From Glycocaulis abyssi (GTDB lineage Bacteria > Pseudomonadota > Alphaproteobacteria > Caulobacterales > Maricaulaceae), in NCBI RefSeq assembly GCF_041429775.1, contig NZ_CP163421.1:496001-560000 (forward strand): a stretch of 64,000 bases of DNA. The letters are read 5' to 3'. Below the pieces are notes generated by a model. It saw only the letters and a program-made list of their open reading frames with translations, did no database searches and was not told the DNA's origin. Of this stretch, positions 1 to 64,000 are shown piece after piece. Within the stretch, counting starts at the first letter, position 1, and each line of letters opens with the position of its first letter. The translations under genes and the position numbers were made by a program.

Positions 1-959
1 GCGAGCGCCGCGCCAAGCCCTGCCAGCAGCAGGCTGCCTTCGGCCTTGTCTGCCACGAGGCCCCACAGCGTGGCGGCGTTTTCCAGCGCGGCGTCGCCGC
101 CCGCAAAGCCAGAGAGGTCTAGCACGATGGCCGGTTCAGGCAGAACCGCGTCATCAAAGCGCAAGGCGGGCTGGCCATGGGTCCAGATCGTCGCGGCGAG
201 ATCACGCAGGAAGGCGCGCGCGCCCTGATCGGTATCGGTCAACAGGTTCGCGCCGATTTCGATCACCGGATTGACCGGCATGTCGGGTACGAAACCTGCG
301 CCATCCTCGATCGTGTCTAGCCCTTGGCGAGCGCGTGCAATCGCGCGCTCGATCATCGCGTCCGGCACACCGTCGCGCCGCGCGGCGCGCACAGAGCGGG
401 CAAGGGCGCGGTTATGGCGCGGGTCAAAGCACTCGCCCTCGCTGCCATCGCAATTGATGCAGGCGAGCGCCACGGCTTCCAGCCGGTCGCGCACGATGCG
501 CGCACCGACATCGCTTGCCGCGCCCGCCATCGCGGCGGTGTTGATCATGCTGATAAGCGCGCCTGCCTCGAACGGCCCGCTGGCGAGTGTTTCCAGCGGC
601 ATGTCCGCGTCCGCCTCGCCGCGCCAGAGATGCGGGGCGGGGCAGGCTTCGCGCGCGGCGAGACTGGCCAGGAGCTCTGCCGCCTCGATACTGTCAGGCT
701 TCACGCCCGCCAGAGCGGCCAGCGACGCGGCGGTGCTTTCCAGCGCCTTGCGCCCGTCCAGCGTGCCATGGGCAACATCCGCCCCGGTAAGAAGCCCCAG
801 CGCCGTCACCGCGCTTTCGGGCCAGTCTGCGGGCGCGCTGATCTTGACCGCATGGGGTGTGAGCGCGTCCGGGTCGGCATTGCCTGCCAGATGCTCGGCA
901 AAGTCCAGCCCCGCCAGCGGATCGGCACCTTCTTTGGTCAGGCGGCGTTGGATCGTCAT
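1..959 (-). CDS. Ribonucleotide-reductase-like (NrdJ/TSCPD-type) protein, 3' end outside window
   Basis: The reading frame is open on the minus strand from an ATG at 959 to the window edge, giving about 319 residues with no stop, so the C-terminus is missing. The first residues (MTIQRRLTKEGADPLAGLDF) resemble, from memory, the start of alphaproteobacterial class II (B12) ribonucleotide reductases, which begin MRIERRFTKxG. The next part lacks the usual ATP-cone and catalytic motifs that I would expect. Around residues 165-210 there is a Cys-rich stretch (CINCDGSEGEC) followed by a helix pair (DPRHNRALARSVRAARRDG, then VPDAMIERAIARA) that recalls YebC-family proteins. A purine-rich GGGAAG lies about 12 bases before the ATG. 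It could be a degenerate paralogue of NrdJ rather than a working reductase. The gene itself is well supported by length and codon use; the function is only a suggestion. Confidence 0.6.
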   Translation of the reverse strand, partial: MTIQRRLTKEGADPLAGLDFAEHLAGNADPDALTPHAVKISAPADWPESAVTALGLLTGADVAHGTLDGRKALESTAASLAALAGVKPDSIEAAELLASLAAREACPAPHLWRGEADADMPLETLASGPFEAGALISMINTAAMAGAASDVGARIVRDRLEAVALACINCDGSEGECFDPRHNRALARSVRAARRDGVPDAMIERAIARARQGLDTIEDGAGFVPDMPVNPVIEIGANLLTDTDQGARAFLRDLAATIWTHGQPALRFDDAVLPEPAIVLDLSGFAGGDAALENAATLWGLVADKAEGSLLLAGLGAAL

Positions 960-1209
960 GGCGCGGACACTTCCCTGTTTGCCGCCTTGCTGGCGGCAGC
1001 CCTTCCCGCCGCGCCCGAAGGCTTGCGGGCAGCGGACGCGAATCACTCATGGCAAATGATACCGCCTCCGGGGGAGGTGAGTCGAAGGAAGGGGTGGGTT
1101 GTCCCTGCGCATTGCAACAACCCTGCAGCCCCGCGCACTGGACGCAGGCGCGCTTGATAGGCATATACCGTCACACCTGATTTGATGTTTCGCGAGGGGC
1201 GGACCTGCC

Positions 1210-1617
1210 ATGCTCGACTTCATTGGACGACTGTTTGCCTGGTGGAATGGCGCGACGCTGGGCGCGCTGTGGACGATTAGCCGTGGCGGCAAGCTCGTCG
1301 GCGAGGATGATTACGGCAATCGCTATTATCAGGAACGCAAGAGCGGTTCGGGCGCAGACGGCGTGCCGCGCCGCTGGGTGATCTATAATGGCTATGCCGA
1401 TGCCTCGCGCGTGCCGGCAGACTGGCATGGCTGGCTGCACCACACCTTTGCCGAGGCCCCTGTCGATGCGCCTTTGCCGCGCCGCGAATGGGAGCTGGAC
1501 CACAAGCCGAACATGACAGGCACACTCCATGCCTACCGCCCGGCGGGCTCGCTGGCCGACCCGCGCCCGCGTGCGCGCTCGACGGCGGACTATGAAAGCT
1601 GGAACCCGGAAGGCTAG
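1210..1617 (+). CDS. NADH:ubiquinone oxidoreductase accessory subunit, NDUFA12 family
   Basis: This 135-residue protein matches the NDUFA12/B17.2 family of complex I accessory subunits found in mitochondria and alphaproteobacteria. The hallmarks are an N-terminal Trp-rich segment (LFAWWNGATLGALWTI), then GEDDYGNRYYQER near residue 35, RRWVIYNGYADASRVP near 55, and WHGWLHHTF near 72. The length is normal for the bacterial members. In the family the protein helps assemble or stabilise the matrix arm of complex I at the inner membrane. It is read in the same direction as mlaD seven bases downstream, so the two are probably cotranscribed. The tail after residue 105 is Pro/Arg-rich and probably unstructured. 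Confidence 0.9.
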   Translation: MLDFIGRLFAWWNGATLGALWTISRGGKLVGEDDYGNRYYQERKSGSGADGVPRRWVIYNGYADASRVPADWHGWLHHTFAEAPVDAPLPRREWELDHKPNMTGTLHAYRPAGSLADPRPRARSTADYESWNPEG

Positions 1618-1624
1618 GCGATTG

Positions 1625-2086
1625 ATGCGCGGCGGAGCGGTCCTCGAAACACTGGTTGGCGTTATCGTGCTGGTTGTCGCGGCGGCGTTCCTGGTGTTCG
1701 CGCAAGGGCGTCTCGATTCTGACCCTTCCGTTGGCGGCTATGAGCTGCAGGCGAGGTTCTCCGAAATCGGCGCTCTGACCCGGGGTGCAGAAGTGCGCGT
1801 GTCCGGCGTGCCGGTCGGCTCGGTGACAGCGATTGATCTCGATACCGAAACCTATTTCGCCAATGTCAGGCTTCGTCTGCGCCGTGATGTGCTGATCCCG
1901 GCCGATTCCACCGCCAAGATCACCGCCTCCGGCCTGCTGGGCGGGGCCTATGTTGAGATCGAGGCGGGCGGCGATGATGACATGATCGCCGAGGGCGGTG
2001 AGATCATCTACACGCAAGGCGCAGTCGACCTGTTTGAACTGATCGGCGGCTTTGTGTCGGGCGGGCGTGGCGGCGGCGACAGCTAG
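1625..2086 (+). CDS. mlaD: MCE-domain lipid transport protein MlaD
   Basis: The protein has 153 residues when started at the ATG at 1625; the frame is open further upstream but that part would overlap the NDUFA12 gene. It has one N-terminal membrane segment (residues about 6-26, LETLVGVIVLVVAAAFLVFA) followed by a single MCE domain at about 38-118, with the conserved pattern RFSEIGALTRGAEVRVSGVPVG and the GLLGGAYVEIE strand. This is the inner-membrane-anchored periplasmic subunit that forms a hexameric ring for phospholipid traffic between the membranes. The mlaE/mlaF partners are not in this window. The C-terminal helix (VDLFELIGGF) and Gly-rich end fit alphaproteobacterial MlaD. Cotranscribed with the gene before it. 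Confidence 0.88.
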   Translation: MRGGAVLETLVGVIVLVVAAAFLVFAQGRLDSDPSVGGYELQARFSEIGALTRGAEVRVSGVPVGSVTAIDLDTETYFANVRLRLRRDVLIPADSTAKITASGLLGGAYVEIEAGGDDDMIAEGGEIIYTQGAVDLFELIGGFVSGGRGGGDS

Positions 2087-2177
2087 GCGCTGCGGGTTCT
2101 GGCCACTGGTCCCGGAGATTCGCCCTTGTGCTGCCGCATTGCGCTGGTGAGTATGGGTCGAGGGGAGTTTTCCAACG

Positions 2178-2702
2178 ATGACATTGCTGATCCGCCTTTT
2201 GCCCATTTGCGCGTTTGCGCTCGCCAGCCTGCTCCTTGCCTCTGCGGCGCTTGCCCAGGAAGGCGATGAGCCCGGCTCGCTGGAGGAGTGGGCAGAGGAT
2301 ATCGAGGAACCGGACAGCGATTTGACCGCGCCGCTGGAGCAGCAGCAGGAACAGCGTGCCACGCGGCGCTCCGATGAGCTCAGCTCCCGGCCCGGCACCA
2401 TTGCGGTCCTGCGCGGCCTCGACAAGGTGACGGCGCGCACCCGCGATTTCGAGGTGAATGTTGGCGAAAGCTACCGGTTTGGTGCGCTGGATATCACCGT
2501 GCGCTATTGCCGCCGCCGCCCGCCCGAGGAGCCGCCGGAAGTTTTCGTGTTTCTGGAGATCAACGACCAGCGCACGGACGGGTTTGGCATCGGCGCCGAG
2601 GGCGAACGCCTGTTCTCAGGCTGGATGTTTGCCTCCAACCCCGCGCTGAACGCGCTCGATCACCCCGTCTATGATGTCTGGGTGATCGACTGCAGGAGCT
2701 GA
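2178..2702 (+). CDS. DUF2155 domain periplasmic protein
   Basis: The product has 174 residues. It starts with a Sec signal peptide (hydrophobic residues about 5-25, ending ASAALAQ, cleavage near residue 26), followed by an acidic linker and the DUF2155 domain from about residue 70 to the end. Recognisable parts are TAIRV-like LRGLDKVTARTRDFEV, the YCRRRPPEEPPEVFVFLEI strand and the FSGWMFASNPALNALDHPVYDVW motif with the terminal Cys. The function of the family is unknown. It commonly sits beside aat and accBC in alphaproteobacteria, as here. Its last 34 bases overlap the end of the convergent aat gene. Confidence 0.85.
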   Translation: MTLLIRLLPICAFALASLLLASAALAQEGDEPGSLEEWAEDIEEPDSDLTAPLEQQQEQRATRRSDELSSRPGTIAVLRGLDKVTARTRDFEVNVGESYRFGALDITVRYCRRRPPEEPPEVFVFLEINDQRTDGFGIGAEGERLFSGWMFASNPALNALDHPVYDVWVIDCRS

Positions 2703-3319
2703 GCCCCGTTCAGGCCCTCCGGCATCGCGAAGAAATTGCCATCTTCTTTCAGCGCATCGCGCAGCAGCCGGTGATAGGCGTTGCGCGTGATGGTCTGCGC
2801 GCCAAAGCGCTGCAGATGTTCGGTGATGAACTGGGTATCAAGCAGGGTATAGCCGCCCGCTTTAAGACGGGCGACGAGGTGGACCAGCGCCACTTTTGAC
2901 GCATCGGTCATGCGCGAGAACATGCTCTCGCCGAAGAACGCGCCGCCCAAACTCACGCCGTAAAGCCCGCCGACCAGATCGCCCTCATGCCAGCATTCCA
3001 GCGAATGGGCGTGGCCGCGCTCGTGCAATTCTCCATAGAGATTGCGGATCGGATCATTGATCCAGGTGTTTTCCCGGCCCCGCGCGGGCGCGGCGCAATG
3101 ATCGACCACGATCGCAAAACAGCGGTTCACGGTGACGTGGAAGCGGTCCTTGCGCACCAGCTTGGCCAGGCTGCGCGGAATATGAAACTGATCGAGCGCA
3201 ATGACGCCGCGCTCGTCAGGATCAAGCAGGAAGACGCGCGGATCGTCCCGGTCCTCGGCCATCGGGAAGACGCCGCGCGCATAGCATTCCAGCAGCTCTT
3301 CTGCGCCAAACCCGCGCAT
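2669..3319 (-). CDS. aat: Leucyl/phenylalanyl-tRNA--protein transferase
   Basis: This 216-residue protein matches Aat, which adds Leu or Phe from charged tRNA to proteins with N-terminal Arg or Lys and so marks them for ClpS/ClpAP (N-degron pathway). Family motifs are visible: the start LLECYARGVFPMAED, the WINDPIRNLYGELHERGHAHSLECW block at about residues 87-111, DLVGGLYGVSLGGAFFGESMFS at 114-135, and LDTQFITEHLQRFGA near 158. Length is typical. It lies downstream of aroQ-accB-accC on the same strand, separated from accC by a structured repeat, so it may have its own promoter or be read through. The 3' end overlaps the DUF2155 gene convergently by 34 bases. Confidence 0.93.
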   Translation of the reverse strand: MRGFGAEELLECYARGVFPMAEDRDDPRVFLLDPDERGVIALDQFHIPRSLAKLVRKDRFHVTVNRCFAIVVDHCAAPARGRENTWINDPIRNLYGELHERGHAHSLECWHEGDLVGGLYGVSLGGAFFGESMFSRMTDASKVALVHLVARLKAGGYTLLDTQFITEHLQRFGAQTITRNAYHRLLRDALKEDGNFFAMPEGLNGAQLLQSITQTS

Positions 3320-3350
3320 TTAGCTGGTGCCTTCAGCAAGAGCGGATTTC

Positions 3351-3455
3351 CTCCCCCGTTTACGGGGGAGGTGCCTTCGAAGAAGGCGGAGGGGGGAGCT
3401 TTTTTGAAATCCCCCCCTCGGCCCTTCGGGCCACTCCCCCCGTAAACGGGGGGAG
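3351..3455. repeat. Cloverleaf-like intergenic palindromic element between aat and accC
   Basis: Two palindromes, at 3351-3370 (CTCCCCCG-TTTA-CGGGGGAG) and 3434-3455 (same arms, loop TAAA, one extra C/G), are reverse complements of each other and bracket an inner inverted pair of G-runs and C-runs (about 3388-3396 with 3411-3420) and a short GGCCC-TTCG-GGGCC-like hairpin. The whole can fold as one long hairpin or as a multi-arm structure. It resembles dispersed intergenic repeats of GC-rich alphaproteobacteria. It may stabilise or separate the accC and aat transcripts. No coding potential is seen. Confidence 0.75.
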
Positions 3456-3491
3456 ACACCGGTGACGGCTTTAGGCTGCACAGCCAAGGGC

Positions 3492-4844
3492 TTAAGCCTT
3501 CGCGTTGCGCTCTGCCAGCCAGCTCTCCAGCCAGCGGATATGGTAATCGCCGCTGACGAAGTCCGGTTCTTCCAGCAGATCGAGATGGAGCGGGATCGTC
3601 GTTTCGATACCGCCAATGACCATCTCTTTGAGCGCGCGTTTCAGACGCATGATCGCCTCGTGCCGGTCGCGGCCATGCACGATCAGCTTGCCGATCAGGC
3701 TGTCATAATAGGGCGGGATGGAATAACCGGCGTAGAGGCCGGAATCGAGGCGCACGCCGGGGCCGCCGGGCGCGTGGAATTCCGTTACCTTGCCCGGCGA
3801 GGGCGTGAAGGTGTAGGGGTTTTCCGCATTGATCCGGCACTCTATGGACCAGCCATTGACCTTGATATCATCCTGGGTGAGCTCCAGCTTCTCGCCTGCG
3901 GCCACACGGATCTGCTCGCGCACCAGGTCGATGCCGGTGATGAGCTCGGTAACGGGATGCTCCACCTGCAGGCGGGTATTCATCTCGATGAAGAAGAACT
4001 CGCCGTTCTCGTAGAGAAACTCCACCGTGCCGGCGCCGCGATAGCCGATTGCGCCGACCGCCTTGCGCACTATCTCGCCAATGCGTGAGCGTTCCTCAGG
4101 GGTGAGGGCCACTGAAGGGGCTTCCTCAAGGACTTTCTGGTGGCGGCGCTGCAGCGAACAGTCCCGCTCGGCCAGATGGAGCACATTGCCGTGCTCATCG
4201 GCCATCACCTGTATCTCGATATGGCGCGGCTTGCCCAGATAGCGCTCGATATAGACAGCGCCATCGCCGAAGGCGGCCTGCGCCTCCGTAGAAGCGGTCT
4301 GCAGCGCGCTTTCCAGCTTGTCTTCGGTCTCGGCAACCTTCATGCCGCGCCCGCCGCCACCGGCAGCCGCCTTGATGAGCACCGGGAAGCCGACTTCCTT
4401 GGCGACTTTACGCGCCTCTGCCATATCCGAGATCGCGCCGTCAGAGCCGGGCACCACGGGAATGCCCGCTTCCACGGCGGCGCGCTTGGCGGTGATCTTG
4501 TCACCCATCAGACGGATGGTCTCGGGCTTCGGACCGATAAAGGTCAGGCCATGGGCCTCCACGATCTCGGCAAAGCGGGCATTCTCGGACAGAAAGCCAT
4601 AGCCGGGGTGGATGGCCTGCGCGCCGGTAATCTCGGCAGCGGCGATGATGGCCGGGATATGCAGATAGGAGCGGGCCGCCGGGGGCGGGCCAAGGCACAC
4701 GCTCTCATCGGCCAGCTTGACGTGCATGGCCTCGGCATCGGCCTCGGAATGGACCGCCACGGTGCGGATGCCCATTTCCTGGCAGGCGCGGTGCACGCGC
4801 AGGGCAATCTCGCCCCGGTTCGCGATCAGGATTTTCTCAAACAT
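3492..4844 (-). CDS. accC: Acetyl-CoA carboxylase, biotin carboxylase subunit
   Basis: This 450-residue protein is a full-length biotin carboxylase: it carboxylates the biotin on AccB with bicarbonate and ATP, the first step of fatty-acid synthesis. The N-terminal domain starts [20 protein letters not shown]. The ATP-grasp part has the Gly-rich loop [12 protein letters not shown] at about residue 159, [14 protein letters not shown] near 201, [18 protein letters not shown] near 229, and [19 protein letters not shown] near 283 with the catalytic Glu, Asn and Arg. Length matches E. coli AccC (449). It lies nine bases behind accB, so both are translated from one message. Confidence 0.98.
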
Positions 4845-4853
4845 CGGCCGCTC

Positions 4854-5345
4854 CTAGATGAGGGTGAAGAGCGGCTCGCCGTATTCGACAGGCTGGGCAT
4901 CGCTGACCAGCAATTCACCGATCTTGCCCGAGCGTGGCGCGGTGATCGGGTTGAAGGTCTTCATCGCCTCGATCAGCAATATGGTGTCGCCTTCCTTCAC
5001 GCTCTGGCCGGGTTTGACGAAATTATCGGCATCCGGGTTGGGACGCAGATAGACCGTGCCGACCATGGGCGAGTTGACCGCGTTGGCGGCCTTGGCAGCG
5101 GCCGGTGCCGGATCGGCAGACGGCGCAGCGGCGACAGGTGCGGGCGGCGCGGCAGGAGCCGCCGCCGGAGCAGCAACTGCGGGCGCGGCCTGTGTATAGA
5201 CAGGCGCCGGGACTTCGCGCGCGACGCGGATATGCAGCTCACCTTGCGCGACCTCGATCTCGGTCAGCTCGGTATCGTTTAGGATATCGGCCAGCTGGCG
5301 GATCAGTTTCGGGTCAATGCCGGTCTTTGTGGGCGTGGAAGCCAT
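4854..5345 (-). CDS. accB: Acetyl-CoA carboxylase biotin carboxyl carrier protein
   Basis: The protein has 163 residues. An N-terminal segment (IDPKLIRQLADILNDTELTEIEV) is followed by an Ala/Pro-rich flexible linker at about residues 50-85 and the biotinyl domain at about 88-163. The biotin attachment Lys lies in EAMKTFN (about residue 128), where the usual second Met of the AMKM motif is replaced by Thr, as in many alphaproteobacteria. It carries the carboxybiotin between AccC and the AccAD transferase, which is not in this window. It sits between aroQ and accC in the common alphaproteobacterial order. Confidence 0.97.
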   Translation of the reverse strand: MASTPTKTGIDPKLIRQLADILNDTELTEIEVAQGELHIRVAREVPAPVYTQAAPAVAAPAAAPAAPPAPVAAAPSADPAPAAAKAANAVNSPMVGTVYLRPNPDADNFVKPGQSVKEGDTILLIEAMKTFNPITAPRSGKIGELLVSDAQPVEYGEPLFTLI

Positions 5346-5356
5346 TTAGGGAACCT

Positions 5357-5827
5357 TTATGCTTTTGTCTTCGGGCCGGACGCGGCGATCAGCGCGTGGA
5401 CGGCCTCTATGCCAAGGATGTAGCTGCGGGCGCCGAACCCGCTGATTGTGCCGGAAACGGCGCTGGAAACATAGGAGTGATGGCGGAACGCCTCGCGCGC
5501 AGCCGGTTGGGACAGATGTATCTCTATGGCCGGAATGGCAATCGCCTTCAAGGCATCGTGCAGCGCAATAGATGTATGGCCATAGCCAGCAGGGTTGATG
5601 ATGAGGGCGGATGCGTCGCGCCCGGCGTCCTGTACATGGTCGATCAGCACGCCTTCATGGTTGGTCTGGCGAAAATCGATGGTCAGGCCCAGCATGCTGG
5701 CATGCTCTGCGCACGCCGCCTCGATATCGGACAGCGTGGCAGAGCCGTAAATCTCCGGCTCGCGCGTGCCGAGCAGGTTGAGATTGGGCCCGTTCAGGAT
5801 GAAAACTGGTCTCGCCACCTGATGCAT
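5357..5827 (-). CDS. aroQ: Type II 3-dehydroquinate dehydratase
   Basis: This 156-residue protein is the small dodecameric dehydroquinase that turns 3-dehydroquinate into 3-dehydroshikimate in the shikimate pathway. Seen: the lid loop [20 protein letters not shown] at about residues 8-27 with the essential Arg and Tyr, [16 protein letters not shown] at about 78 with the catalytic His region, and [20 protein letters not shown] near 102. Length is as expected (about 145-155). It is the first gene of an aroQ-accB-accC run on the minus strand, with 11 bases to accB; this coupling of shikimate and fatty-acid genes is a known alphaproteobacterial arrangement. Confidence 0.95.
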
Positions 5828-5956
5828 GTCCCCCGGCTGGTCTGTCTCATGCGTTCAGGCGGTGCAAAACTGCCTGCCTGACGCCATATGTCGTTTCTAC
5901 GACGCCTCAGGCGCGATAAACAAGAACTACCGGCATTTTAAGGGAGCATTGCCGCC

Positions 5957-6184
5957 ATGACGAAGACCGCCAGCGCTGCTGACATCGCCGTGACGGTGAA
6001 CGGGGAGGCGCGTCATCTGCCTGCGGGCCTGACGCTGGCCGGGCTGCTGACCCATCTGGGGCTGGACACGCGCAAAGTCGCGGTGGAACGTAACCTGGAG
6101 ATCGCGCCGCGTTCGGCCTATGGGCAGATCGCGGTCGAGGATGGTGACCGGCTGGAGATCGTCCAGTTTGTTGGTGGGGGGTGA
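5957..6184 (+). CDS. thiS: Thiamine biosynthesis sulfur carrier protein ThiS
   Basis: The product has 75 residues with a ubiquitin-like fold pattern (DIAVTVNGEARHLPAGLTLAGLL) and ends in QFVGGG; the terminal Gly-Gly is adenylated by ThiF and turned into the thiocarboxylate that gives sulfur to the thiazole of thiamine. An AAGGGAG ribosome site lies upstream of the ATG. The frame contains a short N-terminal extension of about ten residues compared with E. coli ThiS. I looked for a TPP riboswitch between 5828 and 5956 and could not find its conserved CTGAGA and ACC-rich parts. thiG follows about 0.8 kb downstream with two other genes between. Confidence 0.92.
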   Translation: MTKTASAADIAVTVNGEARHLPAGLTLAGLLTHLGLDTRKVAVERNLEIAPRSAYGQIAVEDGDRLEIVQFVGGG

Positions 6185-6191
6185 GCGAATA

Positions 6192-6719
6192 ATGTCTGGT
6201 ATTTCTCAGCAGAATGGCCCGCGTGATATCGGAGACATCCTGCTTCGCGCGCCCATCCGGTATCCTGCCCGCTTCCTTGCATCAGCAATAGCGACAGTCG
6301 CTCTGGTCGCCGTGTTCGCCGAAAGCGTTGATGGTGGAGCTTACCTCTTTTTGAGCGCGGCCATTTTGATGCTTATAGTCTTCATCAACACCTCCATCGT
6401 CTACGTTTTCTCGAGGACGGGCCACCGCCTCCCGGTCCTGTTCATTGCCACCTCCGGGATATTCTTGCTGACCGGCCTTGTCTGGTCTGCTGGTACCAGC
6501 GGGCCGTTGGCAGGCCAGCTTGCGCTGGTGCTGTCTGGTGGAGTGATCGCCTCAATCAGCTATCTCGTGATGATGGTTCTGGCTTCGCGCGCCGTTGTCA
6601 GATCCAGACCCGACAAGCAGGAAATGCTGGACGGCGTAATGATCTTCTTCTGGGTAGCTTTTCCTGCGATCGGGCTATTCCTGCTTTCGCGGGAAGCGCG
6701 GGAGCGGAAAATCGTCTGA
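6192..6719 (+). CDS. Five-TM membrane protein of unknown function
   Basis: This protein has 175 residues from the ATG at 6192, seven bases after thiS, so it is probably translated from the thiS message. After an N-terminal soluble stretch of about 25 residues it has five likely membrane segments, at about 28-47, 52-76, 82-102, 110-138 and 150-168, and a basic end (SREARERKIV). It resembles small polytopic inner-membrane proteins (Yip1- or DUF-type) but I recognise no family. The base composition is somewhat lower in GC than the neighbours. The position inside a thiamine locus could mean a link to thiamine, but nothing in the sequence shows this. Confidence 0.72.
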   Translation: MSGISQQNGPRDIGDILLRAPIRYPARFLASAIATVALVAVFAESVDGGAYLFLSAAILMLIVFINTSIVYVFSRTGHRLPVLFIATSGIFLLTGLVWSAGTSGPLAGQLALVLSGGVIASISYLVMMVLASRAVVRSRPDKQEMLDGVMIFFWVAFPAIGLFLLSREARERKIV

Positions 6720-6722
6720 CGT

Positions 6723-6911
6723 TCAGCCCTTCTTCTTGCTGCCGACTGCGGTGAAAACGGCAATCATCGTGAAGCACACCAGCCCGCCAATCATCAGGGG
6801 CAGATTGTTCTCGAACGGCACGCCGTCAAACGTGCGCCAGGCTGCGAAGCCCCAGCTGAGCAGACCGGCAAAGGCCAGAACGATGCTGATTCCTGTAATG
6901 GCAGGATGCAT
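6723..6911 (-). CDS. Small two-TM membrane protein
   Basis: The product has 62 residues. The start at 6911 (MHPAITG) was chosen over the in-frame one at 6941 because a GGAGG sits eight bases before it, followed by a run of T. Two membrane segments are visible (ISIVLAFAGLLSWGFAAW at about 7-24 and LMIGGLVCFTMIAVFTAVG at about 38-56), with a lysine-rich end (SKKKG) that should face the cytoplasm. It ends three bases from the end of the convergent gene. No family is recognised; the size and layout are like many small inner-membrane proteins. Confidence 0.62.
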   Translation of the reverse strand: MHPAITGISIVLAFAGLLSWGFAAWRTFDGVPFENNLPLMIGGLVCFTMIAVFTAVGSKKKG

Positions 6912-6995
6912 AAAAAAAGCCTCCACTCGCGCTTGATACACGTCCGGTCCATCCGGGGCGTGACGGAACGATAGCCGCGCGTTACAACGCCGTCC

Positions 6996-7808
6996 ATGAC
7001 CGAAAAAACCTCCCCCGATACCGCCTCCACCCTACCTGAAGACCGCCCGTTCACGGTGGCCGGGCGGACGTTCAACTCTCGCCTCATCATCGGCACCGGC
7101 AAGTACAAGAGCTACGCGCAGAATGCCGAGGCGCTGGCGGCCTCCGGCGCGGAGATCATTACTGTCGCATTGCGCCGGGTGAATCTCTCCGATTCCAGCC
7201 AGCCCATGCTGGTCGATCATATCGACCCGAAGAAGGTGACCTTCCTGCCCAACACGGCCGGGTGCTTTACCGGCGAGGACGCGGTGCGCACGCTGCGCCT
7301 GGCGCGCGAGGCGGGCGGCTGGAATCTCGTAAAGCTCGAAGTGCTGTCGGACCCCAAGCATCTTTACCCGGAGATGGAAGAGACGCTGCGGGCCACAAAA
7401 CTGCTCATCGAAGATGGCTTCGACGTGATGGTCTATTGCTCTGACGATCCGGTCTATGCCCGCAAGCTGGAGGATGCCGGGGCGTGCGCGATCATGCCGC
7501 TCGGCGCGCCCATCGGCTCCGGGCTTGGTATCCAGAACCCGGTCAATATCCGCCTCATCATCGAAGCAGCTAAAGTCCCGGTCATCGTCGATGCGGGCGT
7601 CGGCACCGCCTCTGACGCCACCATCGCGATGGAGCTGGGCTGTGATGGCGTGCTGATGAACACCGCTATCGCCGAGGCCAAAGACCCGGTGCGCATGGCG
7701 CGCGCGATGAAGCACGCTGTCATTGCGGGGCGCGAATCCTATCTCGCCGGGCGCATGGCCAAGAAGCGCTATGCTGACCCCTCCAGCCCGCTGGCGGGGC
7801 TAATCTAG
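6996..7808 (+). CDS. thiG: Thiazole synthase
   Basis: The protein has 270 residues; family members are about 255-270. It condenses 1-deoxyxylulose 5-phosphate, dehydroglycine and the ThiS thiocarboxylate to form thiazole phosphate. Visible motifs are [14 protein letters not shown] near residue 26, [11 protein letters not shown] near 51, [24 protein letters not shown] near 79, the Schiff-base Lys in [10 protein letters not shown] near 110, [12 protein letters not shown] near 170, and [31 protein letters not shown] near 192. The start at 6996 gives a short disordered N-terminal tail before the core. ThiS lies upstream; thiF, thiE and thiO are not in the window. Confidence 0.96.
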
Positions 7809-7829
7809 AAGGCTTCGCTCGTCATACTT

Positions 7830-7924
7830 CGTCATTCCAGAAAGCGCGTCAGCGCTTATCTGGAACCCAGATGATTTTAAAAAGTCTGGGTTCCGGACCT
7901 CGCTAACGCTCGCCCGGAATGACG
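7830..7924. repeat. CGTCATTCC-type intergenic palindromic repeat
   Basis: The outer arms CGTCATTCC (7830-7838) and GGAATGACG (7916-7924) are perfect inverted repeats. Inside are a hairpin AAGCGC-GTCA-GCGCTT, an inverted pair GGAACCCAGA (7862-7871) / TCTGGGTTCC (7885-7894) around an AT-rich loop, and a third weaker arm. This three-arm cloverleaf matches the well-known dispersed CGTCATTCC/CGTCATCCC repeats of alphaproteobacterial chromosomes. It lies between thiG and the VOC gene and could act as a transcript boundary. Confidence 0.85.
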
Positions 7925-8001
7925 AGGCGGGTAGCCATACCCTTGACATGTTCCTATAATGTTCTGATCCTCCAAAGTCACCGGAACAAGGAACTCCGCC
8001 C

Positions 8002-8421
8002 ATGATGGAAGCTCGCCTATCCCTCGTCACGCTAGGCGTGGCGGATATCGCGCGCTCCAAAGCCTTCTATGAGGCGATGGGATTCAAGACCGCGTTCCAG
8101 AACGAGCAGATTGTCTTCCTGCCGATGGGCGGGCTGGTGCTGGCGCTCTTCGGCAAGCACGACCTTGATGCCGACATGGCGCGCGAGAACTCCGGTCATG
8201 GCCATATCGCGCTCGCGCACAACACCCGCAGCGAAGCGGAGGTCGATGCCATTATCGATCATGCTGTGGCGAGCGGTGGCAGCCTGCTCAAAGCTGCGCA
8301 CAAGGCCGATTGGGGCGGGTATTCGGGCTATTTCGCCGACCCGGACGGCCATGCATGGGAAGTCGCCTACAATCCCCATTGGACGATAGACGCCGAAGGG
8401 CGGATCAATATGGCTCCCTGA
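8002..8421 (+). CDS. VOC-family (glyoxalase/bleomycin resistance-like) protein
   Basis: This 139-residue protein has the vicinal-oxygen-chelate fold pattern: two beta-alpha-beta-beta-beta units, with ARLSLVTLGVADIARSKAFYEAMGF at the start, HGHIALAHNTRSEAEVDAIIDHA in the middle, and the hallmark GGYSGYFADPDGHAWEVAYNP at about 109-129. Metal ligands in the family are His/Glu on these strands; the His in HGHIALAH and Glu in WEVAYNP are candidates. The substrate cannot be told from the sequence. It stands alone between the palindromic repeat and the convergent DsbA-like gene. Confidence 0.88.
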   Translation: MMEARLSLVTLGVADIARSKAFYEAMGFKTAFQNEQIVFLPMGGLVLALFGKHDLDADMARENSGHGHIALAHNTRSEAEVDAIIDHAVASGGSLLKAAHKADWGGYSGYFADPDGHAWEVAYNPHWTIDAEGRINMAP

Positions 8422-8436
8422 CGGAGCGCGCCCTCG

Positions 8437-9171
8437 CTAGTTCTCCAGCGCGGCGGCCACGATCCGGTTCAGCCGTCCGATATCGGCGCCGGGTATGATG
8501 TCGCCGCCGATCACGAAGAAGGGCGTGCCGCTGACCCCTATCGAACGGGCCAGCTGATACACGCTGTCGAGATGTTCCTCGATTTCCGGCGAAGCCATGG
8601 CTTCGCGCAGCGCGTCCGGCTCGATGCCGTGTTCGGCGGCGATAAGCTCGATGCGTTCGGCATTCATCGGTGAGCCGGCCTGCATAAGCGCATTGTGAAA
8701 ATCGCGGTAGGTGTCGGGAGACAGGCTCCAGACCGCCAGCGCCGCGCGGGCGGCCTCCTCTGAAGCCTGTCCCAGCAGCGGCAGCTCCTTGTAAACGACC
8801 CGTATGCGCCCCTCATGGCGCTCCATTACGTCTTCCAGCCAGTCATTCACCTGCACGCAATACGGGCAGCGATAGTCGAAGAATTCGACAATGGTCAGCT
8901 CGGCATCTTCCGGGCCGGCCACCGGGTCTCTTGCATCCTCGTAGATTGCGTCGCGATACTCCTGCGCCCCGGCGATCAGCTGGGCCTGTTCGCGCGCGCG
9001 CGCGCGGCGCTGCAATTCCACGATGGCTTCCTCGATCACCTCCGGGTTTTCCACGATATAGCGATGCACGATCTGTTCGATGGCCGAGCTATCGGTTTCG
9101 TCGGTGTCGCCATTGGCGGGTGAGCAGGCAACAAGAAGGCCGGCGGCCAAAAGGCCAGTCAGAAAACGCAT
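8437..9171 (-). CDS. DsbA-family thiol:disulfide oxidoreductase lipoprotein
   Basis: The product has 244 residues from the ATG at 9171. I chose that start because it begins directly with a lipoprotein signal (MRFLTGLLAAGLLVAC, lipobox LVAC with Cys at residue 16). An N-terminal helical segment (residues about 28-75) is followed by a thioredoxin-like DsbA domain with the active site CPYC in FFDYRCPYCVQVNDWLE at about 99, and the cis-Pro loop VSGTPFFVIGGDIIPGA near the end. It is like the Com1/DsbD-gamma type of periplasmic oxidoreductases that form or shuffle disulfides in envelope proteins. It is downstream of, and on the same strand as, an M48 protease gene, 17 bases apart, so the two envelope quality-control proteins are probably made together. 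Confidence 0.92.
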   Translation of the reverse strand: MRFLTGLLAAGLLVACSPANGDTDETDSSAIEQIVHRYIVENPEVIEEAIVELQRRARAREQAQLIAGAQEYRDAIYEDARDPVAGPEDAELTIVEFFDYRCPYCVQVNDWLEDVMERHEGRIRVVYKELPLLGQASEEAARAALAVWSLSPDTYRDFHNALMQAGSPMNAERIELIAAEHGIEPDALREAMASPEIEEHLDSVYQLARSIGVSGTPFFVIGGDIIPGADIGRLNRIVAAALEN

Positions 9172-9188
9172 GTCATAGTCCCTGAATG

Positions 9189-10619
9189 TTAGTGGAATGC
9201 CGGGCTTGCCAGAGGCTGGCGCCGGTTGCGCTCGGCCCTGTTCCACTCGCGGATTTCCTGTGGTGTCGGTTCTGCAACTGCGATCAGTTCGCTGGCGCGC
9301 ACCCAGGCCGGGGTGCCGCTGTCCAGCTCATCGCGGGCGCGATTGGCAAAGATGTAAGCCTGCATCGAATTGCCGACCGAGAAAAAGCGTTCCGCCGTTG
9401 CAAGCTGTGCCAGCGCTGTCTCTCCGCGCGCCTCATGGGCGAGCGCCAACTGGAACCAGGCCCAGCTATTCTGCTGCTCGCGTGCCAGCGCAAAGCGCAA
9501 ATGGGAGACCGCCTCATCCAGCGCATCGGCTTCGCCGGTTCCAATCAGCGATGCGGCAAGATTCACGCGCAGAAGCGGTGCATCGGGCATCAGCTCGATC
9601 GCGCGCCGGTGGGGTGCGACCGAGTCCGCTATCCGTCCGCTCTCGTAGAGCATCTGGCCCTCCAGCTCGTGGAAGAACGGGTTTTCCGGCTCCATCTCGA
9701 TCAGCTGTGCCAGACGCTCGCGTGCGTGGTCCAGCCTTCCCTGCCGGAAATAGGCAACCGAGCGCGCATACCGGGCCTCAAGGCTGGTATCGCTTTCAGG
9801 GTAACGCTGGAACACCTGGGCCGGTGCCACGGTGAAGCCGATGATCTTGGCCTGTATGCGCCGCAGCTCGGCGATCTCCTCGGGGCTGTCTTCCACATCG
9901 TAATAGGGCGATGCCTCTACCCGGCGCCGCATGGCTTCGATGCGCTGGGACGAGAGGGGGTGAGAGCGGAAATACTCATAGCGCCGGGCCTCGCTCATCA
10001 CCTCCTGATAACGGAAGCGTTCAAACGTGGTCACCAGACCGCGTGAGGACTGGCCTGTGCGCTCCATGAAGGTAATGGCGGCCTGATCGGCGGCGGCTTC
10101 CTGGGTGCGCGTATAGCGCAGCATGTCCAGCGTCGCGAACTGGGGCGCGGAGGCGATAATGGCCGCCCCGCCCGCACCGGCACCGGCCATGGCGGCAACG
10201 ATGCCCAGCCCCAGCGTGGCAATCATGGTCGCCATGGCGCCGCGCGTGCCATCGCCAAAGCGCACCAGATGCGCGCCTTCGATATGGCCGATTTCATGCG
10301 CGATAACGGCTTTGATTTCACCGGGATATTCGGCAATCACGATTGCGCCGGTATGCATGAAGATGTTCTGGCCACGCGTGACGAAGGCGTTGAACTCGTT
10401 GTTTCCGACCAGATAGAGGCCTACCGAATCGCTATCCAGCCCTGCCGCATCCAGCAAGGGGTCGGTATAGCCCTGCATGACCGCTTCGATTTCGGTGTCG
10501 CGGATCAGGCTTATGCCCTGGGCATGGGCGGGCGCGGACGGTCCGAGGATCATCGCCGCGCTGGCGGCCAGGGCCGTCGCAGAGGCGCAGCAATCTCTCA
10601 GGCGGGTAATGATCGTCAT
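9189..10619 (-). CDS. M48-family periplasmic metalloprotease with TPR domain (BepA-like)
   Basis: The protein has 476 residues from the ATG at 10619, which has GGAGG ten bases upstream and opens with a signal peptide ending SAPAHAQ (about residue 34). The long open frame upstream of this ATG belongs to the opposite frame of rne and was rejected. The peptidase domain has the zinc motif HEIGH in VIAHEIGHIEGAH at about residue 107 and the third ligand in RTQEAAADQAAI near 174. From about 280 to 430 there are TPR-like helices (YARSVAYFRQGRLDHARERL, then FHELEGQMLYESGRIADSV). This matches BepA/YfgC, which assists or degrades outer-membrane proteins such as LptD and BamA-dependent clients. It is followed by the DsbA-like lipoprotein gene. 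Confidence 0.93.
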   Translation of the reverse strand: MTIITRLRDCCASATALAASAAMILGPSAPAHAQGISLIRDTEIEAVMQGYTDPLLDAAGLDSDSVGLYLVGNNEFNAFVTRGQNIFMHTGAIVIAEYPGEIKAVIAHEIGHIEGAHLVRFGDGTRGAMATMIATLGLGIVAAMAGAGAGGAAIIASAPQFATLDMLRYTRTQEAAADQAAITFMERTGQSSRGLVTTFERFRYQEVMSEARRYEYFRSHPLSSQRIEAMRRRVEASPYYDVEDSPEEIAELRRIQAKIIGFTVAPAQVFQRYPESDTSLEARYARSVAYFRQGRLDHARERLAQLIEMEPENPFFHELEGQMLYESGRIADSVAPHRRAIELMPDAPLLRVNLAASLIGTGEADALDEAVSHLRFALAREQQNSWAWFQLALAHEARGETALAQLATAERFFSVGNSMQAYIFANRARDELDSGTPAWVRASELIAVAEPTPQEIREWNRAERNRRQPLASPAFH

Positions 10620-10734
10620 GGAGACATGACCTCCGATACGGCTTCCACCGCAATGCATCACCCCCAACGATAGCCTTTTCATGGCAGAAGTGCAGCCCGT
10701 GAGCACATTTATACTGACAGGCTGCACACCGATA

Positions 10735-13311
10735 TCAGGACCCCATCCCGAACAGCTTGCCTGAGCGTTGCCACCAGCCCGAACGCTTCGGCCCGGTGTT
10801 TTCGCTCTCCTCGCCCGTTTCGGTGGCCGGTGCTTCGGATGCCGGTTCAGCCTTCTTTGCGCGCGGCTTGCGGGCAGGTGCCTTCTTCTGCTTGGGCGCG
10901 TCTTCGCTAGCGCTTTCAGCTGGAGCCTCGGCGGTTTCGGCGTCCGCCTTTTTGGGAGCAGCCTTGCGCGTGCGCTTCGGTTTGGCCGGAGCCTCTGCCT
11001 CGACGGCCGCTTCACTTTGCGCAGGTGCCGCTTCGGCGGGTTCTGCCTTCTTGCGCCGTGTGCGCTTGGGCTTGGGTGCCTCTTCGCTGGCGGCTGGCTC
11101 AGCGGCCTCAACCGCGCTTTCAGCTGCCGCAGGCGCGTCTTCCACGGCTTGCTTGCGGCGGCGTGACGGGCGCGTGCGGGCAGGCGGCGTCTCGCCTGAG
11201 CCGATGGCTTCGCTTTCGCCCGGCTCGATCACCGACAGGCCGGCAATCTCGCTGCTCTCGCCTGAGCTGGATGCGGCTGCCTGATCGTCGCGTGTCTCAC
11301 CATCACCGCGCCGACGGCGTCCACGGCCACCACGGCGGCCCCGGCGGCGGCGCTTGGGCTTGCCGTCCTCGTCCTGGGCGCTCGTGGCAGGGGCTCTGTC
11401 AGCGCTTTCGCCCTCTTCGTCGCCATCGCTGTCGGCATCAGCGGCTTCGGCGTCGCCTCCGGCTTGCGCCTCGGCGTGATCGGAATCGCGGTCACGGCCA
11501 CCGCGCCGTCTGCGGCGGCGGCGCGATTTGCGCTCTCCACCGTCACCATCGGCCTTTTCCGAACGGGTGTCTTCGTGCGCTTCTTCAGCGGCGGCACCCG
11601 CTTCCAGCGCGGCTTCCTCTTCCGCCGCCTGCCGGTCGGCTTCTTCCTCGGCGGTCAGCGAACCGGCTTCGACGGTGATCGGCTTGGGCACATAGGGTCC
11701 GCGATCACCGTCTTTACGCGCTTCCAGCCGCTCGATGCGTGATCCGTCGCGCTTCAGGTCGATATCTGTCGCGATCAGGACGCGCATGTCGAAGCGCTGC
11801 TCGACCGCGCGCAGATAGTCGCGCTTCTCGTTGAGCAGGTAGAGCGCCACCTCGTTGGGCAGATGCAGCGCGATCTTCAGGGCGCGCCCTTTAAGGCCCT
11901 CTTCCTCAACGCTGCGGATAGCCGCCAGAGCGCTCGATTCCACGCTTCTGAGATAGCCAATGCCATTGCAGTGCGGGCAGGGCTCTGTAGAGCCTTCCAC
12001 CAGGCTCGTGCGGCGGCGCTGGCGGGAGATTTCCATCAGGCCGAACTGGGAGATTTTCGCCATCTGGATGCGCGCGCGGTCCTTGGCGAGCACCTCTTTC
12101 ATCTTCTTCTCGACGGCGCGGATGTTCTTGTTGTCCTCCATATCGATGAAATCGATAATGATGAGGCCGGCAAGGTCACGCAGGCGCATCTGGCGCGCCG
12201 CTTCCTCGGCCGCTTCCAGATTGGTGCGCAGCGCGGTCTGCTCGATATTGCGCTCTTTGGTCGACTTGCCCGAGTTCACGTCGATGGCGACCAGCGCCTC
12301 TGTCGGGTTGATGACCAGATAGCCGCCTGATTTCAGCTGTGCGACGGGGGAGTAGATCGCCTCAAGCTGGCTTTCGGTCCCGTGGCGCAGGAAAAGCGGC
12401 ATGTCGTCGGTATAGGGCTGCACCTTGGTGGCGTGGCTCGGCATCAGCATGCGCATGAAGCCCTTGGCTTCCTTGTAGGCTTCCTCGCCTTCGACCAGGA
12501 CGTGCTCGATATCCTTGTCGTAAAGGTCGCGGATCGCGCGCTTGACCAGATTGCCTTCCTCGTAAATCAGCGAGGGAGCAACGGATTTCAGCGTGGTCTC
12601 GCGGATCGTCTCCCACAGACGGATCAGATAGTCGTAATCACGCTTGATCTCCAGCTTGGTGCGCGCCGCGCCCGCTGTGCGGATGATGAGGCCCATGCCG
12701 CGCGGCAGATCGAGCGACTGGACGGCGCTTTTCAGGCGCTTGCGGTCGGTCGCGCTGGTGATCTTGCGCGAAATGCCGCCCCCACGGTCGGTATTGGGCA
12801 TCAGCACGCAATAGCGTCCGGCCAGCGACAGATAGGTGGTCAGCGCCGCGCCTTTATTGCCGCGCTCCTCCTTGGAGACCTGCACGAGCATGACCTGGCG
12901 GCGCTTGATGACCTCCTGGATCTTGTATTTGCGAAGCAGGTTGCGCCGTTTGCGGGCAATCTCCTCCATCAGATCCTCGTCATCATCGGCATCGTCGCCG
13001 CCATCGCTGTCGGTATCGGCGGTCAGCTCGGCTTCGGCCTCGCGCAGGGCCTGACGGTCCTCGAACGGGATCTGGTAGTAGTCGGGATGGATCTCGTTAA
13101 AGGCCAGAAAGCCGTGCTTGTTGCCGCCATATTCGACAAAGGCGGCCTGAAGCGAGGGTTCTACACGGGTGACCTGGGCGAGATAGATATTGCCACGGAT
13201 GGGGCTGCGTGAAGCCGACTCAAAGTCGAAATCTTCAACGCGGTTGGAATCCACAATGACCACCCGGGTTTCTTCCGGGTGGGAGGCGTCGATCAGCATT
13301 TTGCGGGACAT
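10735..13311 (-). CDS. rne: Ribonuclease E
   Basis: The product has 858 residues from the ATG at 13311 (MSRKMLIDASHPEETRVVIV); the upstream in-frame start at 13341 lacks support. Domains: S1 RNA-binding region at about 35-125, with an acidic insert typical of alphaproteobacterial RNase E; the DNase I-like catalytic core with VAIDVNSGKSTKERNIEQTALRTN (split here) and LIIIDFIDMEDNKN at about 330-380; the Zn-link CPHCNGIG near 445; then a small domain to about 560. The rest is Ala/Pro/Lys/Arg-rich and unstructured, with two arginine patches (SRRRRRRRGGRDRD and RRRRGRRGGRGRRRRGD). The end has GWWQRSGKLFGMGS; a GWW motif at this place binds PNPase in Caulobacter. It builds the RNA degradosome and processes rRNA and mRNA. 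Confidence 0.97.
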   Translation of the reverse strand: MSRKMLIDASHPEETRVVIVDSNRVEDFDFESASRSPIRGNIYLAQVTRVEPSLQAAFVEYGGNKHGFLAFNEIHPDYYQIPFEDRQALREAEAELTADTDSDGGDDADDDEDLMEEIARKRRNLLRKYKIQEVIKRRQVMLVQVSKEERGNKGAALTTYLSLAGRYCVLMPNTDRGGGISRKITSATDRKRLKSAVQSLDLPRGMGLIIRTAGAARTKLEIKRDYDYLIRLWETIRETTLKSVAPSLIYEEGNLVKRAIRDLYDKDIEHVLVEGEEAYKEAKGFMRMLMPSHATKVQPYTDDMPLFLRHGTESQLEAIYSPVAQLKSGGYLVINPTEALVAIDVNSGKSTKERNIEQTALRTNLEAAEEAARQMRLRDLAGLIIIDFIDMEDNKNIRAVEKKMKEVLAKDRARIQMAKISQFGLMEISRQRRRTSLVEGSTEPCPHCNGIGYLRSVESSALAAIRSVEEEGLKGRALKIALHLPNEVALYLLNEKRDYLRAVEQRFDMRVLIATDIDLKRDGSRIERLEARKDGDRGPYVPKPITVEAGSLTAEEEADRQAAEEEAALEAGAAAEEAHEDTRSEKADGDGGERKSRRRRRRRGGRDRDSDHAEAQAGGDAEAADADSDGDEEGESADRAPATSAQDEDGKPKRRRRGRRGGRGRRRRGDGETRDDQAAASSSGESSEIAGLSVIEPGESEAIGSGETPPARTRPSRRRKQAVEDAPAAAESAVEAAEPAASEEAPKPKRTRRKKAEPAEAAPAQSEAAVEAEAPAKPKRTRKAAPKKADAETAEAPAESASEDAPKQKKAPARKPRAKKAEPASEAPATETGEESENTGPKRSGWWQRSGKLFGMGS

Positions 13312-13876
13312 AAAGGCGAGCTCCGGTGCGCGCGCCAGCACGAATCATCCGGCCTGTAAGGGCCAGAGCAGATAGCTGGGCGCTGAGTTGGGAGCGCAAG
13401 GGCGGCGTCGCTTCTGAAGGGGTCGAAGGGAAAGCACGCGCCTGGCGCATGTTCAAGGTTCCTTGTCGGCCTGTCCGGCACCCCCTGAAAGGCAGGGGAA
13501 ACACGCGGAGCAGGCCGCTTTGACTGGTCTGGGGCGCGTGCGCGCAGAACCGGATGAGCGGTCCGCGGCGTCTGCCCGGTAAATCTTTGCTGCCCCGTTG
13601 ATCCGCTGCGCGAGCCAGCGACGTATCGCCAGGCTCCCGGTCGCGCGGGGCGAGGTAGTGAAGCGTGTCAGGCGCCAGCAATTGCCGGACTGGCTGACAG
13701 CGTTATCAACACCGAAGCACACCATGCACCATTCGCTCCGGGATGAAAAGCAAGCTTATCCGTGCTAGCCAGCAATTATCGTTACGCGCTGGTAACCGAA
13801 TCGAAACCGGGGCGGGCTATTCTCTGTATGAGACCTGCGTTCAAGCAGGCCGGCTGAGGGTGTGCTACAGAGGGTG
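13312..13876. other. Intergenic region between divergent rne and amidase; probable long rne leader
   Basis: About 565 bases separate the divergent starts and I see no convincing gene; the open frames here on both strands have poor codon character. On the rne side a hairpin with arms CCCCTG/CAGGGG lies at about 13481-13498, in what would be the rne 5' leader. RNase E genes are often autoregulated through a long structured leader, so this is a plausible control region, but no consensus could be verified. The left 250 bases are GC-rich; near 13735-13830 the composition falls, which fits promoters for the two genes. Confidence 0.5.
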
Positions 13877-15133
13877 ATGACGGTGGCGGTTATCAATGGA
13901 CTATCGGGTCTGAAGGCATGCATGGCGGCGCTGCTCGTCATGGTGGCCAGCGGCTTTGCCCATGCAGATTCCATTACCGCCGTGCGCTTTGGCGTGCACG
14001 ACACCCATACCCGCATCGTGATCGAGACCCGCTCCGAGATGGAGTTTCGCGCCTTCACCTCTGGCGAGGTGTCGCCGCGCCTGATCGTTGATATTCCGGG
14101 CGCAGGCTGGGCGGTCAGCGGTCTCGATGGCCGGCAGGGGCAGGGCCACGGGCTCGCCGGACGGTTCCGCTTCGACCCCGCTGCGCAGACGCCGCGCCTG
14201 ATTTTCGATCTGACCGAGAGCGCGCAGGTGCGCGAGAGCTTCGCCCTCCCGCCGGGCGAGGGCGGCTATCGTATCGTGATTGACATTGAACCGGCACCGG
14301 CGGCGGTGATGACGGCCAGCTCCGGCTTTGACGTCACCGATCACACCATCACCCAGTATCTCGCCGAACGTGTGCAGGTATCTTACGTGCCGCCGCGCTG
14401 TGAGCGCCCGCGCATCGTGATTGATCCGGGCCATGGCGGACGTGACCCGGGCGCGCCGGGCCGGTTTGGCGGCGTATCGGAATCCCATCTGGCGCTGGCG
14501 GCCGGGCTGGCGCTGCGCGATATTCTCAATGCCCGTGGCCGTTATGAAGTCATTATGACGCGCGACCGCGATATTTTTCTGGAGCTTGATGAGCGTATCC
14601 AGGTCGCCCGCCGGGCGCAGGCAGACATCTTCATCTCGCTGCACGCCGATGCCGCGCCCAACAGCGCGACCGGCCCGCGCGGCGCGGCTGTCTACACACT
14701 GTCTGACTCCGGTACCAACCGCGCGCGCAACCGGGCGCGTCAGGACGGTGAGTGGCTGCAGACCAGCGCGGCGCGCACCGAGCAGGTCAACAATCTGCTG
14801 CTGGAAATGTCGCTGCAAGAAAAGCGCAACCAGTCGCTTATCTTCGCCGCCTCCATTCTGGAGACCTCTTCGGCGATCACGCCGCTCTTCCGCCGCGAGC
14901 CGCTGGAGCGCGGCTTCTGGGTGCTGCTGGATTCCCAGATCCCCGCCGTCCTGTTCGAGATGGGCTTTATGACCAACCCCGACGACTCGCGTAATCTGAA
15001 CACTCCGGCCTATCGCCAGCGGCTGATGGCGGCGGTGGCGGACTCCATCGATGCCTATTTCGCAGTCTGCAATAATACCGGCCCGGTCCGCACCGCAGCT
15101 GCTGGCAATTCAGGCGGCCCGGCGCTGCGCTGA
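13877..15133 (+). CDS. amiC: N-acetylmuramoyl-L-alanine amidase with AMIN domain
   Basis: This protein has 418 residues from ATG 13877; a GTG at 13862 or the ATG at 13922 are alternative starts. The signal peptide ends GFAHA at about residue 32. The AMIN domain (about 35-140, with AVRFGVHDTHTRIVIET and FSRFDP-like blocks) targets the protein to septal wall or Tol-Pal regions. The Amidase_3 domain runs from about 180 to 400: RIVIDPGHGGRDPGAPG with the first zinc His, LSLHADAAPN-like FISLHADAAPN with another, and VLFEMGFMTNPDDSRNL with the catalytic Glu. It cuts the amide between MurNAc and the stem peptide during cell separation. It lies upstream of the PBP1A gene in the usual alphaproteobacterial order, 123 bases apart. 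Confidence 0.93.
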   Translation: MTVAVINGLSGLKACMAALLVMVASGFAHADSITAVRFGVHDTHTRIVIETRSEMEFRAFTSGEVSPRLIVDIPGAGWAVSGLDGRQGQGHGLAGRFRFDPAAQTPRLIFDLTESAQVRESFALPPGEGGYRIVIDIEPAPAAVMTASSGFDVTDHTITQYLAERVQVSYVPPRCERPRIVIDPGHGGRDPGAPGRFGGVSESHLALAAGLALRDILNARGRYEVIMTRDRDIFLELDERIQVARRAQADIFISLHADAAPNSATGPRGAAVYTLSDSGTNRARNRARQDGEWLQTSAARTEQVNNLLLEMSLQEKRNQSLIFAASILETSSAITPLFRREPLERGFWVLLDSQIPAVLFEMGFMTNPDDSRNLNTPAYRQRLMAAVADSIDAYFAVCNNTGPVRTAAAGNSGGPALR

Positions 15134-15256
15134 CCTTCCGCCCTGAAACCGGCTTGGACGTATCGGCCTCATCAGGCCATAATGCCGCCGCAGTGAGGGG
15201 CATGGTCTGCAGCCCTGCCAGACAGGCAGGCAGCATCGACTGGACAGGCGGAATAC

Positions 15257-17740
15257 ATGGCAGTCTTCAGCGTGAAAAACTTCGGCAAGCTGGCTCTCTG
15301 GGCAGGCTCGACCATTGCGGTTGTCGGCATTGTGGCTCTGGTCGCGGTGTCCATCTACGTCGCGCGGGTCACCGAAGACTTGCCTGATTACGCGCAGCTG
15401 GCCGAGTATGAACCGCCGATTATGAGCCGCATGCATGCCGGCGACGGGCTGCTGATCGCCGAATATGCGTTTGAGCGCCGCGTTTTCGTGCCGATCGAGG
15501 CGATCCCGCCCCAGGTCCTGAACGCCTTCCTCGCGGCAGAGGATGCCAATTTCTATAATCATAGCGGCATCGACCTGATGGGGCTGGTGCGCGCTGCCGT
15601 GTCCAATATCGGCAATATTATCAATGGACGCCGTCTTGAGGGCGGTTCGACCATCACCCAGCAGGTGGCCAAGAACTTCCTGCTCTCCTCCGAGCAGCGT
15701 GTAGCGCGTAAAGTTCAGGAAATGGTGCTGGCCATGCGCATGGAGCGGGCCTTCACCAAGGACCGCATACTGGAGCTGTATCTCAACGAGATTTTCCTCG
15801 GTAACCGCGCCTATGGCGTGGCAGCGGCCGCGCTGAACTATTTCGACAGCTCACTCGATGAGCTGGAACTGCACGAGATCGCGTATCTCGCAGCCCTGCC
15901 CAAGGCGCCGAACAACTACCATCCGACCCGGCGCCCCGAAGCGGCCATTGGACGGCGCAACTACGTGCTCGCCCGCATGCACGTGAACGGCTTCATCACG
16001 GAAGCAGAGATGCGCGAAGCGCAGGCCCAGCCGCTCGAAACGGTCAGCCGTCTGCAGGGCGAAACCTATCTGGCGGCGGAGTATTTCGTCGAGGAAGTGC
16101 GCCGCGAACTCTTCAACATGTATGGCGAGGAGCAGCTTTACTCCGGCGGCCTGTCGGTGCGCACCTCGCTCGATACCCGCGCCCAGCTGGCCGCCCGCTC
16201 GGCGCTGCGTGCGGGCCTGCTGGAATATGACCGGCGCTACGGCTATCGCGGCCCGCTCACCACGCTGGAGAACTTTGACGCCTGGCCGGAACAACTGGCC
16301 GAAGTCGAGGTGCCGCGCGATCTCGACGAGGGCTGGACCCATGCTGTCGTGCTGGAAGTGCGCGATGGTGACGTGCTGATCGGCACGGTCGACCGCGCAC
16401 GCGGCTCCATTCCGCTGTCCGAATTGCGCTGGGCGCGCCGCCCGTCCCGGCGCTCGTCTGATAATTTCCCGGCTCTGGGTGCTGCCATTCAACGCCCGTC
16501 CGACGTGCTGGAACTGGGCGATGTGGTACTGGTCGAGCGCCTGTCGGAAGAGGGCGAGGAATACGCCCTGCGCCAGGTGCCCGAAGTGAACGGCGCGGTG
16601 ATGGCGCTTGATCCCTATACCGGCCGGGTGCTGGCCATGATTGGCGGCTATTCCTTCCAGCACAGCCAGTTCAATCGCGCCACGCAGGCGCGCCGTCAGC
16701 CCGGCTCTTCGTTCAAGCCCTTTGTCTATGCCGCCGCGCTGGACAATGGCTTCACGCCCGCCAGCATCATTCTGGATGCGCCGTTCGCGGCCACAGGCGG
16801 CGGGGACAACCGCTTCTACCGCCCGTCCAATTATTCCGACCGGTTCTACGGACCTTCCACAATGCGTCTGGGGCTGGAGCTCTCGCGTAACGTGATGACG
16901 GTGCGGCTGGCGCAGGATACCGGCATGCAGCCCATTGCCGAATATGCCGAGCGCTTCGGGATTTACGACCGGATGGATCCGGTCCTGGCCATGTCGCTGG
17001 GTGCGGGCGAGACCACGCTGTGGCGGCTGATGAGCGCCTATGGCGCGCTGGTCAATGGCGGACGGCGCGTGACGCCGACCCTGATCGACCGGGTACAGGA
17101 CCGCACCGGACAGACCATTTTCGTGCACGACGAGCGCGAATGCGTGCAATGCGATGTGGAGGAATGGACAGACGGGCTTGCCGAGCCGGAGCTGGCCGAG
17201 TTGGGTGAAGAGGTTGTCGACCCGGTAACCGCCTATCAGGTCGTCTCCATGCTGGAGGGCGCGGTGCGCCGCGGTACCGGCAGCGCACTCAACGCGCTCG
17301 GCCGCCCGGTAGCGGGCAAGACCGGCACCACGAACGAGTTCCGCGATGCCTGGTTTGTCGGTTTCACGCCGGACCTGGTGGTCGGCGTCTATGTCGGCTT
17401 TGATACGCCGGCGCCGCTGGGTTCCGGCGAGGCTGGCGGCCGGGCCGCTGCCCCGATTGCGCGCGATGCATTTGCGCCCATTCTGGAAGACTATCCGGTC
17501 GCGCCGTTCCGTGTGCCCGAAGGGGTGCGCCTCGTGCCTATTGATGCGCGGTCGGGCGAGCCGTCCGTGCTGGGCCGTCCAGGCGTGATCCTGGAGGCAT
17601 TCCGTCCGGGGACCGAGCCGGTACGCGGGGCCAGCCGCGAGGAAGAGACGCTCAGCTTTGGCACGGGCCGTCTGCGTGACAGCGATGGCGAGAGCGGCGA
17701 ATCCGGTGAGGTGGTCGACACGCTGGACGGAATCTACTAG
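15257..17740 (+). CDS. mrcA: Penicillin-binding protein 1A (bifunctional transglycosylase/transpeptidase)
   Basis: The protein has 827 residues. One membrane anchor lies at about residues 11-36. The GT51 glycosyltransferase domain spans about 60-240, with AAEDANFYNHSGID, the GGSTITQQVAKNFLLS motif and the RKVQEMVLAMRMER block. An OB-like linker follows (about 330-430). The transpeptidase domain has the active-site serine in PGSSFKPFVYA at about 483 (SxxK), and KTGTTNEF at about 686. The C-terminus is Gly/Glu-rich. It polymerises glycan strands and cross-links them at the inner membrane. The order amidase, PBP1A, prfB downstream of divergent rne is conserved in this class. Confidence 0.97.
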   Translation: MAVFSVKNFGKLALWAGSTIAVVGIVALVAVSIYVARVTEDLPDYAQLAEYEPPIMSRMHAGDGLLIAEYAFERRVFVPIEAIPPQVLNAFLAAEDANFYNHSGIDLMGLVRAAVSNIGNIINGRRLEGGSTITQQVAKNFLLSSEQRVARKVQEMVLAMRMERAFTKDRILELYLNEIFLGNRAYGVAAAALNYFDSSLDELELHEIAYLAALPKAPNNYHPTRRPEAAIGRRNYVLARMHVNGFITEAEMREAQAQPLETVSRLQGETYLAAEYFVEEVRRELFNMYGEEQLYSGGLSVRTSLDTRAQLAARSALRAGLLEYDRRYGYRGPLTTLENFDAWPEQLAEVEVPRDLDEGWTHAVVLEVRDGDVLIGTVDRARGSIPLSELRWARRPSRRSSDNFPALGAAIQRPSDVLELGDVVLVERLSEEGEEYALRQVPEVNGAVMALDPYTGRVLAMIGGYSFQHSQFNRATQARRQPGSSFKPFVYAAALDNGFTPASIILDAPFAATGGGDNRFYRPSNYSDRFYGPSTMRLGLELSRNVMTVRLAQDTGMQPIAEYAERFGIYDRMDPVLAMSLGAGETTLWRLMSAYGALVNGGRRVTPTLIDRVQDRTGQTIFVHDERECVQCDVEEWTDGLAEPELAELGEEVVDPVTAYQVVSMLEGAVRRGTGSALNALGRPVAGKTGTTNEFRDAWFVGFTPDLVVGVYVGFDTPAPLGSGEAGGRAAAPIARDAFAPILEDYPVAPFRVPEGVRLVPIDARSGEPSVLGRPGVILEAFRPGTEPVRGASREEETLSFGTGRLRDSDGESGESGEVVDTLDGIY

Positions 17741-17842
17741 CCGGTACAACTGCGGGCCTTGTCTGGCGTGGCCAGCTTGGCTATGCGCCAGTCAGCCCGC
17801 CTTCAGGCACTTTTCCTTTTGCAGCATTACAGGTCCCCTCCC

Positions 17843-18962
17843 ATGCGCGCCGATATTGCGTCCTTGAAAACCTCCATCGAGCAGTCAGTGGAACTGCTGA
17901 GGAGGCGTCTTTGACTGGGATCAGGCTGAAGCACGCCTCGACGAGCTGAACGCACGCGCCGAGGCGCCTGATTTCTGGAATGACGCGGCGCGCGCGCAGA
18001 GCCTGATGCGCGAACGCAATGCACTCGACCGGCAGATGACCAAGGTGCGCGAGATCGAAGCCGAACTCGCCGACACGCTGGAGCTGGCCGAACTGGCTGA
18101 CAGCGAAGGCGATGACGACCTCTATGGCGAGGCCGTCACCGCGCTGAAGGCGCTTCAGGAGCGTGCCGGCCGGGCGGAGCTGGAAGCCCTGCTGTCGGGT
18201 GAGGCTGACGCCAATGACTGCTATGTCGAGATACATCCCGGCGCGGGTGGTACCGAGGCGCAGGACTGGGCCGCCATGCTGACGCGCATGTACACGCGCT
18301 GGGCCAATGCGTCCGGCTACAAGGTGGAGGTGATCGAGGAGCAGGCCGGCGAGGAAGCCGGGCTGAAATCGGCAACCCTGCTTATCAAGGGCGAAAACGC
18401 CTATGGCTGGCTGAAAACCGAAGCCGGGGTGCACCGTCTGGTGCGTATCTCGCCCTTTGACAGCTCAGGGCGCCGCCATACCAGCTTTGCCAGTGTCTGG
18501 GTCTATCCGCTGATCGACGACACGATCGAAATCGAGATACTCGACAAGGATGTGCGCACCGATACCTTCCGGGCTTCAGGGGCGGGCGGCCAGCACGTCA
18601 ACAAGACCGACAGCGCGATCCGCCTGACCCACGAGCCCACAGGCATCGTGGTGCAGTGCCAGGCCGACCGTTCCCAGCACAAGAACCGCGAAACCGCGTG
18701 GAACATGCTGCGCGCGCGCCTCTATGAGCTGGAGCTGCAAAAGCGTGAGGCAGCGGCGCAGGCCGAAGCCGACGCCAAGACCGATATCGGCTGGGGCCAC
18801 CAGATCCGCTCCTACGTGTTGCAGCCCTACCAGATGGTCAAGGATCTGCGCACCAGCGTGGAGACCTCCGACACGCAGGGCGTGCTGGACGGCGATCTCG
18901 ATGCCTTCATGGCCGCAGCGCTGGCCGCGCGCGTCGGCGGGGAAGAGGCGGCCTCCAGCTAG
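17843..18962 (+). CDS. prfB: Peptide chain release factor 2, needs programmed +1 frameshift
   Basis: The gene is in two frames. From ATG 17843 the first frame has 23 codons and stops at TGA 17912-17914; the second frame then continues from the Asp codon GAC at 17913 to the stop at 18962. The joined product has 372 residues. The signal is classical: AGGAGG, CGT, CTT TGA C, where CTT slips forward by one base. The joined protein has the SPF anticodon-like motif ([10 protein letters not shown], about residue 202) that reads UGA/UAA, and GGQ ([19 protein letters not shown], about residue 248) that catalyses peptide release. These positions match E. coli RF2. Low RF2 favours the shift, so the gene controls itself. 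A strong terminator follows. Confidence 0.96.
17900..17915 (+). promoter_or_regulatory. prfB programmed +1 frameshift signal
   Basis: AGGAGG (17900-17905) is a Shine-Dalgarno-like element that pairs with the translating ribosome; after a CGT codon come CTT (17909-17911), the slippery Leu codon, and TGA (17912-17914) followed by C. The order and three-base spacing match the known prfB site (AGGGGG TAT CTT TGA C). Termination at TGA by RF2 competes with slipping to GAC. Confidence 0.96.
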
Positions 18963-18992
18963 GGCGTCCGGCGCATCCTTCACCGACAACGA

Positions 18993-19022
18993 AAAAGGGC
19001 GGCCCAACGAGGCCGCCCTTTT
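18993..19022 (+). terminator. Rho-independent terminator after prfB
   Basis: A perfect 12-bp stem AAAAGGGCGGCC / GGCCGCCCTTTT encloses the loop CAACGA and ends in a T-run. It starts about 30 bases after the prfB stop. The stem begins with A-run, so it can work in both directions and may also stop transcripts of the minus-strand bactofilin gene, whose stop is at 19048. Confidence 0.93.
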
Positions 19023-19047
19023 GTCATTCAGGTACTGAACGCCCGTG

Positions 19048-19596
19048 TTACGCCTTGGAGGCGAACGGATCGCTATTGGCTGCGGCTGCCGGGCGCGGAG
19101 CCGAAGCGGCAGATGCCGAGCTTGGCGGCGCAGGCGGCATGGACGCGGCCGCTTTGGGCTTGTCCTGCGAAATGGAGTCAGATGTGGCTGATTTCTTGTC
19201 CGAAAGCGGATCGGACGAACGGCGGCAATGGCCGTCGAAATAGGCGCCGCTTTCTACTGCCAGCGTGGCGTGAATGATGTCGCCTTCAATGCGCGCGGTG
19301 GCGGCCAGCTGCACCTGGCGGGCGCGCACGGAGCCCTCCACACGGCCGCGCACGACAACGCTCTCGGCGACCACTTCGCCCTTTACCGTGGCTTCCTCTC
19401 CAATGCTGAGCGAACCGGCGCGCACATCGCCTTCGACGATGCCATCAAGCTGAACCTCGCCTTCGGAGGAGATGGAGCCCGTGATCGTGAGATCAGCGCT
19501 GAGAATGGAGGGAGCTTTCGATTTCATGGCGGACCTTTTGGCTGGGGGCGGCGGGCTTCCCGTTTCCGGGGCGGGGGAGTCCTTTTTATTGAACAT
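19048..19596 (-). CDS. bacA: Bactofilin (polymer-forming cytoskeletal protein)
   Basis: The product has 182 residues. A Pro-rich, partly basic N-terminal tail (about 1-30) precedes the bactofilin beta-helix at about 31-130, with the regular short strands ILSADLTITGSISSEGEVQLDGIVEGDV and KGEVVAESVVVRGRVEGSVRA. A Ser/Ala/Pro/Lys-rich tail follows. Bactofilins form filaments without nucleotide and place cell-wall enzymes at stalks, curvature or poles. The start overlaps the end of the M23 peptidase gene by 11 bases, so they are translationally coupled. This pairing of a bactofilin with an M23 endopeptidase is known in stalked and curved alphaproteobacteria. The symbol is by analogy to Caulobacter BacA. 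Confidence 0.93.
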   Translation of the reverse strand: MFNKKDSPAPETGSPPPPAKRSAMKSKAPSILSADLTITGSISSEGEVQLDGIVEGDVRAGSLSIGEEATVKGEVVAESVVVRGRVEGSVRARQVQLAATARIEGDIIHATLAVESGAYFDGHCRRSSDPLSDKKSATSDSISQDKPKAAASMPPAPPSSASAASAPRPAAAANSDPFASKA

Positions 19597-20818
19597 AATG
19601 TCCTGCTCTCAAGAAACGCTCAGGATCCAGGTGGTTACCCCTGAACCAGACTTCATAGTGAAGATGCGTCGCCGTTGACCGCCCGGTTGTGCCCATTCCC
19701 CCAAGGCGCTGGCCCGCTTCCACAACGTCACCGCGGCGGACATCAATGGTGTGCAGGTGCGCATAGCGCGTCCTGAACCCATAGCCGTGATCGATCTCCA
19801 CGGTCCTACCATAGCCCGAGCGCCAGCCTGCGTAAACGACACTGCCTGCTGCGCCTGCAGTGATCGGCGTGCCGCGTGCACCGGCAAAATCACGTCCCGT
19901 GTGAAAGGCCGGACGGCGGGTGAACGGGTCAATGCGCGAGCCGTAGGGGCTGGTGTCCCGGTAGGGGCCGGATACCGGTACGTTCAGCGGGGTGGCGGCC
20001 AGGGCCCGCTCAAGCTCTTCCAGCTCCACCAGCCGCGATGCGATACGCGCCACGCGCGCATTGAAGGGATCGGACAGGTCCAGTCCTTCCCCCATCAGTG
20101 CCGAGCTGTCCAGTGCGACGAACGGACCGCCCGTGCCGCCATCGCCTGACCGTCCTTCGCGTACCACTTCTTCAAGCCGCAAACCGGTCAGCCGCAGAAC
20201 GGCGCGCAGGTTTTCAAGGCGGGATTCTGCAGACTCTTCAGCCTGCGTCAGCGCAGCCTCCTGATCTGTCATCAGGCTTGCCACGCGTTCCTCGGCAGGG
20301 CTGCCATCGCCGGTATGCGCCGCTGTGCGGATAAGGGATTCACGCGGCGCGGTGTCGGCCGGGCTGGCGGCCATCAATATGCGGCCATTATCAAGGCTGG
20401 GGCTGAGCTGGCGTTCGCCAATCTGCAGGTCTTCTGCAAAATCTAGCAGGCGGCGGACTGTATCGTGGCGGACCTGAAACTCGCCGGCCGTGCGGTCAAA
20501 CGCGTCGCTGCGCGATTCCAGGAAGGCAATGGCCGCTGCTTCGGCGGCGCGCGCCTCTTCCAGCTGCGCCTGATAAGCCGTGATGGTTTCGTTGAATCGG
20601 GCCGAGCGGATCATGTCCGTCCGGCTCTCCAGGATCATGTTTACAGTGGAGATGGTCAGCCATATGGCCAAGCCGCATGCGGCTGCCAGCGCACCAACCT
20701 GCATCTCGGTGGTCACGGCGAAGTATCGCACCTGACCATCACTGCGATGGTATATCTGCCGGTCCGGGAAGCGTTGCCTTATCAGCTCCCATGGGCCGGC
20801 GAGAAGACGTTTCACCAT
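19586..20818 (-). CDS. M23-family peptidoglycan endopeptidase, LmdC-like membrane protein
   Basis: The protein has 410 residues from ATG 20818 (MVKRLLAGPWELIRQRF), which has GGGAG upstream and opens with the basic cytoplasmic tail; earlier in-frame starts to 20917 are less likely. One membrane segment lies at about 44-64 (ALAAACGLAIWLTISTV). A coiled-coil region (about 80-240) follows with many Glu/Ala/Leu. The M23 domain at about 290-400 has FHTGRDFAGARGTPITA with the first zinc His/Asp, and HLHYEVWFRG with the HxH ligands; GFRTRYAHLHTIDV is also typical. It cuts peptide cross-links in the wall. The adjacent bactofilin would position it. A CtrA-type box lies about 130 bases upstream. Confidence 0.93.
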   Translation of the reverse strand: MVKRLLAGPWELIRQRFPDRQIYHRSDGQVRYFAVTTEMQVGALAAACGLAIWLTISTVNMILESRTDMIRSARFNETITAYQAQLEEARAAEAAAIAFLESRSDAFDRTAGEFQVRHDTVRRLLDFAEDLQIGERQLSPSLDNGRILMAASPADTAPRESLIRTAAHTGDGSPAEERVASLMTDQEAALTQAEESAESRLENLRAVLRLTGLRLEEVVREGRSGDGGTGGPFVALDSSALMGEGLDLSDPFNARVARIASRLVELEELERALAATPLNVPVSGPYRDTSPYGSRIDPFTRRPAFHTGRDFAGARGTPITAGAAGSVVYAGWRSGYGRTVEIDHGYGFRTRYAHLHTIDVRRGDVVEAGQRLGGMGTTGRSTATHLHYEVWFRGNHLDPERFLRAGHYVQ

Positions 20819-20946
20819 GCGCTCCCGCCCGGTTTTTCGTTGAAATCCCGCCTCGAAGACGAAACACTCGCACAGTAACGTGACGGTTTTCAACCAGTTC
20901 GATGCAATCGGATGCAACCTTCGGGCCGCATCTGCGTTAGGCGCAA

Positions 20947-20961
20947 TTAAATCTTTTTTAA
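20947..20961 (-). promoter_or_regulatory. Candidate CtrA binding box upstream of the M23/bactofilin operon
   Basis: TTAA (20947-20950), seven bases, TTAA (20958-20961): a perfect match to the full CtrA site TTAA-N7-TTAA known from Caulobacter. It lies between the DUF455 gene and the M23 gene, about 130 bases before the latter's ATG, in a short AT-rich island. A further TTAA is at 20971. Regulation is inferred; a search of the whole genome for this box would be needed to weigh it. Confidence 0.6.
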
Positions 20962-20981
20962 TTCAATGTCTTAACGGCTCA

Positions 20982-21797
20982 TTACGGAAGCAGCGCTTCG
21001 TAGAAGTCCGCTTCGAGTCCCGCTTCGGCGCGGGCCAGGGCATTAACGGGCAGTTTCAACCCGCCGGGGAATCGTTCCCGGACGAGACGGTGGAACGTCT
21101 CGCGCGGGTTCTGCCCGCGATGTGCGCAGACATGGTCCAGCCAGCGCCGGCCGGCCGCGACATGGCTGATTTCCTCGTTGTAGATGACCGTCAGGATGTC
21201 AGCGCTGGCTTGATCCCCGGCCGATTGCAGGCGTTCGATCATGCCCGGTGTCACATCCAGCCCGCGCGCCTCCAGCACCAGAGGCGCGATGGCAAGGCGC
21301 GCCGCAATGTCGTCGGAAGTCGCCATGGCCGCAGACCACAGACCGTCATGGGCGTCCAGATCACCATAGGCCGTGCCTAGCTCTGACAACCGGTCACTGA
21401 CCATCGCGAAATGGCGCGCCTCGTCATCGCCGACGCCGATCCAGTCGGTCAGGAAGGCTTGCCGGGCCGCCTCGTCCAGTTCAGGCGCGCCGCCAAAGCG
21501 CACCGCCATGTCAAAGGCCAGATCAATGGCGTTGAACTCGATATGGGCGACCGCATGCAGCAGAGCCGCGCGCCCGGCCTCACTGTTCAGGCGGCGGCGT
21601 GGCACGCGCGCAGGGGGTACCAGATGCGGACGCTCCGGCCGGGCCGGGCGTTCAGGCACGGTCCCGTCCCAGTCCGGGGCATGGGACAGCGCGCCGCTCC
21701 GCCAGGCCGACGCGATTTCGCGTGCGCGCGCCGCCTTGGCTGCCGGGTCTGCCGTCAACAGGACCGAAACGGCCGCATCCTGAACCGATTGCGTCAC
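20982..21797 (-). CDS. DUF455 (ferritin-like fold) protein
   Basis: This 271-residue protein belongs to DUF455 (COG2833), predicted to have a ferritin-like four-helix bundle. The middle part shows carboxylate and His residues on helices: HAVAHIEFNAIDLAFDMA at about 102-119, WIGVGDDEARHFAMVSDRL at about 137-155, and IYNEEISHVAAGRRWLDHVC near 207-226, which fits a di-metal site with two ExxH motifs. The reaction is not known. It overlaps the bcp gene by four bases (ATGA), so both belong to one message; an iron or peroxide connection is possible but not shown. Confidence 0.88.
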   Translation of the reverse strand: MTQSVQDAAVSVLLTADPAAKAARAREIASAWRSGALSHAPDWDGTVPERPARPERPHLVPPARVPRRRLNSEAGRAALLHAVAHIEFNAIDLAFDMAVRFGGAPELDEAARQAFLTDWIGVGDDEARHFAMVSDRLSELGTAYGDLDAHDGLWSAAMATSDDIAARLAIAPLVLEARGLDVTPGMIERLQSAGDQASADILTVIYNEEISHVAAGRRWLDHVCAHRGQNPRETFHRLVRERFPGGLKLPVNALARAEAGLEADFYEALLP

Positions 21798-22264
21798 GAG
21801 CCGGATTTCACCGTGTCCAGCACTTCTTCGACATGGCCGGGCACCTTCACCTTGCGCCAGACCGCTTTCAGCGTGCCGTCCGGGCCGATCAGGAAGGTGG
21901 AGCGCTCAATGCCCCAATAGGTCTTGCCGTACATCTGCTTTTCCCGCCAGACGCCGTAGCGTTCGGTCACGTCGCCGTCGGCGTCGGAAGCCAGGATAAC
22001 GGACAGTTCATGCTTGGCGCGGAACTTGCCATGCTTGGCTGTGGTATCTTTCGATACACCGACCACAACTGCACCTGCCGCCTCGAACTCGTCAATTTTA
22101 TCGCTAAACCCGATTGCTTCCTTTGTGCATCCCGGAGTGTCGTCCTTCGGGTAGAAAAAGAGAACCACGCTCTTGCCCTTGAAGTCAGATAACGAGACCG
22201 TGCCTGCGCTGTCGGTCGGCATCGAGAAATCGGGGGCCGTGTCGCCGGGCTTCAGGGTGCTCAA
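21794..22264 (-). CDS. bcp: Bcp-type thioredoxin-dependent peroxiredoxin
   Basis: This 156-residue protein matches Bcp/PrxQ. The active-site region is FYPKDDTPGCTKEAIGFSD at about residues 36-54, with the peroxidatic Cys at about 45; no second Cys follows five residues later, so it is the 1-Cys-like variant. A typical N-terminus (LKPGDTAPDFSMPTDSAGTVSLSDFKGK) and end (GTLKAVWRKVKVPGHVEEVL) are visible. It reduces hydrogen peroxide and alkyl peroxides in the cytoplasm. It is upstream of and overlapping with the DUF455 gene. Confidence 0.95.
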   Translation of the reverse strand: MSTLKPGDTAPDFSMPTDSAGTVSLSDFKGKSVVLFFYPKDDTPGCTKEAIGFSDKIDEFEAAGAVVVGVSKDTTAKHGKFRAKHELSVILASDADGDVTERYGVWREKQMYGKTYWGIERSTFLIGPDGTLKAVWRKVKVPGHVEEVLDTVKSGS

Positions 22265-22360
22265 TGATCTGCTCCTTGGATGGCTGAATGGGGTGGCAAT
22301 GGATGTCAGGGCAAATGTGGGTGCCCGGACGCGTCCGTCCAGTAGTCTGCTGACATACAG

Positions 22361-25300
22361 GTGCCCGTGCTAGTCCGAAGCGCCCGACTTTTCCTGATCT
22401 ACACGCTGGAGGCTGTCGCCGTCCTGATGGCCCTCGTCATCTTCGCGGCGGCGGCGCTTTTATGGCGTCTCGCCAGCGGGCCGGTGGATGTGGACGCGCT
22501 GGCAACGGGCCTGCGCCCTGCGATTGCCACCGCTCTGGGCGGTGAAGAGGCAAGCTATGGCCGCGCCAGCGTCCGCTTTGCGCCCGACACCCGCGCCCTG
22601 GTCGTCGATATGCGCGAGCTTGAGGTCGCCGGGGCAGGGGGCGAGGTGCTGGCCACTGCAGAGCGGGTGGAACTCGCGCTGGCGCTGGACCAGCTTGTCA
22701 TAGGCCGTATCCGCCCGGTGGAGATCAGCGCGGTCGGCGGCGTGTTCACCGTGCGGCGCGATGCCTCAGGCGTGGTAAGCGCCTCTATCGGCGGGCGTAC
22801 CGCGCAGGCTGGCGAGGCGGGTAATGATGGTGCAGCCCGCGCCGTTCTGGGCCGGCTGCAGAGCGCGCGTATCAGCGGCGCTGAACTGCGCGTTGACGAC
22901 GCGATCAGCGGGCTTTCGGCGCGGTTTTCCGGGGCAGAACTGGCTGTCGAACGCGATGGGCGTGCCTTGCGGGTTTCCTCGCAGGCGGGCTTTCTGGCAC
23001 CGGGCGGGGCCGTGCCGGTAGCCATCGAGCTGGAGACAGGGTCCAGCTTCGAGACCATATTTCTTGCCGTCTCCGCTCAGGGTCTCGTTCCCTCCACGCT
23101 CGGCAATCTCCATGGCAGCTGGGCGCAGCTGGCCGCGTTCGATCTGCCGCTGGATTTCGATCTTGTGCTCGATGCCAGCCGCGCGGGCGGTTTGAGGGCT
23201 GTTGAGCTCAATCTCGATGCCGGTGAGGGTCTTTTCCGTAGCGCCGATGGCCCGCTGGATATCCGGTCCGGCCATGTCAGCGCCTCGCTGGATGCTGCGG
23301 AAGGTGAGCTGGATCTGCGCCAGCTAGCCTTTGACAGTGATCTGCTGACGCTAAACGCGTCAGGCCGGCTTTTCGGGTTCGCCGGATATGACAGCGTGCT
23401 GCCGTCGCGCGCGCGCTTCGAGCTGTCGCTGGGGGAGGGCGCGCTGGTTCTGCCGAACACGCTTCCAGGCCCGGTCGAGTGGTCGCGCGGCGAGTTCGCA
23501 GGGCGTATGGATACCCAGTCCCTGGAGCTCGTTATCGACAGCGCCGAGGCGGAGCTTCTCGATATCGTGGCGCGGTTTTCAGCGCGGCTGGGGCTTGATG
23601 AAACGGCTGAAGGGCGCCGCCCCGCCATCCAGCTTGAGGGTGAAGCCGAGGGCGTCGTGCGCAAGGAGGCGGTGCTGGCCCTGTGGCCGGTGGAGTTTGC
23701 GCTGGGCGGACGCGACTGGGTCGAGGCCAATGTGCTGGCTGGTGAGGCACGCAATGTGCGCGCCGACATCAACATACCCGCCGAAGCCTTCAATGCCGGC
23801 ATGCTGGACGATGATGACCTGTCGGTGACGTTTGACTATTCCGGCGCCACGGCCCGCTACATCTCCACCATGACACCATTGACGGGGCTTTCCGGGTCGG
23901 CAGTGCTGCGCGGCAACGGCCTCAGCCTGACGGGGCGGTCGGGGCGGATCGACGCGCTGGAGATCGACACGCTTTTTGTGGAGATACCACGGTTCAATCC
24001 GCGCGGCGCGCCGGCCCGGTTTGGCGGCGAGGGACGCGGGTCACTCTCCGGCCTGGTGGCCCTGCTGGACCAGCCGCCGCTGAACCTTGCCAGCGATTAC
24101 GGGCTGGACCCGCTCACGCTTGAAGGCGAAGGCGCGGTGCGCTTCGAGATCACCCGCCCGATGCTGCGTGACGTGCCTTACGAGGATATCGGGTTTGATG
24201 TGTCTGGCCGGTTTGCCGGTGCCGCCGGTCCCAGCGGCCTTGGCGAGGTGCGCTTCACCGATGGCGATATCAGCTTCCACGCCGACAGTGCAGGTCTTGA
24301 AGCCAGCGGGGATGTGCGTATCGGGCGTTCAATGGCGCGGCTGGAATGGCACGAGCGCTTCCAGACGCCCGAAGGTGAGCTGGGTACACGCGTACGCATC
24401 GTCTCAGAGGCTGATGCGCGCGATCTTGATCTGGCCGGCATACCGGCGCGCGGCATCATTGATGGCCAGATCGGCCTGGATGCGACCTTTGCCGGTAATG
24501 GCTTTGATTTCTCCCGCTATGTGGTGATGGGCGACCTTACCGACGCCGCTCTGGAGCTGCCGGAGAATTTGTGGACCAAGCCGCGCGGCATGCCCGCCGC
24601 ACTGGAAATGGTGGCGGTGCGCTCGGCCAGCGGCGGGCTTGATATCAGCCGGCTGGCCGTGCTGGGCGACGATCTCGATATCCGCGGGCAGGCCAGCCTT
24701 GCGGCGGACGGATTGCTGCTCAGTGCCGGGTTTGAACGGGTGATTATCGGCGGACGCTCCGACCTGTCGATAAGCGCTAACCGGCCCGAAGGCAGTGATG
24801 GCGCGCTGGATATCCGTATTACCGGGCGCTTCCTTGATGCCAGCGATCTGATTTCCAATCTTGTGTCCGGCACGCTGTTCAGCGGGGAGGGCGCAGGGGC
24901 CGTATCGCTGCTGGCCGATGTGGAGACGGTTCAGGCAGGAGCGGTGCGCTATGGCGCCGTCGGCCTGGCGCTGGAAGCTGATGAGCAGGGCCTGCAGCGG
25001 CTGAACCTGCAGGCCGCCCTGCCAAGGGGGCCGGTATCGCTGTCCGTCGCCCCTCGGCCTGACGGAACGCGGCTGCTGTCCGCGCAGAGCGCCGATGCCG
25101 GCGCGGTGCTCTCGACGCTGGGCGGGTTTGGCACGATCACAGGCGGAACGATGGAGCTGGACGGCGTGCTGCCACCAGCTGGCATGCCGGGCGGTGTGCA
25201 GGGCCGCCTGCTGGCGAACGGATTCCGGCTGGAGCAGATGCCGCTGCTGGCGCGCATCCTGGCCGCCGGTTCGCTGGAAGGGCTGGGCAGCCTGCTTTCC

Positions 25301-25792
25301 GGGCAGGGTGTCGATTTTGAACGCCTCGAGGTGGATTACGCCTTTGCCGACGGCCTGCTGGAAATGCGTCAGGGCCGCGTTGCCGGGCCGTCGCTGGGCC
25401 TGACCTGGACCGGGGTGGTCGATACGGCTGGCGAGCGCCTGAACCTGTCTGGCACGATACTGCCCTCCTACGGGATCAACTCGATACTGGGCAATCTGCC
25501 GCTTGTCGGCGAGTTGCTCACCTCTCGCCGGGGTGAAGGCGTTGTGGGCGTGACCTTTACCGCCGAGGGCCAGTTCAACGCCACGCGCGTCAGTGCCAAT
25601 CCGCTGTCGGCGCTGGCTCCGGGCGTATTCCGGCGCATGTTTGAGGGAACATCGGCGCTGCGCGAGCTGGATGCGCTGGAAGCACGCCGCAGGGAAGGGG
25701 CCATGGAATCCAGCCAGCCGGGTATCGGCAGCGATGATGAAGGCGATGCCGGTGAAGAGGATGGCGAAGAGGACGGTGACGAGGACGGCTGA
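22361..25792 (+). CDS. AsmA/YhdP-like bridge-type outer-membrane assembly or lipid transport protein
   Basis: The product has 1143 residues. It starts at a GTG at 22361 (weak ribosome site; a second GTG is at 22367). One N-terminal membrane anchor lies at about residues 9-33 (LIYTLEAVAVLMALVIFAAAALL), followed by a very long periplasmic region of repeated beta-strands with DUF3971-like and AsmA C-terminal parts (about 950-1090, LRLEQMPLLARILAAGSLEGL and LTWTGVVDTAGERLNLSGTILPSYGINSILGNLPLVG). The tail is acidic (EDGEEDGDEDG). Such AsmA-like proteins (YhdP, TamB-related) form hydrophobic grooves that carry phospholipids to the outer membrane. It is a single gene between divergent bcp and leuB. 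Confidence 0.85.
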   Translation: MPVLVRSARLFLIYTLEAVAVLMALVIFAAAALLWRLASGPVDVDALATGLRPAIATALGGEEASYGRASVRFAPDTRALVVDMRELEVAGAGGEVLATAERVELALALDQLVIGRIRPVEISAVGGVFTVRRDASGVVSASIGGRTAQAGEAGNDGAARAVLGRLQSARISGAELRVDDAISGLSARFSGAELAVERDGRALRVSSQAGFLAPGGAVPVAIELETGSSFETIFLAVSAQGLVPSTLGNLHGSWAQLAAFDLPLDFDLVLDASRAGGLRAVELNLDAGEGLFRSADGPLDIRSGHVSASLDAAEGELDLRQLAFDSDLLTLNASGRLFGFAGYDSVLPSRARFELSLGEGALVLPNTLPGPVEWSRGEFAGRMDTQSLELVIDSAEAELLDIVARFSARLGLDETAEGRRPAIQLEGEAEGVVRKEAVLALWPVEFALGGRDWVEANVLAGEARNVRADINIPAEAFNAGMLDDDDLSVTFDYSGATARYISTMTPLTGLSGSAVLRGNGLSLTGRSGRIDALEIDTLFVEIPRFNPRGAPARFGGEGRGSLSGLVALLDQPPLNLASDYGLDPLTLEGEGAVRFEITRPMLRDVPYEDIGFDVSGRFAGAAGPSGLGEVRFTDGDISFHADSAGLEASGDVRIGRSMARLEWHERFQTPEGELGTRVRIVSEADARDLDLAGIPARGIIDGQIGLDATFAGNGFDFSRYVVMGDLTDAALELPENLWTKPRGMPAALEMVAVRSASGGLDISRLAVLGDDLDIRGQASLAADGLLLSAGFERVIIGGRSDLSISANRPEGSDGALDIRITGRFLDASDLISNLVSGTLFSGEGAGAVSLLADVETVQAGAVRYGAVGLALEADEQGLQRLNLQAALPRGPVSLSVAPRPDGTRLLSAQSADAGAVLSTLGGFGTITGGTMELDGVLPPAGMPGGVQGRLLANGFRLEQMPLLARILAAGSLEGLGSLLSGQGVDFERLEVDYAFADGLLEMRQGRVAGPSLGLTWTGVVDTAGERLNLSGTILPSYGINSILGNLPLVGELLTSRRGEGVVGVTFTAEGQFNATRVSANPLSALAPGVFRRMFEGTSALRELDALEARRREGAMESSQPGIGSDDEGDAGEEDGEEDGDEDG

Positions 25793-25867
25793 GCCGCACG
25801 TGCTGCGCTTGCGAAAACCTTCCGTGTCGCGCAGGTTTGCCCGGCATGATTGCAAGGCGGGATTCTG

Positions 25868-26950
25868 ATGAAGTTGCTATTACTGCCCGGCGACGGGATT
25901 GGCCCCGAAGTGCTGGCCGAAGTCCGGCGCGTTATTGACACGCTCAACGCCCATCACGGTCTTGGCCTGAACGTGGAGAACGGTGACATAGGCGGGGCTT
26001 CGCTGGACCGGCACGGCACGCCGCTGGCACCACACGTCCTTGAAATGGCCAAAGCCAGCGACGCAGTGCTGATGGGCGCTGTGGGCGGGCCGAAATGGCA
26101 GAGCGTGTCCTACGAACTGCGCCCCGAACAGGGACTGCTCAATCTGCGCAAAGGGCTGGGCCTCTATGCCAATCTGCGCCCGGCCTTCTGCTTCCCGGCG
26201 CTGGCGGATGCCTCCACGCTTAAACGCGACGTGATTGACGGCCTCGACATTCTCTTTGTGCGCGAGCTGATCGGCGGGGTGTATTTCGGCGAGCCGCGCG
26301 GCATCGAAACGCTGCCCGACGGCACGAAGCGCGGCTTCAACACGCAAAGCTATACCACGCCCGAGATCGAGCGCGTCGCGCGCACCGCCTTCGATCTGGC
26401 CCGCCAGCGCGAGGGCAGGGTGTGCTCGGTGGAAAAGGCCAATGTGATGGAGTCCGGACTGCTCTGGCGCGAGACCGTCGCCGCCCTGCACGCGCGCGAA
26501 TATGACGATGTGGCGCTGTCCCACATGTATGCCGATAACTGCGCGATGCAGCTCGTGCGCGATCCGCGTCAGTTTGACGTGATCCTCACCGATAATCTGT
26601 TTGGCGACATTCTCTCCGATGCGGCGGCCATGCTGACCGGATCGCTGGGCATGCTGCCATCTGCCGCGCTGGGAGAGCCGGGCATGCCGGGGCTCTACGA
26701 ACCGATCCACGGCTCCGCGCCGGACATTGCGGGCAAGGGCATCGCCAATCCGTGCGCGGCGATCCTCAGCCTTGCCATGGCACTGCGCTACCAGCTGCGC
26801 CGGCCGGACCTGGCAGACCTGACCGAAAAGGCCGTGAGCGATGTGCTCGACGCCGGTTACCGCACAGGCGATCTGCTGGGCGGCGAAGATACGCGCCTTG
26901 TCGGCACCGAGGGCATGGGCCGCGCGATTACCGAGCGGCTGTCAGCCTAG
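25868..26950 (+). CDS. leuB: 3-isopropylmalate dehydrogenase
   Basis: The protein has 360 residues from ATG 25868 ([19 protein letters not shown]). It oxidises and decarboxylates 3-isopropylmalate to 2-oxoisocaproate with NAD in leucine synthesis. Visible: the N-terminal [17 protein letters not shown] near 75, [17 protein letters not shown] with the substrate Arg residues near 91, [14 protein letters not shown] near 136, the Lys/Tyr/Asp site in [14 protein letters not shown] near 191 and [15 protein letters not shown] near 219, and [27 protein letters not shown] near 242. leuCD are not adjacent. It overlaps the end of the convergent hutC gene by nine bases. Confidence 0.96.
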
Positions 26951-27640
26951 CGTCGTGGTGAGGCGATAGCCCGGCGCGTAGGTCAGCGTGACGGCGGTAA
27001 CGGCGGCATCGTCGGTACGCGTGATGCGCTCCACGCCAAAAACGGCGCTACCCCGCGCGCAGCCCAGCCGGGAGGCGAGGGCGGTATCGGCCTTGCGGGC
27101 CTGAAAGCTCAGCTCCCCGCCCGTAAACGGCACATTGCGCACCAGCCATTCATTGGCGCTGGAGGCGGCGAAGTCTGCGCGTTCCTTTGGCACCAGATCC
27201 GGGTTCAGCCAGCGGTCCTCCAGGCAGAAGGGCCGCTTGCCCGCGCTGTGCAGGGCAATGACGCGCCGCCAGCGCGTGCCGCGCGGCTGGTCCAGCGTGG
27301 CGGCTAGGTGATCGGGCAGGCGCTCTGTGCGGTCTTCCAGCAGCGTGTAGCCATAGCTGGCGCCAGACTGCTCCACCTCATGGCGGATAATGGCAATGTC
27401 AAAGACCGCGCGGCGCACCGGCGTTTCGGTGACCCGCGTGCCGCCCTTGCGCCGCCGGTCGAGATAGCCGGCCTCTGCCAGATCACGCAGCGCCCGGTTC
27501 ACCGTGGCGCGGGCGCAGCCCAGCTCCTGCGCTATCTCGGCCTCTTTGGGGATCAGCGCGCCCGGCGGCCATTCGCGCGTGCGGATGCGCCGCAAGGCTT
27601 CTGCCCGCACGCTTTGCCACGCATAGGCGCTGGCGCTCAC
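26942..27640 (-). CDS. hutC: Histidine utilisation repressor, GntR/HutC subfamily
   Basis: This 232-residue protein has an N-terminal winged helix (about residues 10-75: [51 protein letters not shown]) and a C-terminal UTRA ligand domain (about 95-230). In the family, urocanate binding releases the repressor from hut operators. It overlaps hutF by four bases on the same strand, so repressor and enzyme are made together, and the divergent hutIHGU operon starts beyond. The palindrome at 29028-29041 is the likely operator. Autoregulation follows from the layout. Confidence 0.93.
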
Positions 27641-29004
27641 AGCCGCGCTCCCAGACGCCGGATCGTGGCGCGATAGCGCCCGGTAATCGCGTCATGGGCG
27701 ATATGACGGCCGCCCTGTACCTGATGACGGCCTGCGGCCCAGACATCGCTGACCATGTTGTCATCGCCCGCGAATACCCAGCTATCGATCGTGAGATCGC
27801 CGGAGCGCCCTTCCAGCGTGATATGGCCGGTATCGAGCGCCACGAGGTCGGCCAGCTTGCCCGCAGCGATCACGCCCGCTTCGCGCCCTGCCGCCTGCGC
27901 GCCGCCTCGTGCCACGCCTTCCAGCAGCACCCGCCCGGCGGACTTTTCGCGCGTGGCAAGCGCCGCCCGGCTGCGGTCGCGCAAGCGCTGGGAGTATTCA
28001 AGCTGGCGCAATTCCTCTGACAGGGAGATGCGCACATTGCTGTCGGACCCAACGCCGAACCGGCCACCAGCCTCCAGCCATGTTGTGCCGTTGAAAATGC
28101 CGTCGCCCAGATTGCCTTCAGTGATCGGGCACAGGCCCGCCACCGCGCCAGTGCGGGCCAGCGCGCGCGTCTCTTCATCTGTCATCTGCGTGCAGTGGAT
28201 GAGGCACCAGCGCGCGTCCACGTCTGCATTGGCCAGCAGCCATTCAGTGGGCCGTGCGCCGTAAGACGCCAGCACCTCCTCCACCTCGCCGGTCTGCTCG
28301 GCCAGATGCATGTGCAGCGGCGCACCCGGCGCAAGCGCTATACAGGCAGCCAGCCCTTCACGGCTGACCGCGCGCAGCGAATGCGCGGAAATGCCCAGCC
28401 TTGTGTCGGCGGGCAGAGGCTTTACAGCGTCGCTGGCTGAGTCAACAAGGCGCTCAAACCGGCTGACATCATTGCCGAAACGGATCTGGCCTGCGCCCAG
28501 CGGGCGGCCATCGCACCCGCCCTGCTGGTAAAGCACCGGCAGCAGGGTGAGGCCCACACCGGTCTGGCTGGCCGCTGCTGCGATGCGGTGGCTCATCTCG
28601 CCCAGATTGTCATAGGCCGCGCCATCGGGGCCGTGATGGAGATAGTGAAACTCCACATTGGTGGCGTAGCCGGCCTCCAGCATTTCCATCTGAACGAAGG
28701 CGGCAATCGCCTCCACATCATCAGGGGTGAGGGCATCGAGAAAGGCGTACATCGCCTTGCGCCACGTCCAGAAATTGTCCGACGGGTCGGCGCCCCGGCG
28801 TTCGGTCAGGCCCGCCATCGCCCGCTGGAAGGCGTGGGAGTGCAGGTTTGCGGGTGCGGGCAGCAGGATTCCGGTGCGGTAATCGCCACTCTGAGGGGTA
28901 GCGCCTGCCTCTATTGAGGTAATGCGGCCGCCGTCCAGTACCACGCGTACATCGCGCGCCCAGCCGGTTTCCAGAAGTGCTTCGCCCGCGTGAATGACGC
29001 CCAT
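27637..29004 (-). CDS. hutF: Formimidoylglutamate deiminase
   Basis: The protein has 455 residues from the ATG at 29004, which has GGAG five bases upstream; the in-frame ATG at 29025 lies next to the operator and was not chosen. It is an amidohydrolase-superfamily enzyme that converts N-formimidoylglutamate to N-formylglutamate and ammonia. Metal-binding motif [14 protein letters not shown] is at about residue 52; further ligands are in [16 protein letters not shown] (about 230) and [13 protein letters not shown] (about 265); [25 protein letters not shown] near 316 is typical of HutF. Together with HutG it defines the five-step pathway that avoids formamide. Confidence 0.95.
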
Positions 29005-29027
29005 GCCCGCTCCGTTGACTCGCATAA

Positions 29028-29041
29028 TAAGTCTATACTTA
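29028..29041. promoter_or_regulatory. Probable HutC operator between hutF and hutI
   Basis: TAAGTCTATACTTA is an almost perfect palindrome (half sites TAAGT/ACTTA) in an AT-rich patch exactly between the divergent hutF (29004) and hutI (29069) starts. Its shape, a short palindrome with TA-rich centre, fits operators of HutC-type GntR regulators. Binding by the hutC product from this locus would control both arms. No footprint data are implied. Confidence 0.6.
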
Positions 29042-29068
29042 ATGAGCCGGCTTGCAGGAGGAATCAAG

Positions 29069-30271
29069 GTGGAACACGCCCGCACCCATGTGCTGACCGG
29101 CGCCAGGCTCGCCGTCACGGCAGAGCCGGTAAGCGGTGCCGGTGCCATCGTCATTGAGGGCGAGCGGATTGCGTGGGCAGGGCCTGAGGGTGATTTGCCG
29201 GGCGCATACCAGAATGCTTCCACGCGTGATCTGGAGGGGCGTCTGGTGACGCCTGCGCTGATCGACTGCCACACCCATCTCGTTCATGGCGGCAACCGCA
29301 CGCGCGAGTTCGAGCTGCGCCTTGAGGGCGCGAGCTATGAGGAAATCGCGCGGGCAGGGGGCGGCATCGTCTCCACCGTTACGGCGACGCGCGGCGCTGG
29401 CGAAGCGCAACTTCTCGCCGAAGCCCTGCCGCGTCTTGATGCGCTGCTGGCAGAAGGGGTAGCGACGGTAGAGATCAAATCCGGCTATGGCCTCGATATC
29501 GAGACCGAGCTGGCCATGCTGCGGGTGGCGCGCGCACTGGAGCGTGAGCGACCCGTTACCATCCGCACCAGCTTCCTTGGCGCGCATGCCATCCCGGCGG
29601 AATACAAGGGCCGGGCGGATGCCTATCTCGATGAGGTGTGCCTGCCCGCCTTGCGTGCCGCGCACGCCGAGGGCCTAGCCGATGCGGTGGACGGGTTCTG
29701 CGAGAATATCGCCTTCAGCGCGGACCAGATCGAGCGTGTGTTCGCTGAAGCCAAGACGCTGGGCCTGCCCGTAAAGCTGCATGCCGAGCAGCTCTCCCAG
29801 CAGGGCGGCACACAGCTTGCCGCGCGCTATGGCGCGCTGTCGGCAGATCATCTCGAATACGCCGATGAGGACGATGCGAAGGCCATGGCGAAGGCCGGCA
29901 TGGTCGCCGTGCTGCTGCCCGGTGCCTTCTACTTCCTGCGCGAGACCAAGCTGCCGCCCATCGCCGCACTGCGCCAGCATGGCGTGCCCATGGCGCTGGC
30001 GACGGACTGCAATCCCGGCTCCTCGCCCCTGACGTCCCTGCTCCTGGCGATGAATATGGGCTGCACGCTCTTCCGCCTGACGCCGGACGAGGCACTGCGC
30101 GGTGTGACGCTGAATGCGGCGAAGGCGCTGGGTCTTGATGACCGGGGCCTCATCGCGCCCGGCAAGCGCGCCGACCTTGCCATCTGGGATGCTGAAATTC
30201 CTGCCGAACTCGCCGGGCGTATCGGCTTCAACCCGCTCCACCAACGCATTTTCGGAGGCCGCCCATGCTGA
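29069..30271 (+). CDS. hutI: Imidazolonepropionase
   Basis: The product has 400 residues from the GTG at 29069, which has a perfect AGGAGG seven bases upstream; the longer open frame to 28994 would run through the operator. It hydrolyses imidazolone-5-propionate to formimidoylglutamate. Seen: [23 protein letters not shown] with the metal HxH at about residue 69, [21 protein letters not shown] near 135, [15 protein letters not shown] near 168, [15 protein letters not shown] near 233 with a metal His, [20 protein letters not shown] near 308. First gene of hutI-H-G-U; overlaps hutH by seven bases. Confidence 0.96.
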
Positions 30272-31782
30272 CGCTCATTCCCGGCTCGGTCCGCCTCGCT
30301 GATCTCGAACGTATCTGGCGCGAGGGCCTGCCCGCCCGCCTCGATCCATCCGCCCGCGAGGGCGTGGAAGCCTCTGCTGCGCGTGTGGCGCAAGCGGCGC
30401 AAGGCGCGGAAGCGGTTTACGGCGTCAATACCGGCTTTGGAAAGCTCGCCCATGTGAAGATCGCTGCGGGCGATACGCGTACCCTCCAGCGCAATCTCAT
30501 CCTCTCCCATTGCTGCGGGGTGGGGGACGAGACAGAGCCTGCAACCGTGCGCCTGATGATGGCGCTGAAGCTCTTAAGCCTCGGGCGCGGCGCGTCCGGC
30601 GTGCGCTGGGCGCTGATCGCGCTCATCGAAGCCATGCTGGAAAAGGGCGTCACGCCCGTCATCCCCTTGCAGGGCTCGGTTGGCGCGTCGGGTGATCTCG
30701 CCCCGCTGGCCCACATGGCCGCCGTATTGATCGGGGAGGGCGAAGCGATCCATGCGGGCAAGCGCCTGCCCGGTGCGCAGGCACTCAGTGCAGCGGGCCT
30801 GACTCCAATAGTGCTGGAGGCCAAGGAGGGGCTTGCCCTCATCAACGGCACGCAATTCTCCACCGCCATGGCGCTCGCGGGTCTGTTTGATGCGTTGCGC
30901 CTGACCGCCAATGCCGTGCTCACTTCCTGCCTCTCCACTGATGCGGCGATGGGCTCCACCGCGCCCTTGCATCCGCAAATCCACGCCCTGCGGGGCCATC
31001 GCGGACAGATAGAGGTGGCCGAGCGCATGCGCGCGCTGATGGACGGCTCGCAGATACGCGACAGCCATCGCGAGGATGATACGCGCGTGCAGGACCCGTA
31101 CTGTATACGCTGCCAGCCGCAGGTGGCGGGCGCGGCGCTGGATCTCTTACGCCAGGCGGGCGCGACGCTGGAGATCGAAGCCAACGCCGTCACCGACAAT
31201 CCGCTGGTGCTGGATGATGCCATCGTTTCGGGTGGCAATTTTCACGCAGAGCCGGTGGCCTTCGCCGCCGACATGATCGCGCTGGCAATCGCCGAAGTCG
31301 GCGCGATTGCCCAGCGGCGCATCGCGCTTCTGGTTGATCCGAACCTCAATCACGATCTACCGCCCTTCCTCACCCCCGCACCGGGCCTGAATTCCGGTTA
31401 CATGATCGCGGAAGTGACCACCGCCGCCCTGATGAGCGAGAACAAGCATCTGGCCAATCCGTGTTCGACCGATTCAACGCCCACCTCCGCCAATCAGGAA
31501 GATCATGTGTCGATGGCGGCCCACGCCGCCGTGCGCCTGATGCGCATGAACGCGAACCTTGCCCGCATCCTTGCCGTCGAGGCGATGAGCGCGGCGCAGG
31601 GCATCGCCTTCCGTGCGCCCTTGCAGACCTCACCTAAGCTTCTCGCGGCGATTGAGGCGCTGCGCGCGGACGTGCCGGTGCTGGAAGCCGACCGCTATAT
31701 GGCGGGCGATATTGAGCGCGCCGCAGAGCTGGTGCGCTCCGGTGCGCTCATTCAGGCTGCCGGGCTGGAGATCGCTCCATGA
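30265..31782 (+). CDS. hutH: Histidine ammonia-lyase
   Basis: The protein has 505 residues, the normal length. It removes ammonia from histidine to make urocanate, the first step of the pathway. The MIO cofactor is formed from Ala-Ser-Gly in [15 protein letters not shown] at about residues 138-152. Other hallmarks are [15 protein letters not shown] near 52 with the catalytic Tyr, [14 protein letters not shown] near 74, [14 protein letters not shown] near 275, [12 protein letters not shown] near 305, and [16 protein letters not shown] near 408. The ATG overlaps the end of hutI, and the stop overlaps the hutG start (ATGA), showing translational coupling. Confidence 0.97.
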
Positions 31783-32579
31783 ACCCTGTCAGCGTCAAGG
31801 AGGGGATCAGCCCGGTCGTCATCGCCGTGCCGCATGCCGGCACCTGGCTACCCGAAGAGGTGCGTGCGCGGCTGAACGCGCGCGGGGCTACGCTCGCCGA
31901 TACGGACTGGCATGTGGACCGGCTCTATGACGGGCTGCTTCCCGGCGCGGCCATGGTGGTGGCGAACTTCCATCGCTATGTGGTCGACCCGAACCGGCCG
32001 CCCGACGGGGCGAGCCTCTATCCCGGCCAGAACACGACCGGGCTTGTCGCGACGACTGATTTCGATGGCGAGCCCATCTGGACCGAACCGCCCACAACGG
32101 ACGAGACCGCCGCGCGCGTGGCGGCCTTTCATGCGCCCTACCATGCGGCGGTTGCTGCGGCGCTGGAGGCGGCCAAAGCCCGCCATGGCGTGGCCATTCT
32201 CTATGATGCGCATTCCATCCGCTCGCGCATCCCATTTCTGTTCGATGGCACGCTGCCCGACCTCTGCATCGGCACGGCGGACGGGACTAGCTGTGATGAA
32301 TCTCTGTCTGAAGCAGTGATGAAAATTGCTGGCAGTTCAAAGCGCTACAGGCATGTTCTCAATGGCCGCTTCAAGGGCGGCTGGACGACACGCCATTATG
32401 GAAAGCCCGCGAGCGGCGTCCACGCGATCCAGATGGAGCTGGCCCAGTCGGCCTATCTGAAAACCGAGGCCGCGCCCTTTGCCTATGACGACGCGAAGGC
32501 CGCGAGCCTGCGCGCAATTCTCTCCGAAATCCTGCACCGGCTGGAAGAGCTGGCGCCCGATCTGAAGGTGACACCATGA
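31779..32579 (+). CDS. hutG: N-formylglutamate deformylase
   Basis: This 266-residue protein is the HutG-type N-formylglutamate amidohydrolase that yields glutamate and formate. Visible parts are [20 protein letters not shown] near residue 13, [17 protein letters not shown] near 41, [26 protein letters not shown] (split across the conserved loop) near 63, [20 protein letters not shown] near 145, and [24 protein letters not shown] near 193. Start and stop both overlap neighbours by four bases (ATGA). It takes the HutF product, completing the route. Confidence 0.95.
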
Positions 32580-34255
32580 GCCAGACACGGCGCAATGCGC
32601 GCGACATCTATCCGCCCACCGGCACGACGCTGAACGCGAAAAGCTGGATGACCGAAGCGCCGCTGCGCATGCTGATGAACAATCTCCACCCGGATGTGGC
32701 CGAGAACCCGCACGAGCTGGTCGTCTATGGCGGGATTGGCCGGGCCGCGCGCAACTGGGAAGCGTTCGACGGCATCGTCGCGGCGCTTAAAGACCTCAAT
32801 GAGGACGAGACCCTGCTGGTCCAGTCGGGCAAGCCTGTGGGCGTGTTCCGCACCCACGCCGATGCGCCGCGCGTGCTGATCGCCAATTCCAACCTGGTGC
32901 CGCACTGGGCCACCTGGGAGCATTTCAACGCGCTCGATAAGCAGGGCCTGATGATGTACGGCCAGATGACGGCTGGCTCGTGGATCTATATCGGCACGCA
33001 GGGCATCGTGCAGGGCACGTATGAGACCTTCGCCGAGGCTGGCCGCCAGCATTATGGCGGTGATCTCACCGGCAAATGGATACTCACCGCCGGTCTTGGC
33101 GGTATGGGCGGGGCGCAGCCGCTGGCCGCTGTCTTCGCCGGAGCTTCCTGCCTGGCCGTGGAATGCGACGAGACGCGCATCGATTTTCGCATACGCACCA
33201 GATACCTGGACGAAAAAGCGCATGACCTGGATGAGGCGCTGGAAAAGATCGCCCGCTGGACGGCAGCCGGAGAAGCCAAATCGGTCGGTCTGCTGGGCAA
33301 TGCGGCGGATATCTTCCCCGAACTTGTCCGCCGCATGGAGGCCGGTGAAATCCGGCCCGACATCGTCACCGACCAGACCAGCGCACACGATCCGCTGCAC
33401 GGCTATCTGCCGCAGGGCTGGAGCGTGGCCGACTGGCGCAGCAAGCAGGAAAGCGATCCCAAAGCGGTCGAGCGCGCGGCCCGCGCCAGCATGAAAACCC
33501 ATGTCGCGGCCATGGTCGCCTTCCATGAGGCAGGCGTGCCGACGCTCGATTACGGCAATAATATCCGCCAGGTCGCGCTGGAGGAGGGGCTGGAGAACGC
33601 CTTCGCTTTCCCCGGTTTCGTGCCTGCCTACATTCGCCCGCTCTTCTGCCGGGGTATCGGCCCGTTCCGCTGGTGCGCGTTGTCGGGCGATCCTGAAGAC
33701 ATCCGCAAGACCGATGCGAAGATGAAGGAGCTGTTCCCTCAGAACACACATCTTCACCGCTGGCTCGACATGGCCGCCGAACGTATCGCGTTTCAGGGCT
33801 TGCCCGCGCGCATCTGCTGGATTGGCCTCGGCGACCGTCACAAGGCGGGCCTTGCCTTTAACGAGATGGTACGCAATGGCGAGCTGAAAGCGCCGGTGGT
33901 GATCGGACGCGACCACCTGGATAGCGGCTCAGTCGCCTCGCCCAACCGCGAGACCGAGGCGATGAAGGACGGGTCCGATGCGGTCTCTGACTGGCCGCTG
34001 CTCAATGCGCTATTGAACACCGCGTCCGGGGCGACATGGGTGAGCCTGCATCATGGGGGCGGGGTCGGCATGGGCTTCTCCCAGCATTCGGGCATGGTGA
34101 TCTGCTGTGATGGCAGCGCGGACGCCGACCGGCGTCTGGAGCGCGTTTTGTGGAACGATCCCGCGACCGGCGTGATGCGCCACGCCGATGCGGGCTATGA
34201 CATCGCCGCCGACTGTGCGCGCGAGCATGGCCTCAACCTGCCCGGTATTCTTTAA
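32576..34255 (+). CDS. hutU: Urocanate hydratase
   Basis: The protein has 559 residues (usual 550-560). It adds water to urocanate to give imidazolone propionate with NAD acting as an electrophile. Seen: [20 protein letters not shown] at the N-terminus, [19 protein letters not shown] near 37, [11 protein letters not shown] near 82, the NAD-binding Gly-rich [16 protein letters not shown] near 165, the active-site Cys region [22 protein letters not shown] (split) near 343, and [17 protein letters not shown] near 491. Last gene of the hut operon. A hairpin lies about 50 bases after the stop. Confidence 0.97.
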
Positions 34256-34307
34256 GCGCGAGTGATTGACAGCACGGTGGCGTCCCCGTAATGGCGAAGG
34301 CGATGCA

Positions 34308-34325
34308 GCAGCCCTTGCGGGCTGC
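34308..34325 (+). terminator. Hairpin after the hut operon, possible transcript end
   Basis: GCAGCCC-TTGC-GGGCTGC is a perfect 7-bp stem with a 4-base loop, about 50 bases after the hutU stop. There is no T-run behind it, so it is not a standard intrinsic terminator; it may protect the 3' end after Rho-dependent termination. Confidence 0.4.
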
Positions 34326-34394
34326 ATGCAGCGCCCGTCCGCCGCATGACCCCATGCGGGTAAATGAGCGGACCCTTCTGAAGAGCGATGGCAC

Positions 34395-35346
34395 ATGACC
34401 GCTATGCGGTTTTCTTCCGGTGATCCGATTGTGGACCGGCGCGCGGACTATGCAGACCAGCTTGGCGAGCGCGGTGATATCGAGGCTGCCATCGAATTGC
34501 TGGCGGGCGCGCTGGAGCTGGTACCAGCCTGGGCGGCCGGCTGGTTCCGAACTCGGTGAATTTGAGGAGGCGGCAGGACGGATTGAAGCGGCCATCGCTG
34601 CGTGGGAGCGCGCGCTTGAGATCGACCCGGCCGATCCGATGGGCGCCAGCCTGAAGCGCGATCTGGCGCGTGCCGAGCCGCTGGCGGAGTCCATGCCGCC
34701 TGCCTTTGTAGAGTCCCTGTTCGACCAGTATGCGCCGCGTTTTGAGGCCGCTCTGGTCGACGCCCTTCAGTATCGCGGGCCGCAAATCCTTCTGCAGCGT
34801 CTCATCGCCAATGGCTTCACGCGCGCCCGCAACGCGCTTGATCTGGGCTGCGGGACAGGCCTGATGGGCGAAGCCCTGCGTCCACATTGCACACGGCTGG
34901 AGGGGATCGACATTTCGGCGCGCATGCTGGCCGAGGCCGGTGCCAAGGGCGTCTACGACGCCTTGCACAAGCGCGACATTGCCCGTCTGGACCTGACGTG
35001 CGAGCGCTATAACCTCATCGTGGCCGCTGACGTGTTTGCCTATGTCGGGGCGCTCGAAGGCGTCATTGCCTGGTGCCGCGCCGCGCTCAATGAGGGCGGC
35101 ATGCTGGCCTTCACGGTCGAGGCCGGTGAGGGCGATGTGGTCTTGCGCGAAAGCCGCCGCTTTGCGCACGGGCGGGACTATCTCGCCGCGCTGCTGGAGC
35201 AGGCAGGCTTTGCCTTTACCGGAATATATCCTTGCGTGGTCCGGCAGGATCGCGGCGAGGATATCCGCTCCTTCTGCGTGGTGGCCGGGCTGTCGCCGCT
35301 GCGCCATGACCGGGAAGGCGATGGCGAAGCGCACGCAGCAGCCTGA
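34395..35346 (+). pseudogene. TPR-containing SAM-dependent methyltransferase, frameshifted
   Basis: The reading frame that begins at ATG 34395 codes for a TPR-like helix (RADYADQLGERGDIEAAIEL, then ALELVPAWAAGWFR) and then hits a stop at 34557-34559. A frame one base further on starts with LGEFEEAAGRIEAAIAAWER and runs to 35346. Removing one A near 34551 joins WFR to LGEFEEA and restores a continuous TPR. The second part has VDALQYRGPQILLQRL and the SAM site ALDLGCGTGLMGEAL, then LEGIDISARMLAEA, and NLIVAADVFAYVGALEGVI. This is the COG4976 type: TPR plus methyltransferase, about 315 residues in all. It may be a mutation or a sequencing indel. The stop abuts the convergent dodecin gene. Confidence 0.82.
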
Positions 35347-35553
35347 TCAGCTCTCGTCCAGCAGGAAGGTGACGGCCATGTTCACGCGGAATGCGGAGAT
35401 TTTGCCGTCATCCACACTCACATGCTTTTCCTTGATCCAGGCGCTCTTGATATTGCGCAGCGTCTTGGACGCGCGGGCGATTCCCTGAACCGCCGCGTCA
35501 TCAAAGCTCTTGGCCGATGTTGCAGAAATTTCGGTTACACGGGCGACACTCAT
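35347..35553 (-). CDS. Dodecin flavin-binding protein
   Basis: The product has 68 residues from the ATG at 35553, preceded by AGGAGACC. It matches dodecins, 12-subunit hollow spheres that store riboflavin or FMN. The family pattern is visible: VTEISATSAKSFDDAAVQGIARASKTLRNI (split here), with Trp-containing IKSAWIKEKHVSV near residue 38 whose Trp stacks on the flavin, and KISAFRVNMAVTFLLDE at the end. Length is exactly that of the family. The longer open frame upstream is not coding. It ends next to the end of the methyltransferase gene. Confidence 0.93.
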   Translation of the reverse strand: MSVARVTEISATSAKSFDDAAVQGIARASKTLRNIKSAWIKEKHVSVDDGKISAFRVNMAVTFLLDES

Positions 35554-35728
35554 AATGGTCTCCTCTTGCTTGCTTGCCTCCGGGCAACGCCATGGGTCCG
35601 GATGATGTTCCAAGACTGCGAAACCGGCTGACGCGCCAGCCCACCCCCTCTTGCACTTTCGGGCCGGGTCCTGTTCCTTGCCGCAACCCTTTCGCGCGAA
35701 CCCGCGCCGCCCTTCCGGGAGTATCAGC

Positions 35729-36427
35729 GTGACCCTTGTATTCGAACCCCGCCCGCCAGTGCTTGCGCCTGTTGCTGATGGCAAGCGCTTCCCCGTGCAG
35801 CGCCTGTTCTGTGTCGGGCGCAACTATGCCGACCATGCGCGCGAGATGGGCGCCGACCCGGATCGCGAGCCGCCCTTCTTCTTCACCGCCTGGGCCGAAA
35901 CGGTCGTGACCGGCGGCGGCACAATCGCCTACCCGCAAAAGACCAGCAATTATCACTATGAGGCCGAGCTGGTCGTCGCCATCGGCAAGGGCGGGCGCAA
36001 TATCCCCGCCGAAAGCGCGATGGAGCATGTCTATGGCTATGCCGCCGGGCTGGACATGACCCGGCGCGATTTCCAGGCCGATGCCAAGGCCCATGGCCGC
36101 CCGTGGGACACCGCGAAGAATGTGGAACAGTCCAAGCCGCTGGGTCTTATACGGACAGCCAGTGACGGCTTTGACCCTGCAAAGGGCCGTATCAGCCTCT
36201 CGGTGAACGGCGCGGTACGTCAGGACGCCGACCTGTCAGACATGATCTGGCCGGTTGCCGATGTGATCGCCTATCTCTCCGGCCTGTACCGGATCGAGCC
36301 GGGCGACCTTATCTATACCGGCACGCCTGCGGGCGTTGGCGCGGTGGTGCCGGGCGATGTGATAGAGGTGGCGATTGACGGGCTGGCGCCGCTGAACGTG
36401 ACGGTCGGCGAGCCTTCCGGCCACTAG
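35729..36427 (+). CDS. Fumarylacetoacetate hydrolase family protein (fumarylpyruvate hydrolase-like)
   Basis: The protein has 232 residues from the GTG at 35729, which has GGGAG seven bases upstream; there is no ATG near the start. FAH-family motifs: FCVGRNYADHAREMG at about residue 29, PPFFFTAWAETVV near 50, the metal ligands in YHYEAELVVAIGKGGRNI near 77 (ExE with Glu, Glu) and GLDMTRRDFQ near 108, and DLIYTGTPAGVGAVVPGDVIEV near 190. The short form fits fumarylpyruvate hydrolase of the gentisate route or related C-C hydrolases. The next gene is a maleylacetoacetate/maleylpyruvate isomerase-type GST, 17 bases later, so the two probably finish the breakdown of an aromatic ring (tyrosine or gentisate). 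Confidence 0.88.
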   Translation: MTLVFEPRPPVLAPVADGKRFPVQRLFCVGRNYADHAREMGADPDREPPFFFTAWAETVVTGGGTIAYPQKTSNYHYEAELVVAIGKGGRNIPAESAMEHVYGYAAGLDMTRRDFQADAKAHGRPWDTAKNVEQSKPLGLIRTASDGFDPAKGRISLSVNGAVRQDADLSDMIWPVADVIAYLSGLYRIEPGDLIYTGTPAGVGAVVPGDVIEVAIDGLAPLNVTVGEPSGH

Positions 36428-36444
36428 GAACATTGGAAAACCCC

Positions 36445-37077
36445 ATGATCTTGCACGGATATTTTCGCTCCTCCGCCGCCTGGCGCATTCGCATCGTGCT
36501 CGGCCTAAAGGGTGTCGAGGCAAGGCAGGTTTCCCACCATTTGCGCCTTGGCGAGCAGCGCTCTGAAAGCTATTTGAAGCTCAACCCGCAAGGGCTGGTG
36601 CCGGCGCTGGAGACCGATGACGGAATTGTTCTCACCCAGTCGCTGGCCATCATCGAATATCTGGATGCGATAAAGCCGCAGCCGCTCATGGTGCCGGCCG
36701 ATCCGGTGAGGGCGGCGCAGGTGCGCGCCTTTGCGCTGGCGATAGCGTGCGAGATTCACCCGCTTCAGAATTTGCGCATCCTGAAAAAGGTCTCGGCGCT
36801 GGCCGGTGATGACAATGCCGGTCCGAAATGGGCAGGCGAGGTGATCGCTGACGGGCTGGCGGCGCTGGAGGTCATGGCGGCACGGGAGCCGGGGCCGTTC
36901 TGCTTTGGCGATACGCCGACGCTGGCCGATGTGTGCCTGGTGCCGCAGCTGGGTAATGCGCGCCGCTTTGGTGTGAATGTTGATGCCTTTCCGCGCCTTC
37001 TGGCCGCCGAAGCGGCGTGTCTGGCGCTGGATGCGTTTGCCAGTGCAGCCCCGGACAAGCAGCCCGACGCCGAGTAG
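36445..37077 (+). CDS. maiA: Maleylacetoacetate (maleylpyruvate) isomerase, zeta-class GST
   Basis: The product has 210 residues from ATG 36445. The zeta-class signature RSSAAWRIRIVLGLKG lies at about residues 7-22, where SSxxWR is the glutathione active site. The thioredoxin-like domain continues to NPQGLVPALETDDG and QSLAIIEYLDAI; the C-terminal helical domain has EIHPLQNLRIL and FCFGDTPTLADVCLVPQ. It isomerises the cis double bond in maleylacetoacetate or maleylpyruvate using glutathione. It is cotranscribed with the FAH-family hydrolase that acts next. The exact substrate cannot be decided because the ring-cleaving dioxygenase is not in the window. Confidence 0.92.
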   Translation: MILHGYFRSSAAWRIRIVLGLKGVEARQVSHHLRLGEQRSESYLKLNPQGLVPALETDDGIVLTQSLAIIEYLDAIKPQPLMVPADPVRAAQVRAFALAIACEIHPLQNLRILKKVSALAGDDNAGPKWAGEVIADGLAALEVMAAREPGPFCFGDTPTLADVCLVPQLGNARRFGVNVDAFPRLLAAEAACLALDAFASAAPDKQPDAE

Positions 37078-37103
37078 GCGCTTGCCATGCCCGCCAGCAC
37101 GCC

Positions 37104-38306
37104 ATGACACTCACCGCTCACGCAGACACACGCTTTGACGCGCTGGTCATCGGGGCCGGGGCGGCGGGCCTGTTCTATGGCGCGCGCGCCGGGGAGGCCG
37201 GTTTGCGCGTGCTGGTGATCGATCACGCCGCCAAGCCCGCCGAGAAGGTGCGCATCTCCGGCGGCGGGCGGTGCAATTTCACCAATATCCATACCCGTCC
37301 GGAGAACTTCATCAGCGCCAATCCCCATTTTGCCAAATCGGCGCTGGCGTGCTTCACCCCGCAGGATTTCTTAGGCCGGCTCGCCCGCCACGACATCGGC
37401 TGGCACGAGAAGACGCTGGGCCAGCTTTTCTGCGATGGCCGCTCAGGCGCCATTATCGACATGCTGCTGGCTGAGCTGCGCGAGACGGGCGGCGAGCTGC
37501 GCCTTGGTACATCGGTCAACAGCGTTACCCGCACTGATACCGGCTTCCGGGTCAGCACATCGGGCGGTGTCGTGGAGGCTGCGCGGCTGGTCATCGCCAG
37601 TGGCGGCCTGTCCATTCCCAAAATGGGTGCGACCGGGCTTGCCTATGATATCGCGCGCCAGTTCGGCCACAGCGTGATCGAGCCGCGTGCCGCGCTGGTG
37701 CCCTTCGTGCTTGAGGGCCGCGACAAGGAGGATTTTGCCGCCATTTCCGGCGTGGCCTGTCCGGTCCGGGCATCCAATGACCGGGCCGCGTTTGACGAAG
37801 CCATGCTGTTCACGCACCGCGGCCTCTCCGGCCCGGCGATATTGCAGATTTCGTCCTACTGGCAGCCAGGCGAGCCGGTGGTGATTGATCTGCTGGCAGG
37901 GTTGAACGCCGTTTCCGCCCTGACCGCCTTCAAGGCGGAGCATCCCAAAAGGTCACTCGCCAGCGCGATGGAAACCCTGCTGCCCAACCGGCTGGTGGCG
38001 CTTCTGCTGGCGCGCGGCGATATTCCGGACGTGCCGCGCATGGCCGACATGTCCCACGCGGCGATAGAGGCGCTGGTGGACAGCCTGTCGCGCTGGACCG
38101 TCCGGCCCGCAGGCACGGAAGGCTGGCGCACGGCGGAAGTGACCGCTGGCGGCATCAATACCGATGAGCTGTCATCAAAGACGATGGAGAGCCGGATCGT
38201 GCCGGGCCTATATTTCATCGGCGAGTGCGTGGACGTCACCGGCTGGCTTGGCGGGTATAATTTCCAGTGGGCGTGGGCGAGTGCCCACGCTGCGGCGCAA
38301 GGCTGA
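37104..38306 (+). CDS. HI0933/YhiN-family flavoprotein (NAD(P)/FAD-dependent oxidoreductase)
   Basis: The protein has 400 residues from ATG 37104. It has the FAD-binding Rossmann start DALVIGAGAAGLFYGARAGE at about residue 12, the family motif KVRISGGGRCNFTNIH at about 48, DGRSGAIIDMLLAELRE near 111, VIASGGLSIPKMGATGLAYDIA near 160, FTHRGLSGPAILQISSYW near 233, and the C-terminal FAD part EVTAGGINTDELSSKTMES and PGLYFIGECVDVTGWLGGYN. This is the TIGR00275/BaiN-like group whose physiological substrate is generally not known. It is convergent with the ABC-F gene, five bases apart. Confidence 0.93.
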   Translation: MTLTAHADTRFDALVIGAGAAGLFYGARAGEAGLRVLVIDHAAKPAEKVRISGGGRCNFTNIHTRPENFISANPHFAKSALACFTPQDFLGRLARHDIGWHEKTLGQLFCDGRSGAIIDMLLAELRETGGELRLGTSVNSVTRTDTGFRVSTSGGVVEAARLVIASGGLSIPKMGATGLAYDIARQFGHSVIEPRAALVPFVLEGRDKEDFAAISGVACPVRASNDRAAFDEAMLFTHRGLSGPAILQISSYWQPGEPVVIDLLAGLNAVSALTAFKAEHPKRSLASAMETLLPNRLVALLLARGDIPDVPRMADMSHAAIEALVDSLSRWTVRPAGTEGWRTAEVTAGGINTDELSSKTMESRIVPGLYFIGECVDVTGWLGGYNFQWAWASAHAAAQG

Positions 38307-38310
38307 GCCC

Positions 38311-39903
38311 TTACGCCGCGTTGGCCCGGTCGGCCTGCAGGACCAGCTTGCGATAATCGTTCAGATCGCCGTCATAGCGCGTGGCCCGGCCATCCTTGAC
38401 CAGCCAGAGCTGGTCTGCCGTGCCTTCGGCCAGATAGACATCGTGGGTGATGAGGATGACGGCGCCGTTATAGTCGTTCAGCGCGTAGATCAGCGCTTCG
38501 CGGCTGTCGATATCAAGGTGGGAGGTCGGCTCGTCCAGGATCAGGATGTGCGGCTTTTCCATCGCCATGAGGCCGAGCAGAAGACGCACCTTCTCGCCGC
38601 CTGACAGTTTTTCGATATTGGTGCCAACTTTCTCGTGGGCAAAACCCATCGCGGCGGCGACGGCGCGCTGTCTGGCCGGCGGCGTGCCTTCGGGCAGGGC
38701 ATCGCGCACGTGATCGAGCACCGTTTCGCCGGGGCGCAGCTCGTCCATCTGGTCCTGCGAGAAATAGCCGATACGCAAGGCGCGCGGCGCGGTCCGCTCG
38801 CCCGCTATCAGCGGCAGGCGCTGGGCGATGGATTTGACCAGTGTCGTCTTGCCCTGACCGTTGGCGCCCACGATGGCGATACGGTCATCGGGGTCGAGGC
38901 GCAGATCGATGCCGGAGAGGATCACCGCATCCTCGCTATAGCCGACCGATGCCCCGCGCAGCTGGAGCAGCGGCGCGGCGAGCTTGTCGGTGGAGGTGGG
39001 AAAGGAGAAGGGGACCGTGCGCTCTTCGAGCGGCACCGTGATCTCCTGCATTCTCTGCAGCATCTTCACGCGCGACTGCGCCTGACTGGCCTTGGACGCC
39101 TTGGCGCCGAAGCGGTCGATGAAGGATTGCAGATGGGCGCGGTCGGCCTCCTGCTTGGCGCGCTGGCTCTCCAGCAATGCGGTTCTGGCGGCGCGCAGCT
39201 TCAGCCAGGCATCATACCCGCCCGGCGAGATGGATAGCTGCTTGTGCTCGAGCGCCATGGTATGGGTGACGCAGCGATTGAGCATTTCGCGGTCGTGCGA
39301 GACAAGCAGCACGGTATGGGGATATTTCTTCAGATAGGTTTCGAGCCACGCCGCGCCTTCAAGGTCCAGATAGTTGGTCGGCTCGTCCAGCAGCAGAAGG
39401 TCCGGCTCGGAGAACAGAACGCCCGCAATGGCAGCGCGCATGCGCCAGCCGCCGGAAAACTCGCGCGTCGGCCGGTAGAGATCGGCATCGCTGAAGCCCA
39501 GCCCCATCAGGACTTCCGCGGCGCGGGACTCTGCTGACCACGCGTCAATATCGGCAAGGCGCATATGGATTTCGCTGATCCGGTCGGGATCCTGCGCGGT
39601 CTCGGCTTCGAGCATCAGGGCGTGGCGCTCTGTGTCGGTGGCCAGCACCACCTCAAGGATGGTCTCGTCTGACGGCTCCACTTCCTGCGCCACCCAGCCC
39701 AGACGCGCGCCCTTGTTCATGCGGATGGACGTGTCCGGCGAGGGGCGTTCGATCTCCTCGCGGATCAGTTTCAGGAGCGTAGACTTGCCGGTACCATTGC
39801 GGCCGACCAGGCCGACTTTCCAGCCGCCGGAAATCTGCGCGGACGCGTTCTCGAACAAGGAGCGCGCGCCGATGCGGTAATCGAGGTTTGAGATCGTAAG
39901 CAT
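38311..39903 (-). CDS. ABC-F family ATPase
   Basis: The product has 530 residues with two ABC ATPase domains and no membrane segments. Domain 1: Walker A GLVGRNGTGKSTLLK at about 33, signature EFSGGWRMR near 147, Walker B LLLLDEPTNYLDLEGAAWLE near 168. Then the linker (about 235-290) that reaches the ribosome in this family. Domain 2: Walker A IVGANGQGKTTLVKS near 345, signature KLSGGEKVRLLLG near 430, Walker B HILILDEPTSHLDIDSREAL near 450. ABC-F proteins (EttA, Uup, YbiT) act on ribosomes in translation; which subgroup this is cannot be fixed here, though the short C-terminus suggests it is not the Uup type with a DNA-binding tail. Confidence 0.95.
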   Translation of the reverse strand: MLTISNLDYRIGARSLFENASAQISGGWKVGLVGRNGTGKSTLLKLIREEIERPSPDTSIRMNKGARLGWVAQEVEPSDETILEVVLATDTERHALMLEAETAQDPDRISEIHMRLADIDAWSAESRAAEVLMGLGFSDADLYRPTREFSGGWRMRAAIAGVLFSEPDLLLLDEPTNYLDLEGAAWLETYLKKYPHTVLLVSHDREMLNRCVTHTMALEHKQLSISPGGYDAWLKLRAARTALLESQRAKQEADRAHLQSFIDRFGAKASKASQAQSRVKMLQRMQEITVPLEERTVPFSFPTSTDKLAAPLLQLRGASVGYSEDAVILSGIDLRLDPDDRIAIVGANGQGKTTLVKSIAQRLPLIAGERTAPRALRIGYFSQDQMDELRPGETVLDHVRDALPEGTPPARQRAVAAAMGFAHEKVGTNIEKLSGGEKVRLLLGLMAMEKPHILILDEPTSHLDIDSREALIYALNDYNGAVILITHDVYLAEGTADQLWLVKDGRATRYDGDLNDYRKLVLQADRANAA

Positions 39904-39972
39904 GGGGGCGGTTTAACGATGCCAGCGCCGGGCGCAATGGGGCGGCTGTGCGCGAGCAGCAAAGCGGTGCCG

Positions 39973-40863
39973 CTACAATTCGTCGGCTGCGTCGGTGAAG
40001 CTGGCCATTTCAGCGCGAATCCACGCAGCGAGCGCGCTGGCCGCCTCTGACCGCCTGCGCCCGCGCGCGAAGGCGAGCCAGTAGCTTTCTCCGCCGGGCA
40101 TGTCGCCATCGGCAAAGACGCTGACCAGACGGCCATCGTTCACCGCGCCTGCGGCCAGCAGCTTGCGGCCCAGCACAATGCCCGTCCCGGCCGCGGCCAG
40201 CGCCAGTGCCGGGCCTGCCCTGTCCGTGATGAAGCCGGGTTCCGGCACGATGCCGTAGGCACCCCGGCGCGCCAGCCAGTCTGTCCAGCCGAGCGGCGCG
40301 CTGGTGTCGGCAATGAGGGGCAGGGTTTCAAGATCGCCGGGTGTGCGTATCTGGCGCGCCAGCGCCGGTGCGGCGAGCGGGCTGAGCGTCTCGCGCAGCA
40401 ATAATTGCGCGTCCCGCCCGGCCGGTGCGCCCGCGCTGCGCACAATGGCAAGATCAGCGCCCATATCCAGAGCGGCCAGCGGATCACTGGTTACAAGCTC
40501 CAGACCACTGGTAAAGGCGCGTGTGCCCAGGCGCGGGGCCAGCCACAGGCTCGACAGATCGGGCGGGGCGGCCAGAATGATCCGCGCGGCCCGCTTGCTC
40601 TCGCGCATGGCGGCACTCGCCTCGCCCATCAGCTCGAATGCCCGGCTCAGCCGGTCCAGCGCCGCCCCGCCCCGCTCGGTCAGGCGCAAGGTGCGTCCCT
40701 CGCGTTCGAACAGGGCAGAGCCGATCAGCGCTTCAAGCTGGCGCACCTGCTGGCCAATGGCGGCCGGGGTGACATTGAGTTCACCGGCAGCAGCGGCAAA
40801 GCTGCCGCGCCGGGCAGCGGCCTCGAAAGCGCGCAGCGCGTTGAGAGGGGGCAGGGCGGCCAT
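39973..40863 (-). CDS. LysR-family transcription regulator, GcvA-like
   Basis: The protein has 296 residues from ATG 40863 (MAALPPLNALRAFEAAARRG). The N-terminal winged helix is at about 5-65 with SFAAAAGELNVTPAAIGQQVRQLEALIG, followed by FEREGRTLRLTERG, the typical GcvA-like sequence. The effector domain follows to the end. It is divergent from cysG, sharing a 108-base AT-rich intergenic region, so it is the best candidate for the regulator of the sulfite-reduction operon. It does not look like a close CysB relative; the effector is unknown. Confidence 0.92.
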   Translation of the reverse strand: MAALPPLNALRAFEAAARRGSFAAAAGELNVTPAAIGQQVRQLEALIGSALFEREGRTLRLTERGGAALDRLSRAFELMGEASAAMRESKRAARIILAAPPDLSSLWLAPRLGTRAFTSGLELVTSDPLAALDMGADLAIVRSAGAPAGRDAQLLLRETLSPLAAPALARQIRTPGDLETLPLIADTSAPLGWTDWLARRGAYGIVPEPGFITDRAGPALALAAAGTGIVLGRKLLAAGAVNDGRLVSVFADGDMPGGESYWLAFARGRRRSEAASALAAWIRAEMASFTDAADEL

Positions 40864-40971
40864 GATGATCCATTGCAAAGAAAATCTATCTAATAATGGC
40901 AGAATAACTCATTTGAGAAAATAATCCATAGCGCATTAGGTTGGCCATTCAGATCTGAAGGACCATGCCTT

Positions 40972-42390
40972 ATGGACCAGTTCCTGCCTGCCATTCCCTT
41001 AAAGGGCGCCCGCGTCATCGTTATCGGTGATGGCGAGGCGGCCCGTGCCAAATTACGCCTGTTTGCCAGCGCGCCTTGCGAGCTGGTCTGGCGTCCGGCG
41101 GTCAAGACCATCAATCCTCCCCCGGCTATTGATGGAGAAACCGGAGCCCGTATCGTGCCGGGACGGTTTGTGCCGCCGGGCGCCTTTTCCGGTGCGAAAT
41201 TCGTGTTCATCGCGGTGGAGGACGAAACCCGCGCGGCCCGTCTTGCCGCGCGTGCGCGCCGGGCAGGCGCTCTGGTCAATGTGGTCGACAATCTGCCGCT
41301 CTGCGATTTCTACACGCCCGCTTTGGTCGACCGCGGTTCGGTGACGATTGCGCTCTCGACCGGTGGGGCGGCACCGGTGCTGGTGCGTGATATCCGTTCG
41401 GCTCTCGAAGGGCTGGTCGCGCCGGGTGTGGGCCTGCTGGCCCGCAGCGCCAATGCCTTACGTGATACGGTGCGTGAGGCGCTGCCAACTGTGGATGAGC
41501 GCCGCCGCTTCTGGGAAAGCGCCCTGCGCGGCGAGGCGGCAGCCAGAGCCGATGCGGGCGATGGCCCCGGCACCTCGCGCGCCCTGATCCGTACGCTAGA
41601 CCGTTTCCGCGACGGCGCGGCCGAGCCGGGCCGGGTGTTTCTTGTGGGCGCGGGCCCAGGCGATCCCGAACTCCTGACGCTGAAAGCCGTGCGCGTGCTG
41701 CGCGATGCGGATGTGATCGTGCATGACAGGCTGGTGCCTGAAGCGATCCTGCAGCGCGCGCGCCGGGATGCGCGCCGCATCGATGTGGGCAAGCGCCGGG
41801 GCCATCACTCCGTGCCGCAGGAGCGCATTGGCGAGATCCTCATCGAGGAGGCCCGCAAGGGCCTGCGCGTCGTGCGCCTGAAAGGCGGGGACAGCTTCAT
41901 CTTTGGCCGTGGCGGCGAGGAAGCCGAAGCGGTGCGTGCCGCCAGTATCGATGTGGAGGTCGTACCGGGCATTTCAGCCGCGCTTGCCTGCGCGGCCTCC
42001 GCCCAGATACCGCTCACCCACCGCGAGGCGGCACAGGCCGTCACCTTCGTTACCGGACAGCCCAAGGCGGACGGGCCGGAGCTGGATTATCAGAGCCTCG
42101 CCAGCGCACGCCATACCCTCGTTGTCTATATGGGCGTGGCCACCGCGCCCGTGCTGAGCGCGAAGCTGATCGAGGCAGGGCGCAGCGGCGATACGCCGGT
42201 TGGCATTATCGAGAACGGCTCCCTGCCGGAAGAGCGCCGCGTGTCCGGCACGCTGGCCGGTCTTCCCGCCCTGATCGACACGCACGAGATCAAGGGTCCG
42301 GCTGTGATCGTCATTGGCGAGGTGGTGGCGCGCGCGCCTGAGATGATCTCCGGGCTTGCCCGTCAGGCAGAGCTGGAGGCGGCGGCATGA
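40972..42390 (+). CDS. cysG: Siroheme synthase (dehydrogenase/ferrochelatase plus uroporphyrinogen-III methyltransferase)
   Basis: This 472-residue protein is a fusion like E. coli CysG. Residues about 1-205 are the precorrin-2 dehydrogenase/ferrochelatase half, with ARVIVIGDGEAARAKLRLF (the NAD-binding loop is GDGEAAR, unlike the usual GGGxVA), GALVNVVDNLPLCDFYTPAL, and VTIALSTGGAAPVLVRDIRS. Residues about 215-460 are the SUMT half: VFLVGAGPGDPELLTLKAVR, DVIVHDRLVP, RLKGGDSFIFGRGGEEAEAV, VPGISAALACAASAQIPLTHR. It makes the siroheme needed by the sulfite reductase two genes downstream. It overlaps the DUF2849 gene by four bases (ATGA). Confidence 0.96.
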   Translation: MDQFLPAIPLKGARVIVIGDGEAARAKLRLFASAPCELVWRPAVKTINPPPAIDGETGARIVPGRFVPPGAFSGAKFVFIAVEDETRAARLAARARRAGALVNVVDNLPLCDFYTPALVDRGSVTIALSTGGAAPVLVRDIRSALEGLVAPGVGLLARSANALRDTVREALPTVDERRRFWESALRGEAAARADAGDGPGTSRALIRTLDRFRDGAAEPGRVFLVGAGPGDPELLTLKAVRVLRDADVIVHDRLVPEAILQRARRDARRIDVGKRRGHHSVPQERIGEILIEEARKGLRVVRLKGGDSFIFGRGGEEAEAVRAASIDVEVVPGISAALACAASAQIPLTHREAAQAVTFVTGQPKADGPELDYQSLASARHTLVVYMGVATAPVLSAKLIEAGRSGDTPVGIIENGSLPEERRVSGTLAGLPALIDTHEIKGPAVIVIGEVVARAPEMISGLARQAELEAAA

Positions 42391-42668
42391 GGGCGATTAC
42401 CGCAAACCGGCTGACCGATGGCCATGTCGTCTACCGCCGTGCAGACGGCATCTGGACGCCCTCCCTGATCGAGGCGGAGCGCTTTGGCGATGATGCAGCC
42501 GCCGAACCGGCGCTGAACGCGGCGCTGCGCGATATCCTGACCGTGGTCGCGCCTTACCTCATCGAGCTCGACGGCGAGCAGCCCGGCGGGCGCAAGCATG
42601 TGCGCGAGGCAATCCGGCTGAAAGGCCCAACCACCGGCACCAGCCTGCTTTACGCCGGGGAGCGCTAG
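42387..42668 (+). CDS. DUF2849 domain protein
   Basis: This 93-residue protein matches DUF2849, a small alphaproteobacterial family almost always found between cysG and the sulfite reductase gene. Its start RAITANRLTDGHVVYRRADG and the segment LNAALRDILTVVAPYLIEL are typical, as is the end VREAIRLKGPTTGT. It may act as a small partner or assembly factor in sulfite reduction, but the function is not known. Its start overlaps cysG and the next gene starts four bases after its stop. Confidence 0.92.
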   Translation: MRAITANRLTDGHVVYRRADGIWTPSLIEAERFGDDAAAEPALNAALRDILTVVAPYLIELDGEQPGGRKHVREAIRLKGPTTGTSLLYAGER

Positions 42669-42672
42669 GCCG

Positions 42673-44304
42673 ATGTATCGCTATGACGAGATTGACCGGT
42701 CGATAGTCACAGAGCGCGTGGAGGAGTTCCGCGAGCAGGTAGGCGCGCGTCTCTCCGGCGCGCTGAGCGAGGACCAGTTCAAGCCCTTGCGCCTGATGAA
42801 CGGGGTCTATCTGCAGCTGCACGCCTACATGCTGCGCGTGGCCATCCCCTATGGCACGCTGGATGCGCGCCAGATGAGGGTTCTGGCCCATATCGCGCGC
42901 CATTACGACAAGGGCTATGGCCATTTCACCACGCGCCAGAACATCCAGTATAACTGGCCGGCGCTGGTCGATATTCCTGAAATTCTGGAACAGCTTGCCG
43001 ATGTGGAGATGCACGCCATCCAGACATCGGGCAATTGCATCCGCAACACCACAACCGACCCGTTTGCCGGTGCGGCGCAGGACGAGGTGGAAGACCCGCG
43101 CCCCTGGTGCGAGCTGATCCGGCAATGGTCCACCTTCCACCCCGAATTCACCTTCCTGCCGCGCAAGTTCAAGATCGCGGTAACCGGCTCTGACGCCGAC
43201 CGCGCCGCCATTGGCGTGCACGATATCGGGCTGAAGCTGGTGAAGAATGATGCAGGCGAGACCGGGTTCGAGGTGCATGCCGGCGGCGGTCAGGGGCGCA
43301 CGCCGCGCGTGGCGGTAAAGCTGCGTGACTTCCTGCCCAAGGGCGAGTTGCTGGCCTATCTGACGGCGATCATGCGCGTCTACAATCTCGCCGGGCAGCG
43401 CGACAATATCTACAAGGCGCGCATCAAAATCCTCGTGGAAACCATGGGTGCGGAGGCTTTCACGGGTGAGGTGGAAGCGATGTACCGCCAGCTGCGCGGG
43501 CGTGACCTGGCCGTGCCCGCCGAGGAAGCTGCGCGCATTACCAGCTTCTTCCCCGAACCTTCGCCGGTGGACCGCCCTGAAGGGGTGAGCGAGGCGCCGG
43601 GCTTTGCCCGCTGGCGGGCGGTCAATGTGAAGCCGCATAAAGTGCCGGGCCGGGCGATTGTAGTGATTTCCTTGAAGCCCCGCGCCGGTGCGCCGGGCGA
43701 TGCGACCGCCGACCAGATGGATGCGGTCGCCTTCCTGGCCGAACGCTACGCGGACGGGGAAATCCGTGTCACCAAGGAGCAGAATCTCGTCATCCCCCAT
43801 GCCATCTCGGCGCATCTGCCTGCGATTTATGAGGGTCTGCGCGAGGCCGGGCTTTCGACCGCCAATGCGGGGCTGGCCAGCGATATCGTGACCTGCCCGG
43901 GGCTCGATTATTGCAGCCTGGCCAATGCGCGCTCGATTCCCGTGGCGCAGGCTTTGTCTGCCGCCCTGATCGACCGGGGTCTGGATGAGGATACGCAGGA
44001 CCTCACCATCAAGATTTCCGGCTGCATCAACGCCTGCGGCCATCACCATATCGCCAATATCGGCCTGCTTGGCGTCGATAAGAAGGGCGATGAGGTCTAC
44101 CAGCTCACCCTCGGCGGCGTGGCCGATAACGGCGCGGCCATCGGCAAGATACTCGGCCCCGGCCTGACGCCTGACGAGGCGGTGGAGGCTGTGGCCGCTT
44201 GCGTCGGCGTCTTCCGCCGCGAACGCGCGGATGGCGAAACCTTTACGCACACACTGGCCCGTATCGGGTTCGAACCCTTCAAGGAGGCCGTCTATGGGCA
44301 ATGA
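42673..44304 (+). CDS. cysI: Ferredoxin-dependent nitrite/sulfite reductase
   Basis: The protein has 543 residues. It reduces sulfite to sulfide with six electrons using siroheme coupled to a 4Fe-4S cluster. Two ferredoxin-like half domains and two siroheme/4Fe-4S domains are visible: YGTLDARQMRVLAHIARHYD and GHFTTRQNIQYNWPAL near residues 57-95, IQTSGNCIRNTTTDPFAG near 115, and the four cluster Cys in TCPGLDYCSLANARSI near 412 and SGCINACGHHHIANIG near 448. The single-chain plant/cyanobacterial-like form takes electrons from ferredoxin, not from a CysJ flavoprotein, which agrees with the ferredoxin-NADP reductase gene in this operon. It overlaps the next gene by 11 bases. Confidence 0.95.
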   Translation: MYRYDEIDRSIVTERVEEFREQVGARLSGALSEDQFKPLRLMNGVYLQLHAYMLRVAIPYGTLDARQMRVLAHIARHYDKGYGHFTTRQNIQYNWPALVDIPEILEQLADVEMHAIQTSGNCIRNTTTDPFAGAAQDEVEDPRPWCELIRQWSTFHPEFTFLPRKFKIAVTGSDADRAAIGVHDIGLKLVKNDAGETGFEVHAGGGQGRTPRVAVKLRDFLPKGELLAYLTAIMRVYNLAGQRDNIYKARIKILVETMGAEAFTGEVEAMYRQLRGRDLAVPAEEAARITSFFPEPSPVDRPEGVSEAPGFARWRAVNVKPHKVPGRAIVVISLKPRAGAPGDATADQMDAVAFLAERYADGEIRVTKEQNLVIPHAISAHLPAIYEGLREAGLSTANAGLASDIVTCPGLDYCSLANARSIPVAQALSAALIDRGLDEDTQDLTIKISGCINACGHHHIANIGLLGVDKKGDEVYQLTLGGVADNGAAIGKILGPGLTPDEAVEAVAACVGVFRRERADGETFTHTLARIGFEPFKEAVYGQ

Positions 44305-45397
44305 CACCGCAACAAAGCCCCGGCTGGCCCGCGTGGAGATCGATACCGCCACCACGCCGGACGCGGCGCTGGAAGCAGCGCGCAGCGCACAGGCCATCGA
44401 TATCCGCTTCCCGGCGTTCAAGGACGGGCGCGGCTATTCTCTGGCCGCGCTGATCCGCGAGAGCGGGTTTGCCGGCGAGCTGCGCGCGACCGGCGATATC
44501 CTGCCCGATCAGAAGGGCTATCTCACCCGCACCGGGTTTGACGTGATCGCGCCGGATGACGGCTCGCCGCGCTGGGCAAGAGCCAGCTTCACCCATGCCT
44601 ACCAGCCGGGTCTTGCCAAGGGTGCCAATGACCGGCTGCCGGCCTATCGCGCCCGCGCGCTTGCCGCCCGTAAAGCCCAAGTGGAGGCGCTGAACCAGCA
44701 ATATGGCGATGCCCCGCCGGAGACCATCATCGCCGTCGCGCTGGAAGTGTTTGAGGGGCGTATCGCCATGCTCTCCTCCTTCGGGATAGAGGCGGCGCTG
44801 GGGCTGGCTTTACTGGCGCAGGTGGACCGGTCGGTGCCGGTGCTCTTCCTCGATACCCAGCGCCACTTCCCGCAGACGCTCAGCTATCGCGACCAGCTGG
44901 TGGCCCATCTCGGCCTTCAGGATGTGCGCATCCTCACGCCCGATCCCGCCGAAGCGCGCGCGCAGGACAATGACGGCAAGCTGTTTGAGCGCGATGGCGA
45001 AGCCTGCTGCGATCTGAGGAAAGTGCGCCCGCTCAATGCCGGGCTGGAAGGGTTTGATGCGGTCATCACCGGGCGCAAGCGCGCCCATGGCGGCGGGCGG
45101 CAGACCCTGCAGCCCTTCGAGTTCGATGGCGAGCGGGTCAAAATCAATCCGGTGGCGGGGCTGGACCCGGCCGGCATTGCCGCACTCTACCGTTCAATGG
45201 ACCTGCCCGCCCACCCGCTAGCCACGCAGGGTTACACCTCTGTGGGCTGCTGGCCTTGCACCGCGCCCTCATCAGGCGCAAATGCACGTGACGGGCGCTG
45301 GCCCGGATCGGATCGCAGTGAGTGTGGTATCTTCGATCCGGTCCGCACAGCGCGGGCGGACGCGGCGCGCAAGCGGGCCGTGCGCCTTATCGGATAA
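44294..45397 (+). CDS. cysH: DUF934 fused to phosphoadenylyl/adenylyl-sulfate reductase (CysH)
   Basis: The product has 367 residues from ATG 44294, which has AAGGAGG six bases upstream. Residues about 1-120 are DUF934 (IDIRFPAFKDGRGYSLAAL, then GFAGELRATGDILPDQKGY, LTRTGFDVIAPD); residues about 145-367 are CysH, with SSFGIEAALGLALL (ATP-pyrophosphatase-type loop), LFLDTQRHFPQTL, TGRKRAHGGGRQTL, the Cys pair in EACCDLRKVRPL, and the pair in SVGCWPCTAPSSG. The four Cys are those of the 4Fe-4S APS reductase class. The end SECGIFDPVR has Phe where ECGIH is usual. DUF934 is normally a separate gene beside cysH. It reduces activated sulfate to sulfite. Confidence 0.93.
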   Translation: MGNDTATKPRLARVEIDTATTPDAALEAARSAQAIDIRFPAFKDGRGYSLAALIRESGFAGELRATGDILPDQKGYLTRTGFDVIAPDDGSPRWARASFTHAYQPGLAKGANDRLPAYRARALAARKAQVEALNQQYGDAPPETIIAVALEVFEGRIAMLSSFGIEAALGLALLAQVDRSVPVLFLDTQRHFPQTLSYRDQLVAHLGLQDVRILTPDPAEARAQDNDGKLFERDGEACCDLRKVRPLNAGLEGFDAVITGRKRAHGGGRQTLQPFEFDGERVKINPVAGLDPAGIAALYRSMDLPAHPLATQGYTSVGCWPCTAPSSGANARDGRWPGSDRSECGIFDPVRTARADAARKRAVRLIG

Positions 45398-45408
45398 GTG
45401 GGACGGGC

Positions 45409-46428
45409 ATGACAGGCCATATTATCGACCTTATCGGCAATACGCCGCTGATCCGGCTTGAGGCAGCTTCACGCGCCACGGGCTGCGGGATTCTCGGCAA
45501 GGCGGAGTTCCTCAATCCGGGCGGCTCGGTGAAGGACCGCACCGCGCTGGGGCTGGTGCGCGCGGCGGAAGCGTCTGGCGCGCTCAAACCCGGCGGCACC
45601 ATCGTGGAAGGCACGGCCGGCAATACGGGCATCGGGCTTGCCATTGTAGGCCGCGCGCTCGGCTACAAGACGCTGATCGTCATGCCGCGCACGCAAAGCC
45701 AGGCCAAGAAGGATGCGCTCATCGCGGCGGGCGCGCAGATCATTGAGGTCGACCCTGCCCCGTTCTCCAGCGAGCACCATTTCGTCCACGTCTCCCGCCG
45801 GCTGGCCGAAGAACTTTCCGCGACACCGCAAGGCGCGTTCTGGGCCAACCAGTTCGATAATCCCGCCAATGCCGCTTTCCACGCAGCGACCACGGGCGAG
45901 GAAATCTGGACCCAGACCGGCGGCAATATTGACGGCTTTATCTGCGCGGTCGGCACGGGCGGTTCACTCGCCGGGATTGCCCGCGCCCTGCGCGCGAAAA
46001 AGCCCGGCATCGCCATTGGCCTTGCCGATCCGTCCGGCAGCGCGCTTCACAGCTATTTCACCGCAGGCGAGCTTAAAGGTGAGGGGTCGTCCATCACCGA
46101 AGGCATCGGTGTGGGGCGCATTACCGGCCAGTTGCAGGGCTTCAAACCCGACCACGCCTATCGCATCGAGGACACCGAGTTTCTGCCCATCCTCTTTGAT
46201 CTGGTGGAAAATGAGGGACTGTCGCTGGGTGGTTCGGCGGGCGTGAACATTGCCGGAGCGATCCGGCTGGCGCGCGCGCTCGGGCCGGGCAAGACGATTA
46301 TCACCCTGCTGTGCGATTCCGGTGCGCGCTATGCGGGCCGGCTGTTCAATCCGGACTATCTTGCCGCGCGCAGCCTGCCCGTCCCGCCCTGGACGGACAG
46401 GGGCGATAGCGCGCGCAACGCCATCTGA
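45409..46428 (+). CDS. cysK: Cysteine synthase
   Basis: The protein has 339 residues from ATG 45409. It makes cysteine from O-acetylserine and sulfide with PLP. Seen: LIGNTPLIRLEAASRATG at the N-terminus, FLNPGGSVKDRTALGLVRAAE with the PLP Lys at about residue 44, IVEGTAGNTGIGLAIVGRALG near 67, GFICAVGTGGSLAGIARALR near 180 with the phosphate loop, and EGIGVGRIT near 233. It has the length and Met/Ser layout of a CysK2-like or plain CysK enzyme; I cannot separate these. It takes sulfide from the CysI in the same operon; twelve bases separate it from cysH. Confidence 0.95.
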   Translation: MTGHIIDLIGNTPLIRLEAASRATGCGILGKAEFLNPGGSVKDRTALGLVRAAEASGALKPGGTIVEGTAGNTGIGLAIVGRALGYKTLIVMPRTQSQAKKDALIAAGAQIIEVDPAPFSSEHHFVHVSRRLAEELSATPQGAFWANQFDNPANAAFHAATTGEEIWTQTGGNIDGFICAVGTGGSLAGIARALRAKKPGIAIGLADPSGSALHSYFTAGELKGEGSSITEGIGVGRITGQLQGFKPDHAYRIEDTEFLPILFDLVENEGLSLGGSAGVNIAGAIRLARALGPGKTIITLLCDSGARYAGRLFNPDYLAARSLPVPPWTDRGDSARNAI

Positions 46429-46447
46429 TCGAAAACGAGGACCTGCC

Positions 46448-47275
46448 ATGACCGCTCTTCCCGCCGCGGCTGAAACCCTTGCGCCCGTTATCGAGGCCGG
46501 TGCCTTCTTCGATTGCGAAGTGCTGGAGGTGCGCCACTACACCGATACGCTGTTCTCCTTCCGTACCGCGCGCCCGCAGAGCTTTCGCTTTCGCACCGGC
46601 GAGTTCGTGATGATCGGGCTGGCAGGTGAAGGCAAGCCGACCTTGCGTGCCTATTCGCTCGCTGGTCCGAGCTGGGATGATGCGCTGGAGTTTTACTCCA
46701 TCAAGGTGGAGGACGGGGCGCTGACCTCGCGTCTGAAGCATATCCGCCCCGGTGACCGGGTGCTGGTGGGCAGAAAGCCGACCGGCACGCTGGTGCTGGA
46801 TGCGCTCCTGCCCGGCAAACGCCTCTTCCTGCTCTCCACCGGCACAGGCGTTGCGCCCTTTGCCAGCATTGTGCGCGAGCCGGATGTCTATGCGCGCTAC
46901 GATCAGGTGATCCTTACCCATACCTGCCGGACGGCAGCCGAGCTTGCCTATTCCCATGAGCTGGTGGCGGGGCTGAAGGATGATCCGCTGGTGGGCGAGA
47001 TCGCACCGGAAAAGCTGGTCTATTTCTCGTCCGTGACCCGCGAGGACGGCCCGCAGACCGGGCGGATTACCGATCTCATCCAGTCCGGCCTGTTCTTCAA
47101 ATCTATTCAGCAGGCGCGCTTTGATCCCGAACAGGACCGCGTGATGATCTGTGGATCGCTGGCCATGCTCGAAGAGCTGAAAACCATTTTCGAAGAGCTG
47201 GGTTTCACAGAAGGTTCCAATGCCCGCCCGGGCAGCTTCGTGGTGGAAAAAGCCTTCAGCGGGGACGGAATCTAG
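46448..47275 (+). CDS. fpr: Ferredoxin--NADP reductase
   Basis: The product has 275 residues from ATG 46448 with GAGG upstream. It has the FAD motif RAYSLAGPSWDDALEFYSI at about residues 62-80 (RxYS), the Gly-rich FLLSTGTGVAPFASIVREP near 130 for NADP, and the C-terminal CGSLAMLEELKTIFEELGF and GSFVVEKAFSG. It belongs to the bacterial Fpr type with a C-terminal extension after the Tyr/Val-Glu-Lys part. It gives electrons from NADPH to ferredoxin, here most probably for the ferredoxin-dependent sulfite reductase of the operon. The ferredoxin gene itself is not in the window. Confidence 0.93.
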   Translation: MTALPAAAETLAPVIEAGAFFDCEVLEVRHYTDTLFSFRTARPQSFRFRTGEFVMIGLAGEGKPTLRAYSLAGPSWDDALEFYSIKVEDGALTSRLKHIRPGDRVLVGRKPTGTLVLDALLPGKRLFLLSTGTGVAPFASIVREPDVYARYDQVILTHTCRTAAELAYSHELVAGLKDDPLVGEIAPEKLVYFSSVTREDGPQTGRITDLIQSGLFFKSIQQARFDPEQDRVMICGSLAMLEELKTIFEELGFTEGSNARPGSFVVEKAFSGDGI

Positions 47276-47541
47276 GCGTCATCTTTGTGGAGTTCGCGGC
47301 AGATGGCGCGCTGATGCTCGCTGTCGGCAATGTGGCCACGGGGTTCGAGCTATGCGATGAAGCGCTGACGTGCCGGTTTGTGCCGGGGTATCTGGCCGGT
47401 CCGTCGTCGGTTCTTTTGGAGTCCGGGGCGGGGCCGCGGCCGGTCCGGGTGCGCTTTGGCTGGGCCGATGCCCCGATCCTCAATCTTTATGATGAAGCTG
47501 GCTTGCCAGCTGGACCGTTCGAGCTGGAGATGCCGCCATAG
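47276..47541 (+). pseudogene. C-terminal remnant of a sialate O-acetylesterase-like protein
   Basis: The frame directly after fpr reads, without its own good start (GTG at 47287 is the only candidate), VIFVEFAADGALMLAVGNVA, then GFELCDEALTCRF, and VRVRFGWADAPILNLYDEAG and LPAGPFELEMPP. The end matches the very conserved C-terminus of sialate O-acetylesterases (VRYAWADNPxxNLYNxEGLPAxPF). The catalytic N-terminal SGNH hydrolase part is absent. I therefore call it a fragment of a once larger esterase gene cut off by rearrangement next to the sulfur operon. A small translated protein of 84 residues is possible but unlikely. Confidence 0.72.
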
Positions 47542-47544
47542 CAT

Positions 47545-48939
47545 TTACGCCTCAAGATCAGCTGACAGGGACGATGCGCGCGCCGCTGCGCAAGTAAGGA
47601 CTGCTTTCACCCCGAAACCGGGCCGGGAATGCAGTTTCAGGCGCAGCCCGCCGCGCGCGCACAGCCCGAACATTATCTCTATACCCAACCCGGCATTCAG
47701 CCGGGCTTGTTCTTCCGCGCTTCGCAAGTCTGTCAACGAGGTGATGATGACGTCGCGCGAACTCAACCCGACGCCGTCATCCATCACGAAAATATCCACT
47801 TCCTGGCCACGCCGCCGCCCGCCGAGCAGGATTTTCGTTCCTTGCGAGTGGCTGATAGCGTTCGCCAGGAGATTGGACAGGACATGCACCACGATGCCGG
47901 GGTCTGCCTGTACCTCAAGGCGGCTGCGCCTATGCCGGATCTGGATCGCCTTGTCGGCAGCCAGCTCCTCAAGCGGCTCGACAGCGTCCGCGATCAGCCT
48001 GTCTACCGGGGATATCTGCGAGCCGGACTCGCGCTTGCCCAGGTGAAAGCTGGAAAGCGTCAGAATGGATGACAGGAGGGCCGACATGTTCCGGGCCACG
48101 ATCTTTTGCCGCCGGGCCAAGACACGGACTTGCTCAAGATCGCCCCTTTCGGCCATGATTTCGAGTGCACTGGCATTGAGACCAAGGGCATAAAGCGGCT
48201 GGCGGATATCATGGCCGGTCGCCGCCAGCAGGAATGTCTGGAACTCCTCGCTCTTCTCCGCGGCGTCCCGGGCGGCGGCGTAAAGGCGCATGATATGGAA
48301 GCGCCGGCGCGCGCGGATATTCGAGACAACCGCCATGATCCACCCAAACGCACAGGCCATGAGCACCAGCACGCTCTGGGTGATTTTGGGGTAGGATGCG
48401 ATGTCCCAATACCACGCAGTAAGCGCCAGATAGCAGATGGCAAGGCCGGAGCAGAAAAGGGCGACGGCAACGGGGTACGCACTTGCGCCAAAACCGATCA
48501 CGATGGCGAAAATGCTGATCCAGAAGGCAGTGAAAACCAGTACGCTGGATCTGCCTTCAGGCGTTGTCTCGACCGCCGGGAACGCCATTGCAACCATGAT
48601 GGCAGCCGCCAGGCCCAGCGCTATCCAGACCCTTATCACGAGCGATGGCATAACTTCCTTCCAGCCTGGCCGGGCTATCAGCAGCCAGGCGCATCCCAGA
48701 AGGCCGGTAAGTCCGGCACTGCCGCGCAAGGTGGCGGTGGGTAAAAACCATTCACTTCCATATAGGTAGAGGAAATCTGAGCTGAGAGAGCTTATAAGGC
48801 CGAGCCCGAGGCCCGCCATGGTCAGAGCGATCTGCGTGCGCTGAACGGACCAGCTGTCGTCGCAATAGGCCGCCTCCAGCGCCGCATCGGTGAACTGGCC
48901 TGTCAGGCGTCTGATCGGCGGAAATTCTTTTGCCGTCAT
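47545..48939 (-). CDS. Membrane sensor histidine kinase
   Basis: The protein has 464 residues. Residues about 35-215 have six to seven membrane segments (QIALTMAGLGLGLISSLSS, GSAGLTGLLGCAWLLIA, WIALGLAAAIMVAMAFP, VFTAFWISIFAIVIGFGAS, VALFCSGLAICYLAL, VLVLMACAFGWIMAVVS), with little sensor outside the membrane. HisKA: LLAATGHDIRQPLYALGLN at about 247, where the His of GHDIRQP is phosphorylated; HATPase: LSNLLANAISHSQGTK near 362 (N box) and DDGVGLSS near 390 with weaker G2. This GHDIRQP type occurs in kinases paired with LuxR-type regulators. It is divergent from such a regulator 84 bases away, so they are a pair. It ends 3 bases from the esterase fragment. Confidence 0.92.
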   Translation of the reverse strand: MTAKEFPPIRRLTGQFTDAALEAAYCDDSWSVQRTQIALTMAGLGLGLISSLSSDFLYLYGSEWFLPTATLRGSAGLTGLLGCAWLLIARPGWKEVMPSLVIRVWIALGLAAAIMVAMAFPAVETTPEGRSSVLVFTAFWISIFAIVIGFGASAYPVAVALFCSGLAICYLALTAWYWDIASYPKITQSVLVLMACAFGWIMAVVSNIRARRRFHIMRLYAAARDAAEKSEEFQTFLLAATGHDIRQPLYALGLNASALEIMAERGDLEQVRVLARRQKIVARNMSALLSSILTLSSFHLGKRESGSQISPVDRLIADAVEPLEELAADKAIQIRHRRSRLEVQADPGIVVHVLSNLLANAISHSQGTKILLGGRRRGQEVDIFVMDDGVGLSSRDVIITSLTDLRSAEEQARLNAGLGIEIMFGLCARGGLRLKLHSRPGFGVKAVLTCAAARASSLSADLEA

Positions 48940-49023
48940 TTGCTCCCCGGGATTTGTGTATTACTTTCTGCCATGTCGGGCCTGAACATCGGTGGCGTCA
49001 ATGTCTTTAGCGGGGACAGCAAT

Positions 49024-49653
49024 ATGGATCGGACCACACTGATCCGGGTTTTTATCGTGGATGATCATAGCCTGGTCCGCGAAGCTCTTGCCCGTTCGGT
49101 TACGCTCGAACCAGACATCGAAGTGTGCGGGGAAGCCCGCGATGGAGTCAGTGCGCTCGAGCAGCTTGCTGAACTCGATCCGGATCTCGTCCTTCTCGAT
49201 TTCACCTTGCCGGACATGACCGGCCTTGAAGTGGTCAGCGCAATGAACAGGGCCGGACGGAGGCCGCCTGTGCTTTTGCTGACGGGTGCTCCTTTGGACG
49301 AGACCGAACGCGCCGCGCTGGCCGACGCGGTCGAAGGTTTCGTGCACAAGGAAGATGAACGCGACACACTCATCGCCGCCGTGCGCGAGACAGCGGCGAG
49401 GCAGGTACGCAAAAAAGCCGCCACGCCGCGTGAAGACCCGCCTGCTGCGGCCATGAATGCGGGCAATCTGACAGCGCGCGAGCGTGCGGTTCTGCGGGAA
49501 ATCGCCAGGGGGCACTCCATCGAGCAGATAGCCGGCAGCCTTGCCATCAGCGCGGCAACAGCCCGCAAGCACCGAGAGAACATCATGGGAAAGCTGGGGG
49601 TCAGGTCCACCGCCGCACTGGTGCGCGCGGCCGTCCAGATCGGCTGGTACTAG
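49024..49653 (+). CDS. LuxR/NarL-family response regulator
   Basis: The product has 209 residues from the ATG at 49024, which has GGGGA upstream; ATG 48973 is in frame but without a ribosome site. The receiver domain at about 7-120 has VFIVDDHSLVREAL, the phosphorylated Asp in LVLLDFTLPDMTGL (about residue 58), LLLTGAPLD and the Lys in VHKEDERDTL. The HTH at about 145-205 has LTARERAVLREIARG, HSIEQIAGSLAISAATARKH and IMGKLGVRSTAALVRA. It is the natural partner of the divergent kinase. The large autotransporter gene starts about 330 bases downstream in the same direction and is a possible target. Confidence 0.93.
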   Translation: MDRTTLIRVFIVDDHSLVREALARSVTLEPDIEVCGEARDGVSALEQLAELDPDLVLLDFTLPDMTGLEVVSAMNRAGRRPPVLLLTGAPLDETERAALADAVEGFVHKEDERDTLIAAVRETAARQVRKKAATPREDPPAAAMNAGNLTARERAVLREIARGHSIEQIAGSLAISAATARKHRENIMGKLGVRSTAALVRAAVQIGWY

Positions 49654-49979
49654 CGCTGGTAATAGTCATTCTGAGAGATCGAGCCGTCGCCAGTGACCCC
49701 GTGCCGACAGCGGGCTGGCTGGTCCGGCTGGTTGAAACCAGCATTCCTTCATCCGAAAGCCCGCCTCACAACAATTTGGCCAACTCTACGGCGATCATCG
49801 TATACCCCCTGCCAGAATGATAACTAATATCCTGGTTCGCAATTTGTGGTGTCAGCTGCTACGGCGTCCATAGCTGGCGAGCGGCCTGCCGGATAGCACT
49901 ATTGGCGCAAACGAAACGGACACGTCGAGCGCACCTGCGCGCTGAGCGTGATTGAGTATTGGGTTCGGGGGACAATCTG
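49654..49979. other. Non-coding gap between response regulator and autotransporter
   Basis: No convincing gene is seen. A hairpin GCTGGT-TGAA-ACCAGC lies at 49727-49742 without a T-run. The part 49790-49870 is less GC-rich (ATGATAACTAATATCC) and could hold the autotransporter promoter, as the start is only about 110-180 bases further. Further open frames on the minus strand look like shadows of nothing. Confidence 0.5.
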
Positions 49980-52900
49980 ATGATGCGGGTCGGCTTTAGT
50001 GCGCGTGACGTTAGTCGCAGCAGCAGCGAGCTTATTCTCTTTCCCAGGGGCAAGGGAGTCTCGGCGCTGCCACGAACTCCGAGGCTCACGGCCTCCGGTT
50101 CCAGGCAATGTGGGCACCTGCGTTCAGCCCTGATGGCGGCGACCATGCTGGCCGGTGCAGGCGCGCTGGCAGCGCTCATGCCGCAGCAAGCGCTGGCTCA
50201 GTTTCTTATTAGCGGTGGTGCGCACGAAATTGTGGACGGCGACGGCATCGGTGCGGGCACGCCTCCCGCCACTCAGATCAGCGTCTGGAATACCGGCAAT
50301 CTCTATATTGGGTTTTTGAGCAACGGCACGTTAACGGTGCGCAATGGCGGGCGGGTCGGGAGCGCGACCGGATGGCTTGGATTTGATTTTGGTGACGCTG
50401 GCAATGTCACCGTCACCGGCGCGGATTCGGAGTGGATCAATTCAGGTGATCTTTTTGTCGGCTATTTCGGCAATGGCACGCTGACGATTTCCGATGGCGG
50501 GCGGGTGGAGAACACGACCGGAAGGATTGGATTTGAGTTTGGTGCCACTGGCGATGTTACCGTCACCGGCGACGGGTCGGAGTGGGTCAACTCTGACGTT
50601 CTGACCGTCGGCGATGACGACAATGGCACGCTAATCATCTCTGATGGCGGCAGGGTCAGCACAACCAGCTTGACGATTGGCGCCAATGCCGCCGGCACCG
50701 GCACGCTCAGTTTCGGCGCGGCGGCGGGCGATGCGGCCGTAGCGGCGGGCACGCTCGACACCCCCACCATCGCGTTCGGCCCGGGCACCGGAACCATCGT
50801 CTTCAACCACACCGATAATGATTTCGAGCTCGATGCCGACATTTCCGGTGCTGGCACGATCCGGCTTCTGTCCGGGCGCACCATTCTTTCGGGCAATAGC
50901 AGCTATACCGGCGACACGCTGCTGGAAGTCGGAACGCTGACGCTGGCCAGCGACAATGCGCTGGGCAGCTCGACGCTCCGCACGACCGGCTCTGTGGTGG
51001 ATTATGCGGACGGGGTGGACATCTCGAACGCCATCGTCATCGACTCCAATACCACTCAGTTCCAGGTGCTGACCGGCTCAGCCACGCAGTCGGGCGTGAT
51101 CTCGGAAAACAACGGCCCGCGCCCGTTTGAGAAGATCGGCGACGGTGAGCTGGTCCTGACGGCGGCCAATACCTGGACCGGCGACACGACCATCACCGGT
51201 GGCACACTGACCTTTGATGGGGGGTCGGTAAGTCTGGCGGCGAACAGGTATTTTTATATCGGCCGCCAGAATGGTGATGACTCTACGCTCAATATCCTCA
51301 ATGGCGGTTCGGTCAGCAGCCAGTTTGCCTATATCGGTGATGACGCCGGTTCAGCGGGCCTGGTAACCGTGTCCGGTGCCGGTAGCCTGATGATGAACAG
51401 CGCCGAAACGACGGTCGGGAGAAGCGGTACCGGCACGCTCAACATCGAAGATGGCGGTGAGGTAAGCAGCACGCGCTCGTGGATTGGCCGGTTTGCCGGA
51501 TCAAATGGTACTGCCAGTGTGACGGGCACGGACAGCCTGTGGACGCATTCAGTCTATCTTGTAGTGGGCACCGCGGGCGATGGCGATCTCACCATTTCTG
51601 ACGGCGGCAGTGTCGAGGTGGCCGACCAGGGCGTCTGGATCGGAGAGATGGCCGGCTCGATTGGTGCCATAACCGTTACCGGCGCAGACTCCAGCCTGGT
51701 CAATACCGGAACGGCCCTGCGCGTGGGTAATGCTGGCTTTGGCACCCTGACCATCTCCGATGACGCCGGAGTGACAAATACCGACGGCTATATCGGCGTT
51801 GGTGCCGGCTCTACGGGCGAAGTGACGGTCACGGGGGCGAATAGTAGCTGGACCAACTCCAATCACGTCTATGTTGGCTATTCCGGCGATGGAACGCTCA
51901 ACATCGAGAATGGCGGGCATGTTTCCGGCGTTGAAGGCTGGATCGGGCGATTTGCCGGCTCAAGCGGCATTGTGACCGTCACCGGCGCGGATAGCCGGTG
52001 GACCAGTTCCAGCCGTATCTATCCGGGTATTGAAGGCGATGGAACGCTGATAATCGCCGATGGCGGTGAGGTTGTCAGTGCCGGTGGCACTCTCGGCTTT
52101 TTTGCTGCTGGAACTGGCAATACAACCGTCACAGGCCCAGATAGCCGGTGGACGAACACTGACGGCCTGACTGTAGGGGCTAACGGCACCGGCATACTGA
52201 CCATCGCCGATGGGGGCTCGGTCAGTAATACGGTCGGCGTCATTGGCAGTGGTGCAACCAGCAATGGTTCGGCCATTGTCACCGGCGCAGATAGCATATG
52301 GATCAATTCATCCGAGCTGCGCGTCGGCAGTAGCGGCGATGGCACGCTGACCATTGCGGATGGCGGTGTGGTCAACAGCAATGGCGGCCTCGTGGGAGCC
52401 GATGCCGGATCCAGCGGGACAGCAACCGTTACCGGGGCGAACAGCACATGGAATACCGGCTCTTTGCGTGTCGGCCGGTTTGGCGACGGTACGCTGACCA
52501 TTTCCAATGGCGGCACGCTGACCAGCGTGAACGCCATTGTGGCAGCGCAGGCAGGGTCGAGCGGCAGCGTGACCGTGACGGGCAGCGGCAGTAGCTGGAC
52601 CTCAACCAACTATCTGGATGTGGGTGATTTCGATACCGGATATCTGACCATTGCCGATGGCGGAACGGTCACCAGCGCGACGGGGCGGCTTGGCTATTAT
52701 TCAGACGGCGACGGGCATGTGACCGTCACCGGCGCGGACAGCAGCTGGAGCATGACCGGCCTGCTGAGCGTCGGGCGGATTGGCGCAGGCGCGCTGACGA
52801 TTGCTGATGGCGGCGAGGTCAGCAATGCCATCGGCTATATCGGTGAACAGGCCGGCTCCACGGGAGCCGCGGCCGTCACGGGCGCAGGGTCGAGCTGGAT

Positions 52901-55900
52901 CAATAGCGATCTGTACATCGGGAACTCCGGCGAAGGCACGCTGACCCTTTCCGATGATGGCGAGGTGAGCGCCGATGAGGTGATAATCGCAAACAACGCA
53001 GGCTCGACTGGCACTGTGTATATAGGCTCTGATGGCGTTGCGCCGTCTGGCGCGGGCATTCTCAATACCCCGTCGGTGACCTTCGGTGCCGGGACCGGGG
53101 CGCTGGTGTTCAATCACACCAATTGCTGCGGGCTGTTTTTTGACGCCGATATCTCCAGCGATCCGCTCGGCCAGGCCTTTATCCTTCACGCCGAGGGGCT
53201 GACCCATCTGACCGGTAACAGCGCCGGATTTGCAGGCGACGTCATTGTCGGTGGTGGTGCGCTGTCGGTCGATGGCACGCTGGGCTCGGGCGATGTGGCA
53301 CTGGGCGTGGATGGGTCGGGCTTCCTGACAGGCAGCGGCACGATTGGCGGGGATGTTCTGGTCAGTGGCGGCACGCTTCTTGGCACATCGGGCGCCACGC
53401 TCACCATTACCGGTGATCTGGAACTGGACGCCGGTTCGTTCGTGATCGCGGCGCTCGGCGCACCGGGCGATGGCGAGCTGTTCGCCGTCGGCGGCGATCT
53501 GACGCTGGACGGCACGCTGGACGTGATCGACATGGGAGGCTTTGGCCCCGGTCTCTACGGGCTTTTCACTTATGGCGGATCGTTGACCGATAACGGGCTG
53601 GCGCTGGGCTCAGCGCCGGTGGCAGACCTTCTGCCGGGCGAGCTGACGATCCAGACAAGCGTGGCGGGCGAGGTGAACCTGGTCTCCAATATTGGCGTCG
53701 ACCTGCTGTTCTGGGACGGCGATGATCCTGCCAATGCACTCAATGGCCTGATCGATGGCGGGGACGGTGTGTGGAGCGCCAATTCCTTCACCTTCACCGA
53801 TGCCGACGGGCTCGTCTCTGGTCCCTCCCGGCCGACGCCCGGCTTCATCGTGTTCTCCGCCGCCGCCGGCAATGTCACGGTCGATGATAGTGACGGTGAG
53901 ATCGAAATCGCGGGCGCGCAGTTCGCGGTCGATGGCTATGTCATCGATGGCGATGGCATAACGCTTGCTGGCAATGGCGATGGCGACGCGATCTTCCGCG
54001 TCGGTAACGGCACTGGCGCGGGCGCAGCCTTCACCGCCACCATTGGCTCGGACCTTGTCGGCGATGCGGCTCTGGTCAAGACCGATCTCGGCACCCTCAT
54101 CCTGACCGGCCATAACAGCTATACCGGCGGAACCGAGGTGCGCAGCGGCACGCTCATCGGCTCAACCGCTTCGATCATGGGCGATATCGCCAATGATGGC
54201 GTGGTGGTGTTCGATCAGGCGGGGGATGCCGCGCTGGATCAGGCACTGTCCGGCAATGGCCTCGTCCGCTTTACCGGTGGAGCCGAGTTCACCCTTGGCT
54301 CTGGCAACAGTTATGCCGGCGGCACCCAGGTCTTCGGCTCGCAGCTCGTGCTGACGGCCGGCGACAGCGCGGGCACGGGCGCGATCACGCTCAATAACTC
54401 CAATACCGCTTATGGTGACGGCATCACCGTTTCCAACACCCTGACCTTCTCCGGCACGAACGAACTGCAGGTGCGGTCAGGCACGGCCACCCATGCAGGC
54501 CATGTGACCGGCGGGGGCGATCTGGGTCTCACCGGGGCGGGTACGCTCATCTTCACGGGCAATGGTTCGGCCTTTACAGGCAACACCATCATCACCGGCA
54601 ATGTGCTGATGAACGGCACGCTGGGGGGCACGATCGAGGTGGCCGATGGCGGCATGTTACGCGGCTTTGGCACGCTGGGTTCGACCACGGCCCTGGCGGG
54701 CTCGACCATCGCGCCGGGCAATTCGGTTGGCACGCTCACCATTGACGGTGATCTCGTGTTTGAGGACGGCTCGCTTTACGAGGTGACGGTTGCAGCCGAT
54801 GGAAGCGCTGACCTGATCGCCGTCAGCGGTGCGGCCACTATCAGTCCCGGCGCGGTTATCACGGTCGGGTCGGCATCGGGAATATCCGTCGGTGCTCCGA
54901 CAGTCGTGTTGTCCGCCGCTGGCGGCGTAACCGGATCATTCCAGTTCGGTGACATGATTACCGGCCTGCCGTTCATCACCAGTGCGGTGGAGACAGACGG
55001 CGACGATGTTACGCTGTTCTTCGGACGCAATGAAACGCCCTTTGCTTCGTTCGCCGCCGGCGGGAATGCGGCGTCGGTGGCGCAGGCCGCCGATACGCTC
55101 GGCTCAGGCAATCCGCTCTGGCAGGCGCTTGTGTGGCTCGACGCAGCCTCTGCTCCGCTCGCCTTCGAAGCGCTCAATGGCGAGATACATGCCACGCACC
55201 GCCAGCTGGTGCTGGATGAGACCATCCATACCCGCCGGGCCGTCACCTCGCGGCTGGCTGCTGCCCGTAGCGAAGAGACCGGGTCAGCATGGATCAGCGG
55301 GCATTTCGGCGGCGCGCAGCTTGGCAGCCGCGATGGCGCATCGCGCGTTTCGGCTGACACGTCCGGCGTGATGCTGGGTCTGGATACGCCGGTTAACGGG
55401 GATGTCCGTATCGGCGTCATGGCTGCCTTTGGCGAAACCGCGTTCAACATCACCGGGCGCAGCGCGGCTGGCCTGGCTGAAAGCCGTTCGCTGGGCGTCT
55501 ATGGTGGCGGCCAGTTCGGCGGCTTTGGCCTCAGCGCAGGCGCGATCTATGGCTGGCATGATCTGTCCACCAACCGCCTGGTCAGCTTCCCCGGCATCAA
55601 CGAGCACATAAACTCCAGCCACAGTGCTGACAGCGTGCAGGTGTTCGGCGAAGCCAGCCTTGCCGGGCCGGCCGGTTTTGAGCCCTTCCTCTCACTTGCT
55701 CATGTCCGCCTTGATACCGGAAGATTTGCCGAGGCGGGCGGTGTTTCCGCGCTCGCCCTTGACGGCGAAACCCGCCAGATGACGCAAGGTAGGCTTGGCA
55801 GCCGCTTTGCCCATGACTGGCAGGCAGGTGATACGGCGCTTCGTTTTGAGGGCTCGCTTGGCTGGCGGCGCGTGTTCAGCGGACATCGCCAGTTCGTCTC

Positions 55901-56087
55901 CGGCAATCTGGCTGGCGCTCCGGTCTTCTTTGAAGGCAATGGCGTTGACCGCGATGCGGCGGCCATTGAGGCGGGCATGGTGATCGAGCCGCTTGGCGGG
56001 ATCAGCCTGGAGCTGGGCTATGCGGGCGAGATCGGCTCCAACGCCCGCAATCACGGCGCCGAGTTCCGCGCACGGTGGGCGTTCTAA
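49980..56087 (+). CDS. Giant autotransporter (type Va) with about 15 T-type repeats
   Basis: The protein has 2035 residues from ATG 49980 (or 49983). The N-terminus is an extended signal (about 74 residues; hydrophobic HLRSALMAATMLAGAGALAAL, cleavage after PQQALAQ). The passenger is beta-helical: three repeats (about residues 107-237), an autotransporter-type spacer with NTWTGDTTITGGTLTF, then about twelve repeats of 49-52 residues (about 422-1018) with the pattern VTVTGxxSxWxNSxxLxVG, GxGTLTIxDGGxVxSxxG, IGxxAGSxG. Then PATR-like strands (GHNSYTGGTEVRSGTLIG and similar). The beta-barrel takes the last ~266 residues (SAWISGHFGGAQLG to FRARWAF), with the terminal Phe read by the Bam complex. 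It is exposed at the surface; adhesion is a guess. No protease motif was seen. Confidence 0.93.
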   Translation: MMRVGFSARDVSRSSSELILFPRGKGVSALPRTPRLTASGSRQCGHLRSALMAATMLAGAGALAALMPQQALAQFLISGGAHEIVDGDGIGAGTPPATQISVWNTGNLYIGFLSNGTLTVRNGGRVGSATGWLGFDFGDAGNVTVTGADSEWINSGDLFVGYFGNGTLTISDGGRVENTTGRIGFEFGATGDVTVTGDGSEWVNSDVLTVGDDDNGTLIISDGGRVSTTSLTIGANAAGTGTLSFGAAAGDAAVAAGTLDTPTIAFGPGTGTIVFNHTDNDFELDADISGAGTIRLLSGRTILSGNSSYTGDTLLEVGTLTLASDNALGSSTLRTTGSVVDYADGVDISNAIVIDSNTTQFQVLTGSATQSGVISENNGPRPFEKIGDGELVLTAANTWTGDTTITGGTLTFDGGSVSLAANRYFYIGRQNGDDSTLNILNGGSVSSQFAYIGDDAGSAGLVTVSGAGSLMMNSAETTVGRSGTGTLNIEDGGEVSSTRSWIGRFAGSNGTASVTGTDSLWTHSVYLVVGTAGDGDLTISDGGSVEVADQGVWIGEMAGSIGAITVTGADSSLVNTGTALRVGNAGFGTLTISDDAGVTNTDGYIGVGAGSTGEVTVTGANSSWTNSNHVYVGYSGDGTLNIENGGHVSGVEGWIGRFAGSSGIVTVTGADSRWTSSSRIYPGIEGDGTLIIADGGEVVSAGGTLGFFAAGTGNTTVTGPDSRWTNTDGLTVGANGTGILTIADGGSVSNTVGVIGSGATSNGSAIVTGADSIWINSSELRVGSSGDGTLTIADGGVVNSNGGLVGADAGSSGTATVTGANSTWNTGSLRVGRFGDGTLTISNGGTLTSVNAIVAAQAGSSGSVTVTGSGSSWTSTNYLDVGDFDTGYLTIADGGTVTSATGRLGYYSDGDGHVTVTGADSSWSMTGLLSVGRIGAGALTIADGGEVSNAIGYIGEQAGSTGAAAVTGAGSSWINSDLYIGNSGEGTLTLSDDGEVSADEVIIANNAGSTGTVYIGSDGVAPSGAGILNTPSVTFGAGTGALVFNHTNCCGLFFDADISSDPLGQAFILHAEGLTHLTGNSAGFAGDVIVGGGALSVDGTLGSGDVALGVDGSGFLTGSGTIGGDVLVSGGTLLGTSGATLTITGDLELDAGSFVIAALGAPGDGELFAVGGDLTLDGTLDVIDMGGFGPGLYGLFTYGGSLTDNGLALGSAPVADLLPGELTIQTSVAGEVNLVSNIGVDLLFWDGDDPANALNGLIDGGDGVWSANSFTFTDADGLVSGPSRPTPGFIVFSAAAGNVTVDDSDGEIEIAGAQFAVDGYVIDGDGITLAGNGDGDAIFRVGNGTGAGAAFTATIGSDLVGDAALVKTDLGTLILTGHNSYTGGTEVRSGTLIGSTASIMGDIANDGVVVFDQAGDAALDQALSGNGLVRFTGGAEFTLGSGNSYAGGTQVFGSQLVLTAGDSAGTGAITLNNSNTAYGDGITVSNTLTFSGTNELQVRSGTATHAGHVTGGGDLGLTGAGTLIFTGNGSAFTGNTIITGNVLMNGTLGGTIEVADGGMLRGFGTLGSTTALAGSTIAPGNSVGTLTIDGDLVFEDGSLYEVTVAADGSADLIAVSGAATISPGAVITVGSASGISVGAPTVVLSAAGGVTGSFQFGDMITGLPFITSAVETDGDDVTLFFGRNETPFASFAAGGNAASVAQAADTLGSGNPLWQALVWLDAASAPLAFEALNGEIHATHRQLVLDETIHTRRAVTSRLAAARSEETGSAWISGHFGGAQLGSRDGASRVSADTSGVMLGLDTPVNGDVRIGVMAAFGETAFNITGRSAAGLAESRSLGVYGGGQFGGFGLSAGAIYGWHDLSTNRLVSFPGINEHINSSHSADSVQVFGEASLAGPAGFEPFLSLAHVRLDTGRFAEAGGVSALALDGETRQMTQGRLGSRFAHDWQAGDTALRFEGSLGWRRVFSGHRQFVSGNLAGAPVFFEGNGVDRDAAAIEAGMVIEPLGGISLELGYAGEIGSNARNHGAEFRARWAF
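51245..53035 (+). repeat. Tandem ~150-bp repeats inside the autotransporter gene
   Basis: About twelve units follow one another at 147-156 bp spacing; the GTxACCGTCACCGGCGC-like part is at about 51363, 51513, 51669, 51822, 51972, 52122, 52275, 52422, 52569, 52719 and 52869. A further cluster of three units lies at about 50300-50690. The units are diverged at the DNA level but keep the protein pattern, so they are old or selected for exchange. They correspond to the T-type autotransporter repeat (TIGR04393-like). Confidence 0.9.
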
Positions 56088-56509
56088 CTGAGTTAGAGCG
56101 CGGGGTAGGGCGGGATGTCAGGTGCTCGCAAACGGTGCTCAGAAGGGGTGCTGTCAGACGCACGCGAACGGGTCACGATATGGCAGGGCCATCGGTGATC
56201 AGGCGGTATTGCTTGGAAACTGCCGGGCTCAGGACCCGATACCAGGCCGGGTCGTACAGGATGAAATCTGGCGGAGAGGAAGTACGCCAAATCGCTCCAA
56301 GAGCTTTTAAAAAACTATAAATATCAATAAATTACAAACTTTGATTTTCGCACTGTACAGCAAAATGTACAGCAATTTGCGCGGCTGCACCTTGGCCATC
56401 CCGTCATGCAAAGGGGCTTACGGAGTAGTGCTTGAGTGTCCATGCTGGCTGGGCAGGTTTCGCAGCGCCTGGTTTTAGGGGGGCAACCTGTCTTGTGGGG
56501 GAGTTTGGT
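56088..56509. other. AT-rich non-coding gap with a direct repeat before the prepilin peptidase gene
   Basis: No gene is supported in 56088-56509; the short frames here are broken. From 56300 to 56380 the DNA turns AT-rich and contains the direct repeat TGTACAGCAA at 56354-56363 and 56366-56375, spaced 12 bases, about one helical turn, a possible regulator site. It can hold the promoter of the following locus. A long terminator-like structure after the autotransporter was not seen. Confidence 0.5.
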
Positions 56510-57019
56510 TTGCTCATTATCGCTGCCAGCCTGCTGCTGATTGCGGCCCTGCTTGCGCTTTCGATCATAGACGTCCGGCATTTGCGCCTGCCCGATATGT
56601 TGACACTTCCACTGACCGGCGCCGGGCTGATAGTGACTGCCCTGCTGGGCTGGCCGTTTACGGATCATCTCATTGGCGCCGTGGCAGGCTTCACGTTCTT
56701 TGCAGGGCTGACTTACACCTATCGGCTGACGACTGGTCGGACGGTTCTGGGTTTAGGTGATGCCAAGTTGCTGGCGGCTGGCGGTGCGTGGTGCGGCTGG
56801 TTCATGCTCCCCTTGATTGTTGCTCTTGCGTCCCTGTCTGGCCTTGCCTTTGCCGCAGCCAGCACGGTCCTTACCTGCCGCCCGTTTTCTCGCCGCGCCC
56901 TGATTCCGTTTGGTCCGTTTCTGGCGGTGGGCATTTTTCTGGCATGGCTGGTCCTGATCGGGGTCGAGGGTGACGCCGCAGGTTTCCGGCGCTTGCTTTT
57001 ATATAGAGACTTGCAATGA
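56510..57019 (+). CDS. Prepilin peptidase, A24 family short form (GspO/CpaA-like)
   Basis: The product has 169 residues from a TTG at 56510 that has GGGGGAG five bases upstream; GTG starts at 56432 and 56495 are alternatives. Catalytic Asp residues are in ALSIIDVRHLRLPDM at about 20 and GLGDAKLLAAGGAWCGW at about 80, the two motifs of A24 aspartic peptidases. Six hydrophobic stretches agree with the peptidase half only; the N-terminal methyltransferase domain of full-length PilD/GspO is missing, as in CpaA/TadV and short GspO. It cuts the leader of pseudopilins, and the pseudopilin gene gspK lies 5.4 kb away, on the other side of the RHS genes. Confidence 0.85.
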   Translation: MLIIAASLLLIAALLALSIIDVRHLRLPDMLTLPLTGAGLIVTALLGWPFTDHLIGAVAGFTFFAGLTYTYRLTTGRTVLGLGDAKLLAAGGAWCGWFMLPLIVALASLSGLAFAAASTVLTCRPFSRRALIPFGPFLAVGIFLAWLVLIGVEGDAAGFRRLLLYRDLQ

Positions 57020-57123
57020 TTTCTGTTGCTTGGCGGAAAGTTGGCCCCAGGCATAAATTTTAATTTGACCTGTCCGTCAGGTTGCAAGACGCTTTGATGC
57101 ATTCAGTTATGGGGGCGTGATTG

Positions 57124-57336
57124 ATGATTTTTCCCTGCCTTTCACCTTTGGTGCTGGCTGTTTCTGTGGCTGTCTCGGCGCAGTCTGGCGGAACCACCAC
57201 GGAAACCTACACCTATGACGCGCGTGGCCAGCTGGTCGATGTCCAGCGTAGCGGCGGCGTCAATCACGGCATCCGCACCGAATACACGTACGATGCCGCT
57301 CTCAACCGGATACGCAAGAAGGTGACCGGAGCCTAG
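57124..57336 (+). CDS. Secreted mini RHS/YD-repeat protein
   Basis: The protein has 70 residues from ATG 57124. A signal peptide (FPCLSPLVLAVSVAVSAQS, cleaved about residue 20) is followed by a single pair of YD units: TETYTYDARGQLVDVQRSGG and TEYTYDAALNRIRKKVTG. The Tyr-Asp pattern is that of RHS proteins, and the following gene is a large RHS protein. It has its own start, stop and an intrinsic terminator that begins inside its last codons, so it looks like a complete small gene and not just debris. The function is unknown; it may be a remnant of an older RHS gene or a secreted accessory. Confidence 0.65.
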   Translation: MIFPCLSPLVLAVSVAVSAQSGGTTTETYTYDARGQLVDVQRSGGVNHGIRTEYTYDAALNRIRKKVTGA

Positions 57337-57353
57337 CGGGCTCCGTTTTTTTT
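57327..57353 (+). terminator. Rho-independent terminator between mini-RHS and large RHS gene
   Basis: CGGAGCC (57327-57333) and GGCTCCG (57339-57345) form a 7-bp stem with loop TAGCG, followed by eight T (57346-57353). The stop codon TAG of the mini-RHS gene lies in the loop. It can end transcription before the large RHS gene or act as an attenuator when ribosomes cover the stem, because translation of the mini gene ends exactly here. Confidence 0.88.
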
Positions 57354-57434
57354 GTGCCTGGGCGCGCGGGCGTATGTCCGCTGGTTCAATTTCAGATTGG
57401 GTTTGTTTTCAGATTTAAAGCGGGGATTGCGGGA

Positions 57435-60400
57435 ATGGGGCTGCTTGCTGCGGGATTTTTCACACGGACGTTTTCTACGTTTCGAGCGATGCCACGCCTG
57501 GCCAGTTTGATGGCTGCCATCGCCTCCTTCCTTTTTGCTGCAGAGGCTGTGCAGGCCCAGATCTTGCCGGAGGAGGGTCATGCCTTTCCGCTGGTCAACC
57601 CGGCCTTTGACGATAATGGCGTGGATATGGCCACCGGCCTGTTACAGGCCGCGATTCCGGTCATATCCATTGGCGACCCTGATGCCGGGGGGCTGAGCTA
57701 TACGCAGATATTCACCGGCAATGACTGGCGTCACAGCCTGATGGGATCGGTCAGGGTGAGCGGCACGCAATACACGATCAGCCTGGGTGGCGGTGCCGAA
57801 ATTTTCACCAAGTCGGGCAGTACGTTTACCCCGAACAGGCCGAGCGGCACGACGCTGACATATAGCAGCTCGACGGGGATCTATACCTACACGCTGAGTG
57901 ACGGCACGGTGGTAGAGTACGACGAGGCCAATCTGGGTGATGCCAGCGGTGTCGCCCTCATCCAGGCCAATATCGTCTCGGTGACGCGTCCCAATGGCAG
58001 CCGGATGGATTATCACTACCGCAGCGTCACGGTATTCGAGCAGATTGCCTCCTGGCCGGAACCGGTCATCATCCCTTACACGTATTTCCGCCTGCAGTCG
58101 GTGACGACCAATCGTGGCTATCAGTTGCACGTGCACTACCAGCGCGATTCCCATCCGGGCGGGAACCTCACTCAGACCATGCCGGAATGGTGGAATGCCA
58201 CCGGGGTCACCCTGTTTAACCTGACGCAGGATTATTGTGAGCCGACGGCGGCCTTTTCCTCATGCAGCTTTTCACAGACCTGGCCGGAGCTGACATTCCA
58301 GAATGTCAGCTCCACCGAGCGTACCTATACCGATACGCTCGGCCGGGTGACGCGCATCACGCGCGCGGGCAACGGGAATGTCACCCGCATCCGCCACCCT
58401 GGCAGTACAAGCGACGATGTGATCATCAGCTATGCATCGGGCCGGGTCTCCTCGGTCAACCAGAACGGTCTCGTCACGAGTTACACCTATGCTGATGCTG
58501 GCGGCCAGCGCACCACGACGATGACGAGCCCTCTGGGGCATACGCAGGTGGTGGTGTCGAACCTCTCGACGGGTCTTCCGGTCTCGAGCACGAACGGGAC
58601 GGGCCATACGACGAGCTTTCTTCATGATAGCCATGGCCGGGTGACGCGGGTCACCTACCCGGAAGGCAATCAGGTACGCTACACCTATGACGCGCGCGGC
58701 AATGTCACCGAGGTGCGCCGCGTCGCCAAGCCATCTACGGGTCTGGCCGATCTGGTGACGAGCGCGGGCTATCCGTCCTCGTGTTCGAACCCTGTGATCT
58801 GCAACCGGCCCTTGTGGACCGAGGATGCGGCCGGCAACCGGACCGATTACACCTACAACACGACCCATGGCGGGGTGCTGACAGTGACCGCGCCGGCGCC
58901 ATCAGGTTCGGGCGCGCGTCCACAGACGCGTTATACCTACGCCTCGCTGTATGCGTTTTATAAGAACTCCACAGGCAATATCGCACAAGCGCCATCTCCT
59001 GTGTGGCACCTGACGCAGGTCTCCACCTGTTCCAGCGGCACCTCGCCCTCGTGTGTAGGCACGGCAAACGAGACGCGCACCACGATCAGCTATGGCTCGG
59101 CCGGGGTCGCCAATAACCGCCTGCCGGTCTCGACCACGGTGGCGGCAGGTAATGGCACGCCCTCATCGACCGTGACGCAGAGCTATAATGTGGTCGGTGA
59201 CGTGGTCTGGAGCCAGCCAGCCGTGGGCGGGTCTGCGGCGCGGGTGCACTATCATTACGATGCGTTGCGCCGGCCTGTGGGGGTAATCGGGCCGGACCCT
59301 GATGGCGGCGGGCCTCTTTTACGCCGGGCTGCGCGCATCGGCTATACGACAGCGGGCCAGGAGGCGTTCGTCGAGCGCGGCACGGTGACGGGTACGGGTC
59401 TCTCGCATCTGAACGCTATGAGCGTGCTGGAGCGCCAGGAGACCGAGTATGATGCGCTTTACCGGCCTGTCATCGCCCGGCTCAAATCCGGCTCGACCAC
59501 GCTGGCCCTGCAACAGGTGAGCTATGATGCTGACGGCCGTCTGCAATGCTCGGCGGTGCGCATGAACCCTGCCCAGTTCGCCTCGCCCCCGTCTGATGCG
59601 TGTGTGCCAGGCACGCCCGGCGCCCATGGCCCTGACCGGATCACCCACCGCACCTATACCGCCGCCAATCAGATCAGCATCGTGCGCAATGGCTATGGCA
59701 CCTCCGAGGCGGGCATCGATGCGCGTTACAACTACCGGGCCAACGGGCATGTCGCCTATGTGCGCGACGGGGCGAGCAACCGCACCACCTATGTCCGCGA
59801 CGGCCATGACCGGCTCTCCCAGATCCGTTACCCTCAGGAGACCGTGGGCGCCAATGCCAGCAACAGCGCTGACCGCGAGCAGTTCACCTATGATGCAGCC
59901 GGAAGGCTCGTCACCCACCGGCGCCGGTCGGGCCACAACATCACCTACACCTACGACAATCTGAACCGGATCACGGCGCGCAATACCCCGTCCGGCCAGG
60001 CCAATGCCTCCTACACTTACGATCTCCTGGGCCGGGTGACGCAAGTCTCCCAGACCGGGGGGCACACGCTCTCCTATACCCATGATGCGCTGGGCCGGAA
60101 CCTCACCGCTGTCACCCCGCAAGGCACGGTCAGCTATCAATATGACGCCGCAGGCCGCCGGACCCGGATGGACTGGCCGGACGGGCTCTATGTGACCTAC
60201 AGCTACGATACGGCAGGGGCGCTGACCCATATCCGGGAGAACGGGGCCTCATCGGGCATCGGGGTGCTGGCGGCCTACGCCTACGATAATCTCGGCCGGG
60301 TGACCTCCATCACGCGCGGCAATGGGGTGGTGACCGGGTTCGATTATGATGCGGCGAGCCGGCTGACCGAGCTCACCCAGGATATGGCCGGCACGGCGAA

Positions 60401-61775
60401 CGACCAGACCCTCTCCTTCACCTATAATGCGGCCGGCCAGATCGCCAGCCGCACCATGGCCAATGACATCTATGCCTTTACCGGGCATGTGAACCAGGAT
60501 GTCACCCTCACCGTCGATGGCCTCAACCGCTTCCTCTCTGGCGGCGGTGTCACCTACGATTACGATGATCGCGGCAATATGACCGCCGATGGCGTGCGCG
60601 CCTACGCCTATGACTTCGACAACCGGCTCACCTCCGTCACCGGCGGGGGCACCGGGAACGTCTCCCTCACCTACGATCCGGCAGGCAGGCTCTACCAGAC
60701 AGCGCAGGTCTCGGGCGCCACGACCCGCTTCCTCTATGACGGGGCGAACCTGATCGGGGAGTATGACGCCTCCAACACCCTGCTGCGCCGCTATGTGCAG
60801 GGGCCGGGCCTCGATGCGCCTCTGGTGCGCTATGATGGCACGGGCACGACGAACCGCCGCTGGCTGATCACCGATGAGCGCGGCAGTGTGGTCGCCGAGA
60901 CCAATGCCTCAGGCGCAGCCGTGCAGATCAACACCTATGACGAGTATGGCATGCCGGGCTCGGGCAATACCTCCCGGTTCGGCTATACCGGCCAGATGTG
61001 GATCGCCGAAATCGGCCTCTACCACTACCGCAACCGGGTCTATAACCCTAACCTGGGACGGTTCATGCAGACCGACCCCATCGGACAAGCAGGCGGCATA
61101 AACCTCTACGCATACGTCAGCAACGATCCGATCAATTACACCGATCCCTGGGGGCTGCAGAAGAACCCGATAGAGGTAATGTTTATAATCGGCACCCGTC
61201 TAAGGGGCGTCCTGCGCTCAGGCGGCACAGCGGGCTTTAGCGGTTTTGCAGAACCGCCAGATGACATCGTCCTCACACCCATCGCCCTACAAAACGCAGA
61301 CGGACAGGAGGGGGAGGAGCCACATCCGTGCCCCACCGGCAATACGCCGTGGGTTGGTCCAGCGCCTTGGGATAGGCCGGTACTTCCCGTGCATCAGATG
61401 CCACGGGGCGCACAATCTATTATGCGGGGAGCGATACGCTCTGAATATACTGATCCGTCTGATGGGTCAGTGCGGCTGAGGTTTGGCCCGAATCCGTCTT
61501 TTATCCAGAGTCTAGATGAAACCGGGGCGTATTGGCTTCACAGTCCTGATCGACCAGCTCCATCGGCTTTCGCCACACCCGAGGAACGAAGCAATACTGT
61601 GAGAATAATGCCCCCAGGCATGGGGAGCGGAAGATCAGGGCAGAGCTTTGCTGGCAATTATCCCGGCGGATATTTTATTGTTTACAATAACACTGGGCAA
61701 CCAATTTCGATTTATGACGGCCGCCCCGGCGAAGCTTCTGCAACCCACAATCCAATCGCCTGTATAAGAAGGTAG
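57435..61775 (+). CDS. RHS repeat protein, probable polymorphic toxin
   Basis: The product has 1446 residues from ATG 57435 (ATG 57489 is the alternative start; both give a Sec signal ending AAEAVQAQ). Residues about 40-330 are a beta-rich entry part (HAFPLVNPAFDDNGVDMATG). About 330-1240 is a series of YD repeats, e.g. VRYTYDARGNVTEVRR, FTYDAAGRLVTHRRRSG, ITYTYDNLNRITAR. The RHS core ends with YHYRNRVYNPNLGRFMQTDP and NLYAYVSNDPINYTDPWGL at residues about 1205-1241. After DPWGL the last 205 residues (from 61158) differ from any repeat: a variable C-terminal domain with RIMPPGMGSGRSG and YPGGYFIVYNNTGQPISIYD and HNPI near the end. No known toxin fold was recognised. Base composition falls towards AT at the end of the gene. 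Confidence 0.9.
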   Translation: MGLLAAGFFTRTFSTFRAMPRLASLMAAIASFLFAAEAVQAQILPEEGHAFPLVNPAFDDNGVDMATGLLQAAIPVISIGDPDAGGLSYTQIFTGNDWRHSLMGSVRVSGTQYTISLGGGAEIFTKSGSTFTPNRPSGTTLTYSSSTGIYTYTLSDGTVVEYDEANLGDASGVALIQANIVSVTRPNGSRMDYHYRSVTVFEQIASWPEPVIIPYTYFRLQSVTTNRGYQLHVHYQRDSHPGGNLTQTMPEWWNATGVTLFNLTQDYCEPTAAFSSCSFSQTWPELTFQNVSSTERTYTDTLGRVTRITRAGNGNVTRIRHPGSTSDDVIISYASGRVSSVNQNGLVTSYTYADAGGQRTTTMTSPLGHTQVVVSNLSTGLPVSSTNGTGHTTSFLHDSHGRVTRVTYPEGNQVRYTYDARGNVTEVRRVAKPSTGLADLVTSAGYPSSCSNPVICNRPLWTEDAAGNRTDYTYNTTHGGVLTVTAPAPSGSGARPQTRYTYASLYAFYKNSTGNIAQAPSPVWHLTQVSTCSSGTSPSCVGTANETRTTISYGSAGVANNRLPVSTTVAAGNGTPSSTVTQSYNVVGDVVWSQPAVGGSAARVHYHYDALRRPVGVIGPDPDGGGPLLRRAARIGYTTAGQEAFVERGTVTGTGLSHLNAMSVLERQETEYDALYRPVIARLKSGSTTLALQQVSYDADGRLQCSAVRMNPAQFASPPSDACVPGTPGAHGPDRITHRTYTAANQISIVRNGYGTSEAGIDARYNYRANGHVAYVRDGASNRTTYVRDGHDRLSQIRYPQETVGANASNSADREQFTYDAAGRLVTHRRRSGHNITYTYDNLNRITARNTPSGQANASYTYDLLGRVTQVSQTGGHTLSYTHDALGRNLTAVTPQGTVSYQYDAAGRRTRMDWPDGLYVTYSYDTAGALTHIRENGASSGIGVLAAYAYDNLGRVTSITRGNGVVTGFDYDAASRLTELTQDMAGTANDQTLSFTYNAAGQIASRTMANDIYAFTGHVNQDVTLTVDGLNRFLSGGGVTYDYDDRGNMTADGVRAYAYDFDNRLTSVTGGGTGNVSLTYDPAGRLYQTAQVSGATTRFLYDGANLIGEYDASNTLLRRYVQGPGLDAPLVRYDGTGTTNRRWLITDERGSVVAETNASGAAVQINTYDEYGMPGSGNTSRFGYTGQMWIAEIGLYHYRNRVYNPNLGRFMQTDPIGQAGGINLYAYVSNDPINYTDPWGLQKNPIEVMFIIGTRLRGVLRSGGTAGFSGFAEPPDDIVLTPIALQNADGQEGEEPHPCPTGNTPWVGPAPWDRPVLPVHQMPRGAQSIMRGAIRSEYTDPSDGSVRLRFGPNPSFIQSLDETGAYWLHSPDRPAPSAFATPEERSNTVRIMPPGMGSGRSGQSFAGNYPGGYFIVYNNTGQPISIYDGRPGEASATHNPIACIRR

Positions 61776-61777
61776 AA

Positions 61778-62122
61778 ATGACAACAGATAAATTGAAACG
61801 CGACATAAGCATGCACCTTCCAGCAATGTTTAATGATGTATTTATCATGGAGTATAGCATTATGCTTCATTCAAAGAAAATTATTGTTGAAATATCTACT
61901 AAGTTCATTGTTTGCATTAAAGATAATATCTATATTATTAAGCCGCCATTTACAACAAGTGAATTTAACAGCTTAAACTATAGAAACAAGAAGCTCACCA
62001 GCATCGATGTCAATGATAAGTGCGTAATTCTTAAATTCGATTTAGAAGAAATACATGTACCTTACGGCAACAACCCAGAGTCTATTTCCATCACATTTGA
62101 AAGCAATTATATTGTTTTGTAA
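61778..62122 (+). CDS. Candidate immunity protein of the RHS toxin
   Basis: The protein has 114 residues. It starts two bases after the RHS stop, with AAGG overlapping the stop codon as its ribosome site, so it is coupled to the toxin gene. Its DNA is very AT-rich (about two thirds A+T by eye, against a third in the neighbours), rich in Lys, Asn and Ile codons with A/T ends. The protein has no signal peptide and no membrane segment; it is predicted mainly beta (IIVEISTKFIVCIKDNIYII, VNDKCVILKFDLEEIHV). I know no family. A small foreign-looking gene directly behind an RHS variable end is the normal position of the immunity gene. Confidence 0.72.
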   Translation: MTTDKLKRDISMHLPAMFNDVFIMEYSIMLHSKKIIVEISTKFIVCIKDNIYIIKPPFTTSEFNSLNYRNKKLTSIDVNDKCVILKFDLEEIHVPYGNNPESISITFESNYIVL

Positions 62123-62322
62123 ATAGATTTCAATCTTTCATTTAATGTGACGATTTATATATTTGCATGTTGCAATAGCTCAATTTAAGGTATCAGCGAC
62201 AATTAAGAGGTTTTTGTGGCATAATATACCGCCTTGCATTCTATACCGAACATCGTCGGCCAGACGGGGCCTTTTATCCCGCGCCCGTCCTCGGCGCTGG
62301 CGCGCTTGCAAGCGAGGCGGGC

Positions 62323-62400
62323 TGCACCATAGCCAACTACATCTACGCCTTTACCGGTCACACCAACCAGGATGTGACGGTGACGGTCGATGGCCTGTAG
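62323..62400 (+). pseudogene. Orphan fragment of RHS core sequence
   Basis: 62323-62397 matches 60450-60524 of the large RHS gene at about 59 of 75 positions by hand count, in the same reading frame sense: ANYIYAFTGHTNQDVTVTVD against ANDIYAFTGHVNQDVTLTVD. A TAG stop follows at 62398. The region 62123-62322 before it contains AT-rich sequence and an open frame without a start, and no other gene is seen. Such stray core pieces after an immunity gene are typical of displaced RHS ends. The gspK stop follows 16 bases later. Confidence 0.8.
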
Positions 62401-62415
62401 CCGATCGCCAATCAC

Positions 62416-63231
62416 CTAATCTCCAAAACACGGCCTACTATCTGCAGATACTCTCTCCGCCCACTCGAACACCAGGGCCGGAGCTTCCGGTGCCGACGTA
62501 AGCAGGATGGTGGATCGCGCGTCGTGCGGGGCATGCTGCTCGCTCGCGGTGAAGGTCCAGCGCGCGGCGTGTGATGGATAGTCCGGGACGGATGCCCGGG
62601 CGCGCACGGCAGGATGGGCGGCGATAGCGGGGTCGGCAGAGCTGTTTGCGGACAGCAGGGTAAAATGCCCTGCGAGACATTCTGCCTCGTTGGCTGTGAG
62701 CCCGGCCACAAGCGCGAGCTCGGCCATGCTTTCGAACGGACGATTGGCACGCGGCGGCAGGCCTGCGGCTTCGTAATCGGCCAATGTGGCAGCGTTGAGC
62801 CGGGATGAACCTGCCGGTTCACGCCAGTCCGCTATCGTGTCGGCGAGCGCGGCAGCACGTGAGGGAGATGCCCCCAGCACTTCCAGGAATGCCGCCAGCG
62901 ATATCGCGTCGATATGGTTGAGATCAGGCCATGCGGTCGTTGGCCGGGCTTCCACTGTGATGTCGCGGCCATTGATAGTGTAGGTGGCCGAAAACGGAAC
63001 CGGCTGGGTTGGAAGGCGTCCGAGTTCGTGCACGGCCCGGATCGTGGCACCTTCCAGCGTCATGCGCTCTTCAACCTCGCTCACCAGAAGCTCGGCCCTG
63101 ACCACCGCGCGCCAGGCCAGCGCCAGACTCATCGACCCGACGAGCGCGAGGGCAAGAGACAACCAGAGCGCGCTGATGAGCGCGAAGCCGGCCTCGGCCT
63201 CACTCCTCGATAAGAAGTACGTTGCGGGCAT
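62416..63231 (-). CDS. gspK: Type II secretion minor pseudopilin GspK
   Basis: The product has 271 residues from ATG 63231, with GAGGGA upstream in the gspD end. The N-terminus is a prepilin leader: SRSEAEAGFALISALWLSLA, cleaved before Phe, followed by a hydrophobic helix (about 16-36). Residues 150-270 have GspK-like sequence: AALADTIADWREPAGSSRLN, FESMAELALVAGLTANEAE (SAM-like helical domain). Instead of the large calcium-binding domain of E. coli GspK the middle is fairly short. In the family it caps the pseudopilus tip with GspI and GspJ. The start lies 32 bases inside the gspD gene, which shows coupling. Confidence 0.88.
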   Translation of the reverse strand: MPATYFLSRSEAEAGFALISALWLSLALALVGSMSLALAWRAVVRAELLVSEVEERMTLEGATIRAVHELGRLPTQPVPFSATYTINGRDITVEARPTTAWPDLNHIDAISLAAFLEVLGASPSRAAALADTIADWREPAGSSRLNAATLADYEAAGLPPRANRPFESMAELALVAGLTANEAECLAGHFTLLSANSSADPAIAAHPAVRARASVPDYPSHAARWTFTASEQHAPHDARSTILLTSAPEAPALVFEWAERVSADSRPCFGD

Positions 63232-64000
63232 TGAGTTCCCTCAGGCGTTGTGAGAGGCGCAGCGCCTCCTCGCGCGCATCACGGGCGTCCGAAACCAGTC
63301 TCGGGGTAAGGAACGCGATGAGCTCGGTGCGCCGCGAGATATCGGCCCCGGTTTCGAACAGGCGGCCAATGAGCGGCACCCGGCGCGCGCCGGGTACGCC
63401 GCTGCGCGTCTCGCTCCGGTTCTCGCGGATAAGACCACCCAGCGCAATCGTCTCGCCAGCCCGCGCGGCCACTACGGTCTGGAAGCGGCGCTGCTGGATG
63501 GTGGGCGAGTCTATCCCTGAGCTTCGCGTTTCGGCGACATCGCTCACCTCCTGATCGATCTCCAGGATGATCGAGTTACCGCTGATGCGAGGCGTGACCT
63601 GAAGCACGACCCCTGTATCACGGAACTGGACGCTATTGACGATAGGTGCATCGGGATTGGTGACGTTTACCGCTGACTGGGTGATGACCGGCACCTGATC
63701 ACCGACCTGCAAAGTGGCTGGGCGATTATTCAGCGTCACGATCTGGGGCGAGGAAAGGACGACAACGCTGCTGACGGAATCCAGCGCATTGAGGGCGGCC
63801 TGCACATAGCGGGAATCAAACCGGTAGGCGAAACCGGGAAAGCGCGACGAGACCTGCCCGGTTTCCAGCTCGGAAAAGGTGAAGCTGCCTCCATCGCGCG
63901 TGTCGAAGAACCACTGGACGCCAAAGCGCAGCTCGTCATTCAGAACGACTTCAGCAATCGTTACCTCAATCAGGATCTGCTCAGGCAGGATATCGAGCTG
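63200..64000 (-). CDS. gspD: Type II secretion secretin GspD, 5' part outside window
   Basis: The frame is open from the window edge to the stop at 63200, 266 residues, so only the C-terminal part is present. It starts in the N3-to-secretin junction (QLDILPEQILIEVTIAEVVL, NDELRFGVQWFF). Then come LNALDSVSSVVVLSSPQIVT and LNNRPATLQVGDQVPVIT, NSVQFRDTGVVLQVTPRISG, the secretin signature VVAARAGETIALGGLIRENR, VPLIGRLFETG and RTELIAFLTPRLV. The tail is an S-domain-like helix (ARDAREEALRLSQRLRELNA). It is the outer-membrane channel of the type II system. gspK follows directly. Confidence 0.95.
   Translation of the reverse strand, partial: QLDILPEQILIEVTIAEVVLNDELRFGVQWFFDTRDGGSFTFSELETGQVSSRFPGFAYRFDSRYVQAALNALDSVSSVVVLSSPQIVTLNNRPATLQVGDQVPVITQSAVNVTNPDAPIVNSVQFRDTGVVLQVTPRISGNSIILEIDQEVSDVAETRSSGIDSPTIQQRRFQTVVAARAGETIALGGLIRENRSETRSGVPGARRVPLIGRLFETGADISRRTELIAFLTPRLVSDARDAREEALRLSQRLRELNARNVLLIEE

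What the first reader, a model, noticed from the sequence alone, without database searches (positions are those of the whole stretch)
61158..62122. RHS variable C-terminal domain with an AT-rich candidate immunity gene
After the hyperconserved DPWGL core end of the RHS protein come 205 residues with no similarity to YD repeats, ending in a compact motif block (RIMPPG, YPGGYFIVYNNTGQPI, then a HNPI end). Two bases later an ORF of 114 residues starts, with composition unlike everything else in the window. This is the classical toxin/immunity layout of polymorphic RHS proteins, but I recognise neither the toxin fold nor the immunity family, so the pair could be new.
Basis: partly seen in the sequence, partly recalled or inferred. 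Interest (0 to 1): 0.85.

Follow-up and report, generated by a model that had tools for sequence, protein, structure and literature searches.

The report
RHS toxin tail with immunity gene
This is the swappable weapon end of a large exported bacterial protein together with the small gene that most likely protects its owner, and it belongs to a scattered, unnamed toxin family distantly related to one toxin whose structure is already solved.

Summary
After the RHS core (DPWGL, 61143-61157) come 205 residues and, 2 nt after the stop, a 114-residue ORF on the lowest-GC DNA of the window (0.31 against 0.64). The first ~60-70 residues are a linker shared with other RHS tails of this genome; the toxin domain is about residues 73-205. 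It has no Pfam, NCBIfam or PHROGs match, but belongs to an unnamed family: a scan of 84,980 species gave 26 loci in several phyla. 25 of 26 have a small gene directly downstream; 20 of the 23 scanned match DUF6188 (function unknown). The family profile finds PDB 8OWU (antibacterial toxin PT7, reported as a DNase) at E=1.5e-4; Foldseek of the predicted structure ranks the same entry first, weakly. The window's own small gene is not detected by any DUF6188 profile; position, predicted all-beta fold and a whole-protein alignment test favour a divergent relative. Three full-length RHS genes of this genome share a 97-99% core but carry two unrelated tails with unrelated small genes, and three orphan tails add more. 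Most likely: an exported RHS nuclease toxin with its immunity protein. The chemistry is inferred; the residue mutated in the PT7 crystal appears to be Met in all 24 aligned members.

The parts
57435..61157 (+). RHS carrier: N-terminal signal-peptide-like stretch (by eye), YD repeats, RHS core ending in two DPxG motifs (DPIGQ...DPWGL), the layout of the self-cleaving aspartyl protease of Rhs proteins
   Evidence: Pfam RHS_repeat 2e-45 with 11 stretches; NCBIfam TIGR03696 Rhs_assc_core 1.4e-23 at residues 1168-1241; cleavage motif as in Rhs1, passages of PMC8636562
61158..61373 (+). linker after the core, shared with other RHS tails of the same genome; not part of the toxin domain
   Evidence: 79% over tail residues 1-62, 60% over 1-90 with an orphan tail, 38% over 1-70 with the tails of the other two full-length RHS genes
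61374..61772 (+). toxin domain (P0007, 133 residues); conserved core 61602-61757 (R77, M79, P81, G99, Y100, P110, G116, H125 invariant in 24 of 24 aligned members)
   Evidence: leave-out family HMM finds the tail at E=2e-14 (5.1e-13 without Marinicaulis) while 500 shuffles reach at best 0.004; alignment A4; AF2 model, mean pLDDT 69.6, 88-89 in residues 101-120
61766..61772 (+). Shine-Dalgarno-like AAGAAGG inside the last toxin codons, 5 nt before the next ATG
   Evidence: sequence
61778..62122 (+). candidate immunity gene, 114 residues (P0002), predicted all-beta with one helix
   Evidence: ORF; AF2 model pLDDT 88.8, pTM 0.81; alignment test against 23 downstream genes of relatives; no significant profile match
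62283..62396 (+). decayed remnant of an RHS core (core residues about 1002-1031, one in-frame stop), behind the immunity gene
   Evidence: DNA matches to other RHS loci of the genome at 84-85% over query 1134-1247; protein match 70% with 1 TAG

Best explanation
A polymorphic RHS toxin and its immunity protein. Step 1 (shown by sequence): an RHS protein with a conserved core carries at its end an exchangeable tail made of a shared linker and a ~130-residue toxin domain. Step 2 (inferred from the motif): the core releases the tail by self-cleavage behind DPWGL. Step 3 (inferred): the protein leaves the cell through Sec and perhaps the type II system whose genes flank it, since no T6SS sheath gene was found. 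Step 4 (inferred from distant homology to PT7 and from motif likeness to Ntox30): the domain is a small, mostly beta nuclease that kills neighbouring bacteria, DNA being the likelier substrate, with the invariant Arg77 and His125 the best candidates for catalysis. Step 5 (inferred): the 114-residue protein, translated directly behind the toxin, binds and blocks it; it is probably a very divergent member of the DUF6188-like group that accompanies this toxin family elsewhere.
For: 26 toxin-family loci found in one scan of genome contigs, one of them the query's own source, in Actinomycetes, Planctomycetota, a Dormiibacterota MAG, Roseithermus, Pseudomonas, Burkholderiaceae, Terasakiispira and Marinicaulis. 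25 of 26 have a small same-strand ORF directly behind the toxin stop; 20 of the 23 in A5 match DUF6188 at E<=0.1, best 7.3e-35. The Streptomyces plasmid relative is annotated HINT polymorphic toxin followed by a DUF6188 gene (DUF6188 E=1e-30). Family profile to 8OWU chain B at E=1.5e-4 among 177,635 sequences; best of 2000 shuffles of that sequence 0.39 against 3.1e-6; hhalign probability 89.6%; Foldseek top entry again 8OWU. Own genome: three full-length RHS genes with 97-99% core; tails alike only in their first <=90 residues apart from one sister pair; downstream genes unrelated apart from that pair; GC of these genes 0.31-0.48. No VipB/TssC in the genome, control positive in E. coli.
Confidence: 0.8

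Rival explanations
1. Same pair, but the toxin is an RNase: the domain is a branch of the Ntox30-type toxins (conserved R and THIP), which were predicted to be metal-independent RNases with a two-histidine mechanism.
For: Zhang et al. 2012 table passage: Ntox30 'All-beta; RxH, R THIP', predicted metal-independent endo-RNase (PMC3482391, passages). The A4 consensus ends THIPL and has an invariant Arg. One Ntox30 gene, broken into two frames, shows a similar order of motifs by eye.
Against: None of 24 members matches any Ntox30 model at E<=0.1 in Pfam-A. Only one histidine is invariant here. PT7, the only relative with a reported activity, is described as a DNase in a review.
Confidence: 0.3
2. 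The toxin is right but P0002 is not DUF6188-like: an unrelated protein has taken the immunity position.
For: No HMM or hhalign signal; in this genome other tails have immunity genes unrelated to one another.
Confidence: 0.3
3. A dead or harmless tail: the domain has lost activity or is only a structural end, and the ORF is a passenger.
For: The acidic residue next to the invariant Met, present in 17 of 24, is Pro here; no protein evidence of toxicity.
Against: Eight invariant positions are kept, the frame is open, the immunity ORF is intact with a ribosome-binding-like site; the same Pro occurs in 6 other Pseudomonadota members, at least 4 of which come from different genera or species with intact downstream genes.
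Confidence: 0.1

Closest known systems
PT7 of Bacillus cereus with its immunity PIM7 (PDB 8OWU)
   Same: Small C-terminal antibacterial toxin domain with a downstream immunity gene; sequence-profile match E=1.5e-4, hhalign 89.6%, top Foldseek entry; shared R, P, [NQ]P, G and HIP positions in those alignments.
Ntox30 (PF15532)
   Same: All-beta, conserved R and THIP according to the table passage in PMC3482391; RHS and T7SS carriers.
   Different: No member of A4 matches the Pfam model at E<=0.1; RxM in place of RxH.
DUF6188 (PF19686)
   Same: 20 of the 23 relatives' downstream genes scanned match it; the Pseudomonadota group A6 matches it by hhalign at 93.6%.
   Different: P0002 itself does not match; Pfam lists no function; no paper of the library holds the name.
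Rhs polymorphic toxins such as Rhs1 of Photorhabdus (PMC8636562, passages)
   Same: Core with two DP.G motifs at the end, variable tail, immunity gene behind.
   Different: Rhs1 is a T6SS effector; here a signal-peptide-like N-terminus and no VipB in the genome.

Membership tests
RHS polymorphic toxin | RHS/YD repeats and RHS-associated core in front of a variable tail | tested here: met
   core ends at residue 1241
RHS polymorphic toxin | different tails and immunity genes on the same core | tested here: met
   three full-length genes, two unrelated tails; three orphan tails
RHS polymorphic toxin | toxicity neutralised by the downstream gene | not testable with these tools
   needs expression experiments
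PT7-like toxin | sequence or fold likeness to 8OWU | tested here: met
   profile E=1.5e-4, hhalign 89.6%; Foldseek top rank but E 0.66, so the fold part alone is weak
PT7-like toxin | acidic residue at PT7 position 37 (the position mutated in 8OWU; placing it in the alignment is my inference) | tested here: not met
   Met in 24 of 24
PT7-like toxin | DNase activity | not testable with these tools
   reported for PT7 in a review; not tested for this family
Ntox30 (PF15532) | match to the Pfam model | tested here: not met
   no match at E<=0.1 among 24 members; own genome none
DUF6188 (PF19686) | match of P0002 to the Pfam model | tested here: not met
   (no match in G000 at 1e-5)
DUF6188 (PF19686) | P0002 alignable along its length with DUF6188-like genes beyond shuffles | tested here: inconclusive
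T6SS effector | T6SS sheath gene in the genome | tested here: not met
   no PF05943 match in G000, control positive in E. coli

The most novel reading that the evidence does not exclude
The domain defines a third branch (RxM) beside PT7 (RxD) and Ntox30 (RxH) of one small-beta toxin superfamily, with its own chemistry built on the invariant Arg77, Met79 and His125 rather than on PT7's aspartate; DUF6188 and its divergent Pseudomonadota relatives, P0002 included, form the immunity superfamily that follows this branch across phyla.
Probability: 0.35. Interest if true: 0.6.

Novelty: new variant of a known kind. Interest (0 to 1): 0.45.

Why it matters
It gives a name-worthy toxin family without a curated model, links it to a solved structure so that its activity can be tested, and gives a function (immunity) to DUF6188, a family of unknown function. 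The invariant positions tell which residues to test. For RHS biology it adds a genome in which one near-identical core carries several tail/immunity cassettes without any T6SS sheath gene.

Tried and rejected
Searches that led nowhere: P0001 against genome contigs (43 candidate stretches, none confirmed); A1 against viral contigs (none); P0004 against phages (none); P0002 against 398 genomes of the order (only its own) and plasmids (none); P0007 against plasmids (two Streptomyces californicus records at E 0.2 and the known NBC_00690 record at 0.6, the first two taken as chance); Foldseek of the toxin against viral models (nothing at E<=0.001) and of P0002 against the PDB (nothing at E<=0.001); papers for 8OWU and DUF6188: none.

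Hits dropped: of 19 of 398 genomes with a match at E<=0.01 I kept the own genome, G361 and G104. I looked at the ORFs of L009 and L010 and judged the other 14 from the alignments alone as chance. Of 3 of 385 I kept the own genome; L036 lies in an unrelated ORF, L037 was not examined. L063 was left out of A4 and A5 (frame lost behind the toxin); L059 and L061 were left out as near copies of L058. Weak Pfam matches of P0002 (CEP104_N, 0.041), of P0006 (DUF779, 0.16) and of three A4 members (PCF11 repeat, 0.0012, in low-complexity flanks by eye) were taken as chance.

Considered and rejected: that all 205 residues are the toxin (the start is a shared linker); T6SS delivery; that DUF6188 occurs only beside this toxin: of 13 DUF6188 genes in 10 genomes chosen because they carry the toxin, 10 stand beside it and 3 do not, one of these three being by eye a near copy of a paired one. 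The family is rare: in 61 genomes of one actinobacterial family only the centre genome had it.

Full report
What is there. The RHS ORF runs from ATG 57435 (an upstream GTG at 57354 is possible) to 61775 and encodes 1446 residues. RHS repeats and the RHS-associated core are found by Pfam and NCBIfam. The core ends in DPIGQ...DPWGL; in Rhs1 of Photorhabdus the self-cleavage site lies after two DPLGL motifs 17 residues apart (PMC8636562, passages); here 18 residues lie between the two five-residue motifs. The N-terminus looks like a signal peptide by eye. 205 residues follow the core, and 2 nt after the stop the 114-residue ORF starts, preceded by AAGAAGG. The ORF lies on the lowest-GC stretch of the window, and a chance ORF of that length and place is unlikely (4 of 20000).

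Where the toxin domain begins. In the same genome the tail of another RHS locus is 79% identical over residues 1-62 and 60% over 1-90, then differs. So the first ~60-70 residues are a linker and the variable domain is about residues 73-205.

Polymorphism inside this genome. The genome has three full-length RHS genes with cores 97-99% identical to this one. The other two, an inverted pair around 2.54-2.56 Mb, carry sister tails (89% identical) unrelated to the window's beyond the linker; three orphan tails with partial cores carry others. Two of these orphans resemble one another partly (39% over about 90 residues). The small genes behind them do not match one another by BLAST at E<=0.01 except the sister pair (62%), and their GC is 0.31-0.48. 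None of the four other tails and four downstream genes sent to Pfam has a convincing match. A decayed piece of RHS core lies behind the window's small gene (62283-62396). This is the pattern of exchanged and displaced tail/immunity cassettes.

Relatives of the toxin domain. Neither protein has a Pfam, NCBIfam or PDB sequence match of its own (the one Pfam hit of P0002 at 0.041 is far below its cut-off). Within 398 genomes of the order, two real relatives appeared: an RHS tail in G104 (= Marinicaulis flavus, now Hyphococcus luteus, Alphaproteobacteria) and an orphan remnant in G361. A plasmid search brought a Streptomyces HINT polymorphic toxin whose next gene is annotated DUF6188. A profile scan of genome contigs then gave 26 loci, one of them the query's own source. 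The window's domain is found by an HMM built without it at E=2e-14, and at 5.1e-13 without the Marinicaulis sequence too, while 500 shuffles reach 0.004 at best. In the 24-sequence alignment R77, M79, P81, G99, Y100, P110, G116 and H125 are invariant. No Pfam or PHROGs model explains the members.

What the toxin may do. The family profile matches one PDB sequence well, 8OWU chain B (E=1.5e-4), the polymorphic toxin PT7 of Bacillus cereus in complex with its immunity protein (title). Foldseek with the predicted structure ranks the same entry first with probability 0.54 and E 0.66; the next entries have probabilities of 0.06 or less (50 rows shown). The toxin model is confident only in its core. 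A review states that PT7 is a non-specific DNase without likeness to known nucleases (PMC9990079, passages); the original paper is not held. Counting from the title's D37A, the mutated residue falls on the family's invariant Met, which is an inference; a Listeria relative has Asp there. So the enzyme class is carried over by homology only, and the catalytic residue is not. Ntox30 of Zhang et al. 2012 has the motif 'RxH, R THIP' and is predicted to be an RNase (PMC3482391, passages); its Pfam model matches none of the 24 members. I rate nuclease as likely (about 0.6), DNase as somewhat likelier than RNase.

Export. No T6SS sheath gene was found in the genome (E. coli control positive). Beside the RHS gene lie type II secretion genes: GspK-like (62416-63231, minus strand), and in the next 11 kb GspD-, GspF- and GspE-like genes; these are best matches, all below NCBIfam's curated cut-offs. 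Whether the RHS protein uses this system is untested.

Verdict. An ordinary kind of system (RHS toxin and immunity gene) with an unusual, uncurated toxin domain and a very divergent immunity gene: a new variant of a known kind.

Noticed in passing
L069 (G000:C1:2539500-2558500): Two full-length RHS genes in inverted orientation with sister tails, between them two orphan tail/immunity cassettes and a transposase-like ORF (7827-9035, by eye); a like transposase ORF lies at L071 9918-11102.
   Followed up: partly
window 62283-62396; L069 10616-10699; L070 1525-2078: RHS core remnants next to immunity genes repeatedly begin or end near core residues 1002-1004, as if tails were exchanged at a preferred point in the core.
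   Followed up: no
window 57121-57336: 71-residue ORF with YD-like repeats just upstream of the RHS gene, perhaps another RHS remnant (by eye).
   Followed up: no
window 49959-56087: 2042-residue autotransporter-like ORF with 13 T5SS/PEP-CTERM-associated repeat stretches.
   Followed up: no
L070 2473-3393 (minus), L069 5955-7415: Two orphan RHS tails with partial mutual similarity (39% over about 90 residues) and H-x-H like stretches reminiscent of JAB-type tails (recalled, no Pfam match).
   Followed up: partly
L093 (Saccharopolyspora subtropica genome): DUF6188 gene without a toxin upstream that is, by eye, a near copy of the paired DUF6188 gene of the same genome: an orphan immunity gene.
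   Followed up: partly
L072/L080 (Terasakiispira genome): A frame-broken Ntox30-type gene in a genome that also holds a member of the present toxin family.
   Followed up: partly
L006 (G361:C135): Row of candidate immunity genes: an upstream 95-residue ORF, a toxin remnant with a stop, a 128-residue candidate immunity gene and a membrane protein ORF.
   Followed up: partly
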